Source: Anaerolineae bacterium
Lineage (GTDB): Bacteria > Chloroflexota > Anaerolineae > Promineifilales > Promineifilaceae
DNA length: 64,000 nucleotides
Assembly (NCBI GenBank): GCA_023954475.1
Contig: JAMLHW010000002.1
Location: 124,001-188,000 of the forward strand
Direction: 5' to 3'
Below, one piece after another: positions 1-64,000 of the stretch. A program made the translations under genes and the position numbers. The first letter of the stretch is position 1. Each line of letters begins with the position of its first letter. The notes below the pieces were generated by a model, which saw only the letters and a list, made by a program, of their open reading frames with translations, searched no databases and was not told where the DNA came from.

Positions 1-689
1 AATTCAGCCACGGTGAGGTCAAGCGTTCCACCACCAAAGTCAAAAATAAACGTCATTTTGCGTGTAGCAAATTCACGATGATAGGCGTAAGCCGCCGCAA
101 TGGGTTCGGGAAGGAAAGAAACGTCGACAATGCCGACTCGTTTGGCGGCAGCGGTAATGGTTGCTTCGGCTGCTACGTTGATCGCCGGGTCGTCGGAAAA
201 TTTGACCGGTCGGCCGATGACGGCTTGCGTTACCGAGCGTCCGGTTTGCGCTTCGACTTGCGTGACCATGTGCTGTAACAAAATGGCGATTAACTGATCG
301 ACGGTGTAATCTCGGCCGAATAAGCTCGTGCCGCTGTACTCTTTGCTGCGCAGTACCGTCTTGATCGAGCGCAGTAAACGTCCCGGCGACAACACGTCGA
401 TCATGACAATCACCAGTTGCTTGATGATCTTGACATCGCTGCCGCCACCAACGGTCAGCTCGATTTCGCCGACTGTCTTGGGCATGAACCGAGACTGGCG
501 ATTGGTGTTGCGTTCCAGGTAAATGTCGCGGGCGTGGGTTCCTGCATATTCTTCGAAATCTTTGGTAATGTAAATCAAGGATGGCAGCAGGTCGGGCAGT
601 TCGGTATCTAGCTTGAAGGTGTGGACGGTCTTGCCATCAGAGAGCGAGATGGCGGAGTTGGTCGTGCCAAAGTCGATTCCCAGTCGCAT
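1..689 (-). CDS. Hsp70/DnaK-family ATPase, N-terminal part (cut by window edge)
   Basis: The reading frame starts at an ATG read from 689 and runs off the left edge after 229 codons. It begins MRLGIDFGTTNSA, the phosphate-1 loop of the actin/Hsp70 ATPase fold, and the last visible residues carry FDFGGGTLDLTV, the phosphate-2 loop. LPEPIAAAYAY lies just before that. This is the nucleotide-binding half of an Hsp70-like chaperone, probably of the YegD type rather than DnaK itself because residues 20-120 diverge (inference). The substrate-binding half is outside the window. Two copies of the TCGGCCGA repeat fall in frame (encoding FGR and GRP). The family is certain; the exact member is not. Confidence 0.88.
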   Translation of the reverse strand, partial: MRLGIDFGTTNSAISLSDGKTVHTFKLDTELPDLLPSLIYITKDFEEYAGTHARDIYLERNTNRQSRFMPKTVGEIELTVGGGSDVKIIKQLVIVMIDVLSPGRLLRSIKTVLRSKEYSGTSLFGRDYTVDQLIAILLQHMVTQVEAQTGRSVTQAVIGRPVKFSDDPAINVAAEATITAAAKRVGIVDVSFLPEPIAAAYAYHREFATRKMTFIFDFGGGTLDLTVAE

Positions 690-847
690 TGGTACCTCGT
701 GGATTCATGTTTGTGAAATGGATGACGGCAAACGCAAAACGCGCGGCGGCGTTGGCGCAATTCATCATTATAGCGGAAACGACGGTTATTTGGCGAATTT
801 GGGCCGGAAAAGGCAATTCAGGATTGCGTTAGTGCTTTCAGTGGCGC

Positions 848-877
848 GAAACCGGGTTGATTGAACAACCCGGTTTC
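848..877. repeat. 12-bp perfect hairpin GAAACCGGGTTG/CAACCCGGTTTC
   Basis: A 12-bp perfect inverted repeat (848-859 and 866-877) with a 6-nt loop lies just past the dnaE stop codon. There is no T-run on either side, so it is not a classical terminator, though it could protect the 3' end of the dnaE transcript. The same GAAACCGGG...CCCGGTTTC arms recur after msrP at 27725-27753, and a half copy lies at 43299-43306. It is therefore probably a small dispersed REP-like element. The rest of 690-886 holds nothing else I recognise. Confidence 0.7.
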
Positions 878-886
878 TGGAAGTGA

Positions 887-3800
887 TCAAAGCAGACCTT
901 GCTGGACATAGACTTTGCGCACTCCGGGAAGGCGTTCGAGCGCTGTCGCGAGTTCGGCCGAATAGTCGGTGCGGTTGTTGGGAAATGCCATTTCCCACCC
1001 TTTGCCCGAGAGTACAATTTTGAGCGTATCGTCGCCCTCGTACTCGAAAGCAAGGCGTGTCAGTTTGCGGCATGTTTCCTGCCAAGTTTGATCAGCTTTG
1101 ATCTCGACGACGATCTCATGCAAATTGGTTGTGCGCGATACCGGTTGCGTCTCAATGGTTGTTGGGGGTTCAGCTACTTTTTTCGTGTAGCCGTTAATTT
1201 TCGTGCCGTTTGTCGTGTTTGTGTCACCATTCGGCCGATACGGAGTGCTGCCTTCCGGCCACAATGCGTCAAAATCGGGTTCCGGCGGCATGGTCGGGTC
1301 GTTGTCACTTTCGCGCATAGCTGATTCCTTCTCAGGTGGTGCCAGGAAAGCTTCTGCTTCGTCTGGTTCGTCCCCGTTGTCTATATCCCAATCGGCAGGG
1401 GGGAGCAGATGTTCCGGCAGGGGATCGGCCGAAGACGGCACATCAATCGTGGTCATGATTTTGTCCACGATGACAGAAATGCTGTCGTCTCTGACATTGA
1501 CCTGGCCGTAAATCAGTACAATTTGGTCGACCCGGGCATCGTCACGAAAGGCAGTCCAGGTGCGCGGGAAGAAGACGAGATCAACTTTGCCTTCGAGGTC
1601 TTCGAGCTGGCCAAACGCCATTTGATCGCCCTTTTTCGTTGTGAATGTGCGCATCGAACTGATCATACCGCCGAGGACAATAGGCGTTCCGGCGTGGTGG
1701 GGCTCGATTTCGGCCGAATGCATCGTCACCCGATCTTCGAGATGTTGCAACGCACGCTCCAGCGGATGTTCCGACAGGTAGACGCCGATCAATTCTTTCT
1801 CCCAGTCGAGCAGTGTCCGGTAGCCGATTTTCTCAACTTGCGCTGCCGGGTGCAGTAAATCAGGTTGTGCTGCAGGTCCTCCTGAATCCAGTATGCCGAA
1901 CAAACTCAGTTGTGCCGACGCTTGTTCATCGGCATGTTGCCCACTATAAGCGACGAGGCGCTTGAGTGCTTCGAGGAATTGCGAGCGCGTACCCCAGCTA
2001 TCAAATACGCCGGCTTTAACCATCGATTCCAGCGCCCGGCTGCCGACCCGCCGCAAATCGACGCGTTCGCATAAATCCTGAATGTCGGCAAATGGTCCAT
2101 TGGCATCGCGGTCATCGAGGATCAATTGGATAGCCGAGTCACCGGCATTTTTGATGGCGCCAAAGCCGAAGCGGATGACAGAACTCCCATCGGCCGAATC
2201 TTCAATCGTAAAGCGCAGCCGTGACGTGTTGATGTCTGGCGGACTCACAGCAATGCCCATTCGCCTTGCTTCTGCCAGGTAGCGCGTCACTTTATCCGTT
2301 TTTTCGCGCTCGACCGAGAGCAACGCGGTGACATATTCGACTGGATAATGCGCCTTGAGGAAAGCCGTTTGGCAGGTAATGACGGCATAATCGGCGGCGT
2401 GTGCTTTGTTAAAACCGTAACGAGCAAAAAACTCGATGTCGTTCCAGATTGCTTGGCATTCTTCGCGGGTTAACCCGCGCTCCATCGCACCTGCCGTAAA
2501 TTTCAGGCGATGCTCTTCCATCAGGTCCGCTTTCTTTTTGGAGACTGCCTTGCGGATCAGGTCAGCGTCACCCGGTGCATAGCCGGCCAGATCGGACGCA
2601 ATGCGGATGATTTGCTCCTGGTAGACAATGATGCCGAATGTGTCGTTGAGGATCGGCTCCAGTGACGGCGTATGGTATTCGACAACGGAATCGCCGTGCA
2701 TACGCCGAATGTACTCGGGTATGTTTTCCATCGGGCCGGGACGGTAGAGCGATATGGCAGCGATGATATGGTCGAAGCGAGATGGCTTCATTTCCATCAT
2801 TAGACGCCGCATGCCCGCGCCTTCAACCTGAAAAACACCGGCGACATTGCCCCGGCTGAGCATTTCAAACAGTTTTTCCGGCTTTTTCGAAGGATCCGGA
2901 CCAACGTGGCCGATGTCGTATGGAATGTTCTCCATCTCATAGCGGGTGCCGTGCCGTTCTTCGATCAATCGCGCCGCCGTGCGCAGGACGGTTAGCGTGC
3001 TCAGACCGAGGAAGTCGACTTTTAACAGGCCGATAGACTCGACAACTTCCATCGGCCATTGGGTCACGCGGTCGATGCCGCCCAAGCCCTCGACACCGGA
3101 TGTCGGCCGATTGAGTGGCACGTATTCGACAAGTGGCCGATCGGCAATAATGACGCCGGCCGCATGGCTGGAAGCATGTCGGCTGACACCTTCGAGTTTC
3201 TGTGCGGTATCGATCAACGATTTGGCTTCAGCGTCGTTGTGGTAAACATCGATAAAATCCTTGCTGTAGAACTCGTGCCCCTCAACAAATAAATCGGCGA
3301 TTTCGATCTTTTTGCCCGGTACAGCCGGTACAAGTCTTGCAATTTCATCGACACGTTCCAGTTCGATGCCCATAGCGCGGCCCACGTCGCGGATGGCGGC
3401 GCGTGCTTTCATAGTGCCGAAGGTGATGATCTGGGCAACTTTTTCCGCACCATAGCGTTTCATCGTGTATTCGACCATTTCGTGACGGCGGTCGTCAGGA
3501 TAGTCGAGGTCGATGTCCGGCATCGATATGCGCCCTGGATTGAGGAAGCGTTCGAAAATTAAGCCGTTGACGAGTGGGTCGATGCTGGTAATGCCGAGGC
3601 TGTAGGCGACGACAGAACCGGCGCCTGAACCACGCACGTTCCACCAGATGTCCGATTCTGCCCATTCTTCGTACGTCAGATCAGGGTAGAACGTGGCGCC
3701 ATGCCGATTCCACCATTCACGCGACCGGCGTGCAAATTCGCATAAATCCCAGACGATGAGGAAGTAGGTATCGAACCCCATTCGGCCGATTATACGCAGT

Positions 3801-4807
3801 TCATGATCCAGTCGTGCCCGCAGTTGTGTGTCGTAGTGGGCGCGGTCTTCGCCATAGCGCCACGCAAGCCCCTTTTCGCACAGATGGCGCAGATATGATG
3901 CGGCGTCGAAGCCTTGCGGTACGTCGAAGTTTGGTAGATGGTAGCCCTGCGGATCCAGGTTGACATCGCATTGTTCGACGATGACGAGGCTGTTGCGCAT
4001 CGCATTAGCAATGACATCCTCAGGATAGCCCTTGAAAATGGCCGTCATCTCATCGGCCGATTTGAGATAATATTCCTTGTTGGAAAATGTCAGCTTAGGA
4101 TTGGCCGTCGTGCTGCCCGTTTGGATGCAGAGCAACACTTCGTGCGGATCCGCTTCTTCGGCCGAAGTGTAATGCACGTCGTTGGTCAGCAGAAAATTGT
4201 TTTCCAGCCCGTAACGTGGTGCCATTTCGATCAGCTTGCGGTTGATCGTCGTCAGTTCGGGAATGTCATGTTCCTGAAGTTCGATGAAAAAATTATCGCG
4301 TCCAAACGTATCCAGATAAAATGCCATCAGCTCATGTGCGCGTTCAGTCTGACCGTTGCCGATTGCCCGTGGAATTTCTGCCGCCATACAGCCACTGGTT
4401 GAGATAATGCCGGCGGCGTGTGCTGCCATAAATTCATGGTCGATACGCGGTTTGTAATAGTAGCCGGTAAGCTGGCTTTCCGTGGCAATTTGGAGCAGAT
4501 TGTGGTATCCGGTCTGGTTGCGGGCGAGGCAGAGGGCGTGGAAGCGCTCGTTGTCGATGCCCGCTTCCATGTCAGTCATACGCCGTCTGGCGATATATCC
4601 TTCAAGTCCAATGATCGGCTTGATACCTGCGCTCTTGCACGCCTTGTAGAAGTCAATCGTGCCGTACATGGTGCCGTGATCGGTGAGCGCCAGGGCAGGC
4701 TGGCCCAGTTCGTGGGCACGGGCGGCCAGGTGTGGGATGCGGCTGAGACCGTCGAGCAGGGAGTATTCGCTGTGGACGTGCAGGTGGACGAATTCGCTAT
4801 TGCTCAT
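887..4807 (-). CDS. dnaE: DNA polymerase III subunit alpha (replicative polymerase)
   Basis: Catalytic subunit of the replicative DNA polymerase, 1306 residues. The N-terminal PHP domain starts at HLHVHSEYSLLDG (about 8-20), with DHGTMYG shortly after. The polymerase active site is the PDIDLDYPDDRR motif, whose aspartates are at about 431 and 433, following GLIFERFLNPGRISM. Helix-hairpin-helix and OB-fold regions follow (VGSRALESMVKAG near 925; GKVDLVFFPRTW near 1075). A Thr/Asn-rich linker and a short C-terminal domain end the protein. Length and order fit a DnaE1-type subunit rather than PolC, since no exonuclease insertion is visible. The start ATG at 4807 has no clear Shine-Dalgarno. The gene is monocistronic, with divergent and convergent neighbours. 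Confidence 0.97.
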   Translation of the reverse strand: MSNSEFVHLHVHSEYSLLDGLSRIPHLAARAHELGQPALALTDHGTMYGTIDFYKACKSAGIKPIIGLEGYIARRRMTDMEAGIDNERFHALCLARNQTGYHNLLQIATESQLTGYYYKPRIDHEFMAAHAAGIISTSGCMAAEIPRAIGNGQTERAHELMAFYLDTFGRDNFFIELQEHDIPELTTINRKLIEMAPRYGLENNFLLTNDVHYTSAEEADPHEVLLCIQTGSTTANPKLTFSNKEYYLKSADEMTAIFKGYPEDVIANAMRNSLVIVEQCDVNLDPQGYHLPNFDVPQGFDAASYLRHLCEKGLAWRYGEDRAHYDTQLRARLDHELRIIGRMGFDTYFLIVWDLCEFARRSREWWNRHGATFYPDLTYEEWAESDIWWNVRGSGAGSVVAYSLGITSIDPLVNGLIFERFLNPGRISMPDIDLDYPDDRRHEMVEYTMKRYGAEKVAQIITFGTMKARAAIRDVGRAMGIELERVDEIARLVPAVPGKKIEIADLFVEGHEFYSKDFIDVYHNDAEAKSLIDTAQKLEGVSRHASSHAAGVIIADRPLVEYVPLNRPTSGVEGLGGIDRVTQWPMEVVESIGLLKVDFLGLSTLTVLRTAARLIEERHGTRYEMENIPYDIGHVGPDPSKKPEKLFEMLSRGNVAGVFQVEGAGMRRLMMEMKPSRFDHIIAAISLYRPGPMENIPEYIRRMHGDSVVEYHTPSLEPILNDTFGIIVYQEQIIRIASDLAGYAPGDADLIRKAVSKKKADLMEEHRLKFTAGAMERGLTREECQAIWNDIEFFARYGFNKAHAADYAVITCQTAFLKAHYPVEYVTALLSVEREKTDKVTRYLAEARRMGIAVSPPDINTSRLRFTIEDSADGSSVIRFGFGAIKNAGDSAIQLILDDRDANGPFADIQDLCERVDLRRVGSRALESMVKAGVFDSWGTRSQFLEALKRLVAYSGQHADEQASAQLSLFGILDSGGPAAQPDLLHPAAQVEKIGYRTLLDWEKELIGVYLSEHPLERALQHLEDRVTMHSAEIEPHHAGTPIVLGGMISSMRTFTTKKGDQMAFGQLEDLEGKVDLVFFPRTWTAFRDDARVDQIVLIYGQVNVRDDSISVIVDKIMTTIDVPSSADPLPEHLLPPADWDIDNGDEPDEAEAFLAPPEKESAMRESDNDPTMPPEPDFDALWPEGSTPYRPNGDTNTTNGTKINGYTKKVAEPPTTIETQPVSRTTNLHEIVVEIKADQTWQETCRKLTRLAFEYEGDDTLKIVLSGKGWEMAFPNNRTDYSAELATALERLPGVRKVYVQQGLL

Positions 4808-4991
4808 AAAGATTTTTTGCTAAGATACGTGTGTTGTCGGATGGGGAGCGGACTGCGTAATTGTTGTGTTGCTCCGCAGGAGATTATAGCATGGATTCGG
4901 CCGAAAATGGGAGCGATTTGCGGCGATTTGTAGCGAACTAAGCAAGTCGGTGGAACACCACCGGCTTGTACGCGTGATGGAGTTTAGACAT

Positions 4992-5849
4992 ATGAAAATT
5001 GATCCACAACTAACGATGGGCAAGGTGGTGCTGACGGTATCCAACCTGAACCGTTCGGTTGACTTTTATCAGCGACATATCGGTTTGAAATTGCTTTCGG
5101 CCGAAAACGATCAGGTTACATTAGGCGCAGGTGACACGGCGCTGCTGCAACTACACGCTTTACCCGGCGGTCGTTACGCGCCGCACACTACCGGCCTGTA
5201 TCATTTCGCGCTGCTGGTTCCGTCGCGACTGGCACTGGCCCAGAGTTTGCGCCATTTTCTCGATGCAGAAACGGCGCTTCAAGGTGCAGCCGACCATTTC
5301 GTCAGTGAAGCGCTCTATCTATCCGATCCCGACGGGCATGGCATTGAAATCTACCGTGACCGACCGCGTGCTGCATGGCGTAACGCGCAAGGTGAATTCA
5401 CTTTGACGACGGAACCGTTTGACGCGCAGGGTGTGCTGGATGCGTGGCAAGAAGCCGGTGAACCTGCGTGGCAGGGGCTGCATCCGGAAACCTGCATGGG
5501 ACATGTACATTTGCGTGTGGCCGATCTGGATGCGACCGAGCGTTTTTATACCGATGTGCTCGGTTTTGAGCGCATGGCTGTGTATCCGGGTGCGCGTTTT
5601 ATCAGTGCGGGCGGCTACCATCATCACATTGGCATGAATGTATGGGCAGGACAGCATGTCAAGCCGGCGACAGAGGCCGATTTGCGGTTATTGTCGTACG
5701 AAGTGGTGTTGTCTAGTCAGGAAGCCTTGGCTGCCGTTATCGGCCGAATTGACGCGGCCAATCAACCACGCCATGCAGTCGAAAACGGTTGGATTGTCCA
5801 CGATCCGGCACAGATCCCTATTTTGTTGACAACGCGTCATGCGCACTAA
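4992..5849 (+). CDS. VOC-family two-domain protein, catechol-2,3-dioxygenase-like
   Basis: About 285 residues in two glyoxalase/bleomycin-resistance/dioxygenase (VOC) modules. The first (about 5-130) begins GKVVLTVSNLNRSVDFYQRHIG and ends with HGIEIYRDRPRAAW. The second (about 165-275) begins GHVHLRVADLDATERFYTDVLG. The two His at the module starts and the Glu of GIEIY are plausible metal ligands. The layout matches the Bacillus CatE-type proteins annotated as catechol-2,3-dioxygenase, but the true substrate cannot be read from sequence. I chose the ATG at 4992 because GGAG lies 9 nt upstream; ATGs at 4950 and 4977 are in frame. The 3' end overlaps the convergent SDR gene by 32 nt. Confidence 0.85.
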   Translation: MKIDPQLTMGKVVLTVSNLNRSVDFYQRHIGLKLLSAENDQVTLGAGDTALLQLHALPGGRYAPHTTGLYHFALLVPSRLALAQSLRHFLDAETALQGAADHFVSEALYLSDPDGHGIEIYRDRPRAAWRNAQGEFTLTTEPFDAQGVLDAWQEAGEPAWQGLHPETCMGHVHLRVADLDATERFYTDVLGFERMAVYPGARFISAGGYHHHIGMNVWAGQHVKPATEADLRLLSYEVVLSSQEALAAVIGRIDAANQPRHAVENGWIVHDPAQIPILLTTRHAH

Positions 5850-6711
5850 TCGGTTCCGAGACTGATTTCCCGTTCAACAACGATTCTGACAATACCCATA
5901 ATTGCTGCTGAAGTGCCCCATCATACGTCAGCGATGCTGACTTGCGCGACTGGCATTTGACGAAGTATTGGCCGGTAACCCCCTCGACCTCTGGGGATGA
6001 TGCCAGATAAATCGAAGTTTCTGCACCTTTTTCTTCGCTGATGGCAAACGGCGACAACAGCGTCATCGCGACTTTAGAGAGAAAACCATTGTTTCGGCCG
6101 AAATTGCTGCGCACAAAGCCGGGATGCAATGCATTAACAGTTACGCCCGTGCCTTCCAGTCGGCGCGCCAACTCATATGTAAACAACAAATTGGCAAATT
6201 TCGATTGACCGTAAACGCCAAACGCTTTGTACTTCTTTTCGCGGCGGTAATCGTCAAAGTCAAACATGTTGACGCCGTGCGCATCAGATGATACGTTGAC
6301 AATGCGTGCCGGAGCTGAGGCGATTAGCAAATCGAGCAGTTCCGTCGCCACCTGAAAATAGCCCATGTGGTTGAGCGCAAAAGTCATTTCGAGACCGTCA
6401 ACACTCTCCTGGCGATTGAAAAATACACCGCCGGCGTTGTTGACGAGAACATCCAAGCGGCCGAATCGCGCCTTAAACGCGTCTGTAAATTCGCGTATCG
6501 ATGTCTGCGATGAGAGGTCAACCAGCATGAGATGGACATCCTCATTGCCGGTCTCTTTAATAATCAAGTCACGCGCAGCACTGCCGCGTTCTTCACTGCG
6601 GCAGGCGAGAATGACTTCAGCACCCATGCGGGCTAATTCCAGGGCGGTTATTTTGCCGATGCCCGCGTTGGCACCGGTAACAATGATTATTTGTCCGTCT
6701 AGATTCTGCAT
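5818..6711 (-). CDS. Short-chain dehydrogenase/reductase, retinol-dehydrogenase-like
   Basis: A classical-extended SDR of about 297 residues. It carries the NAD(P)-binding glycine motif TGANAGIG, the NNAG motif (VLVNNAGGVFF) and the YxxxK catalytic pair in YGQSKFANLL, with an upstream NVSSDAHG serine. The overall pattern (IREF.DAFKARFGRLDVLVNNAG, LHPGFVRSNFGRN) matches retinol-dehydrogenase/oxidoreductase-like SDRs acting on lipophilic alcohols or ketones; the substrate is unknown. The ATG at 6711 was chosen because GGGAG lies about 7 nt upstream; an in-frame ATG at 6777 has no such site. It follows another SDR on the same strand after a 72-nt gap, so the two may be co-transcribed. Confidence 0.9.
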   Translation of the reverse strand: MQNLDGQIIIVTGANAGIGKITALELARMGAEVILACRSEERGSAARDLIIKETGNEDVHLMLVDLSSQTSIREFTDAFKARFGRLDVLVNNAGGVFFNRQESVDGLEMTFALNHMGYFQVATELLDLLIASAPARIVNVSSDAHGVNMFDFDDYRREKKYKAFGVYGQSKFANLLFTYELARRLEGTGVTVNALHPGFVRSNFGRNNGFLSKVAMTLLSPFAISEEKGAETSIYLASSPEVEGVTGQYFVKCQSRKSASLTYDGALQQQLWVLSESLLNGKSVSEPISAHDALSTK

Positions 6712-6783
6712 TGGTTTGCTCCCGTTTGATGGTAGGTTGCGCTTGCTGAAACCGTCTTCGGCAGGCTCAATCGGCATTTTGGA

Positions 6784-7485
6784 TTACCAGTCAAGCGGCT
6801 CGCGATCGGCAAAAAACGCGCCGGTCGGCCCATCGTCGGGCAACGTGGCGAGCCAGACTGGCGTGTCTGCGCCTTCGGCAATGGTCAGGGAGGCGTTGGG
6901 GCCACCCATGTCGGTTTGTACCCAGCCGGGATGGCATGTATTGACTAGAATGCCACTACCTGCTGTTTCGGCCGAAAATACTCTCGTTGCAGCGTTCAGC
7001 GCACTCTTCGATGAGCGGTATGCCAGTGAACCACCGCCCATATGTGTCAGCGATCCCATGCGGCTGGACACATTGACGATGCGACCGTAACCGCGCTGCC
7101 GCATGTGCGGAATCACCGTCTGCATCAATTTGATGGGCGCGATGACGTTGGTTTCATATGTTTGGCGCAGTTGGGCGGCGCTGACACTCATGCCGGGATT
7201 GCGGTCGAGAAAAATGCCGGCATTGTTGACGAGAATATCAATACGGCCGAATTCATCCATGATGTCGGCTACCAGTCGTTCGACGCCAAGTGCATCGGTC
7301 ACATCCAATTGCCGTGCATAGATTTGCGCCTCTTTACTCTGCAAATTGGCGGCAGCCTGTTCAGCCTTCACTAACGATCGCGCTGTCAGGATGATGGTAA
7401 TGTGTTGTTGGGCCAGTTGACGGCATATCTCGAGGCCAATGCCCCGATTGCCGCCGGTTACAATCGCTACTTTGTTTGTGTGCAT
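6784..7485 (-). CDS. Short-chain dehydrogenase/reductase, carbonyl-reductase-like
   Basis: An SDR of about 233 residues with TGGNRGIGLEI (cofactor loop), VNNAGIFLD and NVSSRMG...AYRSSKSALN (catalytic Ser, Tyr and Lys). NTCHPGWVQTDMGG and the short C-terminus resemble the monomeric carbonyl reductases (CBR1-like), usually NADPH-dependent. The start was placed at MHTNKVAIVTGG (7485); the open frame continues 17 codons upstream without coding character. It is divergent from coaX across a gap of about 180 nt and is first of a two-SDR tandem. The substrate cannot be deduced. Confidence 0.88.
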   Translation of the reverse strand: MHTNKVAIVTGGNRGIGLEICRQLAQQHITIILTARSLVKAEQAAANLQSKEAQIYARQLDVTDALGVERLVADIMDEFGRIDILVNNAGIFLDRNPGMSVSAAQLRQTYETNVIAPIKLMQTVIPHMRQRGYGRIVNVSSRMGSLTHMGGGSLAYRSSKSALNAATRVFSAETAGSGILVNTCHPGWVQTDMGGPNASLTIAEGADTPVWLATLPDDGPTGAFFADREPLDW

Positions 7486-7667
7486 GACATCAGTATAGAT
7501 TTCAATATGAATATACCCACCACAATGCTCAGCCAATTACGCCGTTCATATACAATCCGATCTGGTTCTGATGCGTTGTAAATGACTCTGAGCTTACATG
7601 AACACACGCTTACCAGTTGGCGTTAGCGACCTGCGCCCTGTTCTCACCTGCTGTACAATCGCCCGCT

Positions 7668-8453
7668 ATGCTTTTGACCATCGATATTGGCAATACAAAC
7701 GTTACCGTCGGTGTCTGGGATGGAGCCGCATGGCGTACGCATTGGCGTCTGCGCACTGTTCACGACCAGACAGTAGACGAGTATTGGGTGCATCTCGGTA
7801 CATTGTTGCGCGAAGCCGGTGTGCGTGACGCGATTAACGCTGTCATTCTGACCAGCGTTGTCCCGCCGTTGACGCGGGCTTTTGTCGGCATGTGCGCACA
7901 CTATCTGCAATTGACGCCGCTGCGTGTTGATCACACGACGGATAGCGGGGTTGCCGTTGTGACAGACAATCCTGCCGAAGTCGGTGCGGATCGGATTGTC
8001 AACGCAGCAGCTGTTTCGCATTTGTACGGCGGGCCGTGTATTGTTATCGACATGGGAACGGCGACGACGTTTGACGTGGTTTCGGCCGATGCGGAGCTGC
8101 TTGGAGTTGTCATTGCACCCGGATTGCGCTTATCGGCCGATGCATTGATTAGCCGCGCTGCTCAGTTGAGCGAAGTTGCCTTTGAAGCGCCGCCGACTGT
8201 CCTGGGCCGCAACACCATACACGCCGTGCAATCCGGTCTGATCTATGGCTATGTGAGCCTGGTTGAAGGTGTGATTGAGCGGTTATCGGCCGAACTCGAT
8301 ATGCAACCAACTGTAATTGGCACTGGCGGCCTAATCAGTTTGATCGCAGAGTATACCGACTGCATCCACGCTGTCGAGCCGTGGCTAACCCTCATCGGCT
8401 TGCGTTTGATTCACGAACGAGTTAACAACCAGAAAACGATATCCAGCACCTGA
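7668..8453 (+). CDS. coaX: Type III pantothenate kinase
   Basis: First step of coenzyme A synthesis: phosphorylation of pantothenate in the cytoplasm. The protein starts MLLTIDIGNTNVTVGVWDG, the ASKHA phosphate loop of CoaX, followed by GADRIVNAAA, VIDMGTATTFDVV and GRNTIHAVQSGLIYGY, all family hallmarks. Length is about 261 residues, normal for the family. The frame is open further upstream from a TTG at 7617, but the ATG at 7668 gives the conserved N-terminus. Its TGA overlaps the ATG of the next gene (TGATG at 8451), so the two are translationally coupled. Confidence 0.96.
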   Translation: MLLTIDIGNTNVTVGVWDGAAWRTHWRLRTVHDQTVDEYWVHLGTLLREAGVRDAINAVILTSVVPPLTRAFVGMCAHYLQLTPLRVDHTTDSGVAVVTDNPAEVGADRIVNAAAVSHLYGGPCIVIDMGTATTFDVVSADAELLGVVIAPGLRLSADALISRAAQLSEVAFEAPPTVLGRNTIHAVQSGLIYGYVSLVEGVIERLSAELDMQPTVIGTGGLISLIAEYTDCIHAVEPWLTLIGLRLIHERVNNQKTISST

Positions 8454-10024
8454 TGTTTCGCTATTTTACTTACGCCATCATCTTTCTCGCACTTTTGTTC
8501 ACAGCGTGTCAGCCGCTCGAGTCAATTGTCGAACCGCCGCGTGTCGCCACACTGACTGCGCTGGCAGAGGCGGAACCGCTCAGTGCCGGTACGCCGGTGG
8601 TTTTGCCGGCTCCAACCCCAACGCCTGGTGCTGTTTCGGCCGAACCGACGCCCGAATCAGTACAGCCTGCCGCACTACCGCTTACCTTTTGGGTTGATGA
8701 CACCGCGCCGGAGACGGCAGAATTGGTACGCATGCTTACCGACCGCTTCACAGCACAGTCCGGCGTTCCCGTGGAGACGATTTTTATCGATCCTGATCGG
8801 CTGCCGGGTCTGATAGGCACCGCCCAATTGACCAATAAGTTGCCCGATGTCGTGTTGCATTCGTTGGAGCAGACCGCAAAATGGCGTGCGGATGGCATTT
8901 TGGATACCGTCGCCGCCTCTGCAGTCGTCGAGCAGTTGGGTGTGGCTACATTTGAGCAGGGCGTCCTCGATGTGTTGCGCGGTTCTGATGGACTCATTGC
9001 TGCCGTACCGACTGACGCGCGCCAACACCTGATCGTGTATCGTAGTGACTGGTTCGAGCAGGCAGGATTGGCACCTCCGACTTCGTTTGCAGCGATGTTG
9101 CTGGGTGCCGCCACGTTTTTCGAAGAGGAAGGGTTGACGAGTGGCATCGTCGTTCCGACCGAGTCCAAGTTGGCCAGCACGCAGCGTATTTTTGAGCATT
9201 TCGCCATCGCCAACGGCTGTCGGCTCGTCGATGCGCAAGGCGAGATCATTTCCATCCATCCGGCGTGTCTGGAAGCGCTCGATTTTTACCGCGACTTGAT
9301 CAATCAATATAGTCCGATCGGTTTCCAGACTGACATTAGTGCGGTCAAGGCGTATCTTGCAGGTCGCACAGCCATGATCATGGCGATGCCAGAGGTGTTG
9401 CCCTTGATAGCCGGACTCGATCCGCTATCTTTGCCGCGCTGCGCGGAATGCGCTGCTGATCCGACCTATTTGGTGGAGAATAGCGGCATTGCGACCCAGC
9501 TTGGCGGCAATCTGCCGTATGGTACCGTGGCCGCGTATCCCGACATGACTGCATTGGGCATAACCACGGCAGCGAAGACCGAAGCGGCGCAGGCGTTTGC
9601 CGTTTTCTGGCTTTCAGAAGCATACGGTGAGTGGCTGTCATTGTTTCCGGAGAGCAAGATTCCGCTGCGGCCACATTCGGCCGATACCGACAATTTCTAC
9701 CGTGACATCTGGCGCACTGCCCCGCTGCGACCCGGCAGTGGCTCACTGGAATCCGTTTTTGGTCCGGAATTGATCGCACAACTGACCAGTGGATTTGACC
9801 AAATTGAGCGCTGGGGGTTCAAGGAAGGACAGAGCCAGGTAATTGGGCAGGTTTATCCGTCTTTGGAATTGTCGCAGATGTTGCAGGAGATGTTGAGCGG
9901 TTATATCAGCAGTGCGCAAGCTGTGTATGAGTTATACAATCGTTCGGTCAACCAGATTCCCAATTACGGGTTTGCCTTGCCGACACCGACGCCTGAACCG
10001 GATTCGGCCGAAACCTCCTCATAA
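8453..10024 (+). CDS. Extracellular solute-binding lipoprotein (ABC-type, sugar-binding-like)
   Basis: 523 residues. A lipoprotein signal with lipobox LFTAC (Cys19) is followed by a Thr/Pro/Ala/Glu-rich linker, then a periplasmic-binding-protein fold of the extracellular solute-binding family 1 type (PLTFWVDDTAPETAELVRMLTDRF, KLPDVVLHSLEQTAKW, GRTAMIMAMPEVL, AFAVFWLSEAYGEWLSLFPESKIPLRP). These proteins deliver sugars or similar solutes to an ABC importer, but no permease or ATPase gene is adjacent, so it is an orphan or is shared with a distant transporter. The start ATG overlaps the coaX stop. The last 61 nt overlap the convergent RDD gene, and a TTCGGCCGAA copy sits inside the overlap at 10003. 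Confidence 0.85.
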   Translation: MFRYFTYAIIFLALLFTACQPLESIVEPPRVATLTALAEAEPLSAGTPVVLPAPTPTPGAVSAEPTPESVQPAALPLTFWVDDTAPETAELVRMLTDRFTAQSGVPVETIFIDPDRLPGLIGTAQLTNKLPDVVLHSLEQTAKWRADGILDTVAASAVVEQLGVATFEQGVLDVLRGSDGLIAAVPTDARQHLIVYRSDWFEQAGLAPPTSFAAMLLGAATFFEEEGLTSGIVVPTESKLASTQRIFEHFAIANGCRLVDAQGEIISIHPACLEALDFYRDLINQYSPIGFQTDISAVKAYLAGRTAMIMAMPEVLPLIAGLDPLSLPRCAECAADPTYLVENSGIATQLGGNLPYGTVAAYPDMTALGITTAAKTEAAQAFAVFWLSEAYGEWLSLFPESKIPLRPHSADTDNFYRDIWRTAPLRPGSGSLESVFGPELIAQLTSGFDQIERWGFKEGQSQVIGQVYPSLELSQMLQEMLSGYISSAQAVYELYNRSVNQIPNYGFALPTPTPEPDSAETSS

Positions 10025-10815
10025 TCTGCCTCATTTAGGTGCCGATACGCTAGAACGATGCTTTTCAATCGCTTCATTGTGCTGTCATACCCGACAATAT
10101 CCATCTCGACATCCATGTCTGCATACAATTTTCGCAGTACGCTGGCTGCCAGTTCATTATGAGTGGTCAACGAAGGGCCACGTAGTAATAGCTCTTCGGC
10201 CAGCGCAATATCGCTGGCATCCAGTTTTTCGATAGGCAGTGACAGTTGCTGTGTGGCGTCGTCTCTGAATAGACGCTCTGTTACCGAAGGCTGCCACGCT
10301 GCTAGTTGATGTAGCGAAACGATTGAATGGTCATATACAACCAGGGTGCCGCCGGCAAAATCCCCTAGTCGACGAGACTGCTTGCTGATAAACATGGCAA
10401 TAACACCAACGCCGTAAAAAATCGGCAAAAAGTCGATAAAGCGCACCAGATTGCGCAGCATCGATCCCGTGAGCGTAACCGGACGCCCTTCAGCTTGCAT
10501 GACACGCAGTTTTGTCAATCGTTTGCCTGGAGACTGGCCGTTCCACACTAATTCAAACACGATGTAGTAGGCCCAAATCGTGATGAAGTCGAGCAAGATG
10601 AAAATTGCAAATACCCAGGCGGTTGCGCTAATATCGTTCGCCAATGCTGCATTTGCTATGGCGAGTTGGGTGATTGTCAGGAATAGTAACAGCACGACGA
10701 TAATGAACGAATCCACGACGGCCGCCAAAAACCGCGAGCCGAGCCCAGCTAATTCGTAGCCGAAAACTACGTTTTCCGGTGTGTCGATTGAGAGCACGCG
10801 ATCAGGTGGCATCAT
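9964..10815 (-). CDS. RDD-family membrane protein
   Basis: About 283 residues. The N-terminal half carries an RDD domain: GLGSRFLAAVVDSFIIV (the Arg and Asp of the name, first membrane helix), a second and third helix (AWVFAIFILLDFITIWAYYIVFE; FLPIFYGVGVIAMFIS) and NGQSPGKRLTKLRV between them. The C-terminal 100 residues are soluble and rich in Leu/Glu, with no family I can name. RDD proteins have been linked to ion transport, but their role is mostly unknown. The ATG at 10815 is favoured; an upstream TTG at 10851 is also in frame. It converges on and overlaps the solute-binding protein gene. Confidence 0.82.
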   Translation of the reverse strand: MMPPDRVLSIDTPENVVFGYELAGLGSRFLAAVVDSFIIVVLLLFLTITQLAIANAALANDISATAWVFAIFILLDFITIWAYYIVFELVWNGQSPGKRLTKLRVMQAEGRPVTLTGSMLRNLVRFIDFLPIFYGVGVIAMFISKQSRRLGDFAGGTLVVYDHSIVSLHQLAAWQPSVTERLFRDDATQQLSLPIEKLDASDIALAEELLLRGPSLTTHNELAASVLRKLYADMDVEMDIVGYDSTMKRLKSIVLAYRHLNEADYEEVSAESGSGVGVGKANP

Positions 10816-10963
10816 GAACGGGATTATTGCCGTGGGTCGCAACTTTGTCAATTACGGATTTTGTATTTGCAGAAGGCAATGTATCGGCCGATCGCTGCCA
10901 AGTACGCAAAACGACGCTCCTATCGAAGCGCCGTTTTGCAAAAAGGAGATTAGATCGGCCGAA

Positions 10964-12196
10964 TTAGCCGCAGCCACCGCTTGTAGGTGCCCGTTTCGTT
11001 TCTAGTTTTACTTTTGGTATGAATTCCAGTTCATACTGATGGGGATCCGGTTCAGCGACTGTGTAGCGTGCACCTAGCGCAGCATCAAAAGCATAGATCA
11101 GCGTATCATTGCCCGGCGCGGTTGCGAGACGCTGGGCTTGCATATCTTCATCAGCAAACGTCGTCAACCAATTGTTGATACCACCTTCCAGTATGTAGAC
11201 ATTCGGCACGCTCTCGGCGACCAATGTCTTCCACGCTTCTGTTGCTGCCCCTTCATCATTACTCATCATCACAAAGACGGCATTGGCTGGTTCAAAGTGC
11301 AACGCCGGTACCATGTCAGGTACTTCGTCCAGCGGTACATTCTTTGCGTCTAAAATGTGAAACAAGTTGTAATCAGATTCTTCACGCACATCGATCATGT
11401 TGACGATTAGTGACCGATTGTGCAACAGGTCGAGCAGTTCGCCCGGATGAATTTGTACTTCGCGAGCTTCGAGTGCCGCTATTTTTTCGTCGGCAACGCC
11501 TGCCCAGCGATCTTCGGTCGTTGGTTGGCCGATAAAGAGGACGATAATGGCACCGGCGAATAGGGTAGCTGCAGCAGCATAACGCCACTTGGGCGCTGCG
11601 GGTGCATCTTTGTCCCCGTATATCCCTTCCAATTTCTCCGCGCCCCAGAACATGAACAGCGCCATCGCGACGACACCGACGACGACGACACCGGTAGGTA
11701 GGCCAAACAGTTCTGGCAAGGTGAAGCGGCCCATGTAGGATGAGTTGAAGAATTGGTCAAAACTGCCGACTGTTTCACCGAATAGAAAAATACCGAAAAT
11801 CACGCCAAAGACGAAGAAAATGCCGTCCAGTTTTGCGGTTGCGGCGGCGACGAGCGATGTGCCCGGACAAAAGCCTCCGACAATGAATCCCACACCCATA
11901 ATCAAGCCCCCGATAATGCCTGGCCATAGGTAGGTTGGGTTGACCCAGATGAGGTTGTAATCGAGCAAGCCCATTGCCGACGCCGCAAAAATCAAAACCA
12001 TGGCGACGACGATGGCGCTGAACATAACCTTGAGAACAGTCATGTCTTTGAAATAAAACTGGGCAGCCAGCTTTTTTGAGTTGCCGAAACCGGCAATTTC
12101 GAGGACGTAGCCAAAGCTGAAGCCGATAATCAAATAGATGATATATGAGCCGTAATGGCCGAGTAAATCAGTGAGTGGTAATGGAAAGGGAGGCAT
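10964..12196 (-). CDS. YeeE/YedE-family sulfur-compound transporter fused to rhodanese-like domain
   Basis: About 410 residues. Residues 1-240 form a multi-helix YeeE/YedE (sulfur transport, TsuA-like) domain with the signature GGFCPGTSLVAA near 106, whose cysteine is expected to handle thiosulfate or a related species. Residues about 250-350 are a rhodanese-like domain (NMIDVREESDYNLFHILDAKNVPL...YILEGGINNWL). Its active-site loop reads VFVMMSNDEGAA, with no catalytic Cys, so sulfurtransferase activity is unlikely and binding is more probable (inference). The C-terminus ends CG. It is the last gene of the arsR-led operon, 67 nt after the second transporter. AGAG upstream supports the ATG at 12196. 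No TCGGCCGA copy lies inside it. Confidence 0.87.
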   Translation of the reverse strand: MPPFPLPLTDLLGHYGSYIIYLIIGFSFGYVLEIAGFGNSKKLAAQFYFKDMTVLKVMFSAIVVAMVLIFAASAMGLLDYNLIWVNPTYLWPGIIGGLIMGVGFIVGGFCPGTSLVAAATAKLDGIFFVFGVIFGIFLFGETVGSFDQFFNSSYMGRFTLPELFGLPTGVVVVGVVAMALFMFWGAEKLEGIYGDKDAPAAPKWRYAAAATLFAGAIIVLFIGQPTTEDRWAGVADEKIAALEAREVQIHPGELLDLLHNRSLIVNMIDVREESDYNLFHILDAKNVPLDEVPDMVPALHFEPANAVFVMMSNDEGAATEAWKTLVAESVPNVYILEGGINNWLTTFADEDMQAQRLATAPGNDTLIYAFDAALGARYTVAEPDPHQYELEFIPKVKLETKRAPTSGGCG

Positions 12197-12263
12197 AGTC
12201 AACTCTTTTTGTAGTGCAGACAGTTATCTGCGGCTAAACAGGCGAGCAGCCTGTTCTACAGGA

Positions 12264-12833
12264 TTAGTTCCACAATCTCCGCACAAAGTAGGCGAGGGCA
12301 TAAGCACCGGCAAAGACTGCGAACATAAACGCCCAGCTTCCGACAGACAATACTGCGCCTCCGGAAAGTGCTTGTCCTGATGTGCAGCCACGTGCCATGC
12401 GTGCGCCAAATCCCATAAAGCCGCCGCCGATAAATGCAAACAGCCAACGCGAACGCACTGTCATACGGGGCCCGCGATTCGTCTCGAATTTGACGCGTCC
12501 ATTGATAAAGCCCGATACCAAACCGCCCAATACCGTACCGATGGTGAGAATGACGATCCAGCTATCGAGTGCGTTTTTGTCGCCGCCGGCCATTGCAATC
12601 AGATAGCTAACTCGGTCGATATGCCCCGGCGCGATGATGTCCTCAAAGAATACGAGGATGCGATTGAGTCCCCCGGACGCGCCGAGGCCGTTACCGGTCA
12701 CAAAAAACGCGCCGAATAAGACGATGCCCAGCAGGATGCCTGCCAAATACGGATTAACATAATCTTTGGCGACGCGTTTACTGCGAACAACTTTGCCTTC
12801 AAGTTTGTCAGGATTTTGTGTGTAAGTAGTCAT
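12264..12833 (-). CDS. YeeE/YedE-family sulfur-compound transporter, small subunit
   Basis: 189 residues with about four to five membrane helices. It has the family motif FMGFGARMARGCTSGQALSGGAVLSVGSW, with a single conserved Cys in RGCTSG, and an upstream NPYLAGILLGIVLFGAFFVTGNGLGASGG helix. In many bacteria one long YeeE/YedE protein does this work; here two separate proteins are encoded in tandem, which probably form the two halves of one channel for thiosulfate or another reduced sulfur compound (inference). It lies 35 nt after the heptaheme cytochrome gene and 67 nt before the rhodanese-fused paralogue. No TCGGCCGA copy is inside. Confidence 0.87.
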   Translation of the reverse strand: MTTYTQNPDKLEGKVVRSKRVAKDYVNPYLAGILLGIVLFGAFFVTGNGLGASGGLNRILVFFEDIIAPGHIDRVSYLIAMAGGDKNALDSWIVILTIGTVLGGLVSGFINGRVKFETNRGPRMTVRSRWLFAFIGGGFMGFGARMARGCTSGQALSGGAVLSVGSWAFMFAVFAGAYALAYFVRRLWN

Positions 12834-12868
12834 ATCAGTAGTCGATAGTTGGATAGTTGGATTATCAG

Positions 12869-15619
12869 TTAGTCGGTGGCGGTTTGACCTTCAATGGTCT
12901 CTTCAGTGCCTTCAACTTCTTCCCAGCCCCCGATCATTGCCTTGAGATTGGCGGTTGGGGTAGGGCCGGTGGTGGTGAGGTATATGTGCATGACGATGAA
13001 CGTTGCCAATAACCATGAGATCAGCGTGTGCACCGGTGCCAGGATGGGCAGGCCACCTGCCATTGTGACGATGTCCGGCCACCGTTGCGCCCCCCACATC
13101 AGGATGCCAACGATGATTTGCAGCGGTAGCAGGATGTTGAGTAAACCGAAGTAAGTTGCCTGCTGCAGTGGGTTCATCTTGCGTTGACGCGTCTTTTCGT
13201 ATGGATGCGGTTCGCCTTTGAAAATGCCGTATAGATAGAAATGTGCTTGTTCGATAGCGCCGATGAAAAAGCCACGAGGTTGGGGCAAGAACTGCTTGAT
13301 TTCGCCGCTGGCGAGGTGGTAAAACAGGGCCAGGAATGCGTTGGCGACGAGCAGGAACGCTAAGATATTATGTACCTGGACTACGTACGGAAAACTGAAA
13401 ATGCCGAATTGTGCGGGTTTGTGGATGACCATGCCAGTGAACAGCAGGCCGAAGATGACTGCTGTTTGCAGCCAGTGCCACAGCCGTTCGTAAACACCGT
13501 ACATGTATTCTTCATGTGTTTCGGCCGAATGTCCATTCTCCACACCGTGCCGTCTCGCCATCAGGAAGCGCAGACTACCATGCACGGCGACACCGACCAC
13601 GGTGACGGCGAACAGCGCCGCACCCAGCCAATCGATCCACCACACGCTGTTGTGGCCCAGAATATAGAGACCGGGTTCGTCATCGGTGCCGTCTGTATTC
13701 GGCCGAAAATACAACGCGCCATCCTCACTTGAATAAATCTCGCCACCAGGAACAATATTGGTATCGCCAACAAATGTCGGCGTGACTCCGCCAGGCGTAT
13801 TACTGGATAGACGAATCGGCGTTGTGATGCGTGACTCGTCACTGTGACATGTTGCGCATTCGCGCACCGCAAAGTCACCATGCGTGACATTGTGGCTGAT
13901 GGTGTATGGTTGAATTTCACCGACAATGCGTGGGTTTTCCAGACCAAGTGCGGCGATGCGCGCGGCAATCACCGCCTCTTTTGCCTCATTGTCAATCAGC
14001 AGTTCACTTTCATCAATTTGGCCATCACCGTTGGCATCAAACGTCTCAATGATGTCGTCGTGATAAGTGTCGCCGTCTAGCCAGGCAGCTTCGAGATCGC
14101 GGTACGGAACCGGGCGCTCCGGATCACCATAAACCCAGTACCAGGCTGTAATCAGATTGTGCGGTGCCAATTTGCTCGTGCCGTCGCCGTTGTCGCGTGG
14201 CAGCAGCACCGGCTGGTAGCCGACGATCAGGTCACCTTCAATTCCACGACACTCAGTTGTCGGCGTGCTATCGGCCGAAAGCACCGTCCAGTCCAGCGTC
14301 TGTCGTGCCGGCGCACGCATATCGGGGATGTGGCAGGTTTCACACGCTATCGCATCGAAATGTTTTTCTGCATAAGGCAGCCAATCGTGTGACCCTTCGG
14401 CATCATGACACGATTCACAGCGCCGCAGTGTGTTATCCAGTTCCGGTGCCAACACACCTTGTGCACTGGCACCTTTCGCAAATTCATGCACCGGACGTTG
14501 CAGATATTCCCCGAAGTCGATCCGGCGCGGATCAAATTGCAAATGATCCGGCTGTGTCTCATCTCGCTCCTGGTAGTAAATAGGGTTGTTGAGCGAGTAG
14601 TGGCAATCTGTACAACCGACAACGCGCTCAGCGTGCACATCCCACGACCGGGACAAATCATCTTTGTCAGATAAATTCATGCCTGAGTTGGACAATTTCT
14701 GTGCAGATTGAATTTGCCCGGTCGTGATCGTGCTCCACTGAGTCGGTTCACAGCCTTCCAGGACAAGCGGTGTTTGCGAATCGGTATGTACCAGTCCGTG
14801 ACATTGGGCGCAATTTGTGTCGCTGGGATCACGGACGGTGACATAGTCGCTAAGCAATTTACCGTCGTCGCCAAACGCTGCTTCGTTCCACTGCCATTCA
14901 TCGCCGACACGCTCAATGATCCCCGTTCCCAGCAAGGTGGCGCTGTTGGCCCACCCGAATGCGCCAGATTGGAGCGCTTCGGTGCGGGCGTCGTTATTGG
15001 GCGTGTCGAGATGGCAAAGGAAGCAGTTCATTTCTACCGTGCCGGAGGCATCCCAGTCCCACGGGATGAGGTCTCCTGTTTGCGGATCGACGATGCTCGT
15101 TTCGAGATTTTCGGCCGAAACTGCCAGATCGCGCAGATCGACGCCGTATTGACTGGTTGTGGCCGGACCGCCGCCGACATGGCGCGGTCCGTAGACCATC
15201 AACCATTCCGCCGTCGTCAGGTCGATATGCTCATCCCCTTCGGCCGAAAGATAGCGATAGGTAAGGGGATTGAATCGGCCGAAAATCCCGTTGCTCACAT
15301 CCCAGTCGCGACCACTGCCGGTAGTTCCCGGCGCTGACAAGGAACTCAGGCCGGCGTCAGAATGAAAACTATGACTTTGAATAAATGCGGTGTCGTGGCA
15401 CGATCCGCAGGTTTGCATGGTCGAAACGGGATTGCCTGAGTCCAGTACGCTTGTGCCGTTTTCATCGAGCAGGGCAAAAGTCGGATGCAAAGGAGCTAGG
15501 GTGGGAGTAGCGGAAGATTGGGCTTCGGCCGAATCGGTATAGACCAATCCCAGCGCAGCCACCATCAGCAGCACACCCATGCCTGTCAAAACTGAATAGA
15601 GTAATTTTGATCTGTTCAT
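12869..15619 (-). CDS. Heptaheme cytochrome c fused to cytochrome-b561-like membrane domain
   Basis: About 916 residues. A signal peptide (MNRSKLL... to DSAEAQ) leads to an exported region with seven CxxCH haem sites (CGSCH near 69, CFLCH, CAQCH, CTDCH, CESCH, CETCH, CATCH near 586). A short DANGDGQIDESE calcium-loop-like stretch lies between haems. From about 630 onward there are five or so membrane helices of the di-haem cytochrome b561 / PhsC type (YERLWHWLQTAVIFGLLFTG, PVHTLISWLLATFIVMHIYL). The architecture suggests a quinol-oxidising membrane module joined to a periplasmic electron wire, feeding the octaheme enzyme encoded just upstream (inference). ATG 15619 is preferred to an upstream TTG because it gives a clean signal peptide. 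Confidence 0.88.
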   Translation of the reverse strand: MNRSKLLYSVLTGMGVLLMVAALGLVYTDSAEAQSSATPTLAPLHPTFALLDENGTSVLDSGNPVSTMQTCGSCHDTAFIQSHSFHSDAGLSSLSAPGTTGSGRDWDVSNGIFGRFNPLTYRYLSAEGDEHIDLTTAEWLMVYGPRHVGGGPATTSQYGVDLRDLAVSAENLETSIVDPQTGDLIPWDWDASGTVEMNCFLCHLDTPNNDARTEALQSGAFGWANSATLLGTGIIERVGDEWQWNEAAFGDDGKLLSDYVTVRDPSDTNCAQCHGLVHTDSQTPLVLEGCEPTQWSTITTGQIQSAQKLSNSGMNLSDKDDLSRSWDVHAERVVGCTDCHYSLNNPIYYQERDETQPDHLQFDPRRIDFGEYLQRPVHEFAKGASAQGVLAPELDNTLRRCESCHDAEGSHDWLPYAEKHFDAIACETCHIPDMRAPARQTLDWTVLSADSTPTTECRGIEGDLIVGYQPVLLPRDNGDGTSKLAPHNLITAWYWVYGDPERPVPYRDLEAAWLDGDTYHDDIIETFDANGDGQIDESELLIDNEAKEAVIAARIAALGLENPRIVGEIQPYTISHNVTHGDFAVRECATCHSDESRITTPIRLSSNTPGGVTPTFVGDTNIVPGGEIYSSEDGALYFRPNTDGTDDEPGLYILGHNSVWWIDWLGAALFAVTVVGVAVHGSLRFLMARRHGVENGHSAETHEEYMYGVYERLWHWLQTAVIFGLLFTGMVIHKPAQFGIFSFPYVVQVHNILAFLLVANAFLALFYHLASGEIKQFLPQPRGFFIGAIEQAHFYLYGIFKGEPHPYEKTRQRKMNPLQQATYFGLLNILLPLQIIVGILMWGAQRWPDIVTMAGGLPILAPVHTLISWLLATFIVMHIYLTTTGPTPTANLKAMIGGWEEVEGTEETIEGQTATD

Positions 15620-15663
15620 TGTTCGTTGAGCATCCGTGACTTGCAACTCGGATGCCGGCTTCG

Positions 15664-17106
15664 TTACTTGTTCAGCAACGCCTGTTGTTCACGACCACCC
15701 CACGTCAGAGGATCACCGTAATAACCCAATTCTTCCCAATTCATGCGCCCATTTTCACCGTGGCAATCGTCACATTGCAACGCACTCTCCTTAGGTGCAA
15801 CCATGTGAGACAGTGACCAGTACATTTCGGTGGGTGCAAAGCCATATTCGCCGCTGTACGCCATGCCGGTCGCTTCCGCACCGAGTCGTGCCGCTTGATC
15901 CCAGTCGAAATCTGTCCAGTATCCCCCTTCGCCGACAGTTTTGGGCTGTAACAGGTAGTTGTAAATGGCATCATAAATCTGATTGGCGCGATGTACCTTG
16001 AACGGCCAAAGTTTTGCCGTTTCGTCATCGATGCCACCGAGAGGCTCGTTTATCAGCGTCGATTGTGTCGGATCAATTTCGTCACCGAGTATGTAACGGT
16101 CAGCAGTGCCGTTGTACCAGGTGTACTCGGGCATAAAACCGCGTTCGTAGACAAAACTACCTTTGATCTTCAAGTATTCGTGAGGATCTTCTTCAATGTC
16201 CTGACCGGCGGTTGACCAGTCCCAGTGCATTTTCGTCGCATCACGTACAGCACCTTCCGGAATATGGCATGTCTGGCAGGCTACATTCTCAACATGTGCG
16301 TTGACGCGGGCATCCTCATGTAGACCTTCTTCATGGCAGTCTGTGCAAGCAACCTGGTTCTCATTATCGACGCTAACCGAAATTGCGCGTCCTTTGATAT
16401 TGTGATCGTCTGTTTGGTGACAGTCGACGCACAGGAAGTCGAAGCGACCCATGTGAACGTCAATCTCTTCATTAGGGTAATAAAGCGATTCATCCAGGTC
16501 ACCATGCTTGACTGCGTTGCCGCCGCCACCGTTAAAGTGACAACTTCCGCATTGCGCACGCGTTGGGGTACTCACACTTTGCGCCGCGGCTGCCAGATCA
16601 ACACCTTCAACCGGAATTCCAGCCAGTCCTTTGGTGTACGTAGCGGTGTCGGCGTGGCAGGCGAGGCAGTCAACCGCTTCTTTGTTGTCGAAGTCGAAGT
16701 TGGCGTCTTCCCAGCCATAGCCGATGTGGCAGCGTGTACAACCGGGTTCGTTGCCCTGTGTTCCGATGCAGAAGTTGTTGATCTGGTTGGCTTTACCTAT
16801 TTGGACGAGTTCGTCGCGGCCCGGCAGCTGTACTGGTTCGCTTTTCCATGTCCAGTGCGTGGTATGCATGACTTGATCAGCGGCATCTTCGTGGCACTCC
16901 AGGCAGGCTACAGTTACTTCCTGGCCTGTTTCATATGGGCCGGGCATCAGGTCTGCATGGCTGGTTGGTGGGACACGTATGGGAACGTTAGCCCATGGGT
17001 CATCGGTCGCACCTGCATTGGGTGTAATAAAAGCGACAATTGGTGCGACGATGAGAAATAATGTCCCAAATAATCCGATAAGCCAGGTATATTTGAAATC
17101 TTTCAT
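15664..17106 (-). CDS. otr: Octaheme c-type cytochrome, tetrathionate reductase (Otr) family
   Basis: 480 residues with an N-terminal signal anchor (about 8-30) and eight CxxCH sites: CLECH near 66, CTRCH, CLACH, CGSCH, CVDCH, CTDCH, CQTCH and CDDCH near 442. The stretch NNFCIGTQGNEPGCTRCH around the second haem is typical of the octaheme tetrathionate reductase family, as are MHWDWSTAG and WPFKVHRA. Shewanella OTR reduces tetrathionate, nitrite and hydroxylamine in vitro, and the physiological substrate is uncertain. The sulfur-transport neighbours argue for a sulfur compound. It lies 15 nt after arsR and 45 nt before the membrane cytochrome, so one transcript is likely. It contains no TCGGCCGA repeat at all. 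Confidence 0.9.
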   Translation of the reverse strand: MKDFKYTWLIGLFGTLFLIVAPIVAFITPNAGATDDPWANVPIRVPPTSHADLMPGPYETGQEVTVACLECHEDAADQVMHTTHWTWKSEPVQLPGRDELVQIGKANQINNFCIGTQGNEPGCTRCHIGYGWEDANFDFDNKEAVDCLACHADTATYTKGLAGIPVEGVDLAAAAQSVSTPTRAQCGSCHFNGGGGNAVKHGDLDESLYYPNEEIDVHMGRFDFLCVDCHQTDDHNIKGRAISVSVDNENQVACTDCHEEGLHEDARVNAHVENVACQTCHIPEGAVRDATKMHWDWSTAGQDIEEDPHEYLKIKGSFVYERGFMPEYTWYNGTADRYILGDEIDPTQSTLINEPLGGIDDETAKLWPFKVHRANQIYDAIYNYLLQPKTVGEGGYWTDFDWDQAARLGAEATGMAYSGEYGFAPTEMYWSLSHMVAPKESALQCDDCHGENGRMNWEELGYYGDPLTWGGREQQALLNK

Positions 17107-17121
17107 GGTATCCCAGTATTC

Positions 17122-17451
17122 TTACATGATGTTGAGCACGTTTGATTGGCGTGACAAGGAATCGCGCAGGATTTTGCGCATTGTTTCCAACACCGCGATC
17201 ATGCGTTCGTCAGTCAGGCGATAGACGACGGCTGCGCCGTTGCGCTCGGTTGTGACCAATGCACGCTGTCGCAAGACGCGTAAATGGCGCGAGATCGTTG
17301 GCTGTGGCGTGTCGAGGTAGTCCGCTAATGCGGTGACATGCAGCGGTTGCTCATACAGCGCGTACAAAATCTGGATGCGTTTGGGGTCGCCAAGAGCCTG
17401 ACAGATGTTGGCGTGCAGCAGGCTGAGTTCGTCGAGTGTGGGTGCAGTCAT
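17122..17451 (-). CDS. ArsR/SmtB-family transcriptional regulator
   Basis: 109 residues forming one winged-helix DNA-binding domain: ICQALGDPKRIQILYALYEQPLHVTALADYLDTPQPTISRHLRVLRQRALV, then the wing TTERNGAAVVYRL. ArsR-family repressors usually release DNA on binding a metal or on thiol modification. Here only one cysteine (in NICQALG) is present, so the two-cysteine persulfide switch of BigR/SqrR is not obvious and the signal is unknown. It is the first gene of the multihaem/sulfur-transport operon. A perfect inverted repeat that overlaps the predicted promoter lies 16 nt upstream of its ATG, as expected for autoregulation. Confidence 0.92.
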   Translation of the reverse strand: MTAPTLDELSLLHANICQALGDPKRIQILYALYEQPLHVTALADYLDTPQPTISRHLRVLRQRALVTTERNGAAVVYRLTDERMIAVLETMRKILRDSLSRQSNVLNIM

Positions 17452-17466
17452 AATGTTTACCTATCC

Positions 17467-17513
17467 ATGTATTCGTTTATCCGAATACATCAACGGAAGT
17501 ATACGACTGTCAA
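17467..17513 (-). promoter_or_regulatory. Promoter and operator of the arsR-otr-YeeE operon
   Basis: A perfect 9-bp inverted repeat ATGTATTCG-N6-CGAATACAT occupies 17467-17490. On the minus strand a consensus TTGACA (17513-17508) is followed after 18 nt by TGTATT (17489-17484), which lies inside the inverted repeat. A repressor bound there would block the -10 region. Size and symmetry fit ArsR-family operators, which often contain ATTCG-like half sites. The ATG of arsR is 16 nt further on. Confidence 0.75.
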
Positions 17514-17543
17514 TTTTGGTGGAATAATGACAAATAGCATGTT

Positions 17544-17601
17544 TGTCATATGACATTCGACATGTCCGCGCCTGTCATATGATCCGTGTGTATAACATGT
17601 T
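17544..17601 (+). promoter_or_regulatory. Palindrome pair and -10 box upstream of the vWA-FHA gene
   Basis: A perfect 12-bp palindrome TGTCATATGACA (17544-17555) and a partial copy TGTCATATGATC (17573-17584) lie 29 bp apart in the same orientation. GACATGTC (17559-17566) sits between them and AACATGTT (17594-17601) follows. A -10-like TATAAC is at 17591-17596 without a clear -35. The arrangement suggests a regulator that binds as tandem dimers, but which one is unknown. The region is shared with the divergent arsR operon. Confidence 0.45.
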
Positions 17602-17643
17602 ACTTTTCGCCAGATCGGAATAAACCAACTACAATTCGGCCGA

Positions 17644-19485
17644 ATGTTACGGTTCAGCAAACTCCTCCCCCTTTTTCTCCTCCTCATGTGGCTGATACCT
17701 GTCATGGCGCAGGAATCGGTGACCGATCTGGAAATTGTAGCGGCCGATACTGCTACCTTTCCCATCATCACCCTCCAGCTTAGCGCCCGTGATGCCGCAG
17801 GCAACGCCCTGACCGACCTCGATGGTTTGCAGCTCACCGAAGGCGGACGCCCGGTGGAGACATTCGAGATTGGGACACAGACGAAAGGGATTGATGTCAT
17901 CTTTGTCATCGACGCCAACGACGAGATTGACAGTATTGATCTGATCGGCGATGTCTCGCGCCTTGCCAAAGTGCGCATCGCGATTGCCAACTTCGCGAAT
18001 CAGCAAATGAGCCGTGCCGATCAGGATCGCATCTCGATTATCGTGCCTGATGATGCCGGCGCTCGCTATCTGATCGAGGATGGCACGTCTCCAGCCGATG
18101 TGACCGATGCCATTGGCGCGTATACGCCGGATGAATTTCCGGAGAGTACGCCGCTGCAAGCGATGCTGCAAACGGCGCTCGATCAGGCGGCAGCACGCGA
18201 ACCCGGTGGCAAGTACCAGGCAATTGTGCTGTTTACTGACGGCGGACAATTGGCTGACCAACTCGATTATGACACCTTGTTGGCTTCGGCCGAAAGCAGT
18301 CAAGCCGTCATTTTCAGCGCCATTCTCGGCAGTATTGCCAGCGATAGCGAAGTTGCCAACGTCACTAATTTGACCGCGCCTACGGGCGGCACCTATGCTC
18401 ACATGCCGCGTACAGACCGCCTGGATCCGCTGTTTGCCGCAATTGCGAGTAATAGCGTTGTCAATACCGTGCGCTATCGCTCACGAATTGCTGGTGATGG
18501 TGATCGCACACTTGAATTGATGTTAGGCGAAGTCTCGGCGGCCTATCCTGTTGCTGTCACAGTTTTGCCCCCGGTCGTTGACTTGAGTGAGACGGATGAG
18601 CCGTTGATTATCGCTGATAGCAGTTCGGCCGACAGTGATCCAACCCGCATCACCGCCAGGGTAAACTGGCCGGATGGCTATGTCCGTTCTTTGTTGTCGG
18701 TCAAGCTGTTTGTCGATGACGTGGAGCAAACCGTAACGCGTCCGCCGGTGCTTGATCCGCTGGGTAAGTTGACTTTGGATTGGGATGCGACCGGCATCAC
18801 GCCGGGCAGCCATACACTGGCAGTTGAACTGACAGACGAACTCGGTTTGAGTACGCGTAGTGAATCGGCCGAACGCACAATACAAGTTGGCCCTGTCGTG
18901 ACCGTTATCCCGCCGACCGCAACGCCTGAGCCGCTGCCGACCGCAACGCCGACGCCGTTGGAAATCGGGTTGACTGCATTGCAGGATAATCGCACACAGC
19001 GCAACATACGCATTGGACTGTTTATCATTGCCGTGCCGCTGCTGCTCATCGTGTTGTGGCGCTGGCGTAAGCGCCGTACCGCTACTGATAGCGAAAGCGC
19101 ACCGAGTACACCTGCTGTTATTGAGACGTCGCCGACGACGCCTGCACCGGACGCTGCTGCGACGACAACGTTTGTTTATTTTGAACCAATCCGCAATGCT
19201 GATGACTATGACGGGCCGATAGCCATTACGCGCGAGTTGACCACAATCGGCCGCGATCGACGCTATGCCACGCTCGTATTTGATAACGAAACGGTGGGAC
19301 GCTATCATGCCCGTCTACTGTTCAGTGGCGGCCAATTCCTACTCTACGACGAAGGTACACCTAACGGCACAGTGGTCAACGGTCAGCGTATTGCACTGGA
19401 ACCCTGCACCCTGCAAGACGGCGATCTGGTGCAACTGGGTCGCGTGCGACTCCGCTTTCGCATTGAGACACGGCAGGACACTTAG
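17644..19485 (+). CDS. Secreted/membrane protein with vWA domain and cytoplasmic FHA domain
   Basis: 613 residues. Signal peptide 1-22 (ending PVMAQ), a von Willebrand factor A domain at about 60-260, an Ig-like region, a Pro/Thr linker (TATPEPLPTATPTP), one membrane helix near 457-475 (IGLFIIAVPLLLIVLWRW), an Arg/Lys stop-transfer segment, and a C-terminal FHA domain (TIGRDRRYATLVF, TVGRYHARL, NGTVVNGQRI). The MIDAS motif reads DANDE rather than DxSxS, so metal-dependent adhesion through it is doubtful. FHA domains bind phosphothreonine, so the protein could link an outside sensor to inside kinase signalling (inference). A TCGGCCGA copy directly abuts the ATG. The HAD gene follows after 3 nt. 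Confidence 0.8.
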   Translation: MLRFSKLLPLFLLLMWLIPVMAQESVTDLEIVAADTATFPIITLQLSARDAAGNALTDLDGLQLTEGGRPVETFEIGTQTKGIDVIFVIDANDEIDSIDLIGDVSRLAKVRIAIANFANQQMSRADQDRISIIVPDDAGARYLIEDGTSPADVTDAIGAYTPDEFPESTPLQAMLQTALDQAAAREPGGKYQAIVLFTDGGQLADQLDYDTLLASAESSQAVIFSAILGSIASDSEVANVTNLTAPTGGTYAHMPRTDRLDPLFAAIASNSVVNTVRYRSRIAGDGDRTLELMLGEVSAAYPVAVTVLPPVVDLSETDEPLIIADSSSADSDPTRITARVNWPDGYVRSLLSVKLFVDDVEQTVTRPPVLDPLGKLTLDWDATGITPGSHTLAVELTDELGLSTRSESAERTIQVGPVVTVIPPTATPEPLPTATPTPLEIGLTALQDNRTQRNIRIGLFIIAVPLLLIVLWRWRKRRTATDSESAPSTPAVIETSPTTPAPDAAATTTFVYFEPIRNADDYDGPIAITRELTTIGRDRRYATLVFDNETVGRYHARLLFSGGQFLLYDEGTPNGTVVNGQRIALEPCTLQDGDLVQLGRVRLRFRIETRQDT

Positions 19486-19488
19486 CTG

Positions 19489-20169
19489 ATGACCCGCGTG
19501 CAAGCAGTTATTTTTGATATGGACGGCCTGATGATCGACTCCGAGCGGGTCGCGGAGGCGATTACGGCGGACTTTCTCGCTGAGCAGGGGCATGTCCTGA
19601 CGCGTGAATTCGCTGCTTCACTGGTTGGCCTGCGCGCGGATGAATGCGCACAGCGTATCATTGACACGTTTGATCTTCCGCTAAATTCGGCCGAAATGGA
19701 TCAGGCAATGGCGCGTCACTGGCGGCGCTATCTCGACAAAGGCATCCCTCCCATGCCTGGACTATTTTCGTTAGTTGACGAATTGGAGCAGCGCGCCATT
19801 CGCTGGGGCGTTGCGACAGCCAGCGAACGCTGGTATGCGATCAGGAATCTGCAAAACCTGGGTCTTGCGGCACGCTGCCAGGCAATCGCGTCAGGCGATG
19901 AGGTCGTATGCAGCAAACCCGCACCCGATGTCTATCTGTTGGCAGCCGAGCGTATGCAAGCTGATCCGCAGCACTGCCTGGCGCTTGAGGATTCACAGCC
20001 TGGTTGTCAGGCCGCAGCCGCTGCCGGGATGACCGTTGCCGTTGTACCAAACGAATTGACGAATTCGGCCGAATTCACCTGCGCCCGCTTCCGACTGTCA
20101 ACCCTCAACGACGTAATCCCCTTGCTCGATTTGCTAATTGATATTGCAAGTTGGCCAAAGCAAAGCTGA
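19489..20169 (+). CDS. HAD-superfamily hydrolase, beta-phosphoglucomutase-like
   Basis: 226 residues. Motif I is FDMDGLMIDSE, with nucleophile Asp10 and acid/base Asp12, followed by an alpha-helical cap. Motif II is ATASERW (Thr/Ser), motif III the Lys in CSKPAPDVYLLAAE and motif IV LEDSQPGCQAAAAAG. This is the layout of subfamily IA HAD phosphatases/phosphomutases such as YcjU, YqaB or GPH. A sugar phosphate is a likely substrate but cannot be fixed. It starts 3 nt after the vWA-FHA stop codon, so the pair form an operon. Confidence 0.9.
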   Translation: MTRVQAVIFDMDGLMIDSERVAEAITADFLAEQGHVLTREFAASLVGLRADECAQRIIDTFDLPLNSAEMDQAMARHWRRYLDKGIPPMPGLFSLVDELEQRAIRWGVATASERWYAIRNLQNLGLAARCQAIASGDEVVCSKPAPDVYLLAAERMQADPQHCLALEDSQPGCQAAAAAGMTVAVVPNELTNSAEFTCARFRLSTLNDVIPLLDLLIDIASWPKQS

Positions 20170-20204
20170 ATAGTGTGCGAAAAAAGCAGGAATTGTGACG
20201 ATTT

Positions 20205-20235
20205 TTTTCACAATAATGCAAAAAAGGTTTATACT
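20205..20235 (+). promoter_or_regulatory. Possible promoter of the LVIVD-repeat protein gene
   Basis: TATACT (20230-20235) is a good -10 box. TTTTCA (20205-20210) could be a weak -35 with a 19-nt spacer in an A/T-rich stretch. The gene start is 57 nt downstream and has a strong GGAGA ribosome site at 20281-20285. Confidence 0.35.
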
Positions 20236-20291
20236 AGGTTCCACTGTTTCCACTGTTGACGTTCTACAAATAGTAAAATAGGAGAAAATGT

Positions 20292-21635
20292 ATGAATTCC
20301 CCCATTCAGAGAGCACGCTTGCTCATTTTGCCCTTACTGTTGTTGATTGCTGCCGTTCTGGCGTTCAGCCAGTTCGATTCAGCACGAGCCCAACGTGACG
20401 ACCTGATTCCCGAGAGTGATCGTCGCGCCGATTTGACAACGACCCAAAAGGCCTTTCTGGCTGATCGCGAACCGAATCAGGATTTGCCGGCACTCAGTGA
20501 GGTTCCCTGTGTCGGCGGCATGGCTGATATTTATCACTGTAAAAATATAGATTTGCTGTCATTCATGCCTCTGTCCAGCATTGGTGGCGGCAGCGGCAAC
20601 GACGTTTGGGGGTGGACATCCCCGGAAGGGCGTGAAATCGCCTTGATGGGTCGGTCATCCGGTACTGCATTTGTCGATGTGTCTGATCCGGTCAATCCCG
20701 TCTATCTGGGCAATTTGCCGACACATTCATCCAACTCATCCTGGCGCGACATCAAGACATATGCCGACCATGCTTTCATCGTCAGCGAAGCGGGTGGCCA
20801 TGGCATGCAGGTATTTGATTTGACTACCTTGCCGGCGGCCACTGCTCCTGGTTTGCCGATGACGTTTAGCGAAACCGCTCATTACGCCGGTGTCGGTAAT
20901 TCGCACAACATTGTGATCAACGAAGATTCGGGTTATGCCTATTTGGTTGGCACGAATACCTGCAGTGGTGGCTTACACTTTGTCGACATCAGTACACCGA
21001 CTGCGCCGGTTAATTCCGGCTGTTTTAGCAGTGACGGCTATACACACGATGCCCAATGCGTTAATTATGCAGGCCCTGATCCAGACTACGCAGGCGCTGA
21101 AATTTGTTTCAACGCCAATGAAGACACATTGACGATTGTCGATGTCACGAACAAAGCCGCACCTGTGCAAATTGCGCGGGTTGGTTACAGTGGCAGCGGC
21201 TATACCCATCAAGGCTGGTTGTGGCCAAATCACAGAGTTTTCGTTTTGGATGATGAATTAGATGAACTGAATTTTGGGCACAATACGCGCACGCGTTATT
21301 GGCGTATTTCCGATCTGGACAATCCGGTTTTGATTACATTCTGGGATGGGCCAACTTCGGCCATTGACCACAATCAGTATGTAAACGGCAGAGTGATCTA
21401 CCAATCCAACTATCGTGCCGGTTTGCGTATTGTCAAACCGCCGTCGAGAGAATTGGCTTATTTTGACATTTACCCAACCAGCGATTCGGCCAGTTTCAAC
21501 GGTTCGTGGAGCAATTACCCGTTCTTTGATAGCGGCACGATTCTCATTAGCGGCATTGAACAGGGCTTGTTTATGGTAAAAATCAATCCGTCAACAATGG
21601 CTCAAGCGCAGGCGGCGCCAACCATTTTTGATTAG
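20292..21635 (+). CDS. Secreted choice-of-anchor B family protein (LVIVD-repeat beta-propeller)
   Basis: 447 residues with a signal peptide (MNSPIQRARLLILPLLLL... to SARAQ). The body contains LVIVD-type blades, such as GTAFVDVSDPVNPVYLGNLP, HAFIVSEAGGHGMQVFDLT, GGLHFVDISTPTAPVNSGCF and DTLTIVDVTNKAAPVQIARV, which form a beta-propeller. The family is extracellular and often binds surfaces or other proteins; its molecular role is not known. No C-terminal sorting anchor is evident here. A strong ribosome site precedes the ATG and a hairpin terminator follows. The gene has no TCGGCCGA repeat within its 1.3 kb, unlike most of its neighbours. Confidence 0.87.
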   Translation: MNSPIQRARLLILPLLLLIAAVLAFSQFDSARAQRDDLIPESDRRADLTTTQKAFLADREPNQDLPALSEVPCVGGMADIYHCKNIDLLSFMPLSSIGGGSGNDVWGWTSPEGREIALMGRSSGTAFVDVSDPVNPVYLGNLPTHSSNSSWRDIKTYADHAFIVSEAGGHGMQVFDLTTLPAATAPGLPMTFSETAHYAGVGNSHNIVINEDSGYAYLVGTNTCSGGLHFVDISTPTAPVNSGCFSSDGYTHDAQCVNYAGPDPDYAGAEICFNANEDTLTIVDVTNKAAPVQIARVGYSGSGYTHQGWLWPNHRVFVLDDELDELNFGHNTRTRYWRISDLDNPVLITFWDGPTSAIDHNQYVNGRVIYQSNYRAGLRIVKPPSRELAYFDIYPTSDSASFNGSWSNYPFFDSGTILISGIEQGLFMVKINPSTMAQAQAAPTIFD

Positions 21636-21672
21636 TAGCCGCCACTAAACTCGGTGTTAGATGACAGCTTAT

Positions 21673-21704
21673 ATCGGCCGAATCCTGGATTCGGCCGATT
21701 TTTT
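21673..21704 (+). terminator. Rho-independent terminator built from two TCGGCCGA repeats
   Basis: ATCGGCCGAATCC (21673-21685) pairs perfectly with GGATTCGGCCGAT (21687-21699), followed by a run of six T. Each arm contains one copy of the dispersed octamer. It ends the LVIVD-repeat gene; the convergent gene's stop codon lies at the end of the T-run. Confidence 0.9.
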
Positions 21705-22758
21705 ATACCTGATATTGGTCACGATACGCCTGGATCAGGCGTTTGACCTGCCGTTGCTGTTCCAGTTGCGTCAAAACCGGCGCGGCTAATTGATTGTCAT
21801 ACGTTTGGCAGACAGTCTGGGCTTTGGCAACCGTCGATTCGGCCGAAACCAGCGCACCATCTCGCACCGGTCGCACCACATGCGTCAAAAGCGGCGCAAC
21901 CTGATTGTCGTCACCCAACCATGTCTGCAGCGGTGTCTGCACATTCGTTTGAAGGCCATCAATCGTCGTCGGCGTCAAATCGACTAAATCGGTCAACGCC
22001 GTCACGACCCGCGCGGCTGAGTCCCCCATGCCAAACGGTAGCCACTTTGTCACATCCTCAAACCATTGCGCCAGCAATACGAGGAACGATCCGGCTGTGC
22101 CGACTGCCGATTGCAGTACCACGTCGAGTACCTGATAGTAGACGGCGACTTTGGCCACGTGCTCACTGAGCCACCGCCGCCCGGATTCGAGCATGGGAAT
22201 GTCGTTTTCCAATGTGTCGAGTGCCAGACGTCCGGCGGCAAGCGCATCGGACACCGTCGGAATATCGTCAATGAGATCGTCCATCGCTCCAGTCACGCTA
22301 TTGATTCCCTGTTCAATCGTAGTTGACATATCGACACCATCCAACTGTTCGTACAGGGCAACCAATCCGGCCAAGACGCCCATGCGTTCGTTGGCATGGT
22401 CCAGTTCTGTGCGCAGGGCCGAATTGACTTCGCTATTGCTTCCCGTGGCCTGTTCATACGAGTCGACTCGCCGTAGTGCCGCGTCCAATTCAGCGCGTAG
22501 CCGCACGTTTTCTGCCTGGACGCTCGCCAGTTGCGATAAATCTACGCCGTGCACCGGTACGGCTTGCTGGGCAGGCAAGGCTGGAATGCGTGTGGCCGCA
22601 GGCAATGTCGTTTGACTGGTTGTCGTGAATGTGGGAGTCGATTCCTTGCGGAGTAGGGCGGCTCCGGCACCGACGGCTGTCGCACCGACTGCGGTTGCAG
22701 CAAAAGCTTTCAGGAATCCACGTCGATTAGGTGGCGTTTGTTGTGGTTGATAGGTCAT
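21703..22758 (-). CDS. Tat-exported coiled-coil protein of unknown function
   Basis: 351 residues; I do not recognise the family. The N-terminus NRRGFLKAFAATAVGATAVGAGAALL is a twin-arginine-type export signal. A Thr-rich stretch and a coiled coil (SVQAENVRLRAELDAALRRVDSYEQ, then ELDHANERMGVLAGLVALYEQL) follow. Long amphipathic helices rich in Leu, Asp and Val make up the rest, including two hydrophobic patches (VVLQSAVGTAGSFLVLLAQWF). It may sit on the outer face of the membrane as an all-helical structure (inference). The ATG at 22758 was chosen for the AAGGAG site 6 nt upstream. Converges with the LVIVD-repeat gene. Confidence 0.75.
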   Translation of the reverse strand: MTYQPQQTPPNRRGFLKAFAATAVGATAVGAGAALLRKESTPTFTTTSQTTLPAATRIPALPAQQAVPVHGVDLSQLASVQAENVRLRAELDAALRRVDSYEQATGSNSEVNSALRTELDHANERMGVLAGLVALYEQLDGVDMSTTIEQGINSVTGAMDDLIDDIPTVSDALAAGRLALDTLENDIPMLESGRRWLSEHVAKVAVYYQVLDVVLQSAVGTAGSFLVLLAQWFEDVTKWLPFGMGDSAARVVTALTDLVDLTPTTIDGLQTNVQTPLQTWLGDDNQVAPLLTHVVRPVRDGALVSAESTVAKAQTVCQTYDNQLAAPVLTQLEQQRQVKRLIQAYRDQYQV

Positions 22759-22914
22759 ATATGCTCCTTCATGCCTGGTTACCACCCCAAAACGCAATTA
22801 TAGTATTATAGAACATGTGTGCTATCAATGTCAATGAATGATGGCTCTTTGATGAGCGGGTGGTGTGGTAAGGCGTGAGATGAGGTAATGGTGCCATTTT
22901 CGGCCGAATTGATT

Positions 22915-23862
22915 TTATGCTTCCTCGACGTAGCCTAACTGCTGCAACATATGATCACTGCGGCGCCATTTGGGCGCAACCTTGACCCATAATTCCAGAA
23001 AAACAGGGCCGTCGAGCATCGTTTCGATCTCTTTGCGTGCGGCAGCGCCGATGTTGCGCAATTGGCTACCGCCTTTGCCGATGATGATTTTTTTGTGCGT
23101 ATCCCGTTCGACGTAAATCGTTGCGCCGATATAGGTCACGCCGTTGTCGCGTTCCTTAAATTCGTCGACAAGGACGGCAACGGCGTGCGGCACTTCGTCG
23201 CGCAGTTGCAGCAGAATCTGCTCACGCACCATTTCAGCCGCGATGGTGCGCACGTATGAATCTGTAATCTGATCTACGGGATAGAAACGCGGCCCGTTAG
23301 GCAGGGCTTCACTGATCATGGCGTAGAGTTGATCAGTACCGTTTTGGTTTTCGGCCGAAAACATCAGCCACGGTGCTTCCGGAAGCAATGCGCGGAACGC
23401 ATCACTGCGCTCAATCACTTGATCCGGCTGTAGTGTGTCGATTTTGTTGATCGCCAAAATCAGGCGTCGGCTCGCCGGCAATTCTGCCAGCTTTGCGCCG
23501 ATGGCTTCATCAGTGGCGGTTGGCGGCTCACTTGCATCGACCATCCAGACAATGACATCCGCGTCGCTGAGGGTTTCAATGACGACTTCAACCATATATT
23601 CATCCAGCTTGTGGCGCGGTTTGCGAATGAATCCAGGCGTGTCGATGAAGATGATCTGCTGATCGGGTTCGGTGATAATGCCCAGTTGGCGGTTGCGTGT
23701 CGTCTGTGGACGCGGCGAAACGATGGCTATTTTTTGTTGCATCAACGCGTTGATCAGCGTGCTTTTACCGACATTCGGTCGGCCGATAACGGCGACGAAT
23801 CCCGAACGATGATTGTCGGGAATGGTTTCCCGGTTCAGTTCAAAAGAAGTCGTATCATCCAT
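22915..23862 (-). CDS. era: GTPase Era (16S rRNA-binding ribosome maturation factor)
   Basis: Era assists 30S subunit assembly by binding the 3' end of 16S rRNA. About 315 residues: G1 GRPNVGKST at 27-35, G3 DTPGF, G4 NKID, then the C-terminal KH RNA-binding domain with RDTHKKIIIGKGGSQLRNIG. YERD-like NGVTYIGATIYVERDTHKK is also present. The frame stays open 72 codons further upstream (to 24078), but that part is the antisense-like extension of the upstream gene, so MDDTTSFEL at 23862 is the start. It overlaps the stop of the TIM-barrel gene by 8 nt, so the two are co-transcribed. Confidence 0.96.
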   Translation of the reverse strand: MDDTTSFELNRETIPDNHRSGFVAVIGRPNVGKSTLINALMQQKIAIVSPRPQTTRNRQLGIITEPDQQIIFIDTPGFIRKPRHKLDEYMVEVVIETLSDADVIVWMVDASEPPTATDEAIGAKLAELPASRRLILAINKIDTLQPDQVIERSDAFRALLPEAPWLMFSAENQNGTDQLYAMISEALPNGPRFYPVDQITDSYVRTIAAEMVREQILLQLRDEVPHAVAVLVDEFKERDNGVTYIGATIYVERDTHKKIIIGKGGSQLRNIGAAARKEIETMLDGPVFLELWVKVAPKWRRSDHMLQQLGYVEEA

Positions 23863-24586
23863 AAGCTTTTGTCGTTTGTTCCAGGCGAACGCGCCATGTT
23901 TCGGCCGAATCGTCTCGTGCGCCGTGCAAAACCAGACAACCGGCGACGTCGGCAAGCTCTGCAACATGGCCTGCCGTGTCGTTCTCAGTACTGTATGCAA
24001 CGACGAGCCGCTCACCGAGCACATCGGCCCAGACGTCGATGGGAGCATCGCTGCCGGCATAGTGCAAATCAAGCGCACAGTGAATGGCTAAATCGCGCGT
24101 TATTTTCGCCATGCGTTGTACACTAAATTCACCATTGCGCAAGGCCAGTTTCATGCGTCGGTTTGTGATTTGCACCCACACATCATCATAGCCGTCAATA
24201 ACCGGCGGCGCCGTTTCACCGGCAAAATAAGGTTCCATGGCTGCTGCATTAGAAAACAGGTTGCTTGATTCCGTCACAACGACTGCTGCGCCCAGTGCGC
24301 CTGCGGCACGTGCCACGTTGAGCAATGTCTCTTTGCGGGTTTGCAGTGGCGTCTGTTGTACATCGAGCAGCGGTGTTGTCGTAACTGACCAAACCGCGAG
24401 ATTTAGTGCTTCGAGCTGTGGTCGCAATTCGCGATAAAATCGGGCATTGTGCTCGTCGCTGTCTGCGGAATAGAATTCGGCCGATTGCAGGTTGATCTCT
24501 ACCCATGTAGCGCCAAGCGCGGCAGCGCGTTGCAGCGCAACCGATGTGTCGGCGCTCAAGGAGTTGGTGCTGATTGCGATTCGCAT
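23855..24586 (-). CDS. Sugar phosphate isomerase/epimerase-like TIM-barrel protein
   Basis: About 243 residues starting MRIAISTNSLSADTSVALQRAAALGATWVEINLQ, the opening of the AP-endonuclease-2-like / sugar isomerase TIM barrel. VWSVTTTPLLD, LGAAVVVTESSNLF, HCALDLHYAGSDAP and CLVLHGARDDSA are later strand-end motifs, but the metal-binding Glu/His set is not clearly complete, so the activity is uncertain. The ATG at 24586 was preferred to 24685 because family similarity begins there. Its stop overlaps the era start. Confidence 0.75.
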   Translation of the reverse strand: MRIAISTNSLSADTSVALQRAAALGATWVEINLQSAEFYSADSDEHNARFYRELRPQLEALNLAVWSVTTTPLLDVQQTPLQTRKETLLNVARAAGALGAAVVVTESSNLFSNAAAMEPYFAGETAPPVIDGYDDVWVQITNRRMKLALRNGEFSVQRMAKITRDLAIHCALDLHYAGSDAPIDVWADVLGERLVVAYSTENDTAGHVAELADVAGCLVLHGARDDSAETWRVRLEQTTKAYG

Positions 24587-24798
24587 CGTTTTTGTTTTCG
24601 TCTCAAACTGCCTGTCATGTATCATTACGCACTTTGCCGCCAATCGTTGCAAGGTATGCGATATGCACGACGGCAAATAATACACGAGATGACACTACTC
24701 ACCACTGTGCTTGCCCAAGCTGAGATTCCCCTAACAATTGGCCGGGAACTGCCTGACAGATGACACCTCAGATACATGACATTTGGGCCGAAACACAA

Positions 24799-24827
24799 TT
24801 GCGGCAATTCGGCCGATAGCGGATAAT
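24799..24827 (+). promoter_or_regulatory. Predicted sigma-70-type promoter of malate dehydrogenase with repeat in spacer
   Basis: TTGCGG (24799-24804) and GATAAT (24822-24827) are separated by exactly 17 nt, and a TTCGGCCGAT copy (24808-24817) fills the spacer. It lies 74 nt upstream of the mdh ATG. The rest of the 314-nt gap 24587-24900 shows no gene. Confidence 0.55.
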
Positions 24828-24900
24828 AAAAGGTGCAGAAACGACCATTTTCACACGCATTACATCGATGCGAGTGACATCAATCGACCAGGAGAATCTC

Positions 24901-25884
24901 ATGCGAAACTTTGTATCTGTTGCAGTTACCGGCGCTGCCGGCAATATCGGTTATGCCATGCTACCCCGTTTGGCATCTGGCGAAGTCTTTGGCCCCAATA
25001 CCGAAATCGAATTGCGGTTGCTTGAAATCACGCCCGCTTTGCCGTCGCTCGAAGGCGTCGTCATGGAAATGATGGACTGCGCCTTTCCCTTGTTGCGCAA
25101 CATGGTCGTCACGGATGATGCAAGTGTGGCTTTTGATGGTGTCAATTGGGCATTGCTCGTCGGTGCGCGTCCTCGTGGTGCAGGTATGCAGCGCGGCGAT
25201 CTCATTCTCGCCAACGGACCAATTTTTACTGGCCAGGGTCAGGCTCTTGACGGTGCCGCAGACGATTGCCAGGTGCTTGTCGTCGGCAATCCGGCCAATA
25301 CCAATGCGCTCATTGCCATGCACAACAATAGTAAATTACCCAAGAGCCGCTTCCATGCTTTAACCCGCCTCGACCAAAATCGTGCACAGGCTCAGTTGGC
25401 GATGAAAGCCGGCGTCCCCATCAAGGCTGTAACCAACGTAGCCATTTGGGGTAATCACAGTGCGACACAATATCCTGACGCCGAGAATGCACGCATCAAC
25501 GGTCAACGGGCTTTTGAAGTCATTGCTGACCATGATTGGTTGCGCGGCGACTTTATCTCAGTCGTGCAAAAGCGTGGTGCTGCCATCATTCAGGCACGCG
25601 GCAAATCATCGGCGATGTCGGCGGCCAACGCAGCGCTTGACCACGTGATGAGTTTTGAAGGTGTCACCGCTGCTAATGACTGGTTTAGCGCAGCTGTGCG
25701 CTCTGATGGTAGCTATGGTGTCGCGGAAGGCTTGATTTTCTCATTTCCAATACGCAGCCATGGTGGTGGTCGCTATGAAATCGTGCAGGGCTTGCCCATA
25801 AGTGACTTTGCACAGGCGAAAATTGATGCGACCGAAGCTGAACTGATCAATGAGCGGGATACGGTAGCCGATTTGCTCGGCTAG
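24901..25884 (+). CDS. mdh: Malate dehydrogenase (NAD-dependent)
   Basis: Oxidises malate to oxaloacetate in the TCA cycle. About 327 residues of the cytosolic/TIGR01759 type. It has NAD loop [54 protein letters not shown] (substrate arginines), [26 protein letters not shown] (catalytic Asp/Arg) and [14 protein letters not shown] (catalytic His). AGGAG lies 8 nt before the ATG at 24901, so the in-frame ATG at 24868 is unlikely. It stands alone with a predicted promoter upstream and an inverted repeat downstream. There is no TCGGCCGA copy inside the coding region. Confidence 0.96.
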
Positions 25885-25912
25885 TACCGTGATTTTCTAT
25901 ATTTGTTGGGTT

Positions 25913-25963
25913 GGAGCGCGAGCATCTTGCTCGCCAGAGAAGCAGTCAAGATGACCGCGCTCC
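25913..25963. repeat. Inverted repeat GGAGCGCG-AG-CATCTTG / CAAGATG-AC-CGCGCTCC
   Basis: GGAGCGCG + CATCTTG (25913-25929) pairs with CAAGATG + CGCGCTCC (25947-25963), 15 bp with one 2-nt mismatch. A competing inner hairpin GCGAGCA-TCT-TGCTCGC (25918-25934) uses the same left arm. It follows mdh by 28 nt and may stabilise or end its transcript, though no T-run follows. It looks like a dispersed repeat unit rather than a simple terminator. Confidence 0.6.
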
Positions 25964-25987
25964 ATCCTTTCGCTGATTTACCCGAAT

Positions 25988-26482
25988 ATGATTCGGCCGA
26001 AAATACACCCAACTGCCTGGGTTGCTCCAACCGCCACCGTGTGCGGTGATGTCGAACTTGGTGTCGATGTCAGCGTTTGGTTTGGTGCAGTGATCCGTGG
26101 CGATGAAGCGCCCGTGCGCGTTGGCGACCGTTCGAATGTGCAGGATGGGGCTGTGCTCCATGTTTCGGCCGAATTTCCCTGCATCGTCGGCAAAGACGTC
26201 ACGATCGGCCATCGCGCCATCGTCCATGGCTGTACGGTCGAAGACGGCGCCTTGATTGGAATGGGTGCTATAGTCCTCGATGGTGCAGTGATTGGGGCGG
26301 GCGCGATAGTGGGCGCAGGGGCCGTCGTGCCGCCGGGTATGGTGGTTTCGGCCGAAACCCTCGTTCTTGGCGTACCTGCGCGTAGTTTAGGACCGCTTAC
26401 GACTGCGCAACGTGCCGCCGGCCCCCACGCCGTCAGTAATTATGTCCGCTGCAAAGAAGAATACCGCTCCGGACAATATTGA
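25988..26482 (+). CDS. Gamma-carbonic-anhydrase-like left-handed beta-helix protein
   Basis: 164 residues of hexapeptide repeats: WVAPTATVCGDVELGVDVSVWFGAVIRGDEAPVRVGDRSNVQDGAVLHV, then IVGKDVTIGHRAIVHGCTVEDGALIGMGAIVLDGA. The Arg/Asp of RGD, the Asn/Gln/Asp of NVQDG and the three His (LHV, GHRAIVHG) match the metal-binding set of gamma carbonic anhydrase/YrdA proteins, which bind Zn or Fe as trimers. Many homologues have weak or unknown activity. The second to fourth codons ATT CGG CCG overlap a TTCGGCCGAA copy, so the repeat shapes the N-terminus (MIRPK). Confidence 0.88.
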   Translation: MIRPKIHPTAWVAPTATVCGDVELGVDVSVWFGAVIRGDEAPVRVGDRSNVQDGAVLHVSAEFPCIVGKDVTIGHRAIVHGCTVEDGALIGMGAIVLDGAVIGAGAIVGAGAVVPPGMVVSAETLVLGVPARSLGPLTTAQRAAGPHAVSNYVRCKEEYRSGQY

Positions 26483-26640
26483 TAGACTGACAAATCACTT
26501 TTCAGTGCGACAGTCGCATTTTTTGTGCCAACTCGGTTGTTTACGCTTGCAAATACCGCTTTTTCCACCTCAAAATACGCGTTCTGTAACCAACTAGTAA
26601 TAATTTGTTTACCTGAATGTTATGAATGCACGGTACTATT

Positions 26641-26673
26641 GCGTTCAAATGTTGACACATTCAAATTGAACGC
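26641..26673. promoter_or_regulatory. Inverted repeat with TTGACA upstream of msrP
   Basis: GCGTTCAA (26641-26648) and TTGAACGC (26666-26673) are 8-bp perfect arms around a 17-nt centre containing a consensus -35 TTGACA (26652-26657). No strong -10 is visible. It could be an operator over the msrPQ promoter. The rest of 26483-26680 holds nothing else I can name. Confidence 0.4.
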
Positions 26674-26700
26674 AGGTTAATGCGTAGTGAGAGTATGCCC

Positions 26701-27711
26701 ATGTTGATCAAAAATAAATCCGGAATTGAGATTCCCTCATCAGAAATAACACCAAAACACATTTATCTCAATCGGCGCACCTTCATGAAAGGTGCTGCTG
26801 TGGTAACGGCTGCCGGTTTGGTTGCTGCTTGCCGCCCCGCGCCGCCGGAGGGACATCCTGCTGCCGTGGCGACACAAGCTGCCCAAGAAGCTGCTGTCAA
26901 CATTGACCCGACTACCGGTGCGGTTGCAACCGCGACGCCGCGTGTTGATGAACTCGGCGATCCGTGGACTCCCTACCGCGATGTGACGAACTATAATAAC
27001 TATTACGAGTTCACAACCGACAAAAACGATGTTGCAAAATTGGCGCAAGATTTCCAGACTTCTCCGTGGCAAGTAACCGTTGGAGGAATGGTAAAGAATC
27101 CCGGCGTTTACGACATTGATGATTTGCGCACGAAATTTGATCAGGAAGAACGCGTTTACCGCTTGCGTTGTGTCGAAGCATGGTCGATGGTCATTCCGTG
27201 GATGGGTTTTCCCCTACGAAAATTACTTGAAGAAATTGAGCCAACGTCTGAAGCTAAATACGTGCGTTTTGAGACGTTGAACGATCCGGAGCAGATGCCG
27301 GGTCTTAGAAGCCCTTGGTACAGTTGGCCCTATGTTGAAGGGTTACGCATTGATGAAGCAATGAATGATCTGGCGATATTGGCGACGGGCTTGTATGGCG
27401 AAGCATTGTTGCCGCAGAATGGGGCTCCTGTTCGTCTGGTTGTGCCGTGGAAATACGGATTCAAGAGTATTAAATCGATCGTCAAGATCGATCTGGTTGC
27501 AGAGCAACCGACATCACTTTGGATGGATGCTGCTTCAAATGAATATGGCTTCTATGCCAATGTCAATCCAAATGTCAATCATCCGCGCTGGTCACAGGCT
27601 AATGAACGCCGTATCGGTGAAATCGGCCGACGTGACACATTAATGTTTAACGGCTATGAGGAACAGGTCGCCTATCTCTACGAAGGGATGGATTTGCGCG
27701 CCAATTTTTAG
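26701..27711 (+). CDS. msrP: Protein-methionine-sulfoxide reductase catalytic subunit MsrP
   Basis: Periplasmic molybdenum enzyme that repairs oxidised methionine in exported proteins, taking electrons from MsrQ. It has a twin-arginine signal ([21 protein letters not shown]) and a sulfite-oxidase-fold body of about 300 residues. The Mo-ligand cysteine lies in [20 protein letters not shown] near 156. [27 protein letters not shown] and [17 protein letters not shown] near the C-terminus are typical of YedY/MsrP. The Cys in LVAAC after the Tat signal could instead be a lipid anchor. ATGs at 26680, 26695 and 26701 are possible; 26701 fits the GAGAG spacing. msrQ follows after 109 nt. Confidence 0.94.
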
Positions 27712-27724
27712 AAAAGTGTTATGA

Positions 27725-27753
27725 GAAACCGGGCTTTTGAAAAACCCGGTTTC
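27725..27753. repeat. Hairpin GAAACCGGG/CCCGGTTTC between msrP and msrQ
   Basis: Nine-bp perfect arms at 27725-27733 and 27745-27753, with inner TTTT/AAAA that may add four pairs. Same arms as the hairpin at 848-877, so this is a second copy of a dispersed element. It may reduce read-through from msrP into msrQ or protect the msrP message. Confidence 0.6.
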
Positions 27754-27820
27754 CAACAAGTCAATTAACCGGCAAATCTATTTACATTGAGTTTGGTGGT
27801 TAACAAGTTGGGACATACAA

Positions 27821-28462
27821 ATGGTCGCTTCAATTAATATCAATCCCAAACAACGCATACGCTTACTGCGTATTGCCGTCCATGTCGGTGCCTGGATTCC
27901 CCTGATCATACTATTTCTCGATTGGTGGTATTGGCGCCTGGTCGATCCGATTCGTGAAGCGACGTTGTGGACCGGTAAATTTGGCATCATCCTGCTTGTC
28001 TTGTCATTGTCAATCACGCCGCTGAACATTGTTTTTGGCTGGAAAGCTATCTTGCCGTTGAAAAGACCATTGGGGTTATACGCATTCATGTATTTGACGA
28101 TTCATTTTCTTTTGTTTGTGGCGCTGGACTATGGTCTCAATTTGCCGCAAATTGTGGAAGCCGTTATTGAGAAGCAATACGCTCTCGTGGGACTGATAGC
28201 ATTCATTCTGCTGATACCACTGGCGATTACGTCAAATCGGTATTCACAACGCAAGCTGCGCAAGCGGTGGAAGAAGCTGCATCAGCTCGTCTATGTTATT
28301 GGTATTTTCGGTGTATTGCATTATCTGCTGCTGGTCAAAAACGACTATACCCAGCCCTTGATCTTTGCCACTATTATTGCTGTGCTGCTCATTCTGCGTC
28401 TCAAACCAGTAAAAACGCGCGTGATTCGTGCGCGACGCAATATTGAGCGCCGTTTTGCATGA
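27821..28462 (+). CDS. msrQ: Haem-binding membrane subunit MsrQ (ferric-reductase-like)
   Basis: 213 residues with about six membrane helices. It begins with a short soluble leader and a helix at HVGAWIPLIILFLDWWYW, then ATLWTGKFGIILLVLSLSITPLN, LPLKRPLGLYAFMYLTIHFLLFVALDYG, IAFILLIPLAITS and LRKRWKKLHQLVYVIGIFGVLHYLLLVK. The His in YLTIHF, KKLHQLVY and VLHYLL are the expected haem ligands of the ferric-reductase-like transmembrane domain. It passes electrons from the quinone pool to MsrP. The neighbouring msrP supports the call. Confidence 0.94.
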   Translation: MVASININPKQRIRLLRIAVHVGAWIPLIILFLDWWYWRLVDPIREATLWTGKFGIILLVLSLSITPLNIVFGWKAILPLKRPLGLYAFMYLTIHFLLFVALDYGLNLPQIVEAVIEKQYALVGLIAFILLIPLAITSNRYSQRKLRKRWKKLHQLVYVIGIFGVLHYLLLVKNDYTQPLIFATIIAVLLILRLKPVKTRVIRARRNIERRFA

Positions 28463-28501
28463 GTCCGGCAAAGTTTACGTGACTTGAAACTTGAGATGAC
28501 A

Positions 28502-28532
28502 AAACGTCTGGCATTTGCTGGACGTTCTTTTT
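28502..28532 (+). terminator. Rho-independent terminator after msrQ
   Basis: AACGTC (28503-28508) pairs with GACGTT (28521-28526) around an inner GCA/TGC stem, and CTTTTT follows. It lies 40 nt past the msrQ stop codon. Confidence 0.65.
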
Positions 28533-28621
28533 GAGCAAACACATTGCAAACACCCCGGATTTTCGTTATGCTGAATGCATCTTATCAACCCTGGCAAGAC
28601 CGAACGGAATTTAGTGCAAAA

Positions 28622-29323
28622 ATGGATAAAATTCTCGTTGTGGATGACGAAGCCTCAGTGGCGGAAGTTGTCTCGCTCTATTTGACTCGTGAAGGGTTCA
28701 GTGTACGGCAGGCCCGCGATGGTCGCGCTGCGCTTGAAGCGATTGACGAAAGTGTGCCGGATCTGGTGGTGCTCGATGTGATGCTGCCACATGTGGATGG
28801 GCTGGAGATATTGCGCCGCCTTCGTCTCGATGCGGAGAATGATGTACCGGTAATTTTGCTCACCGCACGCGGTCAGGAAGTAGATCGCATATACGGGTTT
28901 GAACTGGGTGCAGACGACTATGTCACCAAGCCGTTTTCGCCGATTGAGCTCGTATCTCGTGTTAAGGCGGTATTGCGGCGTTCGAAAGCGCGTTCGGCCG
29001 AAACCATTGAGCAGGCTGTCGAATTTCAAAATCTCAGAGTTGATCCTGTCTCAAGGCAAGTCACCGTCAGAGGTGACCTTTGTGACTTAACTGCCACTGA
29101 GTTCAATCTCATCTGGTTTCTGGCTAACCATCCTAATCAAGTATTTTCGCGTAACCAACTATTGGAAAGCGTGTGGGGTTTCTCTGATTACGTCGATCCA
29201 AGTACGGTAACTGTGCATATTCGGCGTTTGCGCGAGAAGTTGGAGCAGGATGCCAGCAAACCGCGCTGGCTGTTGACTGTTTGGGGCGTTGGTTACAAAT
29301 TTGTGCCGGGGAATGCAGAATGA
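28622..29323 (+). CDS. OmpR/PhoB-family response regulator
   Basis: 233 residues. Receiver domain with acidic pocket VVDDE (8-10), phospho-acceptor Asp52 in VVLDVMLPHVDG, Thr in ILLTARG and Lys in YVTKPFSPIELVSRVKAVLRR. The C-terminal winged helix contains LTATEFNLIWFLANHPNQVFSRNQLLESVWG and STVTVHIRRLREKLE, ending VWGVGYKFVPG. The start MDKILVVDDE at 28622 replaces an ATG 26 codons earlier that precedes the fold. Its TGA overlaps the ATG of the sensor kinase, so they form a coupled two-component pair; the signal is unknown. Confidence 0.93.
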   Translation: MDKILVVDDEASVAEVVSLYLTREGFSVRQARDGRAALEAIDESVPDLVVLDVMLPHVDGLEILRRLRLDAENDVPVILLTARGQEVDRIYGFELGADDYVTKPFSPIELVSRVKAVLRRSKARSAETIEQAVEFQNLRVDPVSRQVTVRGDLCDLTATEFNLIWFLANHPNQVFSRNQLLESVWGFSDYVDPSTVTVHIRRLREKLEQDASKPRWLLTVWGVGYKFVPGNAE

Positions 29324-30594
29324 GTGCATCGACGACAGAACAGGCTGAACGCAGGAATTCGGCCGATATGCGGACCAACGCCTGGCTGATTCCCATTATC
29401 GGTGTCGGCGTGGCGTTGCTGGTCGCGCTTTTGATTGACCTCTTGTTTTTCCAGCCGACAATCGACCAGTTGACCCCAATGTTCCTGCAGCTTGGTTTTT
29501 ATGCCTGGTTGTCAGTGATTATCGGTTTTATTCTTTATCGACTCGGGTGGGCGTATTCCCCCTCACTGACATTCGCTGTATCCTTCACATTAATTTTGGT
29601 CGGTGTCTTGACTTTGGTCAACGGTGGCGTCGCCGCATGGCTCATGTTTGCCGATCCGACCTCGCTGACAGTCGTCGGTATATTGCTTGTCTTTTCGACG
29701 ATGATTGGGACAGCTTTTGCCGTCTATGGTTTTTCCCGGACGACGCGGAGTTTGCGTGAGTTGGCAACAGTTGCCCAACAGGTAGCCGACGGTGACCTGT
29801 CGGCACGTGCGCACGTACCCGGACGCGATGAAGTTGCTCAATTGGGCAAGGCATTTAACGAAATGGCAGCCAAATTAGAGCAGGCAGAGGTTGAGCGCCA
29901 GGAATTGGAGCAGTTGCGGAACGACTTGATTGCCTGGGTGTCGCACGACTTGCGCACCCCGTTGACCAGTATTCGGGCAATGGTCGAGGCACTGGCGGAC
30001 GGTATCGTGACTGATGACGCGATGATACACCGTTATTACCAGACAATCCGCGCTGATGTGCTTGGCCTGACTGCGTTAATCAACGATCAGTTTGAGTTAG
30101 CACAGCTTGGTGCACGTGGCATTAAGATCGAGAAAGTGCTGGTTTCCCTGGGTGATTTGATTTCGGATACGATTGAGAGTGTCCGTGTATTGGCTGAGCA
30201 GCGCGACATCGAGTTGGTTGGCGAAATCGGTGATGATCTCGACGCGGTGATGATCAGCCCGCAAGGAATCGGCCGAGTTTTGACGAATTTGATCGGCAAT
30301 GCCTTGCGCTACACGCCGGATAGCGGCACGATTGTTGTCTCAGCTCAGCGGATTGGGGACGAGGTGGCTGTGGCCGTTACCGACTCTGGTCCTGGTTTTG
30401 CCGAAGCGGACTTGCCGCGTCTCTTTGAGAAGTTTTATCGGGGCGAAGAAGCACGCACCCGCGCGCAGGGCAGTGGTGCAGGTTTGGGGTTGGCGATTGC
30501 AAAAGGGATTGTCGAAGCGCACGGTGGGGAAATTTCGGCCGAAAATGTTCCCGATGGCGGTGCATGTGTGCGCTTTGTTCTGCCGGCATCATAA
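29320..30594 (+). CDS. HAMP-domain sensor histidine kinase
   Basis: 424 residues. Four membrane helices in the first 150 residues with short loops, so the sensor is membrane-embedded rather than periplasmic. A HAMP segment follows (TTRSLRELATVAQQVADGDLSARAHVPGRDEVAQLGKAFNEMAAKLEQ), then the H-box WVSHDLRTPLTSIRAMVEAL, N-box LTNLIGNALRYTP, G1 VTDSGPGFAEADLPRLFEKFYRG and G2 GAGLGLAIAKGIVEAHGGEI. It phosphorylates the response regulator encoded just upstream, overlapping by ATGA. TTCGGCCGAA near the end encodes ISAENV. Confidence 0.93.
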   Translation: MSASTTEQAERRNSADMRTNAWLIPIIGVGVALLVALLIDLLFFQPTIDQLTPMFLQLGFYAWLSVIIGFILYRLGWAYSPSLTFAVSFTLILVGVLTLVNGGVAAWLMFADPTSLTVVGILLVFSTMIGTAFAVYGFSRTTRSLRELATVAQQVADGDLSARAHVPGRDEVAQLGKAFNEMAAKLEQAEVERQELEQLRNDLIAWVSHDLRTPLTSIRAMVEALADGIVTDDAMIHRYYQTIRADVLGLTALINDQFELAQLGARGIKIEKVLVSLGDLISDTIESVRVLAEQRDIELVGEIGDDLDAVMISPQGIGRVLTNLIGNALRYTPDSGTIVVSAQRIGDEVAVAVTDSGPGFAEADLPRLFEKFYRGEEARTRAQGSGAGLGLAIAKGIVEAHGGEISAENVPDGGACVRFVLPAS

Positions 30595-30710
30595 CGGAAT
30601 GTAAGGTACTTTACTGCGCTGTCGCATCACTGCCGGTAACATTGATTCCAATCTGCCGCTGGTAGATCCCAGTGGTCTCGTGAATTATCCGGCAAACAAG
30701 GGAGAATATG

Positions 30711-30992
30711 ATGCCGCGACTAGACGTCTATGTGCGTGCAGGGTGCTGGAGTTGTGAAGAATCGCAGCGGATTGTTGCTGACATGCGCGGCCATTTTCCG
30801 GGAATTGAAATTGCCTTGCGCGATACCGCCAATTGCTCCATGCCCACCGATGTATTTGCTGTGCCGACGTACGTTCTGAACGATCAAGTACTATTCGTAG
30901 GCAACCCTTCCAGAGAAGACTTGGCAAAGCGGTTATCGGCTATCTGGCCCACAGAGGAGTTTTCGCATGCTACCGCCCCAGCAGAAAGTTGA
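30711..30992 (+). CDS. Small thioredoxin-like protein with CxxC
   Basis: 93 residues. MPRLDVYVRAGCWSCEESQRIVADMRGHFPGIEIALRD has a thioredoxin/glutaredoxin fold start with a CWSC redox pair, and DVFAVPTYVLNDQVLFVGNP contains the cis-proline (VPT) and the following strand. It could reduce or sense disulfides; the partner is unknown. The second of two adjacent ATGs is chosen because GGGAG lies 6 nt before it. The gene's end overlaps the start of the Crp-family regulator by 26 nt, so they are co-expressed, hinting at a redox-linked role for the regulator (inference). Confidence 0.85.
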   Translation: MPRLDVYVRAGCWSCEESQRIVADMRGHFPGIEIALRDTANCSMPTDVFAVPTYVLNDQVLFVGNPSREDLAKRLSAIWPTEEFSHATAPAES

Positions 30993-31647
30993 TTATCTGT
31001 CGACAATTGCGATTTTCCGGGATTTGAGTCAACCGGAACTGATGCAGATGGATCGTACCATTACGATGTCCACGTGCCGCACCGGCAAGATATTTTACAT
31101 GCCGGAAGATCAGGCTGAAGTGTTGTTCCTGCTCAAGAAAGGCCGCGTGCAACTATATCGCATGTCTTCAGCCGGCAAAAAAATAGTTGTAGCGACTCTG
31201 GGGCCGGGTGCCATCTTTGGCGAAATGGCGCTGGTAGGTCAGCGCATGCACAATACCTATGCTCAGGCACTGGATGAGTGTACGTTGTGTGTGATGAGTC
31301 TGGCTGATGTCGAGCGTCTTTTGCAGGAAAAGCCGGAAGTGGCGTTTCGACTGGTGCAGGCACTCGGTGAGCGCGTCTCGACGCTGGAGACCCGTCTGGA
31401 AGATATTGCCTTCAAGAGCATTTCAGCACGTCTGGCGGCCGAGTTGCTGCAGTTGGCAGATGAGCAGGGAGCGGGCAATACAGTGCGTGGCCTGACCCAT
31501 CAGGAGTTGGCTGAACGGTTGGGAACCTATCGCGAAACGACGACGCAAACGCTGAATGAGTTCAAGGCCGAGGGGCTGATCGAAATCGGCCGAAAACGGA
31601 TTACCATTCTCGACCGATCGGGTTTACAAGCTATCGCCGATAGTTGA
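30967..31647 (+). CDS. Crp/Fnr-family transcriptional regulator
   Basis: 226 residues. An N-terminal cyclic-nucleotide-binding-type beta-barrel (about 10-130) with LLKKGRVQLYRMSSAGKKIVVATLGPGAIFGEMALVG, the dimer helix (RLVQALGERVSTLETRLEDIAF) and a C-terminal winged helix (GLTHQELAERLGTYRETTTQTLNEFKAEGLIEIGRKRITILD). Cysteines are scattered (TCRTG, DECTLC) and do not form the N-terminal Fnr iron-sulfur cluster pattern, so a ligand-binding Crp-like role is more likely. GAGGAG precedes the ATG. It overlaps the thioredoxin-like gene. Confidence 0.9.
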   Translation: MLPPQQKVDYLSTIAIFRDLSQPELMQMDRTITMSTCRTGKIFYMPEDQAEVLFLLKKGRVQLYRMSSAGKKIVVATLGPGAIFGEMALVGQRMHNTYAQALDECTLCVMSLADVERLLQEKPEVAFRLVQALGERVSTLETRLEDIAFKSISARLAAELLQLADEQGAGNTVRGLTHQELAERLGTYRETTTQTLNEFKAEGLIEIGRKRITILDRSGLQAIADS

Positions 31648-31650
31648 CTT

Positions 31651-32223
31651 TTACATCTCTTCTCGATAGCTGAAGTTGTTGTTATTGCGTGCGTCCAGCA
31701 TAGCGCGCCGCAATATTTCGTGAACGCGCTGCACATCGCGCACATTTTCCAGCCTGACGATAGGGTGGCTGGGGTCGTGGCTGTGAATCGTAATATCACC
31801 CAGATTGAGTGCCCGTTCTGTCATGCGCTGTGACTGATCGATGTCCTGGATTTTGATCAGCTCAATATCTTCACGGTCTTTGCCCAGTAACCCTTCAGTA
31901 ATGCGTACCCGTTCCGTTGTGATGCGATAATGGCGTACCAGTGACAGAAATGGACGCCCTTCCCACAGCACACGCTCACCTGATTGTTCATCTAGATCGA
32001 TGGCGGCGGTGGTGGTTTTGAGTGCGTCTACTGTTGTATCGGATGCCAGTTTTGTGTCAATAGAATCCAGTTCTTGATCCAGTTCAAGCAATGCGGCATC
32101 GGTAACCAGTTCCACCAGCGTTTGCAACTGCTCTTTTGGCACTGCTGACAAATCGACGGTTTTTTCTGCCAGCGCTTGCCACACGGCAGCGCGAATACGG
32201 GCTTCAGTTTCTTGTATGGACAT
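31651..32223 (-). CDS. Bacterial PH-domain protein
   Basis: 190 residues. The N-terminal 80 residues are helical and acidic (ALLELDQELDSIDTKLASD); the C-terminal part is a bacterial PH-like (YdbS-type) domain: GERVLWEGRPFLSLVRHYRITTERVRITEGLLGKDREDIELIKIQDIDQSQ, then GDITIHSHDPSHPIVRLENVRD. There is no membrane helix. The function is not known. The ATG at 32223 has AGGAGAG upstream; an in-frame ATG at 32295 would run into the aminotransferase gene. It sits 19 nt after that gene, so the two may share a transcript. Confidence 0.75.
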   Translation of the reverse strand: MSIQETEARIRAAVWQALAEKTVDLSAVPKEQLQTLVELVTDAALLELDQELDSIDTKLASDTTVDALKTTTAAIDLDEQSGERVLWEGRPFLSLVRHYRITTERVRITEGLLGKDREDIELIKIQDIDQSQRMTERALNLGDITIHSHDPSHPIVRLENVRDVQRVHEILRRAMLDARNNNNFSYREEM

Positions 32224-32242
32224 GATTGTGCTCTCCTGAATA

Positions 32243-33589
32243 TCAGTAAACGGGATACAATTTGGCTGTAATCGGTAGTTCGGCGTAAATGGCATCGGCC
32301 AACAGCGTTACCAGTTCGTCAATCTGCGACGCGTTGATGATTAGCGGTGGACCGACCATGATCACGTCGCCGTTGACGCCGTCGGCGCATCCTTGTGAAT
32401 AATAGATGATGAGACCGCGATCAAAGGCGCGTTGCCAGATGTCCCAGGCCAGGTGGCGCTTTGCCGGAAAAGGTTCCTTTGTGTCGCGGTCGGCGACAAA
32501 TTCGATGCCCCAGAATAATCCGCGTCCGCGAATATCGCCAACGTGTGGATGATCACCCAGCGCCTCGCGTAGTTTACGGCCGAGATAAGCGCCCATTTCG
32601 GCCGAATTTCTGACCAGGTTGTCGCGCTCAATAATGCGTAGGACAGCCAGTGCTGCCGCCGCTGCCACGGGATGGTGACTGAACGTGCCGCCGTGGTTAA
32701 AATCACCCAATTCCTGCCGGATCAACTCGACATCGTCGTATTTGGCAGCCGCGAAGCCGTGCGGAACATAGCCTCCGGCTGTACCCTTCGATGCGACCAT
32801 GATGTCGGGTACTACATTCCAGTGGTTCACGCCCCACCATTGGCCGGTACGCCCCATGCCGACCAATACCTCGTCGGCAATCAGAAGCACGCCGTAGTAA
32901 TCGCAAATTTCGCGGACACGCGGCCAGTAATCGTCCGGCGGTGCGACTGCGCCGAGTGAAGCGCCGCTGATTGGCTCGGCGATGAATGCAGACACATTTT
33001 CCGGCCCATATGCCAGAATTGCCTCTTCCAGCCGGTCGGCCAGTTCGATCCCGCTGCGGTCATCTCGGTACGGGTAAGGGTGGTGGATATGCGGCTGGTT
33101 GGCAAGCATTCCCAGGTACGGTGTGCGCAATCCCGGGCGACCGCTGATGCTCAGCGCCCCCAGAGTCATACCGTGATAGCTTAATGAGCGGCCGATGGTT
33201 ATATGTCGGCCGAATTCACCTCGTGCTATCTGGATTTGTCGCGCCAGTTTGATAGCCGTCTCCACGACCTCAGAGCCGCTGCTGAGATAGAAAAAGCGTG
33301 GCTCGGCAAACGGAATGTGTGCTGCCATCGCTGTGGAATATGTTTCGACCACAGCACTGGTAAACATGATGGCGTGCGCGTATTCGACGGCGCCTGCCTG
33401 TGCCTGGATGGCGGCAACTACTTCGGGATGGCCGTGCCCCACATTGGTGACCAGCGGTCCGCCGGAGCCGTCCAGGTACCGTTTGCCATCGTCATCATAC
33501 AGATAAATCCCGTCGCCATGGGCAACTTGTGGGCGAGCGTGATTCATTTTGCGGTAAAAAACGTTTCCGTCCGGGTGTTTGTGTAGCAT
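32243..33589 (-). CDS. Class III pyridoxal-phosphate aminotransferase
   Basis: 448 residues, fold type I. It has GKRYLDGSGGPLVTNVGHGHPEV, FFYLSSGSEVVETAIKLAR (phosphate contacts), SYHGMTLGALSISG, PISGASLGAV, LLIADEVLVGMGRTG (cofactor Asp) and the Schiff-base lysine in VASKGTAGGYVPHG near 265. GTFSHHPVAAAAALAVL follows. The pattern fits omega-amino-acid:pyruvate or related aminotransferases; the substrate cannot be named. No clear ribosome site precedes the ATG at 33589. Confidence 0.9.
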   Translation of the reverse strand: MLHKHPDGNVFYRKMNHARPQVAHGDGIYLYDDDGKRYLDGSGGPLVTNVGHGHPEVVAAIQAQAGAVEYAHAIMFTSAVVETYSTAMAAHIPFAEPRFFYLSSGSEVVETAIKLARQIQIARGEFGRHITIGRSLSYHGMTLGALSISGRPGLRTPYLGMLANQPHIHHPYPYRDDRSGIELADRLEEAILAYGPENVSAFIAEPISGASLGAVAPPDDYWPRVREICDYYGVLLIADEVLVGMGRTGQWWGVNHWNVVPDIMVASKGTAGGYVPHGFAAAKYDDVELIRQELGDFNHGGTFSHHPVAAAAALAVLRIIERDNLVRNSAEMGAYLGRKLREALGDHPHVGDIRGRGLFWGIEFVADRDTKEPFPAKRHLAWDIWQRAFDRGLIIYYSQGCADGVNGDVIMVGPPLIINASQIDELVTLLADAIYAELPITAKLYPVY

Positions 33590-33719
33590 GTTTTACTTAC
33601 TCGCTTGCAGTGGGTTTTTTAGCCTGCACTATGCTGTATGCCCGACACAATTTTGATAGATCAAGTATAGCACAAGCGCAATATTCTCAGCAGTGAGCAG
33701 TGTTATTGTACGTGTGTTA

Positions 33720-34343
33720 TTAACCGGATTGCTGCAATTTACCCATGGCGCGCCATCCCTGGAAAATCAGCACTGCGACGAATATCCGGACGAGAATGCC
33801 GAGGGAATTTGGTTGTACATCAGCTTCCAGTCCCACAGCAATGGCGACGAACCAATCCACAAAATAAAGTAGCAAGGTAGCGATTGGTGCCAGACGGTAG
33901 CCTCGATAAATTAAGTAGGAGCAGCCGATTAGCCCTAATCCAAACACAATTGAATATTGGCTAAACCCAAGACTGAGGAGCAAAGTACCGTTGTCGAATA
34001 GCTGCAGAATACCAGCAATTACGTCAGCAACGCCCCAGAAGAAGACGAGGCTGATGGTGAAGCTAAACTTGTTGTATGGATCAACGGCCGAACCGGGCAG
34101 CGGCTGCCCGTCGCGCAGCAATTCCAGTTCGTCGAGGAAGAGCGACTGGCGCAGGCGGATGGAGAGCGTCGAGCCATCGGGTAGCGTAAACTCGCGGCCT
34201 TGTTTCAATTCGCGCTGTCCGCCGTCGATCTCGCCGATTAACTCGCCGTCGAATATGATCTTGAACTCGCGCATGTAGCCACCCCACTCGAGTTCGAGGC
34301 GGGGCGGACCACCCGGGTCGAGTGTCAGTTTTTGTCCGGGCAT
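33720..34343 (-). CDS. Membrane protein of unknown function
   Basis: 207 residues; not a family I recognise. A soluble beta-rich N-terminal part (about 1-90, LELEWGGYMREFKIIFDGELIGEIDGGQRELKQGREFTLPDGSTLSIRL) is followed by about four membrane helices (FTISLVFFWGVADVIAGILQLF, YSIVFGLGLIGCSYLIYRGY, PIATLLLYFVDWFVAIAVGL, LGILVRIFVAVLIFQGWRAM). It starts 7 nt after the CoA-transferase gene and is the last gene of a tight three-gene operon. The role is unknown. Confidence 0.75.
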   Translation of the reverse strand: MPGQKLTLDPGGPPRLELEWGGYMREFKIIFDGELIGEIDGGQRELKQGREFTLPDGSTLSIRLRQSLFLDELELLRDGQPLPGSAVDPYNKFSFTISLVFFWGVADVIAGILQLFDNGTLLLSLGFSQYSIVFGLGLIGCSYLIYRGYRLAPIATLLLYFVDWFVAIAVGLEADVQPNSLGILVRIFVAVLIFQGWRAMGKLQQSG

Positions 34344-34350
34344 AGCGTAC

Positions 34351-35115
34351 CTAGCGGTAAAGGCCGGCGGGATCGAGTTGCTCCCGAATGATGGCGAGTT
34401 CTTCCGGTGTAGGTGGTGTCATCATGCGCACGTCGGCCGAAACACGCACATCCCAACCCACATCGGCACGCACACTGTCGACTGACTCACCTGGTGCCAG
34501 TTCAATCAACATCATTTCGCGACTGGGGTTATCAAAATTGAACAGCGCCCGGTCGGTGATCACCAATGCGGGGCCGTTGCCGGGCAGCCCCAAATCGGAG
34601 CGGCGCATGACGCCGTCCAAATGGCCGGGGCTGGTGCAAAAATCCAGTTTCTCGATGAAAGCACGGCGTTTGAGGCGCATGATCATGAATATCTGTTTGG
34701 CATTGGCAGCGATTTCGCAGGCGCCGCCCGACCCGGGTAGGCGTATCTTTGGATTCGTGTAGTCACCAATGACAGTCGTGTTGAGGTTGCCGAAGCGATC
34801 AATCTGGGCACCGCCGAGCAAGGCGACATCGACACGGCCACCCTGCAGGTAGAGTAAAAACAAGTCGTCGATGCTCGTGACGGATGTAGCATCGCTGACC
34901 AAGGTGGGATCGCCGATGGAAAGCGGCAGCCGAGCCGGGTGAGCGCCGAAAACACCGCTTTCGTAGACCAGTTCGATATCCGGTGAATGGTCGCGGCGTG
35001 CGAGATTGCAAGCGATGTTGGGCAAGCCGACGCCAACGAAGACGACGCGATTACCTTGCAGCGCTCGTGAAGCGCTGACGATCATGAGTTCGGAAGGTGA
35101 ATAGTTCATAGTCAT
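34351..35115 (-). CDS. CoA-transferase beta subunit (GctB/IpdB-like), without alpha subunit
   Basis: 254 residues of the family I CoA-transferase beta fold: SELMIVSASRALQGNRVVFVGVGLPNIACNLARR, DIELVYESGVFGAHP (conserved Glu), LPLSIGDPTLVSDA, VDVALLGGAQIDRFGNLNTTVIGDY and RLPGSGGACEIAANAKQIFMIM. In known systems (glutaconate CoA-transferase, or the IpdAB hydrolase of steroid ring degradation) an alpha subunit is encoded directly next to it. Here the neighbours are a DUF885-like protein 4 nt upstream and a membrane protein 7 nt downstream, so the partner must be elsewhere or absent. The reaction is uncertain. Confidence 0.85.
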   Translation of the reverse strand: MTMNYSPSELMIVSASRALQGNRVVFVGVGLPNIACNLARRDHSPDIELVYESGVFGAHPARLPLSIGDPTLVSDATSVTSIDDLFLLYLQGGRVDVALLGGAQIDRFGNLNTTVIGDYTNPKIRLPGSGGACEIAANAKQIFMIMRLKRRAFIEKLDFCTSPGHLDGVMRRSDLGLPGNGPALVITDRALFNFDNPSREMMLIELAPGESVDSVRADVGWDVRVSADVRMMTPPTPEELAIIREQLDPAGLYR

Positions 35116-35119
35116 TCTA

Positions 35120-36319
35120 CTAAAGTGGCGTTTGCAAGCCGTCTGTTGTCAACTGTGACGGAATGATTTGCTCCGTTAACAGCCGTTTGAACAGTTTCGG
35201 CTTGTCGCCGGCGGCAGCCTGCTCGATTAGATCGTAGCCGCTGGTGTAGGTAAACGTGTAGGAGCGGTAGAGTGGATGTGTGATGAAGCTGAAGCTCTTT
35301 TGTGCGCGTTCGGCCGATAACAGGCCGTATGTCTGGATGTATTCGACGGTTTCTGCGGCTGAACAGGCACCGGTATTGTGCAGAATGGCCGCATTGCCGC
35401 TCACATAGCGCAGGATGCGCGTTGCTTTGGCAAACCGCTGCAGCGATTCGGCCGATTCGTCTGTTACCCCAATTTGCGGCAGCACAACCGCTTCTATCCA
35501 TTCATATGCCTGATTGTCCGGGAAGATAATCTCTTGCGCCGTTGTGGCAATGCCTTCTGAAATCACGGCCATCGGAGAGTGTAGCAGGTTGGCGGACAAT
35601 TCCGTGTAACCTCTTTCTTGCAGCAGCAGCTTCTCCTTGAGCATCAATTCTGTGTGGTGACCCGGATACGCTTCGTGCGCCAGCATGTTGAGCAAGTAAG
35701 AAGCGGTCATGGGCGAATCAGTGTTAATATCGATGCGTGACTGACCATTTCCCAAATACCAATTGTAACCGCCCCATGGTTTGTCGCTGACCAGTTCGAT
35801 GCTGAAACCTTCTCCCGGCGGTAGATCGAAAAGTGCTGCGGTACGGTGCCGCGTTTCTGCGCGTGCTAGTTCCAGCAGCGGGAGCAATTGGTCGGGTGGA
35901 ATTTCCAGGCGTTTACGCCGCGCTTGCATGCGTTCGGCAATTGACCCCGGTCCTGGCATCAACTCGTCCAACTCGCGATGTGCATCCATGAAGATAGTTT
36001 CATCGACCTTAGCAGGAGAAATGTCGTAGAGCAGGTTGACTTCCGTCAGGTAGTCAAGCGACTCACCGTCGAGCATTTGGAGCGTGCCGCCGATGGCCAC
36101 CAATTCGGCCGATAAAAACAGCACCCGCTGCGGATCGCCGGTCGGAATATTGTCGCGCAGCCAGGCCAGATCAGTGCGTAGCGTGGCTGGAGATCGTTTT
36201 TCTGCAGCGGCAACGGCGGCTCTCATTTCCGGCGGACCAAAATATGAATCGACGTACCCATCGATGTGTTTGTCCATTTCGAGAACGAGGGTCAGGTATT
36301 TTCGGCCGAATTCATCCAT
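35120..36319 (-). CDS. DUF885-like putative metallopeptidase
   Basis: 399 residues, all-helical. The motif HEAYPGHHTELM near 215-226 is the HExxPGHH signature of the DUF885 family, related to zinc metallopeptidases, with a downstream Glu in MAVISEGIATTAQEI as the expected third ligand (gluzincin-like). KPWGGYNWYLGNGQSRIDINTD precedes the motif. No signal peptide is seen, so it acts in the cytoplasm. It is the first gene of a tight operon with the CoA-transferase subunit and a membrane protein; how the three relate is unknown. Confidence 0.82.
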   Translation of the reverse strand: MDEFGRKYLTLVLEMDKHIDGYVDSYFGPPEMRAAVAAAEKRSPATLRTDLAWLRDNIPTGDPQRVLFLSAELVAIGGTLQMLDGESLDYLTEVNLLYDISPAKVDETIFMDAHRELDELMPGPGSIAERMQARRKRLEIPPDQLLPLLELARAETRHRTAALFDLPPGEGFSIELVSDKPWGGYNWYLGNGQSRIDINTDSPMTASYLLNMLAHEAYPGHHTELMLKEKLLLQERGYTELSANLLHSPMAVISEGIATTAQEIIFPDNQAYEWIEAVVLPQIGVTDESAESLQRFAKATRILRYVSGNAAILHNTGACSAAETVEYIQTYGLLSAERAQKSFSFITHPLYRSYTFTYTSGYDLIEQAAAGDKPKLFKRLLTEQIIPSQLTTDGLQTPL

Positions 36320-36373
36320 GACTACGTGTCGTGCTCCCTTAACTTTGATGAAAGGTGGCAGTGAACTCGCTGC

Positions 36374-37144
36374 CTACAGAGCGGTGCCGACCATGAAGCG
36401 GACGACACGCTGCCACGCATCCCGTTCGCCGTCAGTCAGTTTCTCATCGTGGTAGCGATAATCTTGCTTGCGTTTGAACTCTTCCAGATCGGCGGCTAAT
36501 TGCTGCATATGCCCAGCGGTAATGCGTTTCAGTTGATCCAGGACTTCAGGCTGTTTGGCAAAGGCAATTGACTGGCGCAAATGTGGTAAACATAATCCAT
36601 CGGATGCTGTCAGAGCGTCGATCAGCTTGGTTTCATTTTCGCCAAGTTTGGTTGTCAGGGTGTCGATCGCCAGTGCAATGGTTTCGTCACGGCGCGCGCA
36701 AATTGGGCATCGTCCCTCTGGCTGCAATGAGCGCACGGCCGCAGCGGCGTTGGGCTGCTTTTTCGGCCGATTAAACCAGGTATTCAATTGCGATTCGACC
36801 TGCTTGTCAAGCGGGAGATTCTTGCCTGGCGTGTACGTCGTTGCATCCAGTTTTCGGCCGACTTCCTTAAGAATATCCGCATAGACGATGGCCATGCCGA
36901 GCGGTGAACGCGACCCCTGGCGCTGCGGATCGATCAGATACCGCGCGTGCTGCGGACAGTGGCCCAACGAACTCCGTAGTTCGGCACGCACATCGACATC
37001 GACGACGCCGCCATCATCGAAGAGTATGATGATCGCTCGGTCAACGGTCTTGTCCGCGAGGCGACACAGTGGACAACCAGGCTGTGCGCACAGATCGATC
37101 AATTCGAAGTAGCTGAAGGGTGGGGTGTGTTTGAGAATCGCCAT
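36374..37144 (-). CDS. DUF6062-like cysteine-rich protein
   Basis: 256 residues. Two repeats of a Cys/His module: CAQPGCPLCRLAD with GHCPQHARYL, and GRCPICARRDE with GLCLPHLRQS. The CxxC and CxxH spacing suggests two zinc-binding sites holding a duplicated helical fold. This pattern is seen in the DUF6062 family and similar proteins; its function is unknown. The last 60 residues are highly charged helices. It lies 54 nt upstream of the DUF885 gene on the same strand. Confidence 0.72.
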   Translation of the reverse strand: MAILKHTPPFSYFELIDLCAQPGCPLCRLADKTVDRAIIILFDDGGVVDVDVRAELRSSLGHCPQHARYLIDPQRQGSRSPLGMAIVYADILKEVGRKLDATTYTPGKNLPLDKQVESQLNTWFNRPKKQPNAAAAVRSLQPEGRCPICARRDETIALAIDTLTTKLGENETKLIDALTASDGLCLPHLRQSIAFAKQPEVLDQLKRITAGHMQQLAADLEEFKRKQDYRYHDEKLTDGERDAWQRVVRFMVGTAL

Positions 37145-37279
37145 TGCTTGTTTGCCCTGCTCAGTCTGGCGGTGCGCTCTGTAGTATAGCCGCTGAAATG
37201 CGGCTTGTCACTACAGGGACGACGAATGCACGTCGTTTAGCTTTAGATAACGACCACGCATTTTGACCTTGATGACATG

Positions 37280-39127
37280 TCATTCATTTGCGCCGGCGGT
37301 CGTCTGACCAGAATGTGAGTTGCGCCTTACCCGAAGCTCGCGGACGTTTGTCAGCAATGAGAATGCAAAAATGAGCAGCAGGGCGGCCGGGATGATGAGA
37401 AACCAGTTGTTAATCAATACAATTACCAGTGAAATTGTCGCCAGTAAGAACGATGCAATCAGCAAATAATTGATCAGTTTACGCCGCATCGCCGATTCAA
37501 TCAGGCCATAAACTAGAACAATCGCGACTGTCCAAAACAGCCATCGTTGTGCGTCAACGTAGAGCAGGATTACAAAAGCAATCACAACAAGCCCCCCGCT
37601 AAGCGCCGCCCAGATATCAAGCAACCGTGCTGATTTTGTTGCAGGGGGCTCAGGTATTGCTTTGTGCTGCAAATGGGCTTGCGGGTCACCTTTGTCACCG
37701 CGCTTGAGACGATCCAAATAGCTTTGCAGCGCGCGCTGGTCTTCTTGTAGCTGTGCGTGTTGAGCCATTAACGCCTTAATCGCATCTTCCTGTGCTTGCA
37801 CGACATCGTGTTGTACCTTGTAGCGGGTTGTCATGCCTGGAGTAGCCTGCAAAGCCTGTGTGAGTTGCCCCGTAGTAATCAATTCGCTGCGTTGTTTTGC
37901 TATTTCGGTCCGCAGCGATTCTGCTTCGGCACTCATATTGGCAATTGTGGATTCGGTATGGGCAATGAGCTGTGCAGGTGGCGGTACTTTGTCAAGTCCT
38001 GACCAACCAAGCGGATCGTACCAGGATTGCCTTACTGTGCCGTCACGATTGAACTTAGGGCCGGCTGGCGCCCGTTCACCTCCGAGTGGGTCGTGTGTGT
38101 CGAGGCCCCATAATCCACGGTATCCTGAAACCCATCCCATTTCATCAGATAACAATTGCGGGTTCCATGTTTGTGACTGGTCGGGTCCAATTGCAACACC
38201 ATCACCTCGCGCATAGTCGACAAAGGCGAATGTCAATAGTGGTTTTTCGGCCGAATTCTCTGTCGGCGTCTCATCCAATGTCAGGTTTCTGGCAAAGAAA
38301 CGCCGTATTGGTTGCAGCAGGCGATTGAGCCAACTCAACTGGCGTAGTTCAATTTCCATCAGATATTCGCCCGGCAGCACATAGCTGGCATGTGAACCGG
38401 CACCTGCAAAGACTACCGGGTGCGTGTTGTCGTGAATTTGAAGTTCAGGATCATCCCAACGTCGCCGCAGGTCGTCGCCGGAAAAATCGTGCGCTGCAAA
38501 CGCAACCCATTGTGGTTCGTATTCACCTTCATTTTCTGTCACATAGACAAAAACCTGCTCCCAATCTGACTCATGATCATTGACGCCGTAAAAAGAACTG
38601 CGCCAATCATTCATCGCGTAAAAGAACAAATAGTGCAGAATGATGTAGCCACTGTCGTGGACGACTCTGCCATAGTAGACAGGTTCCGGATGCGCAGCTG
38701 TGATTTGTCGGTATTGGATTTCAGCGGCTGCCGTTGTGCCAACCGGCACGCGACCGCGCAGTAGCAGTGAAATATCATAAAAGGCCTGAACAAGTCTGGC
38801 TAGTAGCCCAACACGGGAAAGTCGGCCGACAGAGTTGAATATCGGCCGGTCGGGACGTCTGCGCCACTCCTGCAATTCGATCGGATCGAGAGAGTTTTCC
38901 ACAAAGCGCAAAAATAGTGATTGACTTGATGATGCTGTGCCAAGCTCTGCCAAAACCTGTGTCGTCATTGTGCCCGGCGGCATGAGCATCGTTTCGTTGC
39001 CCTGGGCATCGCGCGACCATAAACTGCATCGCTCAACATACCTTTCGACGCCACATGGGAAGAATAATTCGCCTTCTGTATAGTGGATGACTGGCTCAAA
39101 GCGGCGCAGCAATTCGATGTCATTCAT
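37280..39127 (-). CDS. Vps62-like domain protein with coiled coil and C-terminal membrane helices
   Basis: About 615 residues. Residues 1-330 resemble the Vps62-type domain: FEPVIHYTEGELFFPCGVERYVERC, PVYYGRVVHDSGYIILHYLFFYAMNDWRSSFYGVNDHESDWEQVFVYV and VVFAGAGSHASYVLPGEYLM. A coiled coil spans about 395-505 (IANMSAEAESLRTEIAKQRSEL; QAQEDAIKALMAQHAQLQEDQRALQSYLDRL). Four membrane helices follow near 530-605. The topology suggests a membrane-anchored enzyme or lectin-like domain facing one side; its function is unknown. The ATG at 39127 is 7 nt after the stop of the small membrane protein fragment. Confidence 0.75.
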   Translation of the reverse strand: MNDIELLRRFEPVIHYTEGELFFPCGVERYVERCSLWSRDAQGNETMLMPPGTMTTQVLAELGTASSSQSLFLRFVENSLDPIELQEWRRRPDRPIFNSVGRLSRVGLLARLVQAFYDISLLLRGRVPVGTTAAAEIQYRQITAAHPEPVYYGRVVHDSGYIILHYLFFYAMNDWRSSFYGVNDHESDWEQVFVYVTENEGEYEPQWVAFAAHDFSGDDLRRRWDDPELQIHDNTHPVVFAGAGSHASYVLPGEYLMEIELRQLSWLNRLLQPIRRFFARNLTLDETPTENSAEKPLLTFAFVDYARGDGVAIGPDQSQTWNPQLLSDEMGWVSGYRGLWGLDTHDPLGGERAPAGPKFNRDGTVRQSWYDPLGWSGLDKVPPPAQLIAHTESTIANMSAEAESLRTEIAKQRSELITTGQLTQALQATPGMTTRYKVQHDVVQAQEDAIKALMAQHAQLQEDQRALQSYLDRLKRGDKGDPQAHLQHKAIPEPPATKSARLLDIWAALSGGLVVIAFVILLYVDAQRWLFWTVAIVLVYGLIESAMRRKLINYLLIASFLLATISLVIVLINNWFLIIPAALLLIFAFSLLTNVRELRVRRNSHSGQTTAGANE

Positions 39128-39134
39128 ATTATTG

Positions 39135-39424
39135 TCACCTGTTTTGGGTTGCGCCAAACAGTTGCCGCACATCACCTTGTACGAGGTAAAAGACAATGAA
39201 GACGCTGGTTAACATAGATAGCGTGCTGCCGCCGCTGTCAGAAGAATAGTACCAGATGTCAATAAACATCCACGCTCCAGTGATGATCATGGTAAGTTGC
39301 CAGGCTAAAGGTTTGAGTAGCCATAAGCCTACTGACGCGATGAGAAACAACACGGCAAATACCGTTGTCAAGACAATAAGGGCATCGTAGCCGATTGTTG
39401 TCAAGAAATTTAACTTAAAAAGGT
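39135..39424 (-). pseudogene. 3' part of a small membrane-protein gene split by the IS200-type element
   Basis: An 89-codon frame from TTG 39404 encodes three membrane helices (YDALIVLTTVFAVLFLIASVGLWLL, AWQLTMIITGAWMFIDIWYY, LSMLTSVFIVFYLVQGDVRQLF). It lacks a proper start: the frame stays open further upstream (reading AYLFKLNFL) right to the edge of the insertion. A matching N-terminal piece lies on the far side of the element at 40066-40213. Together they would make a four-helix protein of about 140 residues of a type common in Chloroflexota (inference). This fragment may still be translated from the TTG. Confidence 0.6.
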
Positions 39425-39474
39425 AAGCCCCCAGCTATGCTGGGGAGACACAAACAGTTTGACAGCACCGGGAA

Positions 39475-39527
39475 CATCTGTGAATCTCCACAAGAACCGC
39501 TCAAAGTTCAAAGGAGATTCACAGATG
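39475..39527 (+). promoter_or_regulatory. mRNA hairpin hiding the tnpA ribosome site and start codon
   Basis: CATCTGTGAATCTCC (39475-39489) is a perfect 15-bp inverted repeat of GGAGATTCACAGATG (39513-39527), with a 23-nt loop. The right arm holds the GGAG ribosome site and ends with the ATG of tnpA. In RNA this stem would block translation, a control style known for IS200. Confidence 0.85.
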
Positions 39528-39959
39528 ACCGAAGTTTACAGTCTAAATCACACAAAGTGGGAGTGCAAATACCACATAGTCTGGGTTCCGAAGTATCGGA
39601 AGAAAACGATATACAAGGAGTTGCGTCAACAGCTTGGATCAGTATTGAGAGAGTTGGCACGTAGAAAAGAATGCACGATTGTGGAAGGGCATTTGATGAG
39701 TGACCATGTTCATATTCTAATCGAGATACCACCGAAGATAGCTGTATCGCAGGCAGTAGGCTATATCAAAGGTAAGAGTGCAATCCACATAGCAAGGACG
39801 TATGCAGGACGAAAAAGGAATTTCGTCGGGCAACACTTTTGGGCGAGAGGCTATTATGTCTCGACAGTAGGACGAGATGAAGAGACGATACGAGCTTACA
39901 TCCAACAGCAAGAAAAAGAAGACAGACGGTACGATCAATTGAGACTACTGGACGATTAG
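39525..39959 (+). CDS. tnpA: IS200-type transposase (Y1 HUH family)
   Basis: 144 residues from MTEVYSLNHTKWECKYHIVWVPKYRKK. The HUH metal-binding pair is in LMSDHVHILIEIPP and the catalytic tyrosine is in the C-terminal helix (ARGYYVSTVGRDEETIRAYIQQQ). Such enzymes move single-stranded DNA by cutting at subterminal hairpins. The length matches full-size IS200 TnpA (about 140-155), so it is likely intact. The start at 39525 has GGAG 8 nt upstream; both are buried in the predicted RNA stem. An in-frame ATG at 39459 lies before the stem and is not needed. Confidence 0.94.
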   Translation: MTEVYSLNHTKWECKYHIVWVPKYRKKTIYKELRQQLGSVLRELARRKECTIVEGHLMSDHVHILIEIPPKIAVSQAVGYIKGKSAIHIARTYAGRKRNFVGQHFWARGYYVSTVGRDEETIRAYIQQQEKEDRRYDQLRLLDD

Positions 39960-39988
39960 TAGCCGCCCCTTCAGGGGCTCACAAACAG

Positions 39989-40038
39989 CCGCTTTGAGCG
40001 GCTCAAACATTCACACCGCTTTGAGCGGTTCAAACATT
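39989..40038. repeat. Two tandem copies of CCGCTTTGAGCGG-hairpin unit in the IS right end
   Basis: CCGCTTTGAGCGG + CTCAAACATT (39989-40011) and the near-identical unit at 40016-40038 (one mismatch in 23, period 27 nt). Each folds into a CCGC-TTTGA-GCGG hairpin followed by TCAAACATT. Two copies are too few for CRISPR and no cas genes are present; they are part of the IS end. Confidence 0.75.
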
Positions 40039-40065
40039 GCAAGCCACCACCTGTGGTGGTGGTTG

Positions 40066-40213
40066 CTGACTCTGCCGCTGTCTGGTATTGTAGGCCAAGG
40101 CCTACTCCAACAGCGATGAGTGCAAACACGAGAAATCGGCCGAAAAGCAGCAAACACAGCACTAGCAGCGTGAAAGGCCGTTTGCGTCTATGTGATGTGG
40201 TAGAAGCTGTCAT
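40066..40213 (-). pseudogene. 5' part of the IS-interrupted small membrane-protein gene
   Basis: From the ATG at 40213 the frame reads MTASTTSHRRKRPFTLLVLC then a membrane helix (LFGRFLVFALIAVGVGLGL) and QYQTAAESA, before running into the IS right end, where it turns into low-complexity Thr/Gly and Cys/Arg/Ser text. The missing remainder matches what is found in the same orientation at 39135-39424. A TCGGCCGA copy (40136) encodes the FGR in the helix. Confidence 0.55.
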
Positions 40214-40341
40214 CAAGTCAATCCTTTGTCGATAACGTACAGACATGTTTATGCATCGTGCGCTTAAAATGCCTGTTATTCAACGTTCAGGTATTCCGTT
40301 TTACTATAGCAAAAGTGATGAGGAAAGGAAGTAGATAGTAG

Positions 40342-40752
40342 TTATCTTGGACGGTGTGTATTTGCGGCCGAAAATGGCAAGAGCAAACCGGCTGCCATAC
40401 CAAAAAGCAATCCTACCAGCCCCGACCAGAGTATGCTCTGCGTTACAGTCGCCACCTGTGCTGTCGTATATTCCGGCCCGTGTCCATGTAAACCCTGTTT
40501 GATCGCCATGCCTAGCAGCACTAGCATTGGTGTTGCCAGACCGGCTGCCAGACCAGATGCCGTCATGGCGACAGCAAATTGGATTCTCGTTACAATGCGT
40601 TTCGCAATCCAGCGCCGCCAGATCGTCCAGCCGCCCAGCAGGGCACCGGATACTCCAAGCAGTACGACATTGCGGAAATTGCCCTCAACCTGTGTCCAGA
40701 CCAAGAAACTGAGGCCGAAAGCGGCGACGGCAATGCGATAAATTGAATTCAT
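40342..40752 (-). CDS. Small membrane protein of unknown function
   Basis: 136 residues with about four membrane helices: IAVAAFGLSFLVWTQ, NVVLLGVSGALLGGWTIW, IQFAVAMTASGLAAGLATPMLVLLGMAI and SILWSGLVGLLFGMAAGLLLPF. No family recognised. It lies 17 nt after the methyltransferase gene on the same strand, so it is probably co-transcribed with it. It begins at ATG 40752 without a strong ribosome site. Confidence 0.7.
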   Translation of the reverse strand: MNSIYRIAVAAFGLSFLVWTQVEGNFRNVVLLGVSGALLGGWTIWRRWIAKRIVTRIQFAVAMTASGLAAGLATPMLVLLGMAIKQGLHGHGPEYTTAQVATVTQSILWSGLVGLLFGMAAGLLLPFSAANTHRPR

Positions 40753-40769
40753 TCGGGGATTTTACGCCA

Positions 40770-41711
40770 CTATGGTTTTTGTGCGATGACGGCGACAATA
40801 TCGCCGAGATTGAGTGCCACAGTTTTTTCCCACAGCCCCGCTTTTTTTGCGGCATTGCGCAGGCTTCGAGTCGCGCCTTTGGGTAAAAAGCGATTGCCCC
40901 ACTGGTTGATAAGGTGGCGCACACTCATACGACGTGTCGGGAAGTAGCGGTCAATGACCTCAAAGCCTGTGGCCTGCAACAATCGGCCGAGCGTTTCGGC
41001 CGAAAAGAAGTTCAAATGATCCTGCACAAAATGGCGATGATGCGACCGCAAAAGCCGCACTGACCACGTATCAATATTGGGCACTTCGATCAGGATTAGG
41101 CCGCCTGGGCGCAGCATGACAGCCAGTTGGCGCAAATTCTCACCTGGAAACGGCAGATGCTCAAACACTTGAAATGCCGTAACGGCGTCAAACGATTCCG
41201 GCGGAAATGAATCGGGGCGCAGTGTGTCGGTGACGATGTCGAGACCAAACGTGGCGCGGGCATAGACAGACGACGCGGGCAAGGGTTCAAGGCCGTGTGC
41301 CTGCCAGCCTTGTTCTTGTGCCACTGCCAGGAAAAACCCCCATCCGGAACCAAAATCGAGCAATTGACGATCTGTGGTGTAGCTGTTGATGTGATTTTCC
41401 AGGTGGTGCAGGGCGTCTTGCGCATTGCGTCGCAGAGCCGGCCATTCCGCCAGTTTGTCGGATAGCAGCCGCATTTCCCATGAGCCGGCGACAGCACTGA
41501 GATCAGATCCGGTCAAGACGGAATCATCGATCTCGTCGTAGCGTACAGGGCCGTCGAAGATGAGTGCCTTTGCGTCTTCCACGACGGCAACATAAACCAT
41601 ATTGCAATTATCGCATTGGGCAACGATGCCGGGTGCATCTTTCGGCCGATATAGATTTCTGGCTTGTTGTTTGCCACATACAGGGCACGGGCGAACTGTA
41701 GCCGCATTCAT
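40770..41711 (-). CDS. SAM-dependent methyltransferase with N-terminal zinc ribbon
   Basis: 313 residues. A CPVCGKQ...CDNCNMVY zinc ribbon opens the protein, then a class I methyltransferase core: LLDFGSGWGFFLAVAQEQGWQAHGLEP (SAM loop), FDAVTAFQVFEHLPFPGENLRQLAVMLRPGGLILIEVPNID, and HHRHFVQDHLNFFSAETLGRLLQATGFEV. This architecture is common for sugar or polyketide C-/O-methyltransferases in surface polysaccharide synthesis; the target is unknown. Two TCGGCCGA copies lie only 13 bp apart at 40983 and 40996, encoding FSAETLGRLL. Confidence 0.88.
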   Translation of the reverse strand: MNAATVRPCPVCGKQQARNLYRPKDAPGIVAQCDNCNMVYVAVVEDAKALIFDGPVRYDEIDDSVLTGSDLSAVAGSWEMRLLSDKLAEWPALRRNAQDALHHLENHINSYTTDRQLLDFGSGWGFFLAVAQEQGWQAHGLEPLPASSVYARATFGLDIVTDTLRPDSFPPESFDAVTAFQVFEHLPFPGENLRQLAVMLRPGGLILIEVPNIDTWSVRLLRSHHRHFVQDHLNFFSAETLGRLLQATGFEVIDRYFPTRRMSVRHLINQWGNRFLPKGATRSLRNAAKKAGLWEKTVALNLGDIVAVIAQKP

Positions 41712-41863
41712 CTTTAGATCAACTCACTTTCAGTATGAATTGCCGCCGTTAGCCTATGATCCCTGAATAGCTGTGCGGGCGCAAGCCACGGATGCGGGCA
41801 CTGCCTCAATTCGGCCGATTAACTCGGGAAACGGGGTTATTTGGAGGATTTACTAATGGATGG

Positions 41864-43228
41864 CTAAGCTATGGCGGCGATTGGCAGCCGAATGAGAAAT
41901 GTGGTGCCGACGCCGACCGTTGATTCGGCCGAAATCGTTCCGCCGTGCGCTGTGGTAATCGACTTGGCAATTGCCAGACCAAGCCCGGACGAGCCGTCCT
42001 GTGATCGAGCGCTGTCGCTGCGGTAGAAGCGGTTGAAGACGTAAGGAAGATCGTCGGGTGCAATGCCGACGCCAGTGTCACTGACACTGAGTGTGGCCAT
42101 GTCGTGAGATGTCGCTTTGGCCGCCAGCGTCACTACACCACCGTCAGGCGTGTAGCGGATTGCATTGCTGACCAGGTTGCCCAGCAACTGTTTTATGCGT
42201 TCCGGATCGACGTAGAGCAGCGGCATCGCATCACTCACTTGTACATCGATGGTGATGCCGCGTTCTTCTGCCAGCGCCAGGTAAGATAAGGCGACATCTT
42301 CGAGCAAGCCTTTGGCTGGTATGTCACGTTGTACAAGCGTCAATTCGCCCGCATCGGCCAGCGACAGCGTGCGCAAATCGTCGACGAGGTGGTTGAGCAA
42401 GAGGGCTTCCTGGTGCAGGACTGTGTAGATTTCGGCCGAACCATGTAGCTTTTGGTCACTCAGCGCCTCCGTGTAGCCCATGATAACACTCAGCGGCGTG
42501 CGCAAATCGTGTGCAATGTCGGCTGTCATCTGGCGGCGCGCCTGCGTGGACCGTGCCAAGTCGCTGCTCATCGTATTAAACGACTGGCTTAATTCCCCCA
42601 ATTCATCCTTTGTACGAACTGGAACCTGCAGTCCCAATTCGCCGCCGGCAATGCGTTTTGTCGCCGCTGTCAACTCCCTGACTGGCCGCGAAATCGTGCT
42701 CGCCAGCAAGACTCCAACCAACAGCGCCACCAGGATCGCGACAATGGCACTGAGCAAGATCGCGTTGTTAATGCGTGACAGAAACGTGGATTCTACTGCC
42801 AGTAATTCGGCCGGTACACGTGCTTGAACGGGTGGAAATAGCAGCCATCCGGCAGGTTGATTTTCATGCATGATAGCGTAGCCGTTATCGAGTGCCGTTG
42901 CTGATGCCTGATCTCCCTGGAAAAACTGCCAGCCGGCAACAATAACGACGCCGGTTTCATCCGCCAGCGCAGCGTCCGGCACATCATGTCCGCCAAAACG
43001 TCCGGGGTTATTTTGTCGCCGTGCCATAAATCGTTCCACATTTGCCCAACTTCCGTTGACTTCATAGTAATCTTGCAGACGCCACGCCAATTCGGTAATG
43101 CTGCGATCGGCGACAAATTGGTCAAATTCTGTAGCGGTACGCTGGCGTGCCAGAACAGCGACTGAAGCCGCGCCGATGATGCCGACGAAAAGAAAGGCTA
43201 GTGTGAGCTTGAGTGTCAGTGATCGCAT
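41864..43228 (-). CDS. HAMP-domain sensor histidine kinase
   Basis: 454 residues with two membrane helices (about 7-25 and 160-185) around an extracytoplasmic sensor of about 130 residues. HAMP (STISRPVRELTAATKRIAGGELGLQVPVRTKDELGELSQSF), H-box IAHDLRTPLSVIMGYTEALSD, N-box LGNLVSNAIRYTP, G1 VSDTGVGIAPDDLPYVFNRFYR and G2 SSGLGLAIAKSITTAHGGTI follow. It is the BaeS-like prototype. It lies 93 nt after its response regulator gene on the same strand and probably senses envelope conditions affecting the nearby lipoprotein genes (inference). Confidence 0.93.
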   Translation of the reverse strand: MRSLTLKLTLAFLFVGIIGAASVAVLARQRTATEFDQFVADRSITELAWRLQDYYEVNGSWANVERFMARRQNNPGRFGGHDVPDAALADETGVVIVAGWQFFQGDQASATALDNGYAIMHENQPAGWLLFPPVQARVPAELLAVESTFLSRINNAILLSAIVAILVALLVGVLLASTISRPVRELTAATKRIAGGELGLQVPVRTKDELGELSQSFNTMSSDLARSTQARRQMTADIAHDLRTPLSVIMGYTEALSDQKLHGSAEIYTVLHQEALLLNHLVDDLRTLSLADAGELTLVQRDIPAKGLLEDVALSYLALAEERGITIDVQVSDAMPLLYVDPERIKQLLGNLVSNAIRYTPDGGVVTLAAKATSHDMATLSVSDTGVGIAPDDLPYVFNRFYRSDSARSQDGSSGLGLAIAKSITTAHGGTISAESTVGVGTTFLIRLPIAAIA

Positions 43229-43321
43229 CGTTGTGTCAACTTTTTAAGTGAGAAAGAGCCTGATCAGATTGTTGCCTCCTGTGGTGTACCAGGTCAATCC
43301 GGTTTCTGGCCAAGAAACTGC

Positions 43322-44005
43322 CTATTCGGGTACGAATCGGTAGCCAATTCCGTAAACCGTCTCGACGTAGCACGGATTGCGTGGATCCTGTTCGATTTTT
43401 GTGCGCAAGTTGCGGATGTGGACATCAATTGTGCGTTCGTACCCTTCGTAGGCTGTGCCTTGCAGGAGATCGAGCAGATCGAGTCGCGAGTAGGCACGGC
43501 CCGGCGATGCCATCAACGCGGCGAGAATATCAAACTCCGATGGCGTTAGATTGACGTATTCGCTGCGGACCTGGACGAGGCGGCTGTTGCGGTCGAGGAC
43601 GATTTCGCCGGCTCGTAAGATTTCTGCTTCCGGTGCACTCTTGCCCACACGGCGGAGAACGGCACGCACGCGCGCCGTCAGCTCGCGCATTCCAAACGGC
43701 TTGGTGACGTAATCGTCTGCTCCCAATTCGAGGCCGAGAACTTTGTCGTTCTCGTCGATTTTTGCCGTCAGAATAATGATCGGTGTTTCTGCTTCACGGC
43801 TGTGGTGACGCATAAAATCATAGCCGCCCATTTCCGGCATCATCAGGTCGAGGATGATTAGATCGGGTTTTTCTTCGCGGGCTACGAAGAGGGCTTCGCG
43901 ACCATCTTTCGCAGTGACGACGCGAAAACCTTCTTGTTGCAGGTAATTTTTAACGAGTGTGCGCAAGCTTTCTGTGTCGTCAACGACGAGGATTGTTTTA
44001 GCCAT
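43322..44005 (-). CDS. OmpR/PhoB-family response regulator
   Basis: 227 residues. Receiver with VVDD pocket, phospho-acceptor Asp53 in LIILDLMMPEMGG, ILTAKID and VTKPFGMRELTARVRAVLRR. DNA-binding winged helix with LTPSEFDILAALMASPGRAYSRLDLLDLLQG and YERTIDVHIRNLRTKIEQ, ending VYGIGYRFVPE. The ATG at 44005 is chosen; an upstream TTG at 44029 lies within a terminator stem. The likely targets are 11-bp-spaced direct repeats before yceI and before the gene at 45133-46002, as this family binds such sites. Confidence 0.93.
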   Translation of the reverse strand: MAKTILVVDDTESLRTLVKNYLQQEGFRVVTAKDGREALFVAREEKPDLIILDLMMPEMGGYDFMRHHSREAETPIIILTAKIDENDKVLGLELGADDYVTKPFGMRELTARVRAVLRRVGKSAPEAEILRAGEIVLDRNSRLVQVRSEYVNLTPSEFDILAALMASPGRAYSRLDLLDLLQGTAYEGYERTIDVHIRNLRTKIEQDPRNPCYVETVYGIGYRFVPE

Positions 44006-44016
44006 GTAAGTACCTG

Positions 44017-44048
44017 AAAAAGCGGCCAACTTATCGTCAAGTTGGCCG
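44017..44048 (-). terminator. Terminator or attenuator between yceI-like gene and response regulator
   Basis: CGGCCAACTT (44023-44032) pairs perfectly with AAGTTGGCCG (44039-44048). Read on the minus strand the stem is followed by CTTTTT (44022-44017). It lies just after the YceI stop codon and only 12 nt before the regulator ATG, so it may set the ratio of the two messages. Confidence 0.75.
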
Positions 44049-44055
44049 TTTACTA

Positions 44056-44910
44056 TTATTCTGATTTAGCTCGGGCGACGAAATCGATGTAAAGCTCGAC
44101 TTCCTCTTCGACATTGGCCACATTGGGAACGCTGGGGATGCTCAAGTCGAATGCTTCTCGATTGATGACTGTGCTGGCCGAGCCGTCGATCTGTTCGGCC
44201 GAAACGACGGTGGCTGTAATATCGAATGTCGCCGGTAAAGTCGTGTCGCGAATAGTCAAATCGCCGTCGATGCTGAAAGTGACCGTATCGCCGACCGTTG
44301 CACTTTCCGGCAAATCATTGATCGCCGTCGGCGTGAACGTGATGAATTCAAATGCGCCGGTGCGTAAGATGTCGTTTTGAATAGCGCGATTGCGGAAATT
44401 ATTGTCAGTTAACAGCGTGCGGGCATTGATTTGAATAGTGCCAATCTGTGTGTCGGCAAGATTGCTCAAATCGAATGCCATTTCTCCGGCAACCTGATCG
44501 GTCTCGCCGACAACGGTGATGCGGCTGCCACGCAAATCTTCGTCTAATTCGAATCGCACTGTTGATTCGCCCGGCACGATAGCGTATACGGTGGGCGCTA
44601 TGCTGGTAGTTGTTTCGGCCGATTGGTCTTCGGTAGTTGCTTCAGTCGTTTCAACTTCGGCCGATTCTTCTGTTGCGATTGCCGTGGCTTCTGCCACCGG
44701 CTCATCGGCGATACTCTCATCTGTTTCGTCGCTGACCGGTTCCATTACTTCCTCAGTGCTTTCTGGGGTGGTCTCGGCCGAACTCTCTATTTCTAGCGGA
44801 ATCGCTTCGATTGGGCCGCTTGCCACTTCTGGCTCTGTCAGCAGTCCGCACGAACTCAACGCGCTAATAATCAAAATTCCCATGATTACAAAACTCAAAA
44901 TGCGTTTCAT
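44056..44910 (-). CDS. YceI-family lipoprotein
   Basis: 284 residues. Lipoprotein signal with lipobox ALSSC (Cys21), then an acidic Thr/Glu/Ala-rich linker to about residue 105, then a YceI lipocalin-like beta-barrel: VYAIVPGESTVRFELDEDLRG, VVGETDQVAGEMAFDLSNLADTQIGTIQINARTL, RNRAIQNDILRTGAFEFITFTPT, DGDLTIRDTTLPATFDITATV. YceI proteins bind isoprenoid-like lipids in the envelope. Three TCGGCCGA copies within 160 bp fall in the linker, all read as SAE (44615, 44657, 44774). It is the first gene before the regulator and kinase and has an upstream operator candidate. Confidence 0.9.
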   Translation of the reverse strand: MKRILSFVIMGILIISALSSCGLLTEPEVASGPIEAIPLEIESSAETTPESTEEVMEPVSDETDESIADEPVAEATAIATEESAEVETTEATTEDQSAETTTSIAPTVYAIVPGESTVRFELDEDLRGSRITVVGETDQVAGEMAFDLSNLADTQIGTIQINARTLLTDNNFRNRAIQNDILRTGAFEFITFTPTAINDLPESATVGDTVTFSIDGDLTIRDTTLPATFDITATVVSAEQIDGSASTVINREAFDLSIPSVPNVANVEEEVELYIDFVARAKSE

Positions 44911-44991
44911 ACAGTAACCTCTTACAAAAGTTTAGTTGGTCGCTGTTTTATGCGACAACTCGTATGGTAAAACACTGTTTTGAATATTTCT

Positions 44992-45009
44992 TTAAGAAGT
45001 TGTTCAGAA
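44992..45009. promoter_or_regulatory. 11-bp-spaced direct repeat upstream of the yceI-like gene
   Basis: TTAAGAA-GTTG-TTCAGAA at 44992-45009: two 7-bp repeats with start-to-start spacing of 11 bp, the layout of OmpR/PhoB-type binding sites. It lies 82 bp before the gene start. The same two repeats in the other order occur 84 bp before the gene at 46002. Confidence 0.65.
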
Positions 45010-45073
45010 ACTGTGAAGATTAGTGTGATAGTTCACTGGCGTTTTAGAGTCAAGTGCCGTTTGCCGGGATCGA

Positions 45074-45102
45074 AAAAAGGGAGGCTGACTGCTCAGCCTC
45101 CC
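45074..45102 (-). terminator. Rho-independent terminator of the repeat-protein gene
   Basis: GGGAGGCTGA (45079-45088) pairs with TCAGCCTCCC (45093-45102) around a 4-nt loop. On the minus strand a run of six T (45078-45073) follows. It lies about 30 nt past the stop codon of the gene at 45133-46002. Confidence 0.92.
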
Positions 45103-45132
45103 CATAGAGATTACATCATCAGTTCGTTGTCA

Positions 45133-46002
45133 TTAGGCATCTAGCGAAACACCTGAGGATGTTTCAGGCACGCTTTGTCCTCCGCTGAGGCCGTCAAATC
45201 CGCCTCTACAGCCACCGTGCCCGTGTCCGCCTCGACCACCGTGTCCCAAACCATCACGGAGCACCTGCATTTCGGCCAATTGGTCAGCCTGTGCCTGCGT
45301 GATGACACCATCGGCGACTGCCTGTGCTACAGCGTCGTCATAGGCTGTTTGCAATGCTTCCTGTGCTTCTGTGACGGTCATGCCCAATTCTTCGAGCAAA
45401 TCGGTGGAGCGAATCCCTTCAGCATGGGCTGCTGCTAATTCTTCGGCCGAAATGCCCAGCACATCGGCCAGAAGGACATCGCGGTCGACATACGTTTTGA
45501 GCGCTTCGCGAGCCTGAATCAACGCAGCTTCTTCGGCTGTGATCGCGCCATCTGCAACAGCTTGCTCCAGTGCTGCATCTCTTGCGGCTTGCTTGGCTGC
45601 ATCCAGTTCTTCGGCCGAAATGCCCAACGCGTCTGCCAGATACGTGTCTCCTGCGTCGCGGTCAATAGCAATCCCGGCCTCGCGGTCAGCCAGAGCAGCT
45701 TCGCGCGCTGTGCTCATTGCCGTTTCCAGTTCCTCGACGGTGATGCCGAGCGCATCGGCCAGGTATTCACTGTTTACGCCATTGTGGCCGAAGCGACCGC
45801 CGTGTTGCTTGAATGCCCGACTCGATTGTTCGGTCACGGCACTGTCTTCTTGCACCGTATTTTCTTCTTGCTCAGTTGTGACTTCCGGTGTCGTAGCTTC
45901 TGTGCTGTCATCCGATTGGGCAAACGCCAATGTCGCGCTCAGCGCCAGAACGAGGACGGCGATGCCGCCTATCAGAATACTGGTCCATTTGCGATTCTTC
46001 AT
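45133..46002 (-). CDS. Exported repeat protein with LADALGIxxEEL repeats
   Basis: 289 residues. Signal peptide (ending TLAFAQ), an acidic Thr/Glu stretch, then repeated helical units: YLADALGITVEELETAMSTAREAALA, YLADALGISAEELDAAKQAARDAALEQAVADGAITAEEAALI, LLADVLGISAEELAAAHAEG and LLEELGMTVTEAQEALQTAYDDAVAQAVADGVITQAQADQL. The C-terminus is Gly/His-rich (GHGGRGGHGHGGCRGG), which could bind metal. Similar repeats occur in DUF2680-type proteins; the function is unknown. Two TCGGCCGA copies encode ISAEEL in equivalent places of two repeats. AAGGAG precedes the ATG. Confidence 0.75.
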   Translation of the reverse strand: MKNRKWTSILIGGIAVLVLALSATLAFAQSDDSTEATTPEVTTEQEENTVQEDSAVTEQSSRAFKQHGGRFGHNGVNSEYLADALGITVEELETAMSTAREAALADREAGIAIDRDAGDTYLADALGISAEELDAAKQAARDAALEQAVADGAITAEEAALIQAREALKTYVDRDVLLADVLGISAEELAAAHAEGIRSTDLLEELGMTVTEAQEALQTAYDDAVAQAVADGVITQAQADQLAEMQVLRDGLGHGGRGGHGHGGCRGGFDGLSGGQSVPETSSGVSLDA

Positions 46003-46356
46003 GTGTTAAATCTCCTTGTTCAGATTTTTGTGTCGTCGGACTCCTTTGTGTCCGCGTTGTATGTGTAAATGATACCGGGCGGATATTCAGAAGTTGTTAA
46101 GAACAATTTTGGAAGTTGTGTAGATTTGTGGAGAGTCCGCCGCACCCCATTGCGATACGGTTCCACTAATTTGCTTTGTGACCCATGATCTGCAGCCGGA
46201 CGCCAGGTTTGCCAGTTTTCCTGGTGCTTCCTTATTACATTGTGTAGCCACTGACATGACAAATCGCGTGAAAAATGCGCACGAAATGCACGTTTGGGCG
46301 GCTGTTCACTTTGTTATACTGGATCGATATCCAGCCATCCACGCTCAAGGTGACTT
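46003..46356. other. 354-nt intergenic region between divergent genes
   Basis: It holds the operator candidate at 46086-46103 for the minus-strand gene. For the plus-strand gamma-glutamyltransferase gene, TATACT (46315-46320) is a good -10 box with at best a weak -35 (TTGGGC at 46294-46299, 15-nt spacer). I see no small gene or RNA structure in the middle part. Confidence 0.4.
46086..46103. promoter_or_regulatory. 11-bp-spaced direct repeat upstream of the repeat-protein gene
   Basis: TTCAGAA-GTTG-TTAAGAA at 46086-46103, 84 bp before the ATG at 46002. The two half sites and the GTTG spacer are the same as at 44992-45009 but in the opposite order, which supports a shared regulator, most likely the one encoded at 43322-44005. 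Confidence 0.65.
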
Positions 46357-47979
46357 ATGGACTTTGCACGAATCGAAAACGCGTTCTCACCATCTGATGA
46401 TCGTAAATCTGCTATCGGCCGAAACGGTGTGATTGCCGCTGCCTTTCCCGAAGCAGTCGCAGCCGGCGCTGCTGTATTGCGTGCCGGTGGTAATGCGGTC
46501 GATGCAGCCTGTGCTGCCAATTTTGTACTCGGCGTCTGCGAGCCGCAAGGTAGCGGCTTGGGTGGTCAGAGCATGGGTTTGCTCCATTTTGGCGGCAGAA
46601 CGATGGCCATTGACGGCTCTACACCTGTGCCGGCATTGGCTCACGCCGCTGCCTTTGTGCCGGACGCCGAAGCGGCAATCGGCCACAAAGCAACGACGGT
46701 ACCTGGTACAGTGGCTTTTTGGGGCTATCTCAATCGTCGCTTCGGCCGAATGCCGTGGCATGAATTGCTGCAGCCGGCGATTGCTGTGGCACGCGAGGGC
46801 TACCGCATGACGCCCTATCAGCGCAGTATTCAGGTGATGGCGCTGCCCTGGTTCAAACAGGAAGCGTCGCAAACCGGGGCGCGGTTGTTCCTGGCGCACG
46901 GTAACGCACCTGTCCCGGTCGAAACGTTGATCAAACAGCCGCGCCTGGCCGAAACGTTGGCCCATCTGGCTGAAGAAGGGCCGGAAGCGTTTTATCTCGG
47001 TGACATTGCAACGGCAATAGATGCGGATATGCGCCGCTACGGTGGGTTCTTGCGTCGTGCCGATCTGGCGGCTATCCCGTGGCCGGTTGAGCGCGAGCCG
47101 CTAACGATGCAATTTCGCGGTCTGCGTATGGTGACGATGCCGCCACCGACGGCCGGTATTACGTTGTTGCAGGCACTGGCATTGGTGGAGCGGTTATCGG
47201 CCGAATGGAGCCATTACACACCGGTTGCCCGCGAACGCATCCTCGTCGAAATGTATCGCCAGCTATTTCGGCTGCGCACCAAATCTGCGTACCATCCGAC
47301 ATTACGCCCGCTCGACATGGCTGAAGCACTCGATCCGGCGCAACTCGACGCACTGGCACAATCCGTCCGCGACACCACAGCCGTTTTCCCGGCACCGGCA
47401 CATACGCAACGCAGCGGCGAAACGACACAAATTTCCGTCATCGACGGTGACGGTAATGGTATCGCCGTCAGCCAATCGCTCTACTTTATGTACGGTGCGT
47501 TTGCCGCCAACGAAGACCTGGGTTTTATGTACAATGATTATTTGACGCGATTCGAAAAGCGGGATGAAAGTCACGCTTACTACTTGCGCCCTGGCGCGAT
47601 TCCGTGGACATCTGTGGCGCCGGCGCTGATGTTCGATGGCGATGCCTTGTGGTTGGCAGTTGGTACACCGGGCGCGGAACGTATTTTCTCAGCGATGAGC
47701 ACTGTTTTTCTCGATCTGTTTGACGGATCGCATTCGCTCGTCAATGCGTTGTCGCTGCCTCGATTGCACTGTGATGCGGACGGTACGGCATGTGTGGAGT
47801 TGGCGGCGCAGCGCGGCGATCTGGTGCGCTTGTTAGCTGAGAGCGGTTATCGTGTCAGGGAGTATCCCGGCTACGATTTTACATTTGGTGGTTTTCATGC
47901 GGCGCTGCGTTGTCGCACCCGCCAGGAATTTCACGGTGCGGCTGATATTCGGCGCGATGGCATTGCCATTGGTGTTTAG
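46357..47979 (+). CDS. Gamma-glutamyltransferase-family Ntn hydrolase
   Basis: 540 residues. The N-terminal part has GVIAAAFPEAVAAGAAVLRAGGNAVDAACAANFVLGVCEPQGSGLGGQSMGLLH, the GGT fold. The self-cleaving threonine lies in SGETTQISVIDGDGNGIAVSQSL near 354, and the small-subunit part has NEDLGFMYNDYLTRF and SVAPALMF. No signal peptide is seen, so it is probably cytoplasmic, unlike E. coli GGT. It could act on glutathione, gamma-glutamyl amides or acyl amides. It converges with the aldehyde dehydrogenase gene, 5 nt between stops. Confidence 0.9.
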   Translation: MDFARIENAFSPSDDRKSAIGRNGVIAAAFPEAVAAGAAVLRAGGNAVDAACAANFVLGVCEPQGSGLGGQSMGLLHFGGRTMAIDGSTPVPALAHAAAFVPDAEAAIGHKATTVPGTVAFWGYLNRRFGRMPWHELLQPAIAVAREGYRMTPYQRSIQVMALPWFKQEASQTGARLFLAHGNAPVPVETLIKQPRLAETLAHLAEEGPEAFYLGDIATAIDADMRRYGGFLRRADLAAIPWPVEREPLTMQFRGLRMVTMPPPTAGITLLQALALVERLSAEWSHYTPVARERILVEMYRQLFRLRTKSAYHPTLRPLDMAEALDPAQLDALAQSVRDTTAVFPAPAHTQRSGETTQISVIDGDGNGIAVSQSLYFMYGAFAANEDLGFMYNDYLTRFEKRDESHAYYLRPGAIPWTSVAPALMFDGDALWLAVGTPGAERIFSAMSTVFLDLFDGSHSLVNALSLPRLHCDADGTACVELAAQRGDLVRLLAESGYRVREYPGYDFTFGGFHAALRCRTRQEFHGAADIRRDGIAIGV

Positions 47980-47984
47980 TTGTA

Positions 47985-49442
47985 TTAGCGAGCGGCGATG
48001 CCGACCACGCTGACGCCACAAAAGAAGTCGAATGTTTCGCGTGTGCCTTCGACGCCGAGTCCACTCAGTCCCCAGGCAGGGCGGGGTGCCATGTGATTCA
48101 AGCTCATCAGGCTGACGCCGTTGATTTTGACGCCGCCGGTGCGCATCTGGCGGGCAACGTGTAGTGCGCGATTCTCATCTCGGCCGAAAACATAACCGCC
48201 CAATCCGTAAGGCGTTTCATTTGCCAGTGCAACTGCTTCGTCGTCAGTGGCAAAGGTGTGTACGGCAGCGACGGGGCCAAAGATTTCTGCGCGTGTTTCG
48301 GCCGAAGCGACGCCGACGACCAATGCCGGTGCAAAATAACATCCAGGCGATTCCGGCAGTGCCGACACCTGTATGATTTTGCCACCTTTTTTCGTGTAGC
48401 CACTGAGCGTCGTGTTGATCGCATCACGGTGGTCACTGTGAATTAGCGGCCCCATCTCGCTCTCTTCATCCAGTGCGTTGCCAATGCGTAGTCGGCGCAG
48501 GCGTTCGACGACGCGATCCAGCAATTTGTCGGCAATCGTTTCGTGTAGCAACAAGCGTCCCAGCGCACGGCACCATTGTCCATTGAGCGTTGTCAACCCG
48601 GCAACCACGCCGTCGGCAGCACGGTCGAGATCGGCGTCGTCGAGTACGATGAGGGCGTTGTTGCCGCCTAATTCGAGCTGTGCCGGTTTGAAATCGGTGG
48701 CGCATGCCCGTGCCACTGCGCGTCCGCCGTGCAAGCCGCCTGTAAACGAGACCGCTTTTATCCGGCTGTCGCTGACAAGTGCAGCGCCGACTCGCGGACC
48801 GCCGTTGAGCACCTGAAAAACACCCGGCGGCAGCCCGACCTGATCAACTGCTTCGGCGAGCAGTTGTGATGAATAGGGTGCCCATTCAGATGGTTTGAGA
48901 ATAGTGGGGCAACCGGCAGCGAGTGCGTTGGCGATTTTGTGGGCGGCGAGTGCGGCCGGTGCATTCCAGGGCACGATGCACAAGGCCGGCCCCCACGGTT
49001 TGCGCAGAATCTCGACCGTGCCATGTGGCCCCGGTAGGGCGCGAACCAATCCCTCGCGCACTTGAGTGGCGGCAGCGCGGAACGCGAGATGGGTGATCTG
49101 GGTGATGGTGCGGGTCAGCGCGATGATGACGCCGGTGTTGAATGAATCGACCTGGGCGATGTGTTCGATGTTTTGCTGCAGTCGGTCGGCTATGGCTTCG
49201 AGTAAGGTGGCGCGATCTTCGGCCGAAACATCCGACCATACGCCCACTTGATGAACTTCCCACGCAAGTTGTAGCGCTTGCTCAATTTCGGCCGATGTGG
49301 TGTTCCATTGCGGCTGGATTGGCTCTCCCGTGCTGGGATTGTGAACCCATACGTCTGTGCATTCACCCGGATCGACGAATTGTCCAGCAGCGTAATTTTG
49401 GAGCGGCTTGATTTCCACGCGGCTTTTATCCGGTGATGGCAT
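47985..49442 (-). CDS. NAD(P)-dependent aldehyde dehydrogenase
   Basis: 485 residues of the ALDH superfamily: WGPALCIVPWNAPAALAAHKIANALAAGCPTILKPSEWAPYS (cofactor), VSFTGGLHGGRAVA, the catalytic base in LELGGNNALIVLDDADLDRA (Glu near 257) and the catalytic cysteine in NGQWCRALGR near 289, then EIFGPVAAVHTFATDDEAVALANETPYGLGGYVF. The CRALGR sequence after the Cys deviates from the usual CxAxxR, so the subfamily is unclear. The start overlaps the nitrilase-like gene's end by 17 nt, so the two are coupled; the pathway is unknown, perhaps nitrile/amide or polyamine breakdown (inference). Confidence 0.9.
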   Translation of the reverse strand: MPSPDKSRVEIKPLQNYAAGQFVDPGECTDVWVHNPSTGEPIQPQWNTTSAEIEQALQLAWEVHQVGVWSDVSAEDRATLLEAIADRLQQNIEHIAQVDSFNTGVIIALTRTITQITHLAFRAAATQVREGLVRALPGPHGTVEILRKPWGPALCIVPWNAPAALAAHKIANALAAGCPTILKPSEWAPYSSQLLAEAVDQVGLPPGVFQVLNGGPRVGAALVSDSRIKAVSFTGGLHGGRAVARACATDFKPAQLELGGNNALIVLDDADLDRAADGVVAGLTTLNGQWCRALGRLLLHETIADKLLDRVVERLRRLRIGNALDEESEMGPLIHSDHRDAINTTLSGYTKKGGKIIQVSALPESPGCYFAPALVVGVASAETRAEIFGPVAAVHTFATDDEAVALANETPYGLGGYVFGRDENRALHVARQMRTGGVKINGVSLMSLNHMAPRPAWGLSGLGVEGTRETFDFFCGVSVVGIAAR

Positions 49443-51141
49443 CGACCAAATGCCACGGTCGGTCCGCGACTACGTCCGTGTGTGAAGACAGCACTTTGTT
49501 GACGGTTGCAGCCGGATGGACGACGCCGTATGTGACGCCGGGTGCATGTTCGGCAGCGGTGATCAGCGGATAGCTGATATAGCCGTCGAATGGGCGCGTT
49601 TCCCAGGGTGTCATCAGCGTAAAATCGCTGTGTAGCGTCATAATCTGACTTGTACCTGATTCTGATGGGCGGGTAGCTGTTACGAGGCAGACGCGATTTT
49701 CGGCCGAACGCTCGACGAGCCCCAGTTCTGTTTCCCACTTTTCCAGAACATGAATAGGTGCGGCAACGACATCGGCATCTTGCAGTGCCGCGAGACGGAA
49801 CGTTTCCGGATAGATGGTGTCATTGCCGACAATGATTGCCAGCTTGCCCCAGGGCAAATCGGCTACCGTTTGTGCGTCGCCGAGGTCAGTAGCCCATGCC
49901 GCATGGCGGTTGCTGTGGTGTAATTGCGGTTGGTGGTGGATGATGCCGTTGCGTCCTATGGCGACGCCAATGTGTTGGTACCCTGCACCTGTCTGGCCCA
50001 CGAGGGACGTAACCACGAGTGCATCGCTATCGGCGCGGTCGAGCGCTTCGCTGAGGGTGAGAATGGCTTGCACCGAGCGCGTAATGCCATCTTCCGGGTC
50101 GGTAACGATGCCGTCAGCAAAGCAAAACAGCTCGGGCAGTACAATGAGCTGTGCGCCGTTACGCGCTGCTTCAGCGACTAGTTCGGCCGAATTTTCAATT
50201 GCATCACGCCCTTCGTCGTCAGGTTGAATGGCGGCAACTTTCAATTCGGCTGCACCCGGTTTTCGCGTTGCCGGCTGCGATGCGATGCCAATAGGCGTAT
50301 ACAAGTCGGGTCGACGGCTGGTAAAAATATTGGTTCCATCGGGGCGCAATTTGTTGTCTGTCGAACTGACGTCAATGTCTGCGACAACAACGGCTTCGCC
50401 GGACCCGGGTGCTTTGGCGAGCACGGTTCCGTCTGGTGCGACGATTTGACTGTCCCCAGCGCCATCGAGGAAATGGGCGGGAATATTGGTTGCCTCGCTC
50501 ACCGGTTCGACCAGAAATTCGGGGATCAATGGCGCAACTTTGTTGGCAGCGACTACAAAGACCTTGTTTTCTGCTGCGCGAACGGGCACATGCAGTGATC
50601 CTTCGTCGACTGCAAAGGAATTGAGGCTGTTGCACAGAATTTGTGCGCCGCGTAGCGCCAGGCCGCGCGGCGTTTCGTTGACGACGCCGTCCATACACGC
50701 ATACGTTCCGATTCGGCCGATAGGCGTTTCGACAATCGGTGCAACTGACTGAGCTTTTTCCAAAAAGTCATTTTCATGACCCATCAACACCTGCTTGTCC
50801 GACTGTGACAATAGCCTGCCATCAGGACCATACAATAAGCTCGTCCCTGTGGCTGTACCGTTTTGCCGCCGTACAGTGCAGTTGATGACGATGTAGCAGT
50901 CGTGTTCGGCCGCTTTGGCAGCGATGGCCTCAAGAAAATCGCCATCAAGTGCTACAGAGACTTGAAAGCAATGCTGCTTGTCATCGTACCACGAGTTGTG
51001 ATTGCAAAATTCGGGCAAAACCATTAAATCAGGCTTTTCCAGCGCGGCGGTGTCGATCATGCGCAGGCATGTTTCCAGATTCGCTGCTACATCGCTGACG
51101 GCGCCAAACTGTAACGCAGCCACTCGAATTGTGTCACTCAT
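49426..51141 (-). CDS. Tandem carbon-nitrogen hydrolase (two nitrilase domains)
   Basis: 571 residues from MSDTIRVAALQFGAVSDVAANLETCLRMI. Domain 1 (1-285) has the full triad: Glu in LPEFCNHN, Lys in SDKQVLMGHEND, Cys in YACMDGVVNETPRGLALRGAQIL (near 147). Domain 2 (about 295-570) opens LKVAAIQPDDEGRDAIENSAELVAEA with Glu in LPELFCF, but the nucleophile position reads IIVGNDTIYPETFRLAALQDAD, so Cys is missing and the domain is probably inactive. Such enzymes hydrolyse nitriles, amides or carbamoyl groups. The frame is open to 51240 but family similarity starts at 51141. ALDH overlaps its end. Confidence 0.88.
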   Translation of the reverse strand: MSDTIRVAALQFGAVSDVAANLETCLRMIDTAALEKPDLMVLPEFCNHNSWYDDKQHCFQVSVALDGDFLEAIAAKAAEHDCYIVINCTVRRQNGTATGTSLLYGPDGRLLSQSDKQVLMGHENDFLEKAQSVAPIVETPIGRIGTYACMDGVVNETPRGLALRGAQILCNSLNSFAVDEGSLHVPVRAAENKVFVVAANKVAPLIPEFLVEPVSEATNIPAHFLDGAGDSQIVAPDGTVLAKAPGSGEAVVVADIDVSSTDNKLRPDGTNIFTSRRPDLYTPIGIASQPATRKPGAAELKVAAIQPDDEGRDAIENSAELVAEAARNGAQLIVLPELFCFADGIVTDPEDGITRSVQAILTLSEALDRADSDALVVTSLVGQTGAGYQHIGVAIGRNGIIHHQPQLHHSNRHAAWATDLGDAQTVADLPWGKLAIIVGNDTIYPETFRLAALQDADVVAAPIHVLEKWETELGLVERSAENRVCLVTATRPSESGTSQIMTLHSDFTLMTPWETRPFDGYISYPLITAAEHAPGVTYGVVHPAATVNKVLSSHTDVVADRPWHLVDAITG

Positions 51142-51332
51142 AGGGAGACCCCCGGTCAACGGAAATGTCACGGCATTATAACATTCCACTTTTGCGCTGC
51201 AAATCCGCGCCGCAGCGAATAATAATCGTTGCCTAAGCACATAGCTGCACGCCTGTCTGCGGGAATCGTTTTCGTTAAACTACCATGTTGCTGTCTCCGT
51301 AAAAATGTGGCGGCGCTATATGGCATATTAGC

Positions 51333-53408
51333 ATGACAGAATTGTTTCAGGCACTCGGCGAGGAATTGCAATTCAGGTGGACGTTGATCACGACACTCGA
51401 CGTGATCGATATGCTGTTTGTCGCTGCCATGCTTTATCTGCTGTTCAGTCTGTTGCGCCGCAGTCAGGCTGTGTTTTTAGTGCGCGGTGTTCTCGTTCTG
51501 CTCGTCATATTTTTTACGACGACAATTCTCGTACCACTGCCGACTTTTACGTATCTGACGGCGATTGCAATTGTGGCGATCATGATAGCGGTTCCTATTA
51601 CCTTGCAACCGGAGTTGCGGCAGTGGCTTGAAAAAATCGGCCGAACGACTTTTCTCTCCGGCTCCCGGAAACAGGAGTTGGCAGAACACGTTATCCCCAA
51701 TCTGTTGCGCGCGTCAGAAAATCTGTCCGCGACGTATACCGGTGCTTTGATCGTACTGGAAGGCAGTGTACCTCTTGATGATGTAATCACCACTGGTATC
51801 ACCATCAATGCTCGTTTGAGTGCCGAATTGCTGCAAACGATATTCTTCGACAAGACGGCCCTGCACGACGGCGCTGTTGTGATACGCGACGACACAATCG
51901 TTGCGGCCGGTTGTATTCTGCCGCTAACCGCACGCGAATTGTTGTCGTCCAATCGGCGCTTTGGTACACGTCATCGCGCCGCAATTGGACTGAGTGAGAC
52001 CGGCGACGCGTTGACGATTGTCGTTAGTGAAGAGACAGGCGCACTGTCGGTAGCTTACAACGGCAAGTTTCGTACCGGATTGGACAGCGTTGCCCTACGT
52101 CAGACTATTTTTAATTTCTATTCACAGACAGATCAGGCGGAGCGGCGGCAATGGCTACCTGCATGGCGTCGACCCAGCGTACGTTCGGTGGCATCGACCC
52201 TGGGATATATACTGGCTTCGATATTTCTGGCAGTTGTCTTGTGGCTGATCGTATCGACTTCGTCGAACCCCATTGCACGGGAAGTGATCACCGATGTGCC
52301 GTTGACGATCACCGATATGCAAGATGATCGGGTGCTGGCTGTGCCTCCGCCGTCAGTGGTGACTGTGTCTTACATGACAACTGAGGAACAACTGCCCAAT
52401 TTATCGGCCGAAAGCTTCAGTGCCTCGGCATCGGTATCCGGACTTGGACAAGGCAAGTATCGTGTGCCGGTCGTCGTTGTGCCAGATGCTGAACAAGTCC
52501 ATGTATTGGGTGCCACACCGTCAGAGATAGATGTGACTATTTCTGCTGTTATGACCGCTACCATCCCCGTTGAGGCAGAGGTCACTGATACCAGTCAGTT
52601 GTCGGCAGCCTATATGGTCATTGGCTTGCCGAGCGTCATTCCCTCAACCGTCACCGTTGTTGGCCCCCAAACGACCGTTGAACGCATTGCCCGTGCCGTT
52701 GCGTCTGTTTCCATTGCCAATGCGGCCAGTACCGTGCGGTCAATTGTGCCGGTGCGGCTTCTCGACCAGGAAGGTAATCAAGTCACCGGCATTACGCCCG
52801 TGCCAGCCAACGCTGAGATTACTGTTTCCATCGTGCAACGGTTTGACGCCAAAGATGTTGGTGTTCGGGCTGTTACGACGGGTACGCCACCCGAAGGCTA
52901 TTGGTTGAGCAGCTTGCGCACGGAACCCGCAACCGTAACGCTACAGGGTCGCCCGACCGCACTGGCAAACTACGAAGGGTTCATCGATACGCTGCCGGTT
53001 GATATTAGTGAAGCCGAAAGCGAATTGCGGGTTCAGACTCCTCTGGATTTAGCGGAGGGTGTAGAGGCGTTGGATGCGTCTGGTGCGCCGATTACGACGG
53101 TTACTGTTATTGCCACAGTCAGCGAACGCCGCGGCGACATCGTGTTGACATTGCCCATTGCGATTGTCGGCGGTGATGGCATGACCGTGACCGTGCAGCC
53201 ACAATCTGTCGACGTGTTGCTCAGCGGCCCCACGCCGACGCTGGAGCGTATTCAGGCTGATCCGTCTTTGGTTACAGTGACAGTTGATGTGAGTACACTG
53301 GTGCCAGGCGAAAGTCGTGAAGTGACACCACGAGTGGTCGTGCCCAATGACATTATCGCCCAACTGGTAACGCGCAATGTGATTGTGACGCGTACCGTTG
53401 AGCCATAA
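51333..53408 (+). CDS. cdaA: Fused diadenylate cyclase (CdaA) and YbbR/CdaR regulator
   Basis: 691 residues. Three N-terminal helices (about 25-90), then a DisA_N cyclase domain with LHDGAVVIRDDTIVAAGCILPLT (DGA near 178) and FGTRHRAAIGLSE (RHR near 212), the ATP-binding pair for c-di-AMP synthesis. A membrane helix near 290-310 (LGYILASIFLAVVLWLIVSTSS) leads to three to four YbbR repeats to the end. In Firmicutes CdaA and its extracytoplasmic regulator CdaR (YbbR) are separate neighbouring genes; here they are one polypeptide with the same membrane order. The product should make c-di-AMP inside while the YbbR part lies outside (inference). Confidence 0.93.
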   Translation: MTELFQALGEELQFRWTLITTLDVIDMLFVAAMLYLLFSLLRRSQAVFLVRGVLVLLVIFFTTTILVPLPTFTYLTAIAIVAIMIAVPITLQPELRQWLEKIGRTTFLSGSRKQELAEHVIPNLLRASENLSATYTGALIVLEGSVPLDDVITTGITINARLSAELLQTIFFDKTALHDGAVVIRDDTIVAAGCILPLTARELLSSNRRFGTRHRAAIGLSETGDALTIVVSEETGALSVAYNGKFRTGLDSVALRQTIFNFYSQTDQAERRQWLPAWRRPSVRSVASTLGYILASIFLAVVLWLIVSTSSNPIAREVITDVPLTITDMQDDRVLAVPPPSVVTVSYMTTEEQLPNLSAESFSASASVSGLGQGKYRVPVVVVPDAEQVHVLGATPSEIDVTISAVMTATIPVEAEVTDTSQLSAAYMVIGLPSVIPSTVTVVGPQTTVERIARAVASVSIANAASTVRSIVPVRLLDQEGNQVTGITPVPANAEITVSIVQRFDAKDVGVRAVTTGTPPEGYWLSSLRTEPATVTLQGRPTALANYEGFIDTLPVDISEAESELRVQTPLDLAEGVEALDASGAPITTVTVIATVSERRGDIVLTLPIAIVGGDGMTVTVQPQSVDVLLSGPTPTLERIQADPSLVTVTVDVSTLVPGESREVTPRVVVPNDIIAQLVTRNVIVTRTVEP

Positions 53409-53416
53409 TAGTTTTT

Positions 53417-53456
53417 TGCGCGACCGGTCAACCCGTTCAGTTTGACCAATCGCGCA
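53417..53456. terminator. Imperfect hairpin between convergent cdaA fusion and acyl-CoA ligase genes
   Basis: TGCGCGA + GGTCAA (53417-53431) pairs with TTGACC + TCGCGCA (53442-53456), with a 2x2 internal loop. The T-run lies before, not after, the stem on the plus strand, so it is not canonical, but its place between two stops suggests a role as a two-way barrier. Confidence 0.5.
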
Positions 53457-53475
53457 TTGTCAATAGACGCTGTGG

Positions 53476-55023
53476 CTAATCGCGTAATTCGCGCTTCAAG
53501 ATTTTTCCAGTCGCCGTCATCGGTAATTCTGTGCTGATTTCGACCAAACGAGGGTATTTGTAAGCTGCCATATTGTCTTTGCACCACGCGATTATCTCGT
53601 CAGGGGTGGCACTGGCGCCGTCTTTCAGGATGACGAATGCTTTGATCTCTTCACCGTGGCTGTCATGCGGTACGCCGATAACGGCGACGAGGCTGATGGC
53701 GGGATGTGTCATCATGATTTCTTCAACTTCGCGTGGATAGACGTTGAAGCCACCGCGAATAATCATGTCTTTGACGCGGTCGGTGATGTAGAGGTAACCG
53801 TCTTCATCAAAAGTGCCGATGTCGCCTGTGTAGAACCAGCCGTTTTTCATGACCTCAGCAGTCGCTTTCGGCCGATTGTAGTATCCCTTCATCACATTGT
53901 GGCCTTTGATGACGATTTCACCCATTTCACCGGGCTGCACGTCATTGTCATCTACATTGACGACGCGCACATCGACACCCCAAACAGGTATGCCTACAGA
54001 GCCCGGTTTGCTGGGAATGTCAATGCGGTTGAACGTGGCGACCGGGCTTGTCTCCGACAATCCGTAGCCTTCCAGAATCTTCACCGTGTAGCGTTCACCG
54101 AACTGTTTCAGCACTTCCACCGGCAGCGCCGAGCCGCCGGACACAGCCATCGTCAGATTATTGGCGATTTGCTCCAAGTCGTAATTGTCTGCACCCGGAT
54201 AGTTGAGCAAGGCCCAATACATCGTTGGTACACCAGCGAAAAATGTGACATTATCGCGTTCCATGATTGCCAGTGCTGTGTCCGGATCAAAACGTGGCAA
54301 GAGTGATAGCGAGGCGCGTGTATAGAAGCCGGCGTTCATTTGCACTGTTTGTCCAAACGAGTGGAATAGAGGCAGTGTGATCAAGTGAACATCGTGTTCG
54401 CCGATGGCGAACAGGTTGTCTGCCAGGCGTGCGTTTAACAGCATATTCATATGTGACAACTCAGCCCCTTTGGGCATACCGGTTGTGCCGCTCGTGTAGA
54501 GAATGACGGCGGTATCGTCGGGGTTGGTTTGCACGGTATCGAAAGCGGGTGACTGTCTGCCCATCAGCATGCCCAGTGTTTGTGTGCCTTCAATCGGCGA
54601 CGGCGCGGTCGGATCAGCCGTAATCATGAAGAAATGTTCGCAGCTAGCGGTGTTTGAAAAGCCTTCATAGCCAAATTGGCCCATTGGTAGTTCGGGCGTA
54701 CCCTGGAAACAGAAGTAAGCTTTCGCATCGGAATCTGCCAGGTGATAGGCGATTTCCCGCCCTTTTAGCAGTACATTGAGCGGAACAACGGTAGCGCCGG
54801 CTTTGAGGATGCCGTAGTAAATGATGGGGAAAAACGGCAGATTCGGGCAGGTGAGGGCGACTTTATCTCCTCGGCCGATGCCACGTGCCGCCAGCCCATT
54901 GGCAACTTGATTAGCGGCAGCATTGACCGCTTTGTATGGCAGTTTGACGTCGTTAAAGATAACAGCAATGCGATCCGGACATTCACGGGCTGAATCTTCG
55001 AGTAGGACGGATAAGTTTAGCAT
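53476..55023 (-). CDS. Long-chain acyl-CoA ligase (AMP-dependent)
   Basis: 515 residues of the ANL superfamily. AMP-binding motif AVILYTSGTTGMPKGAELSHMN near 174, A5 motif EGYGLSETSPVATFN, A7 GWFYTGDIGTFDEDGYLYITDRVKDMIIRGGFNVYPREVEEIM and A10 ELPMTATGKILKRELRD at the end with the catalytic lysine. It activates carboxylic acids, most likely fatty acids, to acyl-CoA. Chain length cannot be read from sequence. It stands alone, converging with cdaA. Confidence 0.93.
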   Translation of the reverse strand: MLNLSVLLEDSARECPDRIAVIFNDVKLPYKAVNAAANQVANGLAARGIGRGDKVALTCPNLPFFPIIYYGILKAGATVVPLNVLLKGREIAYHLADSDAKAYFCFQGTPELPMGQFGYEGFSNTASCEHFFMITADPTAPSPIEGTQTLGMLMGRQSPAFDTVQTNPDDTAVILYTSGTTGMPKGAELSHMNMLLNARLADNLFAIGEHDVHLITLPLFHSFGQTVQMNAGFYTRASLSLLPRFDPDTALAIMERDNVTFFAGVPTMYWALLNYPGADNYDLEQIANNLTMAVSGGSALPVEVLKQFGERYTVKILEGYGLSETSPVATFNRIDIPSKPGSVGIPVWGVDVRVVNVDDNDVQPGEMGEIVIKGHNVMKGYYNRPKATAEVMKNGWFYTGDIGTFDEDGYLYITDRVKDMIIRGGFNVYPREVEEIMMTHPAISLVAVIGVPHDSHGEEIKAFVILKDGASATPDEIIAWCKDNMAAYKYPRLVEISTELPMTATGKILKRELRD

Positions 55024-55123
55024 GTGGACTCCTGGTTTAGTTTGTGTAGATGGGAGTGTATGTTAGTTGAAAGTCATCCATTGACGTAATTGTACGCAAC
55101 ACGCTTGTTTCAGACGAGCGCAA

Positions 55124-55915
55124 TCAGGTCAGGTAGAAACCAATAGTGATGCAGGCGATGGTGAATGCGCCGAGCCCCATCTCGATTAGACCCAGCGTTC
55201 TAGCGGTCACGTCGCGTCGAAAGCGTGATAAGCCTCCGCCCGTGCGTAGCCACAAAACGATGAAAGCGACCAGTGTTGTCGCCGGCAGCAGATTGGCTGT
55301 TACCAGCATGCCAACCACAATCAATGCGACAGTACTTGCCGCCAGCGCGGGTGCAATAGACACAGGTTTACCCTTGACAAGCCGCAGGCGAGCGCGGATG
55401 TAAAGAACTGACGGCACACTTCGTGCGACCATCGCTGCCCACAAAGCCAGCGCTATTGCCCATGTCAACCCACCGGCGATGCTGATGGCGATGACAATGG
55501 CGGCAAAGGCGGTTGGCGCCGCAAATTCAGCCTGCCAACTACGTACTGTGCGCAGATCGTAAATGAAAAAAACCAGTGCGAACGGAAGGGCAGGCAGAAG
55601 GGCCAAAAGTGGCACGATGCCACCAGTCAGGTAGGCCAGCACGATCGCCGTGAGCGCGATGATGATGTAGGCAGCAGCTATGTTTTGTGCATAGCGTGTT
55701 CGGGGTCTTTTTGTGCCGCGCAGGTTGTCTTGCAGAACGATCTTGAGGGGGCGTTGGACGAGGAACCCGAAAAAAGCTGATATGCTTAGCCAGAAGCCGG
55801 CCCATGACGGCGCTATGAGCAGACCAAGAGCGATTGGTTCGAGAACGAGACCCCAACTGCCATGTTCAGCCGGTAACGCAACTGTGCGCAACCGTATCGG
55901 CCGATTGCGGCTCAT
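55124..55915 (-). CDS. YwiC-like membrane protein
   Basis: 263 residues with about eight membrane helices. The start MSRNRPIRLRTVALPAEHGSWGLVLEPIALGLLIAP contains the HGSWG motif of the YwiC family, followed by FGFLVQRPLKIVLQDNLRGTKRPRTRYAQN and IRARLRLVKGKPVSIAPALAAS. YwiC-like proteins are distantly related to UbiA prenyltransferase-like membrane proteins; their function is not known. The ATG at 55915 has AGAGGA 5 nt upstream, which makes the longer frames from 55945 and 55990 unlikely. TCGGCCGA at 55897 encodes part of the N-terminal NRPIR. Confidence 0.87.
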   Translation of the reverse strand: MSRNRPIRLRTVALPAEHGSWGLVLEPIALGLLIAPSWAGFWLSISAFFGFLVQRPLKIVLQDNLRGTKRPRTRYAQNIAAAYIIIALTAIVLAYLTGGIVPLLALLPALPFALVFFIYDLRTVRSWQAEFAAPTAFAAIVIAISIAGGLTWAIALALWAAMVARSVPSVLYIRARLRLVKGKPVSIAPALAASTVALIVVGMLVTANLLPATTLVAFIVLWLRTGGGLSRFRRDVTARTLGLIEMGLGAFTIACITIGFYLT

Positions 55916-56031
55916 TTTCCTCTGTTCTTTTGTGCGGACAGACATGGAACAAGTATAGTGGTTCGCCTGCCTGGCAACAATACGATTCACGCTTCGCCTG
56001 CAAACAACGACGTGGTGAAAAATCCCTTGTG

Positions 56032-58086
56032 CTACGGCAAAGTCAAATCTGCGGCCGTTCCTAAGGGCTGCAAATCGGCCGAATCATAGAATCCGGTCCG
56101 CAGTGCCATGCCATTTGCTGCGCCTTCAATGCGATATGTGTCGATGATTGTCTCTCCGGGTCGCCAATCACTCGTTGGATAGCCTAGCGGAGGGCGATCC
56201 AGTTGGGCGACAAGGTTCCCTTCCCTGTCGAGTGCGTGGACAAAGGCGGTGTAGGCTGTTGTGACCGGCCGATTGGCTTGCCAGTACAGCGTCACAGCCA
56301 GCGCGTCACTTTCCGCTGTGACATCGTAGCCGCGCAGGGAAATGGCGTCGCCGAATGCATGATCAATAGGTTGGGACGGCGTTGGACGGTTGCTTTCGGC
56401 CGAAACAGAAACGATTATGGTGTTGTCGTCCGCTTCCGTCACCGTCGCATCGGGAAACAGTGCCATCACATGTGACAGGGTTGTCATATCATCGCGGCGA
56501 ACAAAGTACACCGTGTCGCCGGGGCCGAACGGAATCAGGTCGTGAAAGCCGTCAAACGTATGCAGCCGATCGGCGTCACCGTTTAGTGCAAAATAAATGG
56601 TTGCCATTTCTTCCTGATTGGGTGAAAGGAAAAGGGTGGTATCGGCCGAATAATTCGCCGCATGTTGCCCCAATTCCCAATCGGCCAAATAGAAGTCAGC
56701 TTCGATCTGTGGATGGGAGGCGTATCGGCCGAAATAGTCGAACGTTGTCCACACGGTGCTAACCAAAAATAGGGACACTATCAAAACCAACGCCCACGAT
56801 CCGAGACGTGGTGTCAGTTTATCGAGCACCCATACAGCACCGACACCGATAACTATAGTGACGGCTGGTGCAGCGCCGGTCATTCGGCCGAAATGGGGCG
56901 CATCGCCGCTCAGGATCGTTGCCAGCAGCATCACGGTCAGCCAGAGAAAGAGGAAGAGCCCCTGGTGTTGTCGGCGCAATGACTTTTTGGTTGCCGTGGC
57001 AGCCATTCCCGTAATGAAAAAGAGCGCTTGCAATGCATCGAGATAGGGTCTGCCCGGCAGGTTATGCCGCAAATGGGTTTCGCCCTGCCAGAAAAAACCG
57101 CGCACGATTCGGCCGATGTTGTTCAGCCACGTCAGGAGCGGCTGTCCCTCGACCGCACCCAGCCCTCGATTGGCGACATAGGCGGTGCGAAAGACAAAAA
57201 AATAGGGGTAGCGGGCGAAATAAAGCAGCAGCGGCATGGCTACAACGATGGCCGCACCGCCTAATGCCAAAAAAGCCGTGCCATACTGTCGCAATGCGGC
57301 GCGGTCACGCCAAAACCAGACAAGGGCATAACCCGCAAAAACCAACGGAAATAACCGCGCTGCCGCATAAATGTACAGTCCAAACCCAAGCAACAATCCG
57401 CCGGCAACAAACCAGCCGGTCACGGCCCAGGTGCCCTTCGTTTCATACTGGCCGTCTTCTCGGCTGCTATCTACTTTGCGCATTCCACGCCAGAAACAAT
57501 AGACGGCTAGCGTCTCGACGGGCACAAAAAGCATTGCTCGCAGCCCGAAGCGGCTGAAATGAATTGCAGGGAAGAGGATCGCCAATGCAAAGGCGGCAAA
57601 AAGAGGTGCAAACCGGCGCAGACGGTCGTCGATTCCTGCAAGCAGGGCATCGGCTGCAAAAAACGTTGTTACCACGGCCAGCACACCGGCGACCGCAGGC
57701 ACAGCCCGGATCGCCCACGGAGTTGCGCCAAACAGCTTGACCGACACGGCCATCAGATAGATGTGCAGCGGTTCGCGCCCGTAGTTGCCCTCAAAAAAGA
57801 TCGGGAAACGGGTCACGATTGGTGCGTTTTCGGCGTGCGCTTCGGCCGAATACAGTTCCCAGCCTTCGTAAAACAGCGGAAATTCACGCCCTTGTGCCAG
57901 CGCCAGCGCATCCAGCCCATTGTACGCTTCGTCGTGATAGAAGCCGGGCGGCATGCCGTCGAGATTCCAGAACCGCAGCACAGCGGCGAGTAGTGTAATG
58001 GCGAACAGGGCGAGCCAATCGCGGCGCGGGCGTTTCCCGGAGTCGGTGAAACTTGAGCGGGGTGGTGCGGTGACGGCGTTACTCAA
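56032..58086 (-). CDS. GT39/ArnT-like membrane glycosyltransferase
   Basis: 684 residues. About 11-12 membrane helices up to 470, with the first loop GMPPGFYHDEAYNGLDALALAQG, where the Asp-Glu pair is the catalytic base region of the PMT/ArnT-type (GT39, GT83) family, and NYGREPLHIYLMAVSVKLFGATPWAIRAVPAVAG. The C-terminal 200 residues are extracytoplasmic and beta-rich. It likely transfers a lipid-linked sugar to protein or lipid outside the cell (inference). It overlaps the end of the upstream GT39-like gene by 8 nt. TCGGCCGA is dense here, with seven copies. Confidence 0.87.
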   Translation of the reverse strand: MSNAVTAPPRSSFTDSGKRPRRDWLALFAITLLAAVLRFWNLDGMPPGFYHDEAYNGLDALALAQGREFPLFYEGWELYSAEAHAENAPIVTRFPIFFEGNYGREPLHIYLMAVSVKLFGATPWAIRAVPAVAGVLAVVTTFFAADALLAGIDDRLRRFAPLFAAFALAILFPAIHFSRFGLRAMLFVPVETLAVYCFWRGMRKVDSSREDGQYETKGTWAVTGWFVAGGLLLGFGLYIYAAARLFPLVFAGYALVWFWRDRAALRQYGTAFLALGGAAIVVAMPLLLYFARYPYFFVFRTAYVANRGLGAVEGQPLLTWLNNIGRIVRGFFWQGETHLRHNLPGRPYLDALQALFFITGMAATATKKSLRRQHQGLFLFLWLTVMLLATILSGDAPHFGRMTGAAPAVTIVIGVGAVWVLDKLTPRLGSWALVLIVSLFLVSTVWTTFDYFGRYASHPQIEADFYLADWELGQHAANYSADTTLFLSPNQEEMATIYFALNGDADRLHTFDGFHDLIPFGPGDTVYFVRRDDMTTLSHVMALFPDATVTEADDNTIIVSVSAESNRPTPSQPIDHAFGDAISLRGYDVTAESDALAVTLYWQANRPVTTAYTAFVHALDREGNLVAQLDRPPLGYPTSDWRPGETIIDTYRIEGAANGMALRTGFYDSADLQPLGTAADLTLP

Positions 58087-60430
58087 TGGTCACCTCGCCA
58101 AGTTGGATGCGATCACCTTCTGAACTTTGCCAGCGCGTGCCGGTTTCCGGATCGATGATGCCGGCGTAGAGGGTGTATGTGCCGGGCGACAGCGTGTCGA
58201 AGTCGATGCCATGCTGCTGGATGAGCCAGTCACCGTTGTGCCAGCCTTCCCACGCCGCCCCGAAGCCGTCAAATTGTGCGACAATCTCGCCATCACTATT
58301 TTCAACGTGGACGAACAGTTTGAGCGGCGTCGACTCGCCTTGCTGTTGCCATACAGTCGTTGTCGGCTGGTAAGCGTGAAGCGTGACGCGCTTGCTGTCG
58401 CCATTTGCAAATGTTGCATTGATTGGATTCCATTCGGCCGAATCAAACGTGAGCGGTTCTGCGTTGCGGCGGTACAGGGTGTAGTTGTCGGCTGCAACTA
58501 CTTCTTCGTATAGCGAACGATATTTGTCGTCGAGCCGCCCGTTTACAGCCAGCCAACTCCCTTCCTTGTCCACAATCAGCATACTTTGCGCCCGATCAAA
58601 CCAGTGGTAGCGAATGTCATTGGTACCAAAATTCGTATAGTCATTTAGAGTAAGCTCGCCAACCGGCATACTGCCAAGTACCAAGTCGGTGGCAGTGCCA
58701 TGTGGCGGCACATCGTAGAGAAAGATGCTGTAGCCGAGTTTGTCGATTGTTTCCCGGTCGCGGAACCATGCCAGCAAATCGTGGTTTTCGAATAGCACGC
58801 CCTGTAAATTGGTTGCGCTAATGGCGTATGTGCCCGGAGCCGGATCGGGTGGGTAGAATGGCTGTGCATTCGGATTCATCAGGCGTGGTGGAAAGCTGGG
58901 CAGGCCGGTGTAGTCGATGCCGTAATATTCGGGTCGCCCTTCGCCAAAATAGCTGAGATAGACGTGTCCTGTATCGGTTTGTTCCATCCAGTTAACCAGT
59001 GCGACTAAATCCTGTCCCCAGTCTAAATTGCTGTCGACCAAAGCTTGCCAGCCGTTGTTCGGGCCACCGGCAAATGCGTTGAAGTAGGCGAGGAAATGGG
59101 GCGCGATCCAGAGAGTGACGATGAGCAGCCAGCCGACACAAATGCCTGCGACGGCGGGAACGATTCGGCCGAAACGATTTGCCGCAGTCCACCAGTATGG
59201 CAATTGCCGTGCAATAAAAAGCGCCGTAAACGGCACGACGATCAAAATATGGCGATAGCCGATGTTGATGTCGGTTGTCATGCTGAAGGCAAAATATCCG
59301 AGCGGCGGAATGAGAATGGCAGCGTAGTCGATGGCAGGGGAAGGATCAGTTGTTCGCACCGAGCGGCGCGGTAGCAGCGTTGCCACGGCAGAGAGAATCA
59401 GCAAAATCAGGGTCGGCAACGGTGTTTTGAGCAGAAAGTTGACAGGGAAGTAGTACCACCAGCCGCTGTCAGAATAGGCACCGAGGAGAAAAGCTGGGGT
59501 TGGTTTGGCGACGCGGCCGGCGATGTCGGCGAATTGATCGAGGTAGTGTGCCAACGGCACGGTACGGCCACCCAATAGTTCGGAGTAGGCCGGCAATTCG
59601 GCCGAAAGCGTGCCCACATCAAATCCATACGCTGCCCACAAGGTCAAAATAGCGGCAAGCGGATAGGCGATCAGCAGTTGCCCTATCATCTTGCGGGGAA
59701 AGCGGCCCATTGTCCGCCACTGTGCCAGGACGCCAACGCCGATTAGCAGTGCAAATAATGGCACAAACAACCCCGCCGTAAACTTCGTATTGGCTAACAG
59801 CCCAAAGCCGACGCCGGCCAGAACGGCATCGCGCCACGACGGCACGCGCAGATACCGCCACAACAAATACGTGGCGAGGACGGCGGCGGCGACCAGGCCC
59901 AAATCGGTGGTGACAAGGCGTGCGTGTGCCAATATGTTCGGGTCAAGGGCCACGAGTGTGACGGCGAGCAACGCCATCCAGCGGGCATCGCGGCGCGAGC
60001 GATGGGCAGTGTACGTGAGTTGGAGCGCAAATCGGCCGATAAGTGCGACCATCACCATACCCAGCCACACAGTCGGCAGCCGCGCCAAAAACATGACATG
60101 CTCTACGTCGTTGCCAATTTCCCACAGGAACAGCTCACCGGGACGGTGAAATTCAGTCGTCTGCCAGGACGGGTCATCAATAGGCAACTTGACGGCAGCA
60201 TCGTTTTTGAGTAGTGCAGCGTTGAGCATGTTCAGTCCGGCGGGATGGCCGACACGCATCCAGCGGTTATCGTCGCGCACATACCCCAAACCGCGCACGA
60301 GAAAGCCCTGCTCATCCATGGTTGGCGACTTTTGCACGAGGCTATTTACTGCCAGTCCAAACATGAGCAGCAGCGTTAGCGTTGTCAGCCACAGTGCTAG
60401 ATGTGGATTGCGAGACAAGTGATGGTGCAT
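58079..60430 (-). CDS. GT39-like membrane glycosyltransferase with C-terminal extracytoplasmic domain
   Basis: 783 residues. The first loop has SPTMDEQGFLVRGLGYVRDDNRWMRVGHPAG, with Asp-Glu as in dolichyl-phosphate-mannose-like transferases. About ten helices follow (ARWMALLAVTLVALDPNILAHARLVTTDLGLVAAAVLATYLLW is a typical long segment), and the motif NIGYRHILIVVPF lies near 385. DSNLDWGQDLVALVNWM is characteristic of a family of bacterial PMT-like proteins. The final 300 residues are outside the membrane. The acceptor is unknown. It forms a tail-to-head overlapping pair with the second glycosyltransferase. Confidence 0.87.
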   Translation of the reverse strand: MHHHLSRNPHLALWLTTLTLLLMFGLAVNSLVQKSPTMDEQGFLVRGLGYVRDDNRWMRVGHPAGLNMLNAALLKNDAAVKLPIDDPSWQTTEFHRPGELFLWEIGNDVEHVMFLARLPTVWLGMVMVALIGRFALQLTYTAHRSRRDARWMALLAVTLVALDPNILAHARLVTTDLGLVAAAVLATYLLWRYLRVPSWRDAVLAGVGFGLLANTKFTAGLFVPLFALLIGVGVLAQWRTMGRFPRKMIGQLLIAYPLAAILTLWAAYGFDVGTLSAELPAYSELLGGRTVPLAHYLDQFADIAGRVAKPTPAFLLGAYSDSGWWYYFPVNFLLKTPLPTLILLILSAVATLLPRRSVRTTDPSPAIDYAAILIPPLGYFAFSMTTDINIGYRHILIVVPFTALFIARQLPYWWTAANRFGRIVPAVAGICVGWLLIVTLWIAPHFLAYFNAFAGGPNNGWQALVDSNLDWGQDLVALVNWMEQTDTGHVYLSYFGEGRPEYYGIDYTGLPSFPPRLMNPNAQPFYPPDPAPGTYAISATNLQGVLFENHDLLAWFRDRETIDKLGYSIFLYDVPPHGTATDLVLGSMPVGELTLNDYTNFGTNDIRYHWFDRAQSMLIVDKEGSWLAVNGRLDDKYRSLYEEVVAADNYTLYRRNAEPLTFDSAEWNPINATFANGDSKRVTLHAYQPTTTVWQQQGESTPLKLFVHVENSDGEIVAQFDGFGAAWEGWHNGDWLIQQHGIDFDTLSPGTYTLYAGIIDPETGTRWQSSEGDRIQLGEVTIE

Positions 60431-60593
60431 GGTTGGCCTCAAACGCCGCTATTGTAGCGCGTCGTGCCCATGCTTACCGCCGATCCCGGAAATCGTTTCC
60501 ATTTCGTAGTGGCTGCGTTGTCTTTCCCGCGGTTATTTGTCTGTCGAACTGTCGTGATTCACGGGCGAGCATTGGTTCAGGTTTCGGCCGAAT

Positions 60594-62297
60594 TTACAGT
60601 TTTCGCTGTGCATGGACGGCACGTGTCCAAACGATGGCTGTCAGACCGAATTGCAGGCTGATGGTTAGTACCAGCGCTAAAACGAGGTGCACTCCTGTCT
60701 GCCACAATATCAATCCGGGCAGAAGCGCGGCGAAGGTAATGATGAACGCGAGAAAGGCAGCGAAATCAGTTGGTTCCGGAATAATGCCGTTGATCAATTG
60801 TTCTGGTCGGGCACGTCGCAACAGAGCGTATTCGGCCGAAATCACCAGACACAGCACCGTCGTAGGAATCAATGCCAGCCAGGGCAGCGGTATGAACGGA
60901 ACCAGGACTATTGACAGCACAACCGGCAGTGCAGCAATCAGCATGCCTAAAATCCAGGGCGTGATGGTGGAGACGGCGAGCGTTTTTTCGGCCGAAAGCG
61001 GTAATTGTCGCCACAGCCACCAATTCTGCAAATTGTCGCGCAGCCGGGCCGTCGCCCGACGACTGAAAAGCTGCGCTAACACGATAAACAAGATGCCCGT
61101 TGCCAGCACATTGGGGACAAATATCATGCCGGCTACCAAGAAGAAGATGCCTGCCCATTGCAAACCGGCGTTCCAGGTGAATGCGCGTGCGCTTTGCAGT
61201 GTATCTTTCCACAACAAAGCCCAAACTCTGTGCCCGGCAGGCAAATTGCTGAAGCGCGGCTGCCCGTTTCCTGTCTGGCGAGCGGCGCGCGCCCGCCGAC
61301 CGTAACTAAAATCGCCTACTTGAACAGCAGCACGCTGATTGGAAATGAGCTGTGTTTCCTGCGCACAACGACCCAGGTTGACGTGGTTGGCCGCGAAAAA
61401 TAATCCGCCAACACCGAACATACACAGGACAACCGTGATAGTCATGCCCAGTGACCAGGGCAAGTCGCCAAACGCTGATCGCAGTGGAATGGCGAACGGC
61501 GCCAGGATGAATTGCAGTTGGGGTGAAAGCAATTGCAACCAGATACTAGCGCTGCCAATCACGAAACCAGTGAAGAACAAGAGGCCCAGCAATGGGGCAA
61601 CCCATGCCAAAATCGGCCGATCCCGATCATTCTGCATCCGCAACAGGCCAAAGATCCAGGTTAGCGTCAGCAAACCGAATTGTAGCGGCACCACAATGGT
61701 TACAGCACGCACGCCGGCCACGAGATACGGTCCGAATTCGAAGCTGCCGGATTGTTCCACCAGCATATCTTCAACGGCAAATGCCAAAATAGCCGTTGCC
61801 GCCGCCCACACAACCATGGGCAGCACCCATTCGGCAAACAACCATGGATAAACGACGGCACGCCGGTCGATAGATGACTGACACAAGATGTGTGTATCGT
61901 TTTCGCTAAATACAAGTGGACTGGTTCGGCCGAAGCGGTACAATTTCCACAACAGCCAGACGAGAAAAACGAGTGTACTGACGGCAACGGCCGCCGCACG
62001 TGACTCGTCGTTGGGCAAAGTACTCAGCGGTCTTGCCACCAGATCTGAAAAATAGGCCAGGACGCCAAAACCTATGAAACCAAAAAACACAAAAAGATAA
62101 ATGAGATAAAACCATGAATCCCAGGTTTTCTCGTCCGGATCGTAGCCGACAATGGCGAGAAAAAACGCGAATTGGTCAGCCAGACGGCGACCGCGAATCT
62201 GCCATGCCAGCCCCAACTCGGTACGGGATGGACGCGGGTGCAGCGGCGGTTGCGGCTTTGCCCGGTGTGGGTCAGTCAGCGGTTGCGAGTATGCCAT
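60594..62297 (-). CDS. ABC transporter permease (ABC-2-like)
   Basis: 567 residues with about 12 membrane helices in two halves (SWFYLIYLFVFFGFIGFGVLAYF and, past a hydrophilic middle with RAFTWNAGLQWAGIFFLVAGMIFVPN, SVLATGILFIVLAQLFSRRATARL). A PLxFSENDTHILCQSSIDRRAVVYPWL segment resembles permeases of CcmA-type ABC-2 exporters. It overlaps the ATPase gene's 3' end by 26 nt, so the two work together. The substrate is unknown; such pairs often export antibiotics, lipids or bacteriocins (inference). Confidence 0.8.
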   Translation of the reverse strand: MAYSQPLTDPHRAKPQPPLHPRPSRTELGLAWQIRGRRLADQFAFFLAIVGYDPDEKTWDSWFYLIYLFVFFGFIGFGVLAYFSDLVARPLSTLPNDESRAAAVAVSTLVFLVWLLWKLYRFGRTSPLVFSENDTHILCQSSIDRRAVVYPWLFAEWVLPMVVWAAATAILAFAVEDMLVEQSGSFEFGPYLVAGVRAVTIVVPLQFGLLTLTWIFGLLRMQNDRDRPILAWVAPLLGLLFFTGFVIGSASIWLQLLSPQLQFILAPFAIPLRSAFGDLPWSLGMTITVVLCMFGVGGLFFAANHVNLGRCAQETQLISNQRAAVQVGDFSYGRRARAARQTGNGQPRFSNLPAGHRVWALLWKDTLQSARAFTWNAGLQWAGIFFLVAGMIFVPNVLATGILFIVLAQLFSRRATARLRDNLQNWWLWRQLPLSAEKTLAVSTITPWILGMLIAALPVVLSIVLVPFIPLPWLALIPTTVLCLVISAEYALLRRARPEQLINGIIPEPTDFAAFLAFIITFAALLPGLILWQTGVHLVLALVLTISLQFGLTAIVWTRAVHAQRKL

Positions 62298-62922
62298 CTT
62301 GCATTTGCCAGGTTGTGGCGTCGAGTGCGGCAGCTAAATCGGGTGAGTGGCTGGTGAACAGCACCGCTGCACCATTGGCACGCAGGTCGATCAACTTATC
62401 GAGCAACAAGTCAACGCTATCGGGATCGAGAGCTGAGGAAGGTTCATCGAGCAGAAGTACGCTAATCGGCCGAATCAATGCCGTAATCAGCCCCAACTTG
62501 AGCCGCATCCCGCGCGAAAATTTGTGTGGAAACTGGTAGCGCGACGCCCACAACCCGAATTCATCCAGTAAAAGCCCCGCATCTTCTTCGAAAACATCCT
62601 CATCAATGCCATGTGCCAGCGCGATGAAGCGCAAATGTTCCCATGCGTTGAGTTCGAGGTAAAAATGGGGCACATCGCTGACGAGCGCCAGGCGTCTTTT
62701 GGCTTCGCGTTCGTCGGCGTAGAGGTCATAGCCGTCAATGGCGACATTGCCGGTAGTCGGGCGCAGCAGCCCACCGAGACAGCGCAGCAATGTTGTTTTG
62801 CCGGAGCCGTTTTGGCCGACCAGCATGGTGATCGACCCGGCATTGAGCGTTATGTCGGTACGTTGCAACACTTCATTTCGGCCGAAGCGGTGGCTGAGAT
62901 TGCGTGCTTCCAGAACAGACAT
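62272..62922 (-). CDS. ABC transporter ATP-binding protein
   Basis: 216 residues. Walker A GQNGSGKTT near 36-44, Q-loop in RRLALVSDVPHFY (substituted, no Gln at the usual place), signature FSRGMRLKLGLI in place of LSGGQ, Walker B VLLLDEPSSALDP and H-loop SHSPD. It belongs to the CcmA/ABC-2 type. The degenerate signature sequence is common in this group. Its start overlaps the stop of the upstream small gene by TAATG and its end overlaps the permease, so all three are co-translated. Confidence 0.93.
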   Translation of the reverse strand: MSVLEARNLSHRFGRNEVLQRTDITLNAGSITMLVGQNGSGKTTLLRCLGGLLRPTTGNVAIDGYDLYADEREAKRRLALVSDVPHFYLELNAWEHLRFIALAHGIDEDVFEEDAGLLLDEFGLWASRYQFPHKFSRGMRLKLGLITALIRPISVLLLDEPSSALDPDSVDLLLDKLIDLRANGAAVLFTSHSPDLAAALDATTWQMQDGILATAD

Positions 62923-63287
62923 TAAACAGGCTCCTCCAGTTCGAGCAGCGTTTCATCGAGGAAGTCGGCAATCGAAAGGAGTTGTTCGTCGTTTAGTGAT
63001 TTGGTGATGCGTATGGCGACGACCATAATGGTGCGTTTGGCTGACCGGATAGCAACTTTAACGGCGTTGCGGCTAATGGCACTGACGCCAGCCAGTTCCA
63101 GCGGGTAGAGCAAAAAATGGGTCAAACCAGCGTCAATCGCGTCTCCCATCATATCGATCAAGGGTGGGATTGCTTTGCTTTTATCCTCTTCTGCGCGTAT
63201 CGCACGCACCACTTGGACAGTCTTGTTGTGCAGATCATCGCTGATCTCAAAAGCGAAGTAATTACGTGATGGTCGGGCTGCGCTCAT
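62922..63287 (-). CDS. Conserved small protein of unknown function, first gene of ABC operon
   Basis: 121 residues; I do not recognise the family. It is predicted soluble and mixed alpha/beta: NYFAFEISDDLHNKTVQVVRAIRAEEDKSKAIPPLIDMMGDAIDAGLTHFLLYPLELAGVSAISRNAVKVAIRSAKRTIMVVAIRITKSLNDEQLLSIADFL. The start at 63287 and the overlap TAATG with the ATPase make it part of the exporter operon. It could regulate or gate the transporter (inference). Confidence 0.65.
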   Translation of the reverse strand: MSAARPSRNYFAFEISDDLHNKTVQVVRAIRAEEDKSKAIPPLIDMMGDAIDAGLTHFLLYPLELAGVSAISRNAVKVAIRSAKRTIMVVAIRITKSLNDEQLLSIADFLDETLLELEEPV

Positions 63288-63421
63288 GGCACAGTTGTAA
63301 CCAAAGGCGGGCAGCGCGTCAACAGATCGCCATGACTGGCATGTGACGTAATGCCCGTTAACAGTTAAACTGGAGAGAGAAAGGCAGACGACTGCAAATC
63401 AGGGACAGATAGTGAGACGCT

Positions 63422-64000
63422 ATGAAAACTGAGCACTATGAGACCATTGTGATTGGCAGTGGCGTGATCGGTGCGGCAGCGGCAGCGACTTTGGCGCAGC
63501 GCGGACGGCGCGTGGGTTTACTCGATCAATTTGCACCACCACACATACGCGGTAGCTCACATGGCGATGGCCGCATCATCCGCTATGCTTACCCCGATGC
63601 ACTTTATGTCGATTTGGCACGGCATGCCTATCCCTTGTGGCAGGCATGGAGTGAGAGGGCGGGCGAGCCGCTTTACGAGATAACCGGCGGCTGGGATTGT
63701 GTGCCGGTCGGTAGTTCGGTGATGGCAGATATCGAACGCGCTTTGACGACCTATGCGATTCCATATGAGCGCCTGAATTCGGCCGAATCAAACCGCCGCT
63801 TCCCACAATTTCATGTTGACGATGATCTGGCCGTCATTTACCAGCCGGACGGCGGCGTAGCATTCGCAGATAAAACAGTGCGGGCTTTTCGTAGGTTGGC
63901 ACAGCGTGATGGGGCGACCTTGATCGACAACCTGCGTGTTGTGTCGATTGAGCCGGACGGGGTCGGTGTGCGTGTGGCCAGTGCGACCGGGGATGTGATT
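63422..64000 (+). CDS. FAD-dependent oxidoreductase, SolA/sarcosine-oxidase-like (cut by window edge)
   Basis: 193 codons are visible before the right edge. MKTEHYETIVIGSGVIGAAAAATLAQRGRRVGLLDQ is the Rossmann FAD-binding start (GxGxxG), followed by FAPPHIRGSSHGDGRIIRYAYPD, which matches monomeric sarcosine oxidase and N-methyl-tryptophan oxidase. PDGGVAFADKTVRAFRRLAQRDGATLIDN follows. It oxidises an N-methyl or amino compound to an aldehyde or ketone plus hydrogen peroxide; the substrate is unknown. The C-terminal half, including the flavin-linking cysteine, is beyond the window. Confidence 0.88.
   Translation, partial: MKTEHYETIVIGSGVIGAAAAATLAQRGRRVGLLDQFAPPHIRGSSHGDGRIIRYAYPDALYVDLARHAYPLWQAWSERAGEPLYEITGGWDCVPVGSSVMADIERALTTYAIPYERLNSAESNRRFPQFHVDDDLAVIYQPDGGVAFADKTVRAFRRLAQRDGATLIDNLRVVSIEPDGVGVRVASATGDVI

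Follow-up and report, generated by a model that had tools for sequence, protein, structure and literature searches.

Otr-type octahaem cytochromes are enzymes for which it is not settled whether the natural substrate is a sulfur or a nitrogen compound, and the Otr reactions known so far are reductions. The founding activity is not specific for sulfur, since the Shewanella enzyme also reduces nitrite and hydroxylamine (Atkinson 2007, as cited in PMC11237559). In Acidobacteriota, otr transcripts increase 36-fold in response to tetrathionate, of which the potential is +198 mV (PMC8528874). On the import side, the relay of YeeE runs from outside to inside through Cys293, Cys91 and Cys22 (PMC11073785), and in the PmpA/PmpB pair, PmpB corresponds to the N-terminal half of YeeE and PmpA to its C-terminal half (PMC11582611). 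SoxY carries sulfur on the cysteine of a C-terminal GGCGG (PMC6067878). No description of the five-gene module analysed here was found in the literature.

The window, a stretch of 64,000 nucleotides from an Anaerolineae bacterium (GCA_023954475.1, contig JAMLHW010000002.1, positions 124,001 to 188,000), contains five genes in the same direction on the minus strand, from 17451 to 10964, in the order ArsR regulator, octahaem Otr cytochrome, heptahaem-cytochrome b fusion and two YeeE/YedE proteins. The initial annotation had proposed a five-gene operon at this place, and the five frames are indeed open. With ATG 15619 as start of the heptahaem gene and ATG 12196 as that of the last gene, the five genes are separated by 15, 44, 35 and 67 nt. 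These two frames remain open up to TTG 15646 and TTG 12202, respectively, and the residues of the fifth protein (Cys112, Cys411) are numbered from the latter codon. Neither TusA nor DsrE2 was detected in the operon by Pfam scan, and the side-by-side YedE, TusA and DsrE2 arrangement of YTD clusters is not found here.

The second gene (15664..17106, minus strand) codes for an octahaem c-type cytochrome of the Otr family with eight CxxCH haem sites. Its product scores 563 bits against TIGR04315 (octaheme_Shew, cut-off 375) and 503 bits against the Shewanella Otr (PDB 1SP3). The positions equivalent to Asn61, Cys64 and Lys153 of 1SP3 are invariant in 33/33 Otr sequences, the last of them being the lysine haem ligand. 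The third gene (12869..15619, minus strand) encodes a heptahaem c-type cytochrome fused to a PhsC-type cytochrome b, in which seven CxxCH motifs are followed by a Ni_hydr_CYTB domain (2.6e-24). The cytochrome b part belongs to this general family and matches the PhsC model at 1e-40, with 139.9 bits for a curated cut-off of 204. The presence of this domain agrees with the earlier proposal that the cytochromes are linked to a quinone-type membrane cytochrome b. The heptahaem part is distantly related to Otr (hhalign 97%). For this kinship, the profile comparison is better evidence than the fold model, which is of low confidence (mean pLDDT 56) and whose best match, 1SP3 (E 0.0075), carries little weight.

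The fourth and fifth genes (12264..12833 and 10964..12196, minus strand) had been taken for two YeeE/YedE transporters. Their products match opposite halves of the 310-position Sulf_transp profile (168-309 for the fourth protein, 9-184 for the fifth), and they should therefore be considered as two half-transporters, respectively the PmpA-like C-terminal and the PmpB-like N-terminal half of one YeeE. As in the PmpA/PmpB type, each half possesses one channel cysteine: Cys150 of the C-half aligns with TsuA Cys293 and is present in 25/25 sequences, and Cys112 of the N-half aligns with TsuA Cys91 and is invariant in 24/24. At the level of the alignments, this split architecture and its channel cysteines are firmly established. 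No cysteine occupies the position of TsuA Cys22; of the three channel cysteines of TsuA, only the Cys91 and Cys293 positions are kept, on two proteins, and neither half reaches the TsuA NCBIfam cut-off (18.5 and 37.2 vs 400 bits). The membrane part of the predicted structure was poor.

Beyond its YeeE half, the fifth protein continues with an extra membrane helix and a rhodanese-like domain (PF00581, 1.4e-11) and ends in GGCG; the domain and the tail were absent from the initial annotation. The Pfam scan of this protein returned Sulf_transp, Rhodanese and a weak DUF6691 only, and the SoxY domain (PF13501) was not found by it. The best fold matches of the rhodanese-like domain are rhodaneses, in agreement with a true rhodanese fold. 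A cysteine was found in 0/22 of the rows covering the active-site loop, and the loss of the rhodanese catalytic cysteine is evident from this alignment. Cys112 and Cys411 are the only cysteines of the protein and both are invariant, the latter, located in the GGCG tail, in 21/21 sequences. A C-terminal GGC, the glycine-flanked cysteine of the SoxY type, ends 20/20 aligned fifth-gene sequences, and the GGCG tail is disordered in the structure model. Six helices are predicted, the positive loops of which fall alternately on the inner side. In a Gemmatimonadota locus (L030), the rhodanese domain and a GGGCG end form a protein of their own, whose N-terminus is signal-like. On the basis of this topology and of this separate protein, we strongly infer that the arm lies on the extracytoplasmic side. 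A role of the GGCG arm as sulfur carrier is rather likely. No SoxY homologue was found in 17 genomes, that of the Anaerolineae bacterium included, by a search run without a positive control.

The first gene (17122..17451, minus strand) encodes an ArsR/SmtB-family regulator (HTH_5 5.6e-14; NF033788 over its cut-off) whose sole cysteine, Cys17, is invariant in 18/18 homologues. The paired sensor cysteines of the BigR/SqrR type are absent, and the scores obtained with the BigR (50 vs 155 bits) and TsoR (NF045707, 61.7 vs 115 bits) models are below the cut-offs. About 15 nt before the start codon, a perfect inverted repeat, ATGTATTCG-N6-CGAATACAT (17467..17490, minus strand), which the initial annotation did not mention, was highlighted between a -10-like TATACT (17503-17498) and the gene. 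In 11 related loci, an exact copy of its core, TATTCG-N6-CGAATA, precedes the regulator gene, and the operator-like pattern has one match in the window for 0.05 expected. With this palindrome, the ArsR gene possesses a conserved operator-like site of its own. The sole other exact core of the genome sits inside a gene. No convincing second regulon target was found in this genome and 13 others, the remaining exact or near matches being intragenic or far from sulfur genes. The operon encoding a sulfide:quinone reductase with DsrC- and DsrE2-like proteins was rejected as a member of the same regulon: in this genome, it is accompanied by a PocR-type regulator and lacks the palindrome. A palindrome scan of the upstream regions also revealed a second inverted repeat, ATGACAAATAGCATGTTTGTCAT (17527..17549), further upstream; in relatives, repeats of the TTGTGACAAATGTCACAA type occupy a comparable position, and this repeat is possibly a candidate site of another regulator.

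The Otr, cytochrome b and YeeE-half genes are adjacent in 25/33 loci of relatives, in five phyla (Chloroflexota, KSB1, Planctomycetota, Gemmatimonadota and Ignavibacteriota). Conservation of gene order, on which the initial annotation had staked its reading, thus held when it was examined. Among 301 Chloroflexota genomes, a family-level Otr occurs in 12, and these are exactly the 12 that possess the full fifth gene coding for the rhodanese-arm half-transporter, and the two genes are a few kb apart every time (hypergeometric 1e-21, relatedness of the genomes being ignored). The recurrence across phyla and this 12/12 coincidence argue that the arrangement is not due to chance, and the cytochromes and the sulfur importer form one conserved unit, as had been proposed. 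As features of the sequenced genomes, both the gene set and its co-conservation are clear. The YeeE-linked Otr proteins, except that of Ignavibacteriota, form a single clade (100/98) separate from the Shewanella and desulfobacterial Otr. That this clade is strictly linked to a sulfur channel in several phyla points to sulfur as the element it handles, a role that could be directly tested with one operon.

As Otr is paired with an importer bearing a free cysteine on its tail, sulfur may well be what the enzyme acts on, with the product passed directly to the importer, and the operon is probably a coupled sulfur redox and import module. In the mechanism that we favour, the substrate of the Otr-type enzyme, outside the cytoplasmic membrane, would be an oxidised sulfur species or one with an S-S bond; tetrathionate or a polythionate related to it is the most likely candidate. 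Quinol would supply the electrons, which would reach Otr via the PhsC-type cytochrome b and then the heptahaem relay; the rise of otr with tetrathionate in Acidobacteriota and the kept active-site residues point to this reductive direction, which we consider as even or slightly better than even. The thiosulfate or sulfane sulfur produced would be captured by the GGCG cysteine, whose tail would swing on its extracytoplasmic rhodanese scaffold. From the tail, sulfur would move to Cys150 (TsuA Cys293 position), to Cys112 (TsuA Cys91 position) and into the cytoplasm through a channel made by the two YeeE halves together, enzyme and importer being presumably in physical contact. ArsR would repress the operon by binding to its palindrome and would be released when Cys17, or another site, meets the imported sulfur species. 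Among the points against this mechanism, TsuA Cys22 is not conserved and no TusA-type acceptor is detectable in the genome. A sulfite reductase as downstream partner was not found in this genome either. Taken as a whole, this explanation, with a reductive Otr, a GGCG arm, a two-half channel and an ArsR release, falls slightly short of an even chance.

With a cysteine arm built into the channel protein, sulfur redox chemistry on the outer side of the membrane may be physically linked to import; this would occur in Chloroflexota where SoxY was not found and where the search for sulfite reductase gave nothing in nearly all carriers covered. More tentatively, the operon could encode a new membrane machine in which a multihaem enzyme places sulfur on a cysteine arm or takes it off again, the arm being covalently part of the importer, with redox and import channelled. 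The rhodanese fold would then have been turned from enzyme to scaffold and its cysteine moved to the swinging tail; if true, this would supply a physiological role for a large Otr clade.

Electrons could also flow the other way. In a manner comparable to SoxXA acting on SoxY, Otr would then attach sulfide or thiosulfate oxidatively to the GGCG cysteine, the electrons reaching quinone via the heptahaem and cytochrome b and the channel importing sulfane sulfur for further oxidation. The SoxY-like GGC tail, a type III sulfide:quinone reductase gene adjoining DsrC- and DsrE2-like genes in the genome, and the haem-copper oxidases encoded there would suit sulfur oxidation instead; these sulfide:quinone reductase, DsrC- and DsrE2-like genes are accompanied by a paralogous ArsR in two relatives, and terminal oxidases are present in 10/12 carriers. 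The YeeE-like SoxT with ArsR repressors likewise imports sulfur for oxidation and signalling (PMC11582611). However, no siroheme sulfite reductase-type protein was found in 11/12 carriers, which argues against a reverse Dsr route. Thiosulfate oxidation with menaquinone as acceptor is energetically poor, and known Otr reactions are reductions. Together with the response of otr to tetrathionate in Acidobacteriota (PMC8528874), these points make the oxidative version rather unlikely. Oxidases and molybdenum enzymes are both encoded, and genome content gives no electron direction. A role of the cytochromes in detoxification of nitrite or hydroxylamine, or in ammonification, with the sulfur importer placed in the same operon for regulatory convenience, is improbable: the active-site residues are those of the Shewanella Otr, with its nitrite and hydroxylamine reduction (Atkinson 2007, cited in PMC11237559), but all 12 family-level Otr of the sampled Chloroflexota are tied to the rhodanese-arm half-transporter, the same gene set is kept in other phyla, and the operon contains no nitrogen-metabolism genes. 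Handling of selenium compounds is very improbable, as the YedE selenium-transporter models are far from reached (23.5 vs 200 and 34.2 vs 350 bits) and, although selenium transporters occur among YedE proteins and Sec-containing Otr and YeeE (GUxSG) relatives have been listed (PMC13188914), Sec replacing cysteine is uninformative on the substrate.

Compared with the Shewanella Otr (1SP3), the present enzyme shares the family, the eight haems and the Lys153, Asn61 and Cys64 positions, but it belongs to its own clade and has an N-terminal hydrophobic anchor or signal; unlike it, the desulfobacterial otr genes examined do not adjoin a PhsC-type cytochrome b and a sulfur channel. The cytochrome b is related to PhsC of the PhsABC thiosulfate reductase (1e-40), whereas the catalytic part is a multihaem cytochrome instead of a molybdenum enzyme. 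YTD clusters of sulfur-disproportionating bacteria (YedE, TusA, DsrE2) also combine YeeE/YedE with sulfur-relay proteins (PMC8528874), but the present operon has an octahaem enzyme and a cytochrome b in place of TusA and DsrE2. With SoxYZ/SoxT and SoxR/sHdrR, it has in common an extracytoplasmic C-terminal GGC cysteine, a YeeE-like importer and an ArsR repressor; here, arm and transporter half are one protein and the regulator is devoid of the paired-cysteine pattern. As in PmpA/PmpB, each YeeE half is a separate protein with a conserved cysteine at the TsuA Cys91 or Cys293 position (PMC11582611), whereas the PmpB-like half is here extended by extra helices, a rhodanese domain and a GGCG tail, and its partner is a multihaem enzyme.

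The five genes claimed in the initial annotation were confirmed at their positions, all on the minus strand (17451 to 10964), and the gaps of 15, 44, 35 and 67 nt hold when ATG 15619 is taken as the start of the heptahaem gene and ATG 12196 as that of the last gene, the latter start being matched by the start point of most orthologues. Family searches assigned the products to an ArsR-type regulator, an octahaem Otr cytochrome (TIGR04315, 563 bits vs a cut-off of 375), a protein joining a heptahaem cytochrome to a Ni_hydr_CYTB-family cytochrome b, for which PhsC is the closest match at a score below the PhsC cut-off, and two Sulf_transp proteins.

The conserved synteny proposed beforehand as a check was borne out by a scan of genome contigs with the Otr protein, which recovered 33 loci: at 25 of them, from Chloroflexota, KSB1, Planctomycetota, Gemmatimonadota and Ignavibacteriota, the Otr gene lies beside YeeE genes. 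Wherever the contig was long enough, the order in these 25 loci is Otr, cytochrome b, C-half and N-half-rhodanese, and the heptahaem part is joined to cytochrome b in all except the Ignavibacteriota locus. The Otr model exceeded its cut-off in 12 of 301 genomes of the window's phylum, and the full fifth protein (at least 490 bits) was found in exactly those 12, on the same contig and within about 5 kb; the hypergeometric value of 1e-21 overstates independence as the genomes are related. The pairing of Otr with the fifth protein is clearly strict. The YeeE-linked Otr proteins form one supported clade, Ignavibacteriota being separate, and the Otr of Shewanella and two desulfobacterial Otr without YeeE neighbours are located elsewhere in the tree. 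One clade member (locus L020) lies at a contig end, its neighbours being outside view. Partial YeeE-half matches without the full protein were observed at G248:C33:13582-14115 and G224:C10:18501-19025 (genome and contig handles), one of them with an internal TGA. In a Bacteroidales relative (L022:6494-7825), the Otr-adjacent cytochrome b is fused to two PAS domains and followed by genes for an SQR-like protein of the flavin disulphide-reductase type and for cytochrome bd; no YeeE gene was seen near Otr at this locus.

The two YeeE/YedE transporters of the initial annotation both belong to the Sulf_transp family, but each matches the opposite half of the family profile. Short YeeE members have been proposed to form one heterodimeric transporter, PmpB being the N-terminal and PmpA the C-terminal half (PMC11582611). 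Cys112 of the last gene product (10964..12196) is aligned to TsuA Cys91 and Cys150 of the partner half (12264..12833) to TsuA Cys293. The TsuA cysteines are ordered from outside to inside as Cys293, Cys91 and Cys22 (PMC11073785), whereas the YeeE halves of the operon have no cysteine at the Cys22 position.

After its YeeE half, the last gene encodes a further membrane helix, the sixth, and then a rhodanese-like domain, as indicated by family search, topology prediction and fold matches. The active-site-loop cysteine of this domain was found in no aligned sequence. All complete fifth proteins have a C-terminal GGC, nearly always GGCG, and the only two cysteines of the window's protein, Cys112 and the Cys411 of this tail, are invariant. 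The AlphaFold model shows a disordered tail, with a pLDDT of about 27 at its end. In SoxY, the cysteine of a GGCGG motif at the C-terminus holds sulfur intermediates, on what has been termed a peptide swinging arm (PMC6067878, with its reference to Sauve 2007); since the domain is a rhodanese and not SoxY, the likeness is functional and does not point to common ancestry. Two independent and agreeing predictions place the rhodanese domain and arm outside the membrane: alternating positive charges give an inside loop, then the last helix, then the domain, and at locus L030 (Gemmatimonadota) the rhodanese-GGGCG part is encoded as a protein of its own with a signal-like hydrophobic N-terminal stretch.

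At the positions of Asn61, Cys64 and Lys153 (the haem ligand) in Shewanella Otr, 33 of 33 sequences keep the same residues. The heptahaem part is a distant Otr relative (hhalign 97%) and is absent from Ignavibacteriota, where Otr has a C-terminal membrane helix of its own and the next gene encodes a free-standing cytochrome b; on these grounds the heptahaem part is best read as a relay between cytochrome b and Otr.

Directly upstream of the regulator gene lies a perfect inverted repeat, ATGTATTCG-N6-CGAATACAT, the core of which recurs exactly, at the corresponding position, in 11 related loci. This operator-like site occurs once in the window vs 0.05 expected, and since the sole other exact core in the own genome is inside a gene, ArsR looks like a dedicated local repressor of the operon. 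The protein lacks a BigR-type cysteine pair, and Cys17 is the one cysteine common to 18/18 regulator homologues; putative sensing of a sulfur species is plausible. A second inverted repeat (17527-17549), resembling a CRP/FNR-family site, was observed upstream of the operator-like site, and TTGTGACAAATGTCACAA-type repeats occur upstream in several related loci (e.g. L001, L002, L004, L005). Unrelated to the operon is the palindrome TCGGCCGA, present in 113 copies in the window (1-64000; e.g. 953-962 and 17635-17644) vs 1.55 (~1.6) expected in shuffles, and TTCGGCCGAA in 53 copies vs 0.07. No other palindromic 8-mer comes close to TCGGCCGA, the runner-up having 6 copies; the density of TCGGCCGA is 1.8 per kb in the window and 1.4 per kb on another own-genome contig (L078), and seven related loci have few or no copies. 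The iteration resembles HIP1, the highly iterated palindrome of cyanobacteria.

Taken together, the operon most likely encodes a coupled sulfur redox and import unit, in which Otr would perform sulfur redox chemistry outside the membrane, the GGCG arm would carry its product and the split YeeE channel would import the arm-borne product. Reduction of a tetrathionate-like species with quinol electrons is favoured, because characterised Otr is a reductase and otr responds to tetrathionate in Acidobacteriota, with transcripts up 36-fold on this favourable acceptor at +198 mV (PMC8528874). A serious rival is oxidative: Otr would charge the arm with sulfide or thiosulfate, in a way similar to SoxXA acting on SoxY, and this is aided by a sulfide:quinone reductase (own genome: NF049943, 641 bits vs a cut-off of 525) and terminal oxidases. 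A nitrogen reading of Otr is weakened by its strict pairing with a sulfur channel.

The sulfur setting is reinforced by operons headed by an ArsR paralogue with the single cysteine kept, at the related loci L014:1482-4647, just upstream of the Otr operon, and L079:5683-8782, which encode type III-like sulfide:quinone reductase (SQR-like), DUF1641-like and DsrE2-like proteins. The own-genome counterpart (L078:6240-10060, contig C20) is under a different regulator (PocR/HTH) and also encodes type III sulfide:quinone reductase, DUF1641, DsrC/TusE-like and DsrE2-like proteins. Neither TusA nor sulfite reductase was detectable in the own genome. Assimilation of the imported product is possible, since siroheme sulfite reductase was not found in 11 of the 12 carriers. 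Among open-licence papers, none was found that describes the gene set, the arm fused to the transporter half or the strict link between Otr and YeeE; the known pieces are Otr, PmpAB, SoxT with ArsR repressors, and YTD clusters.
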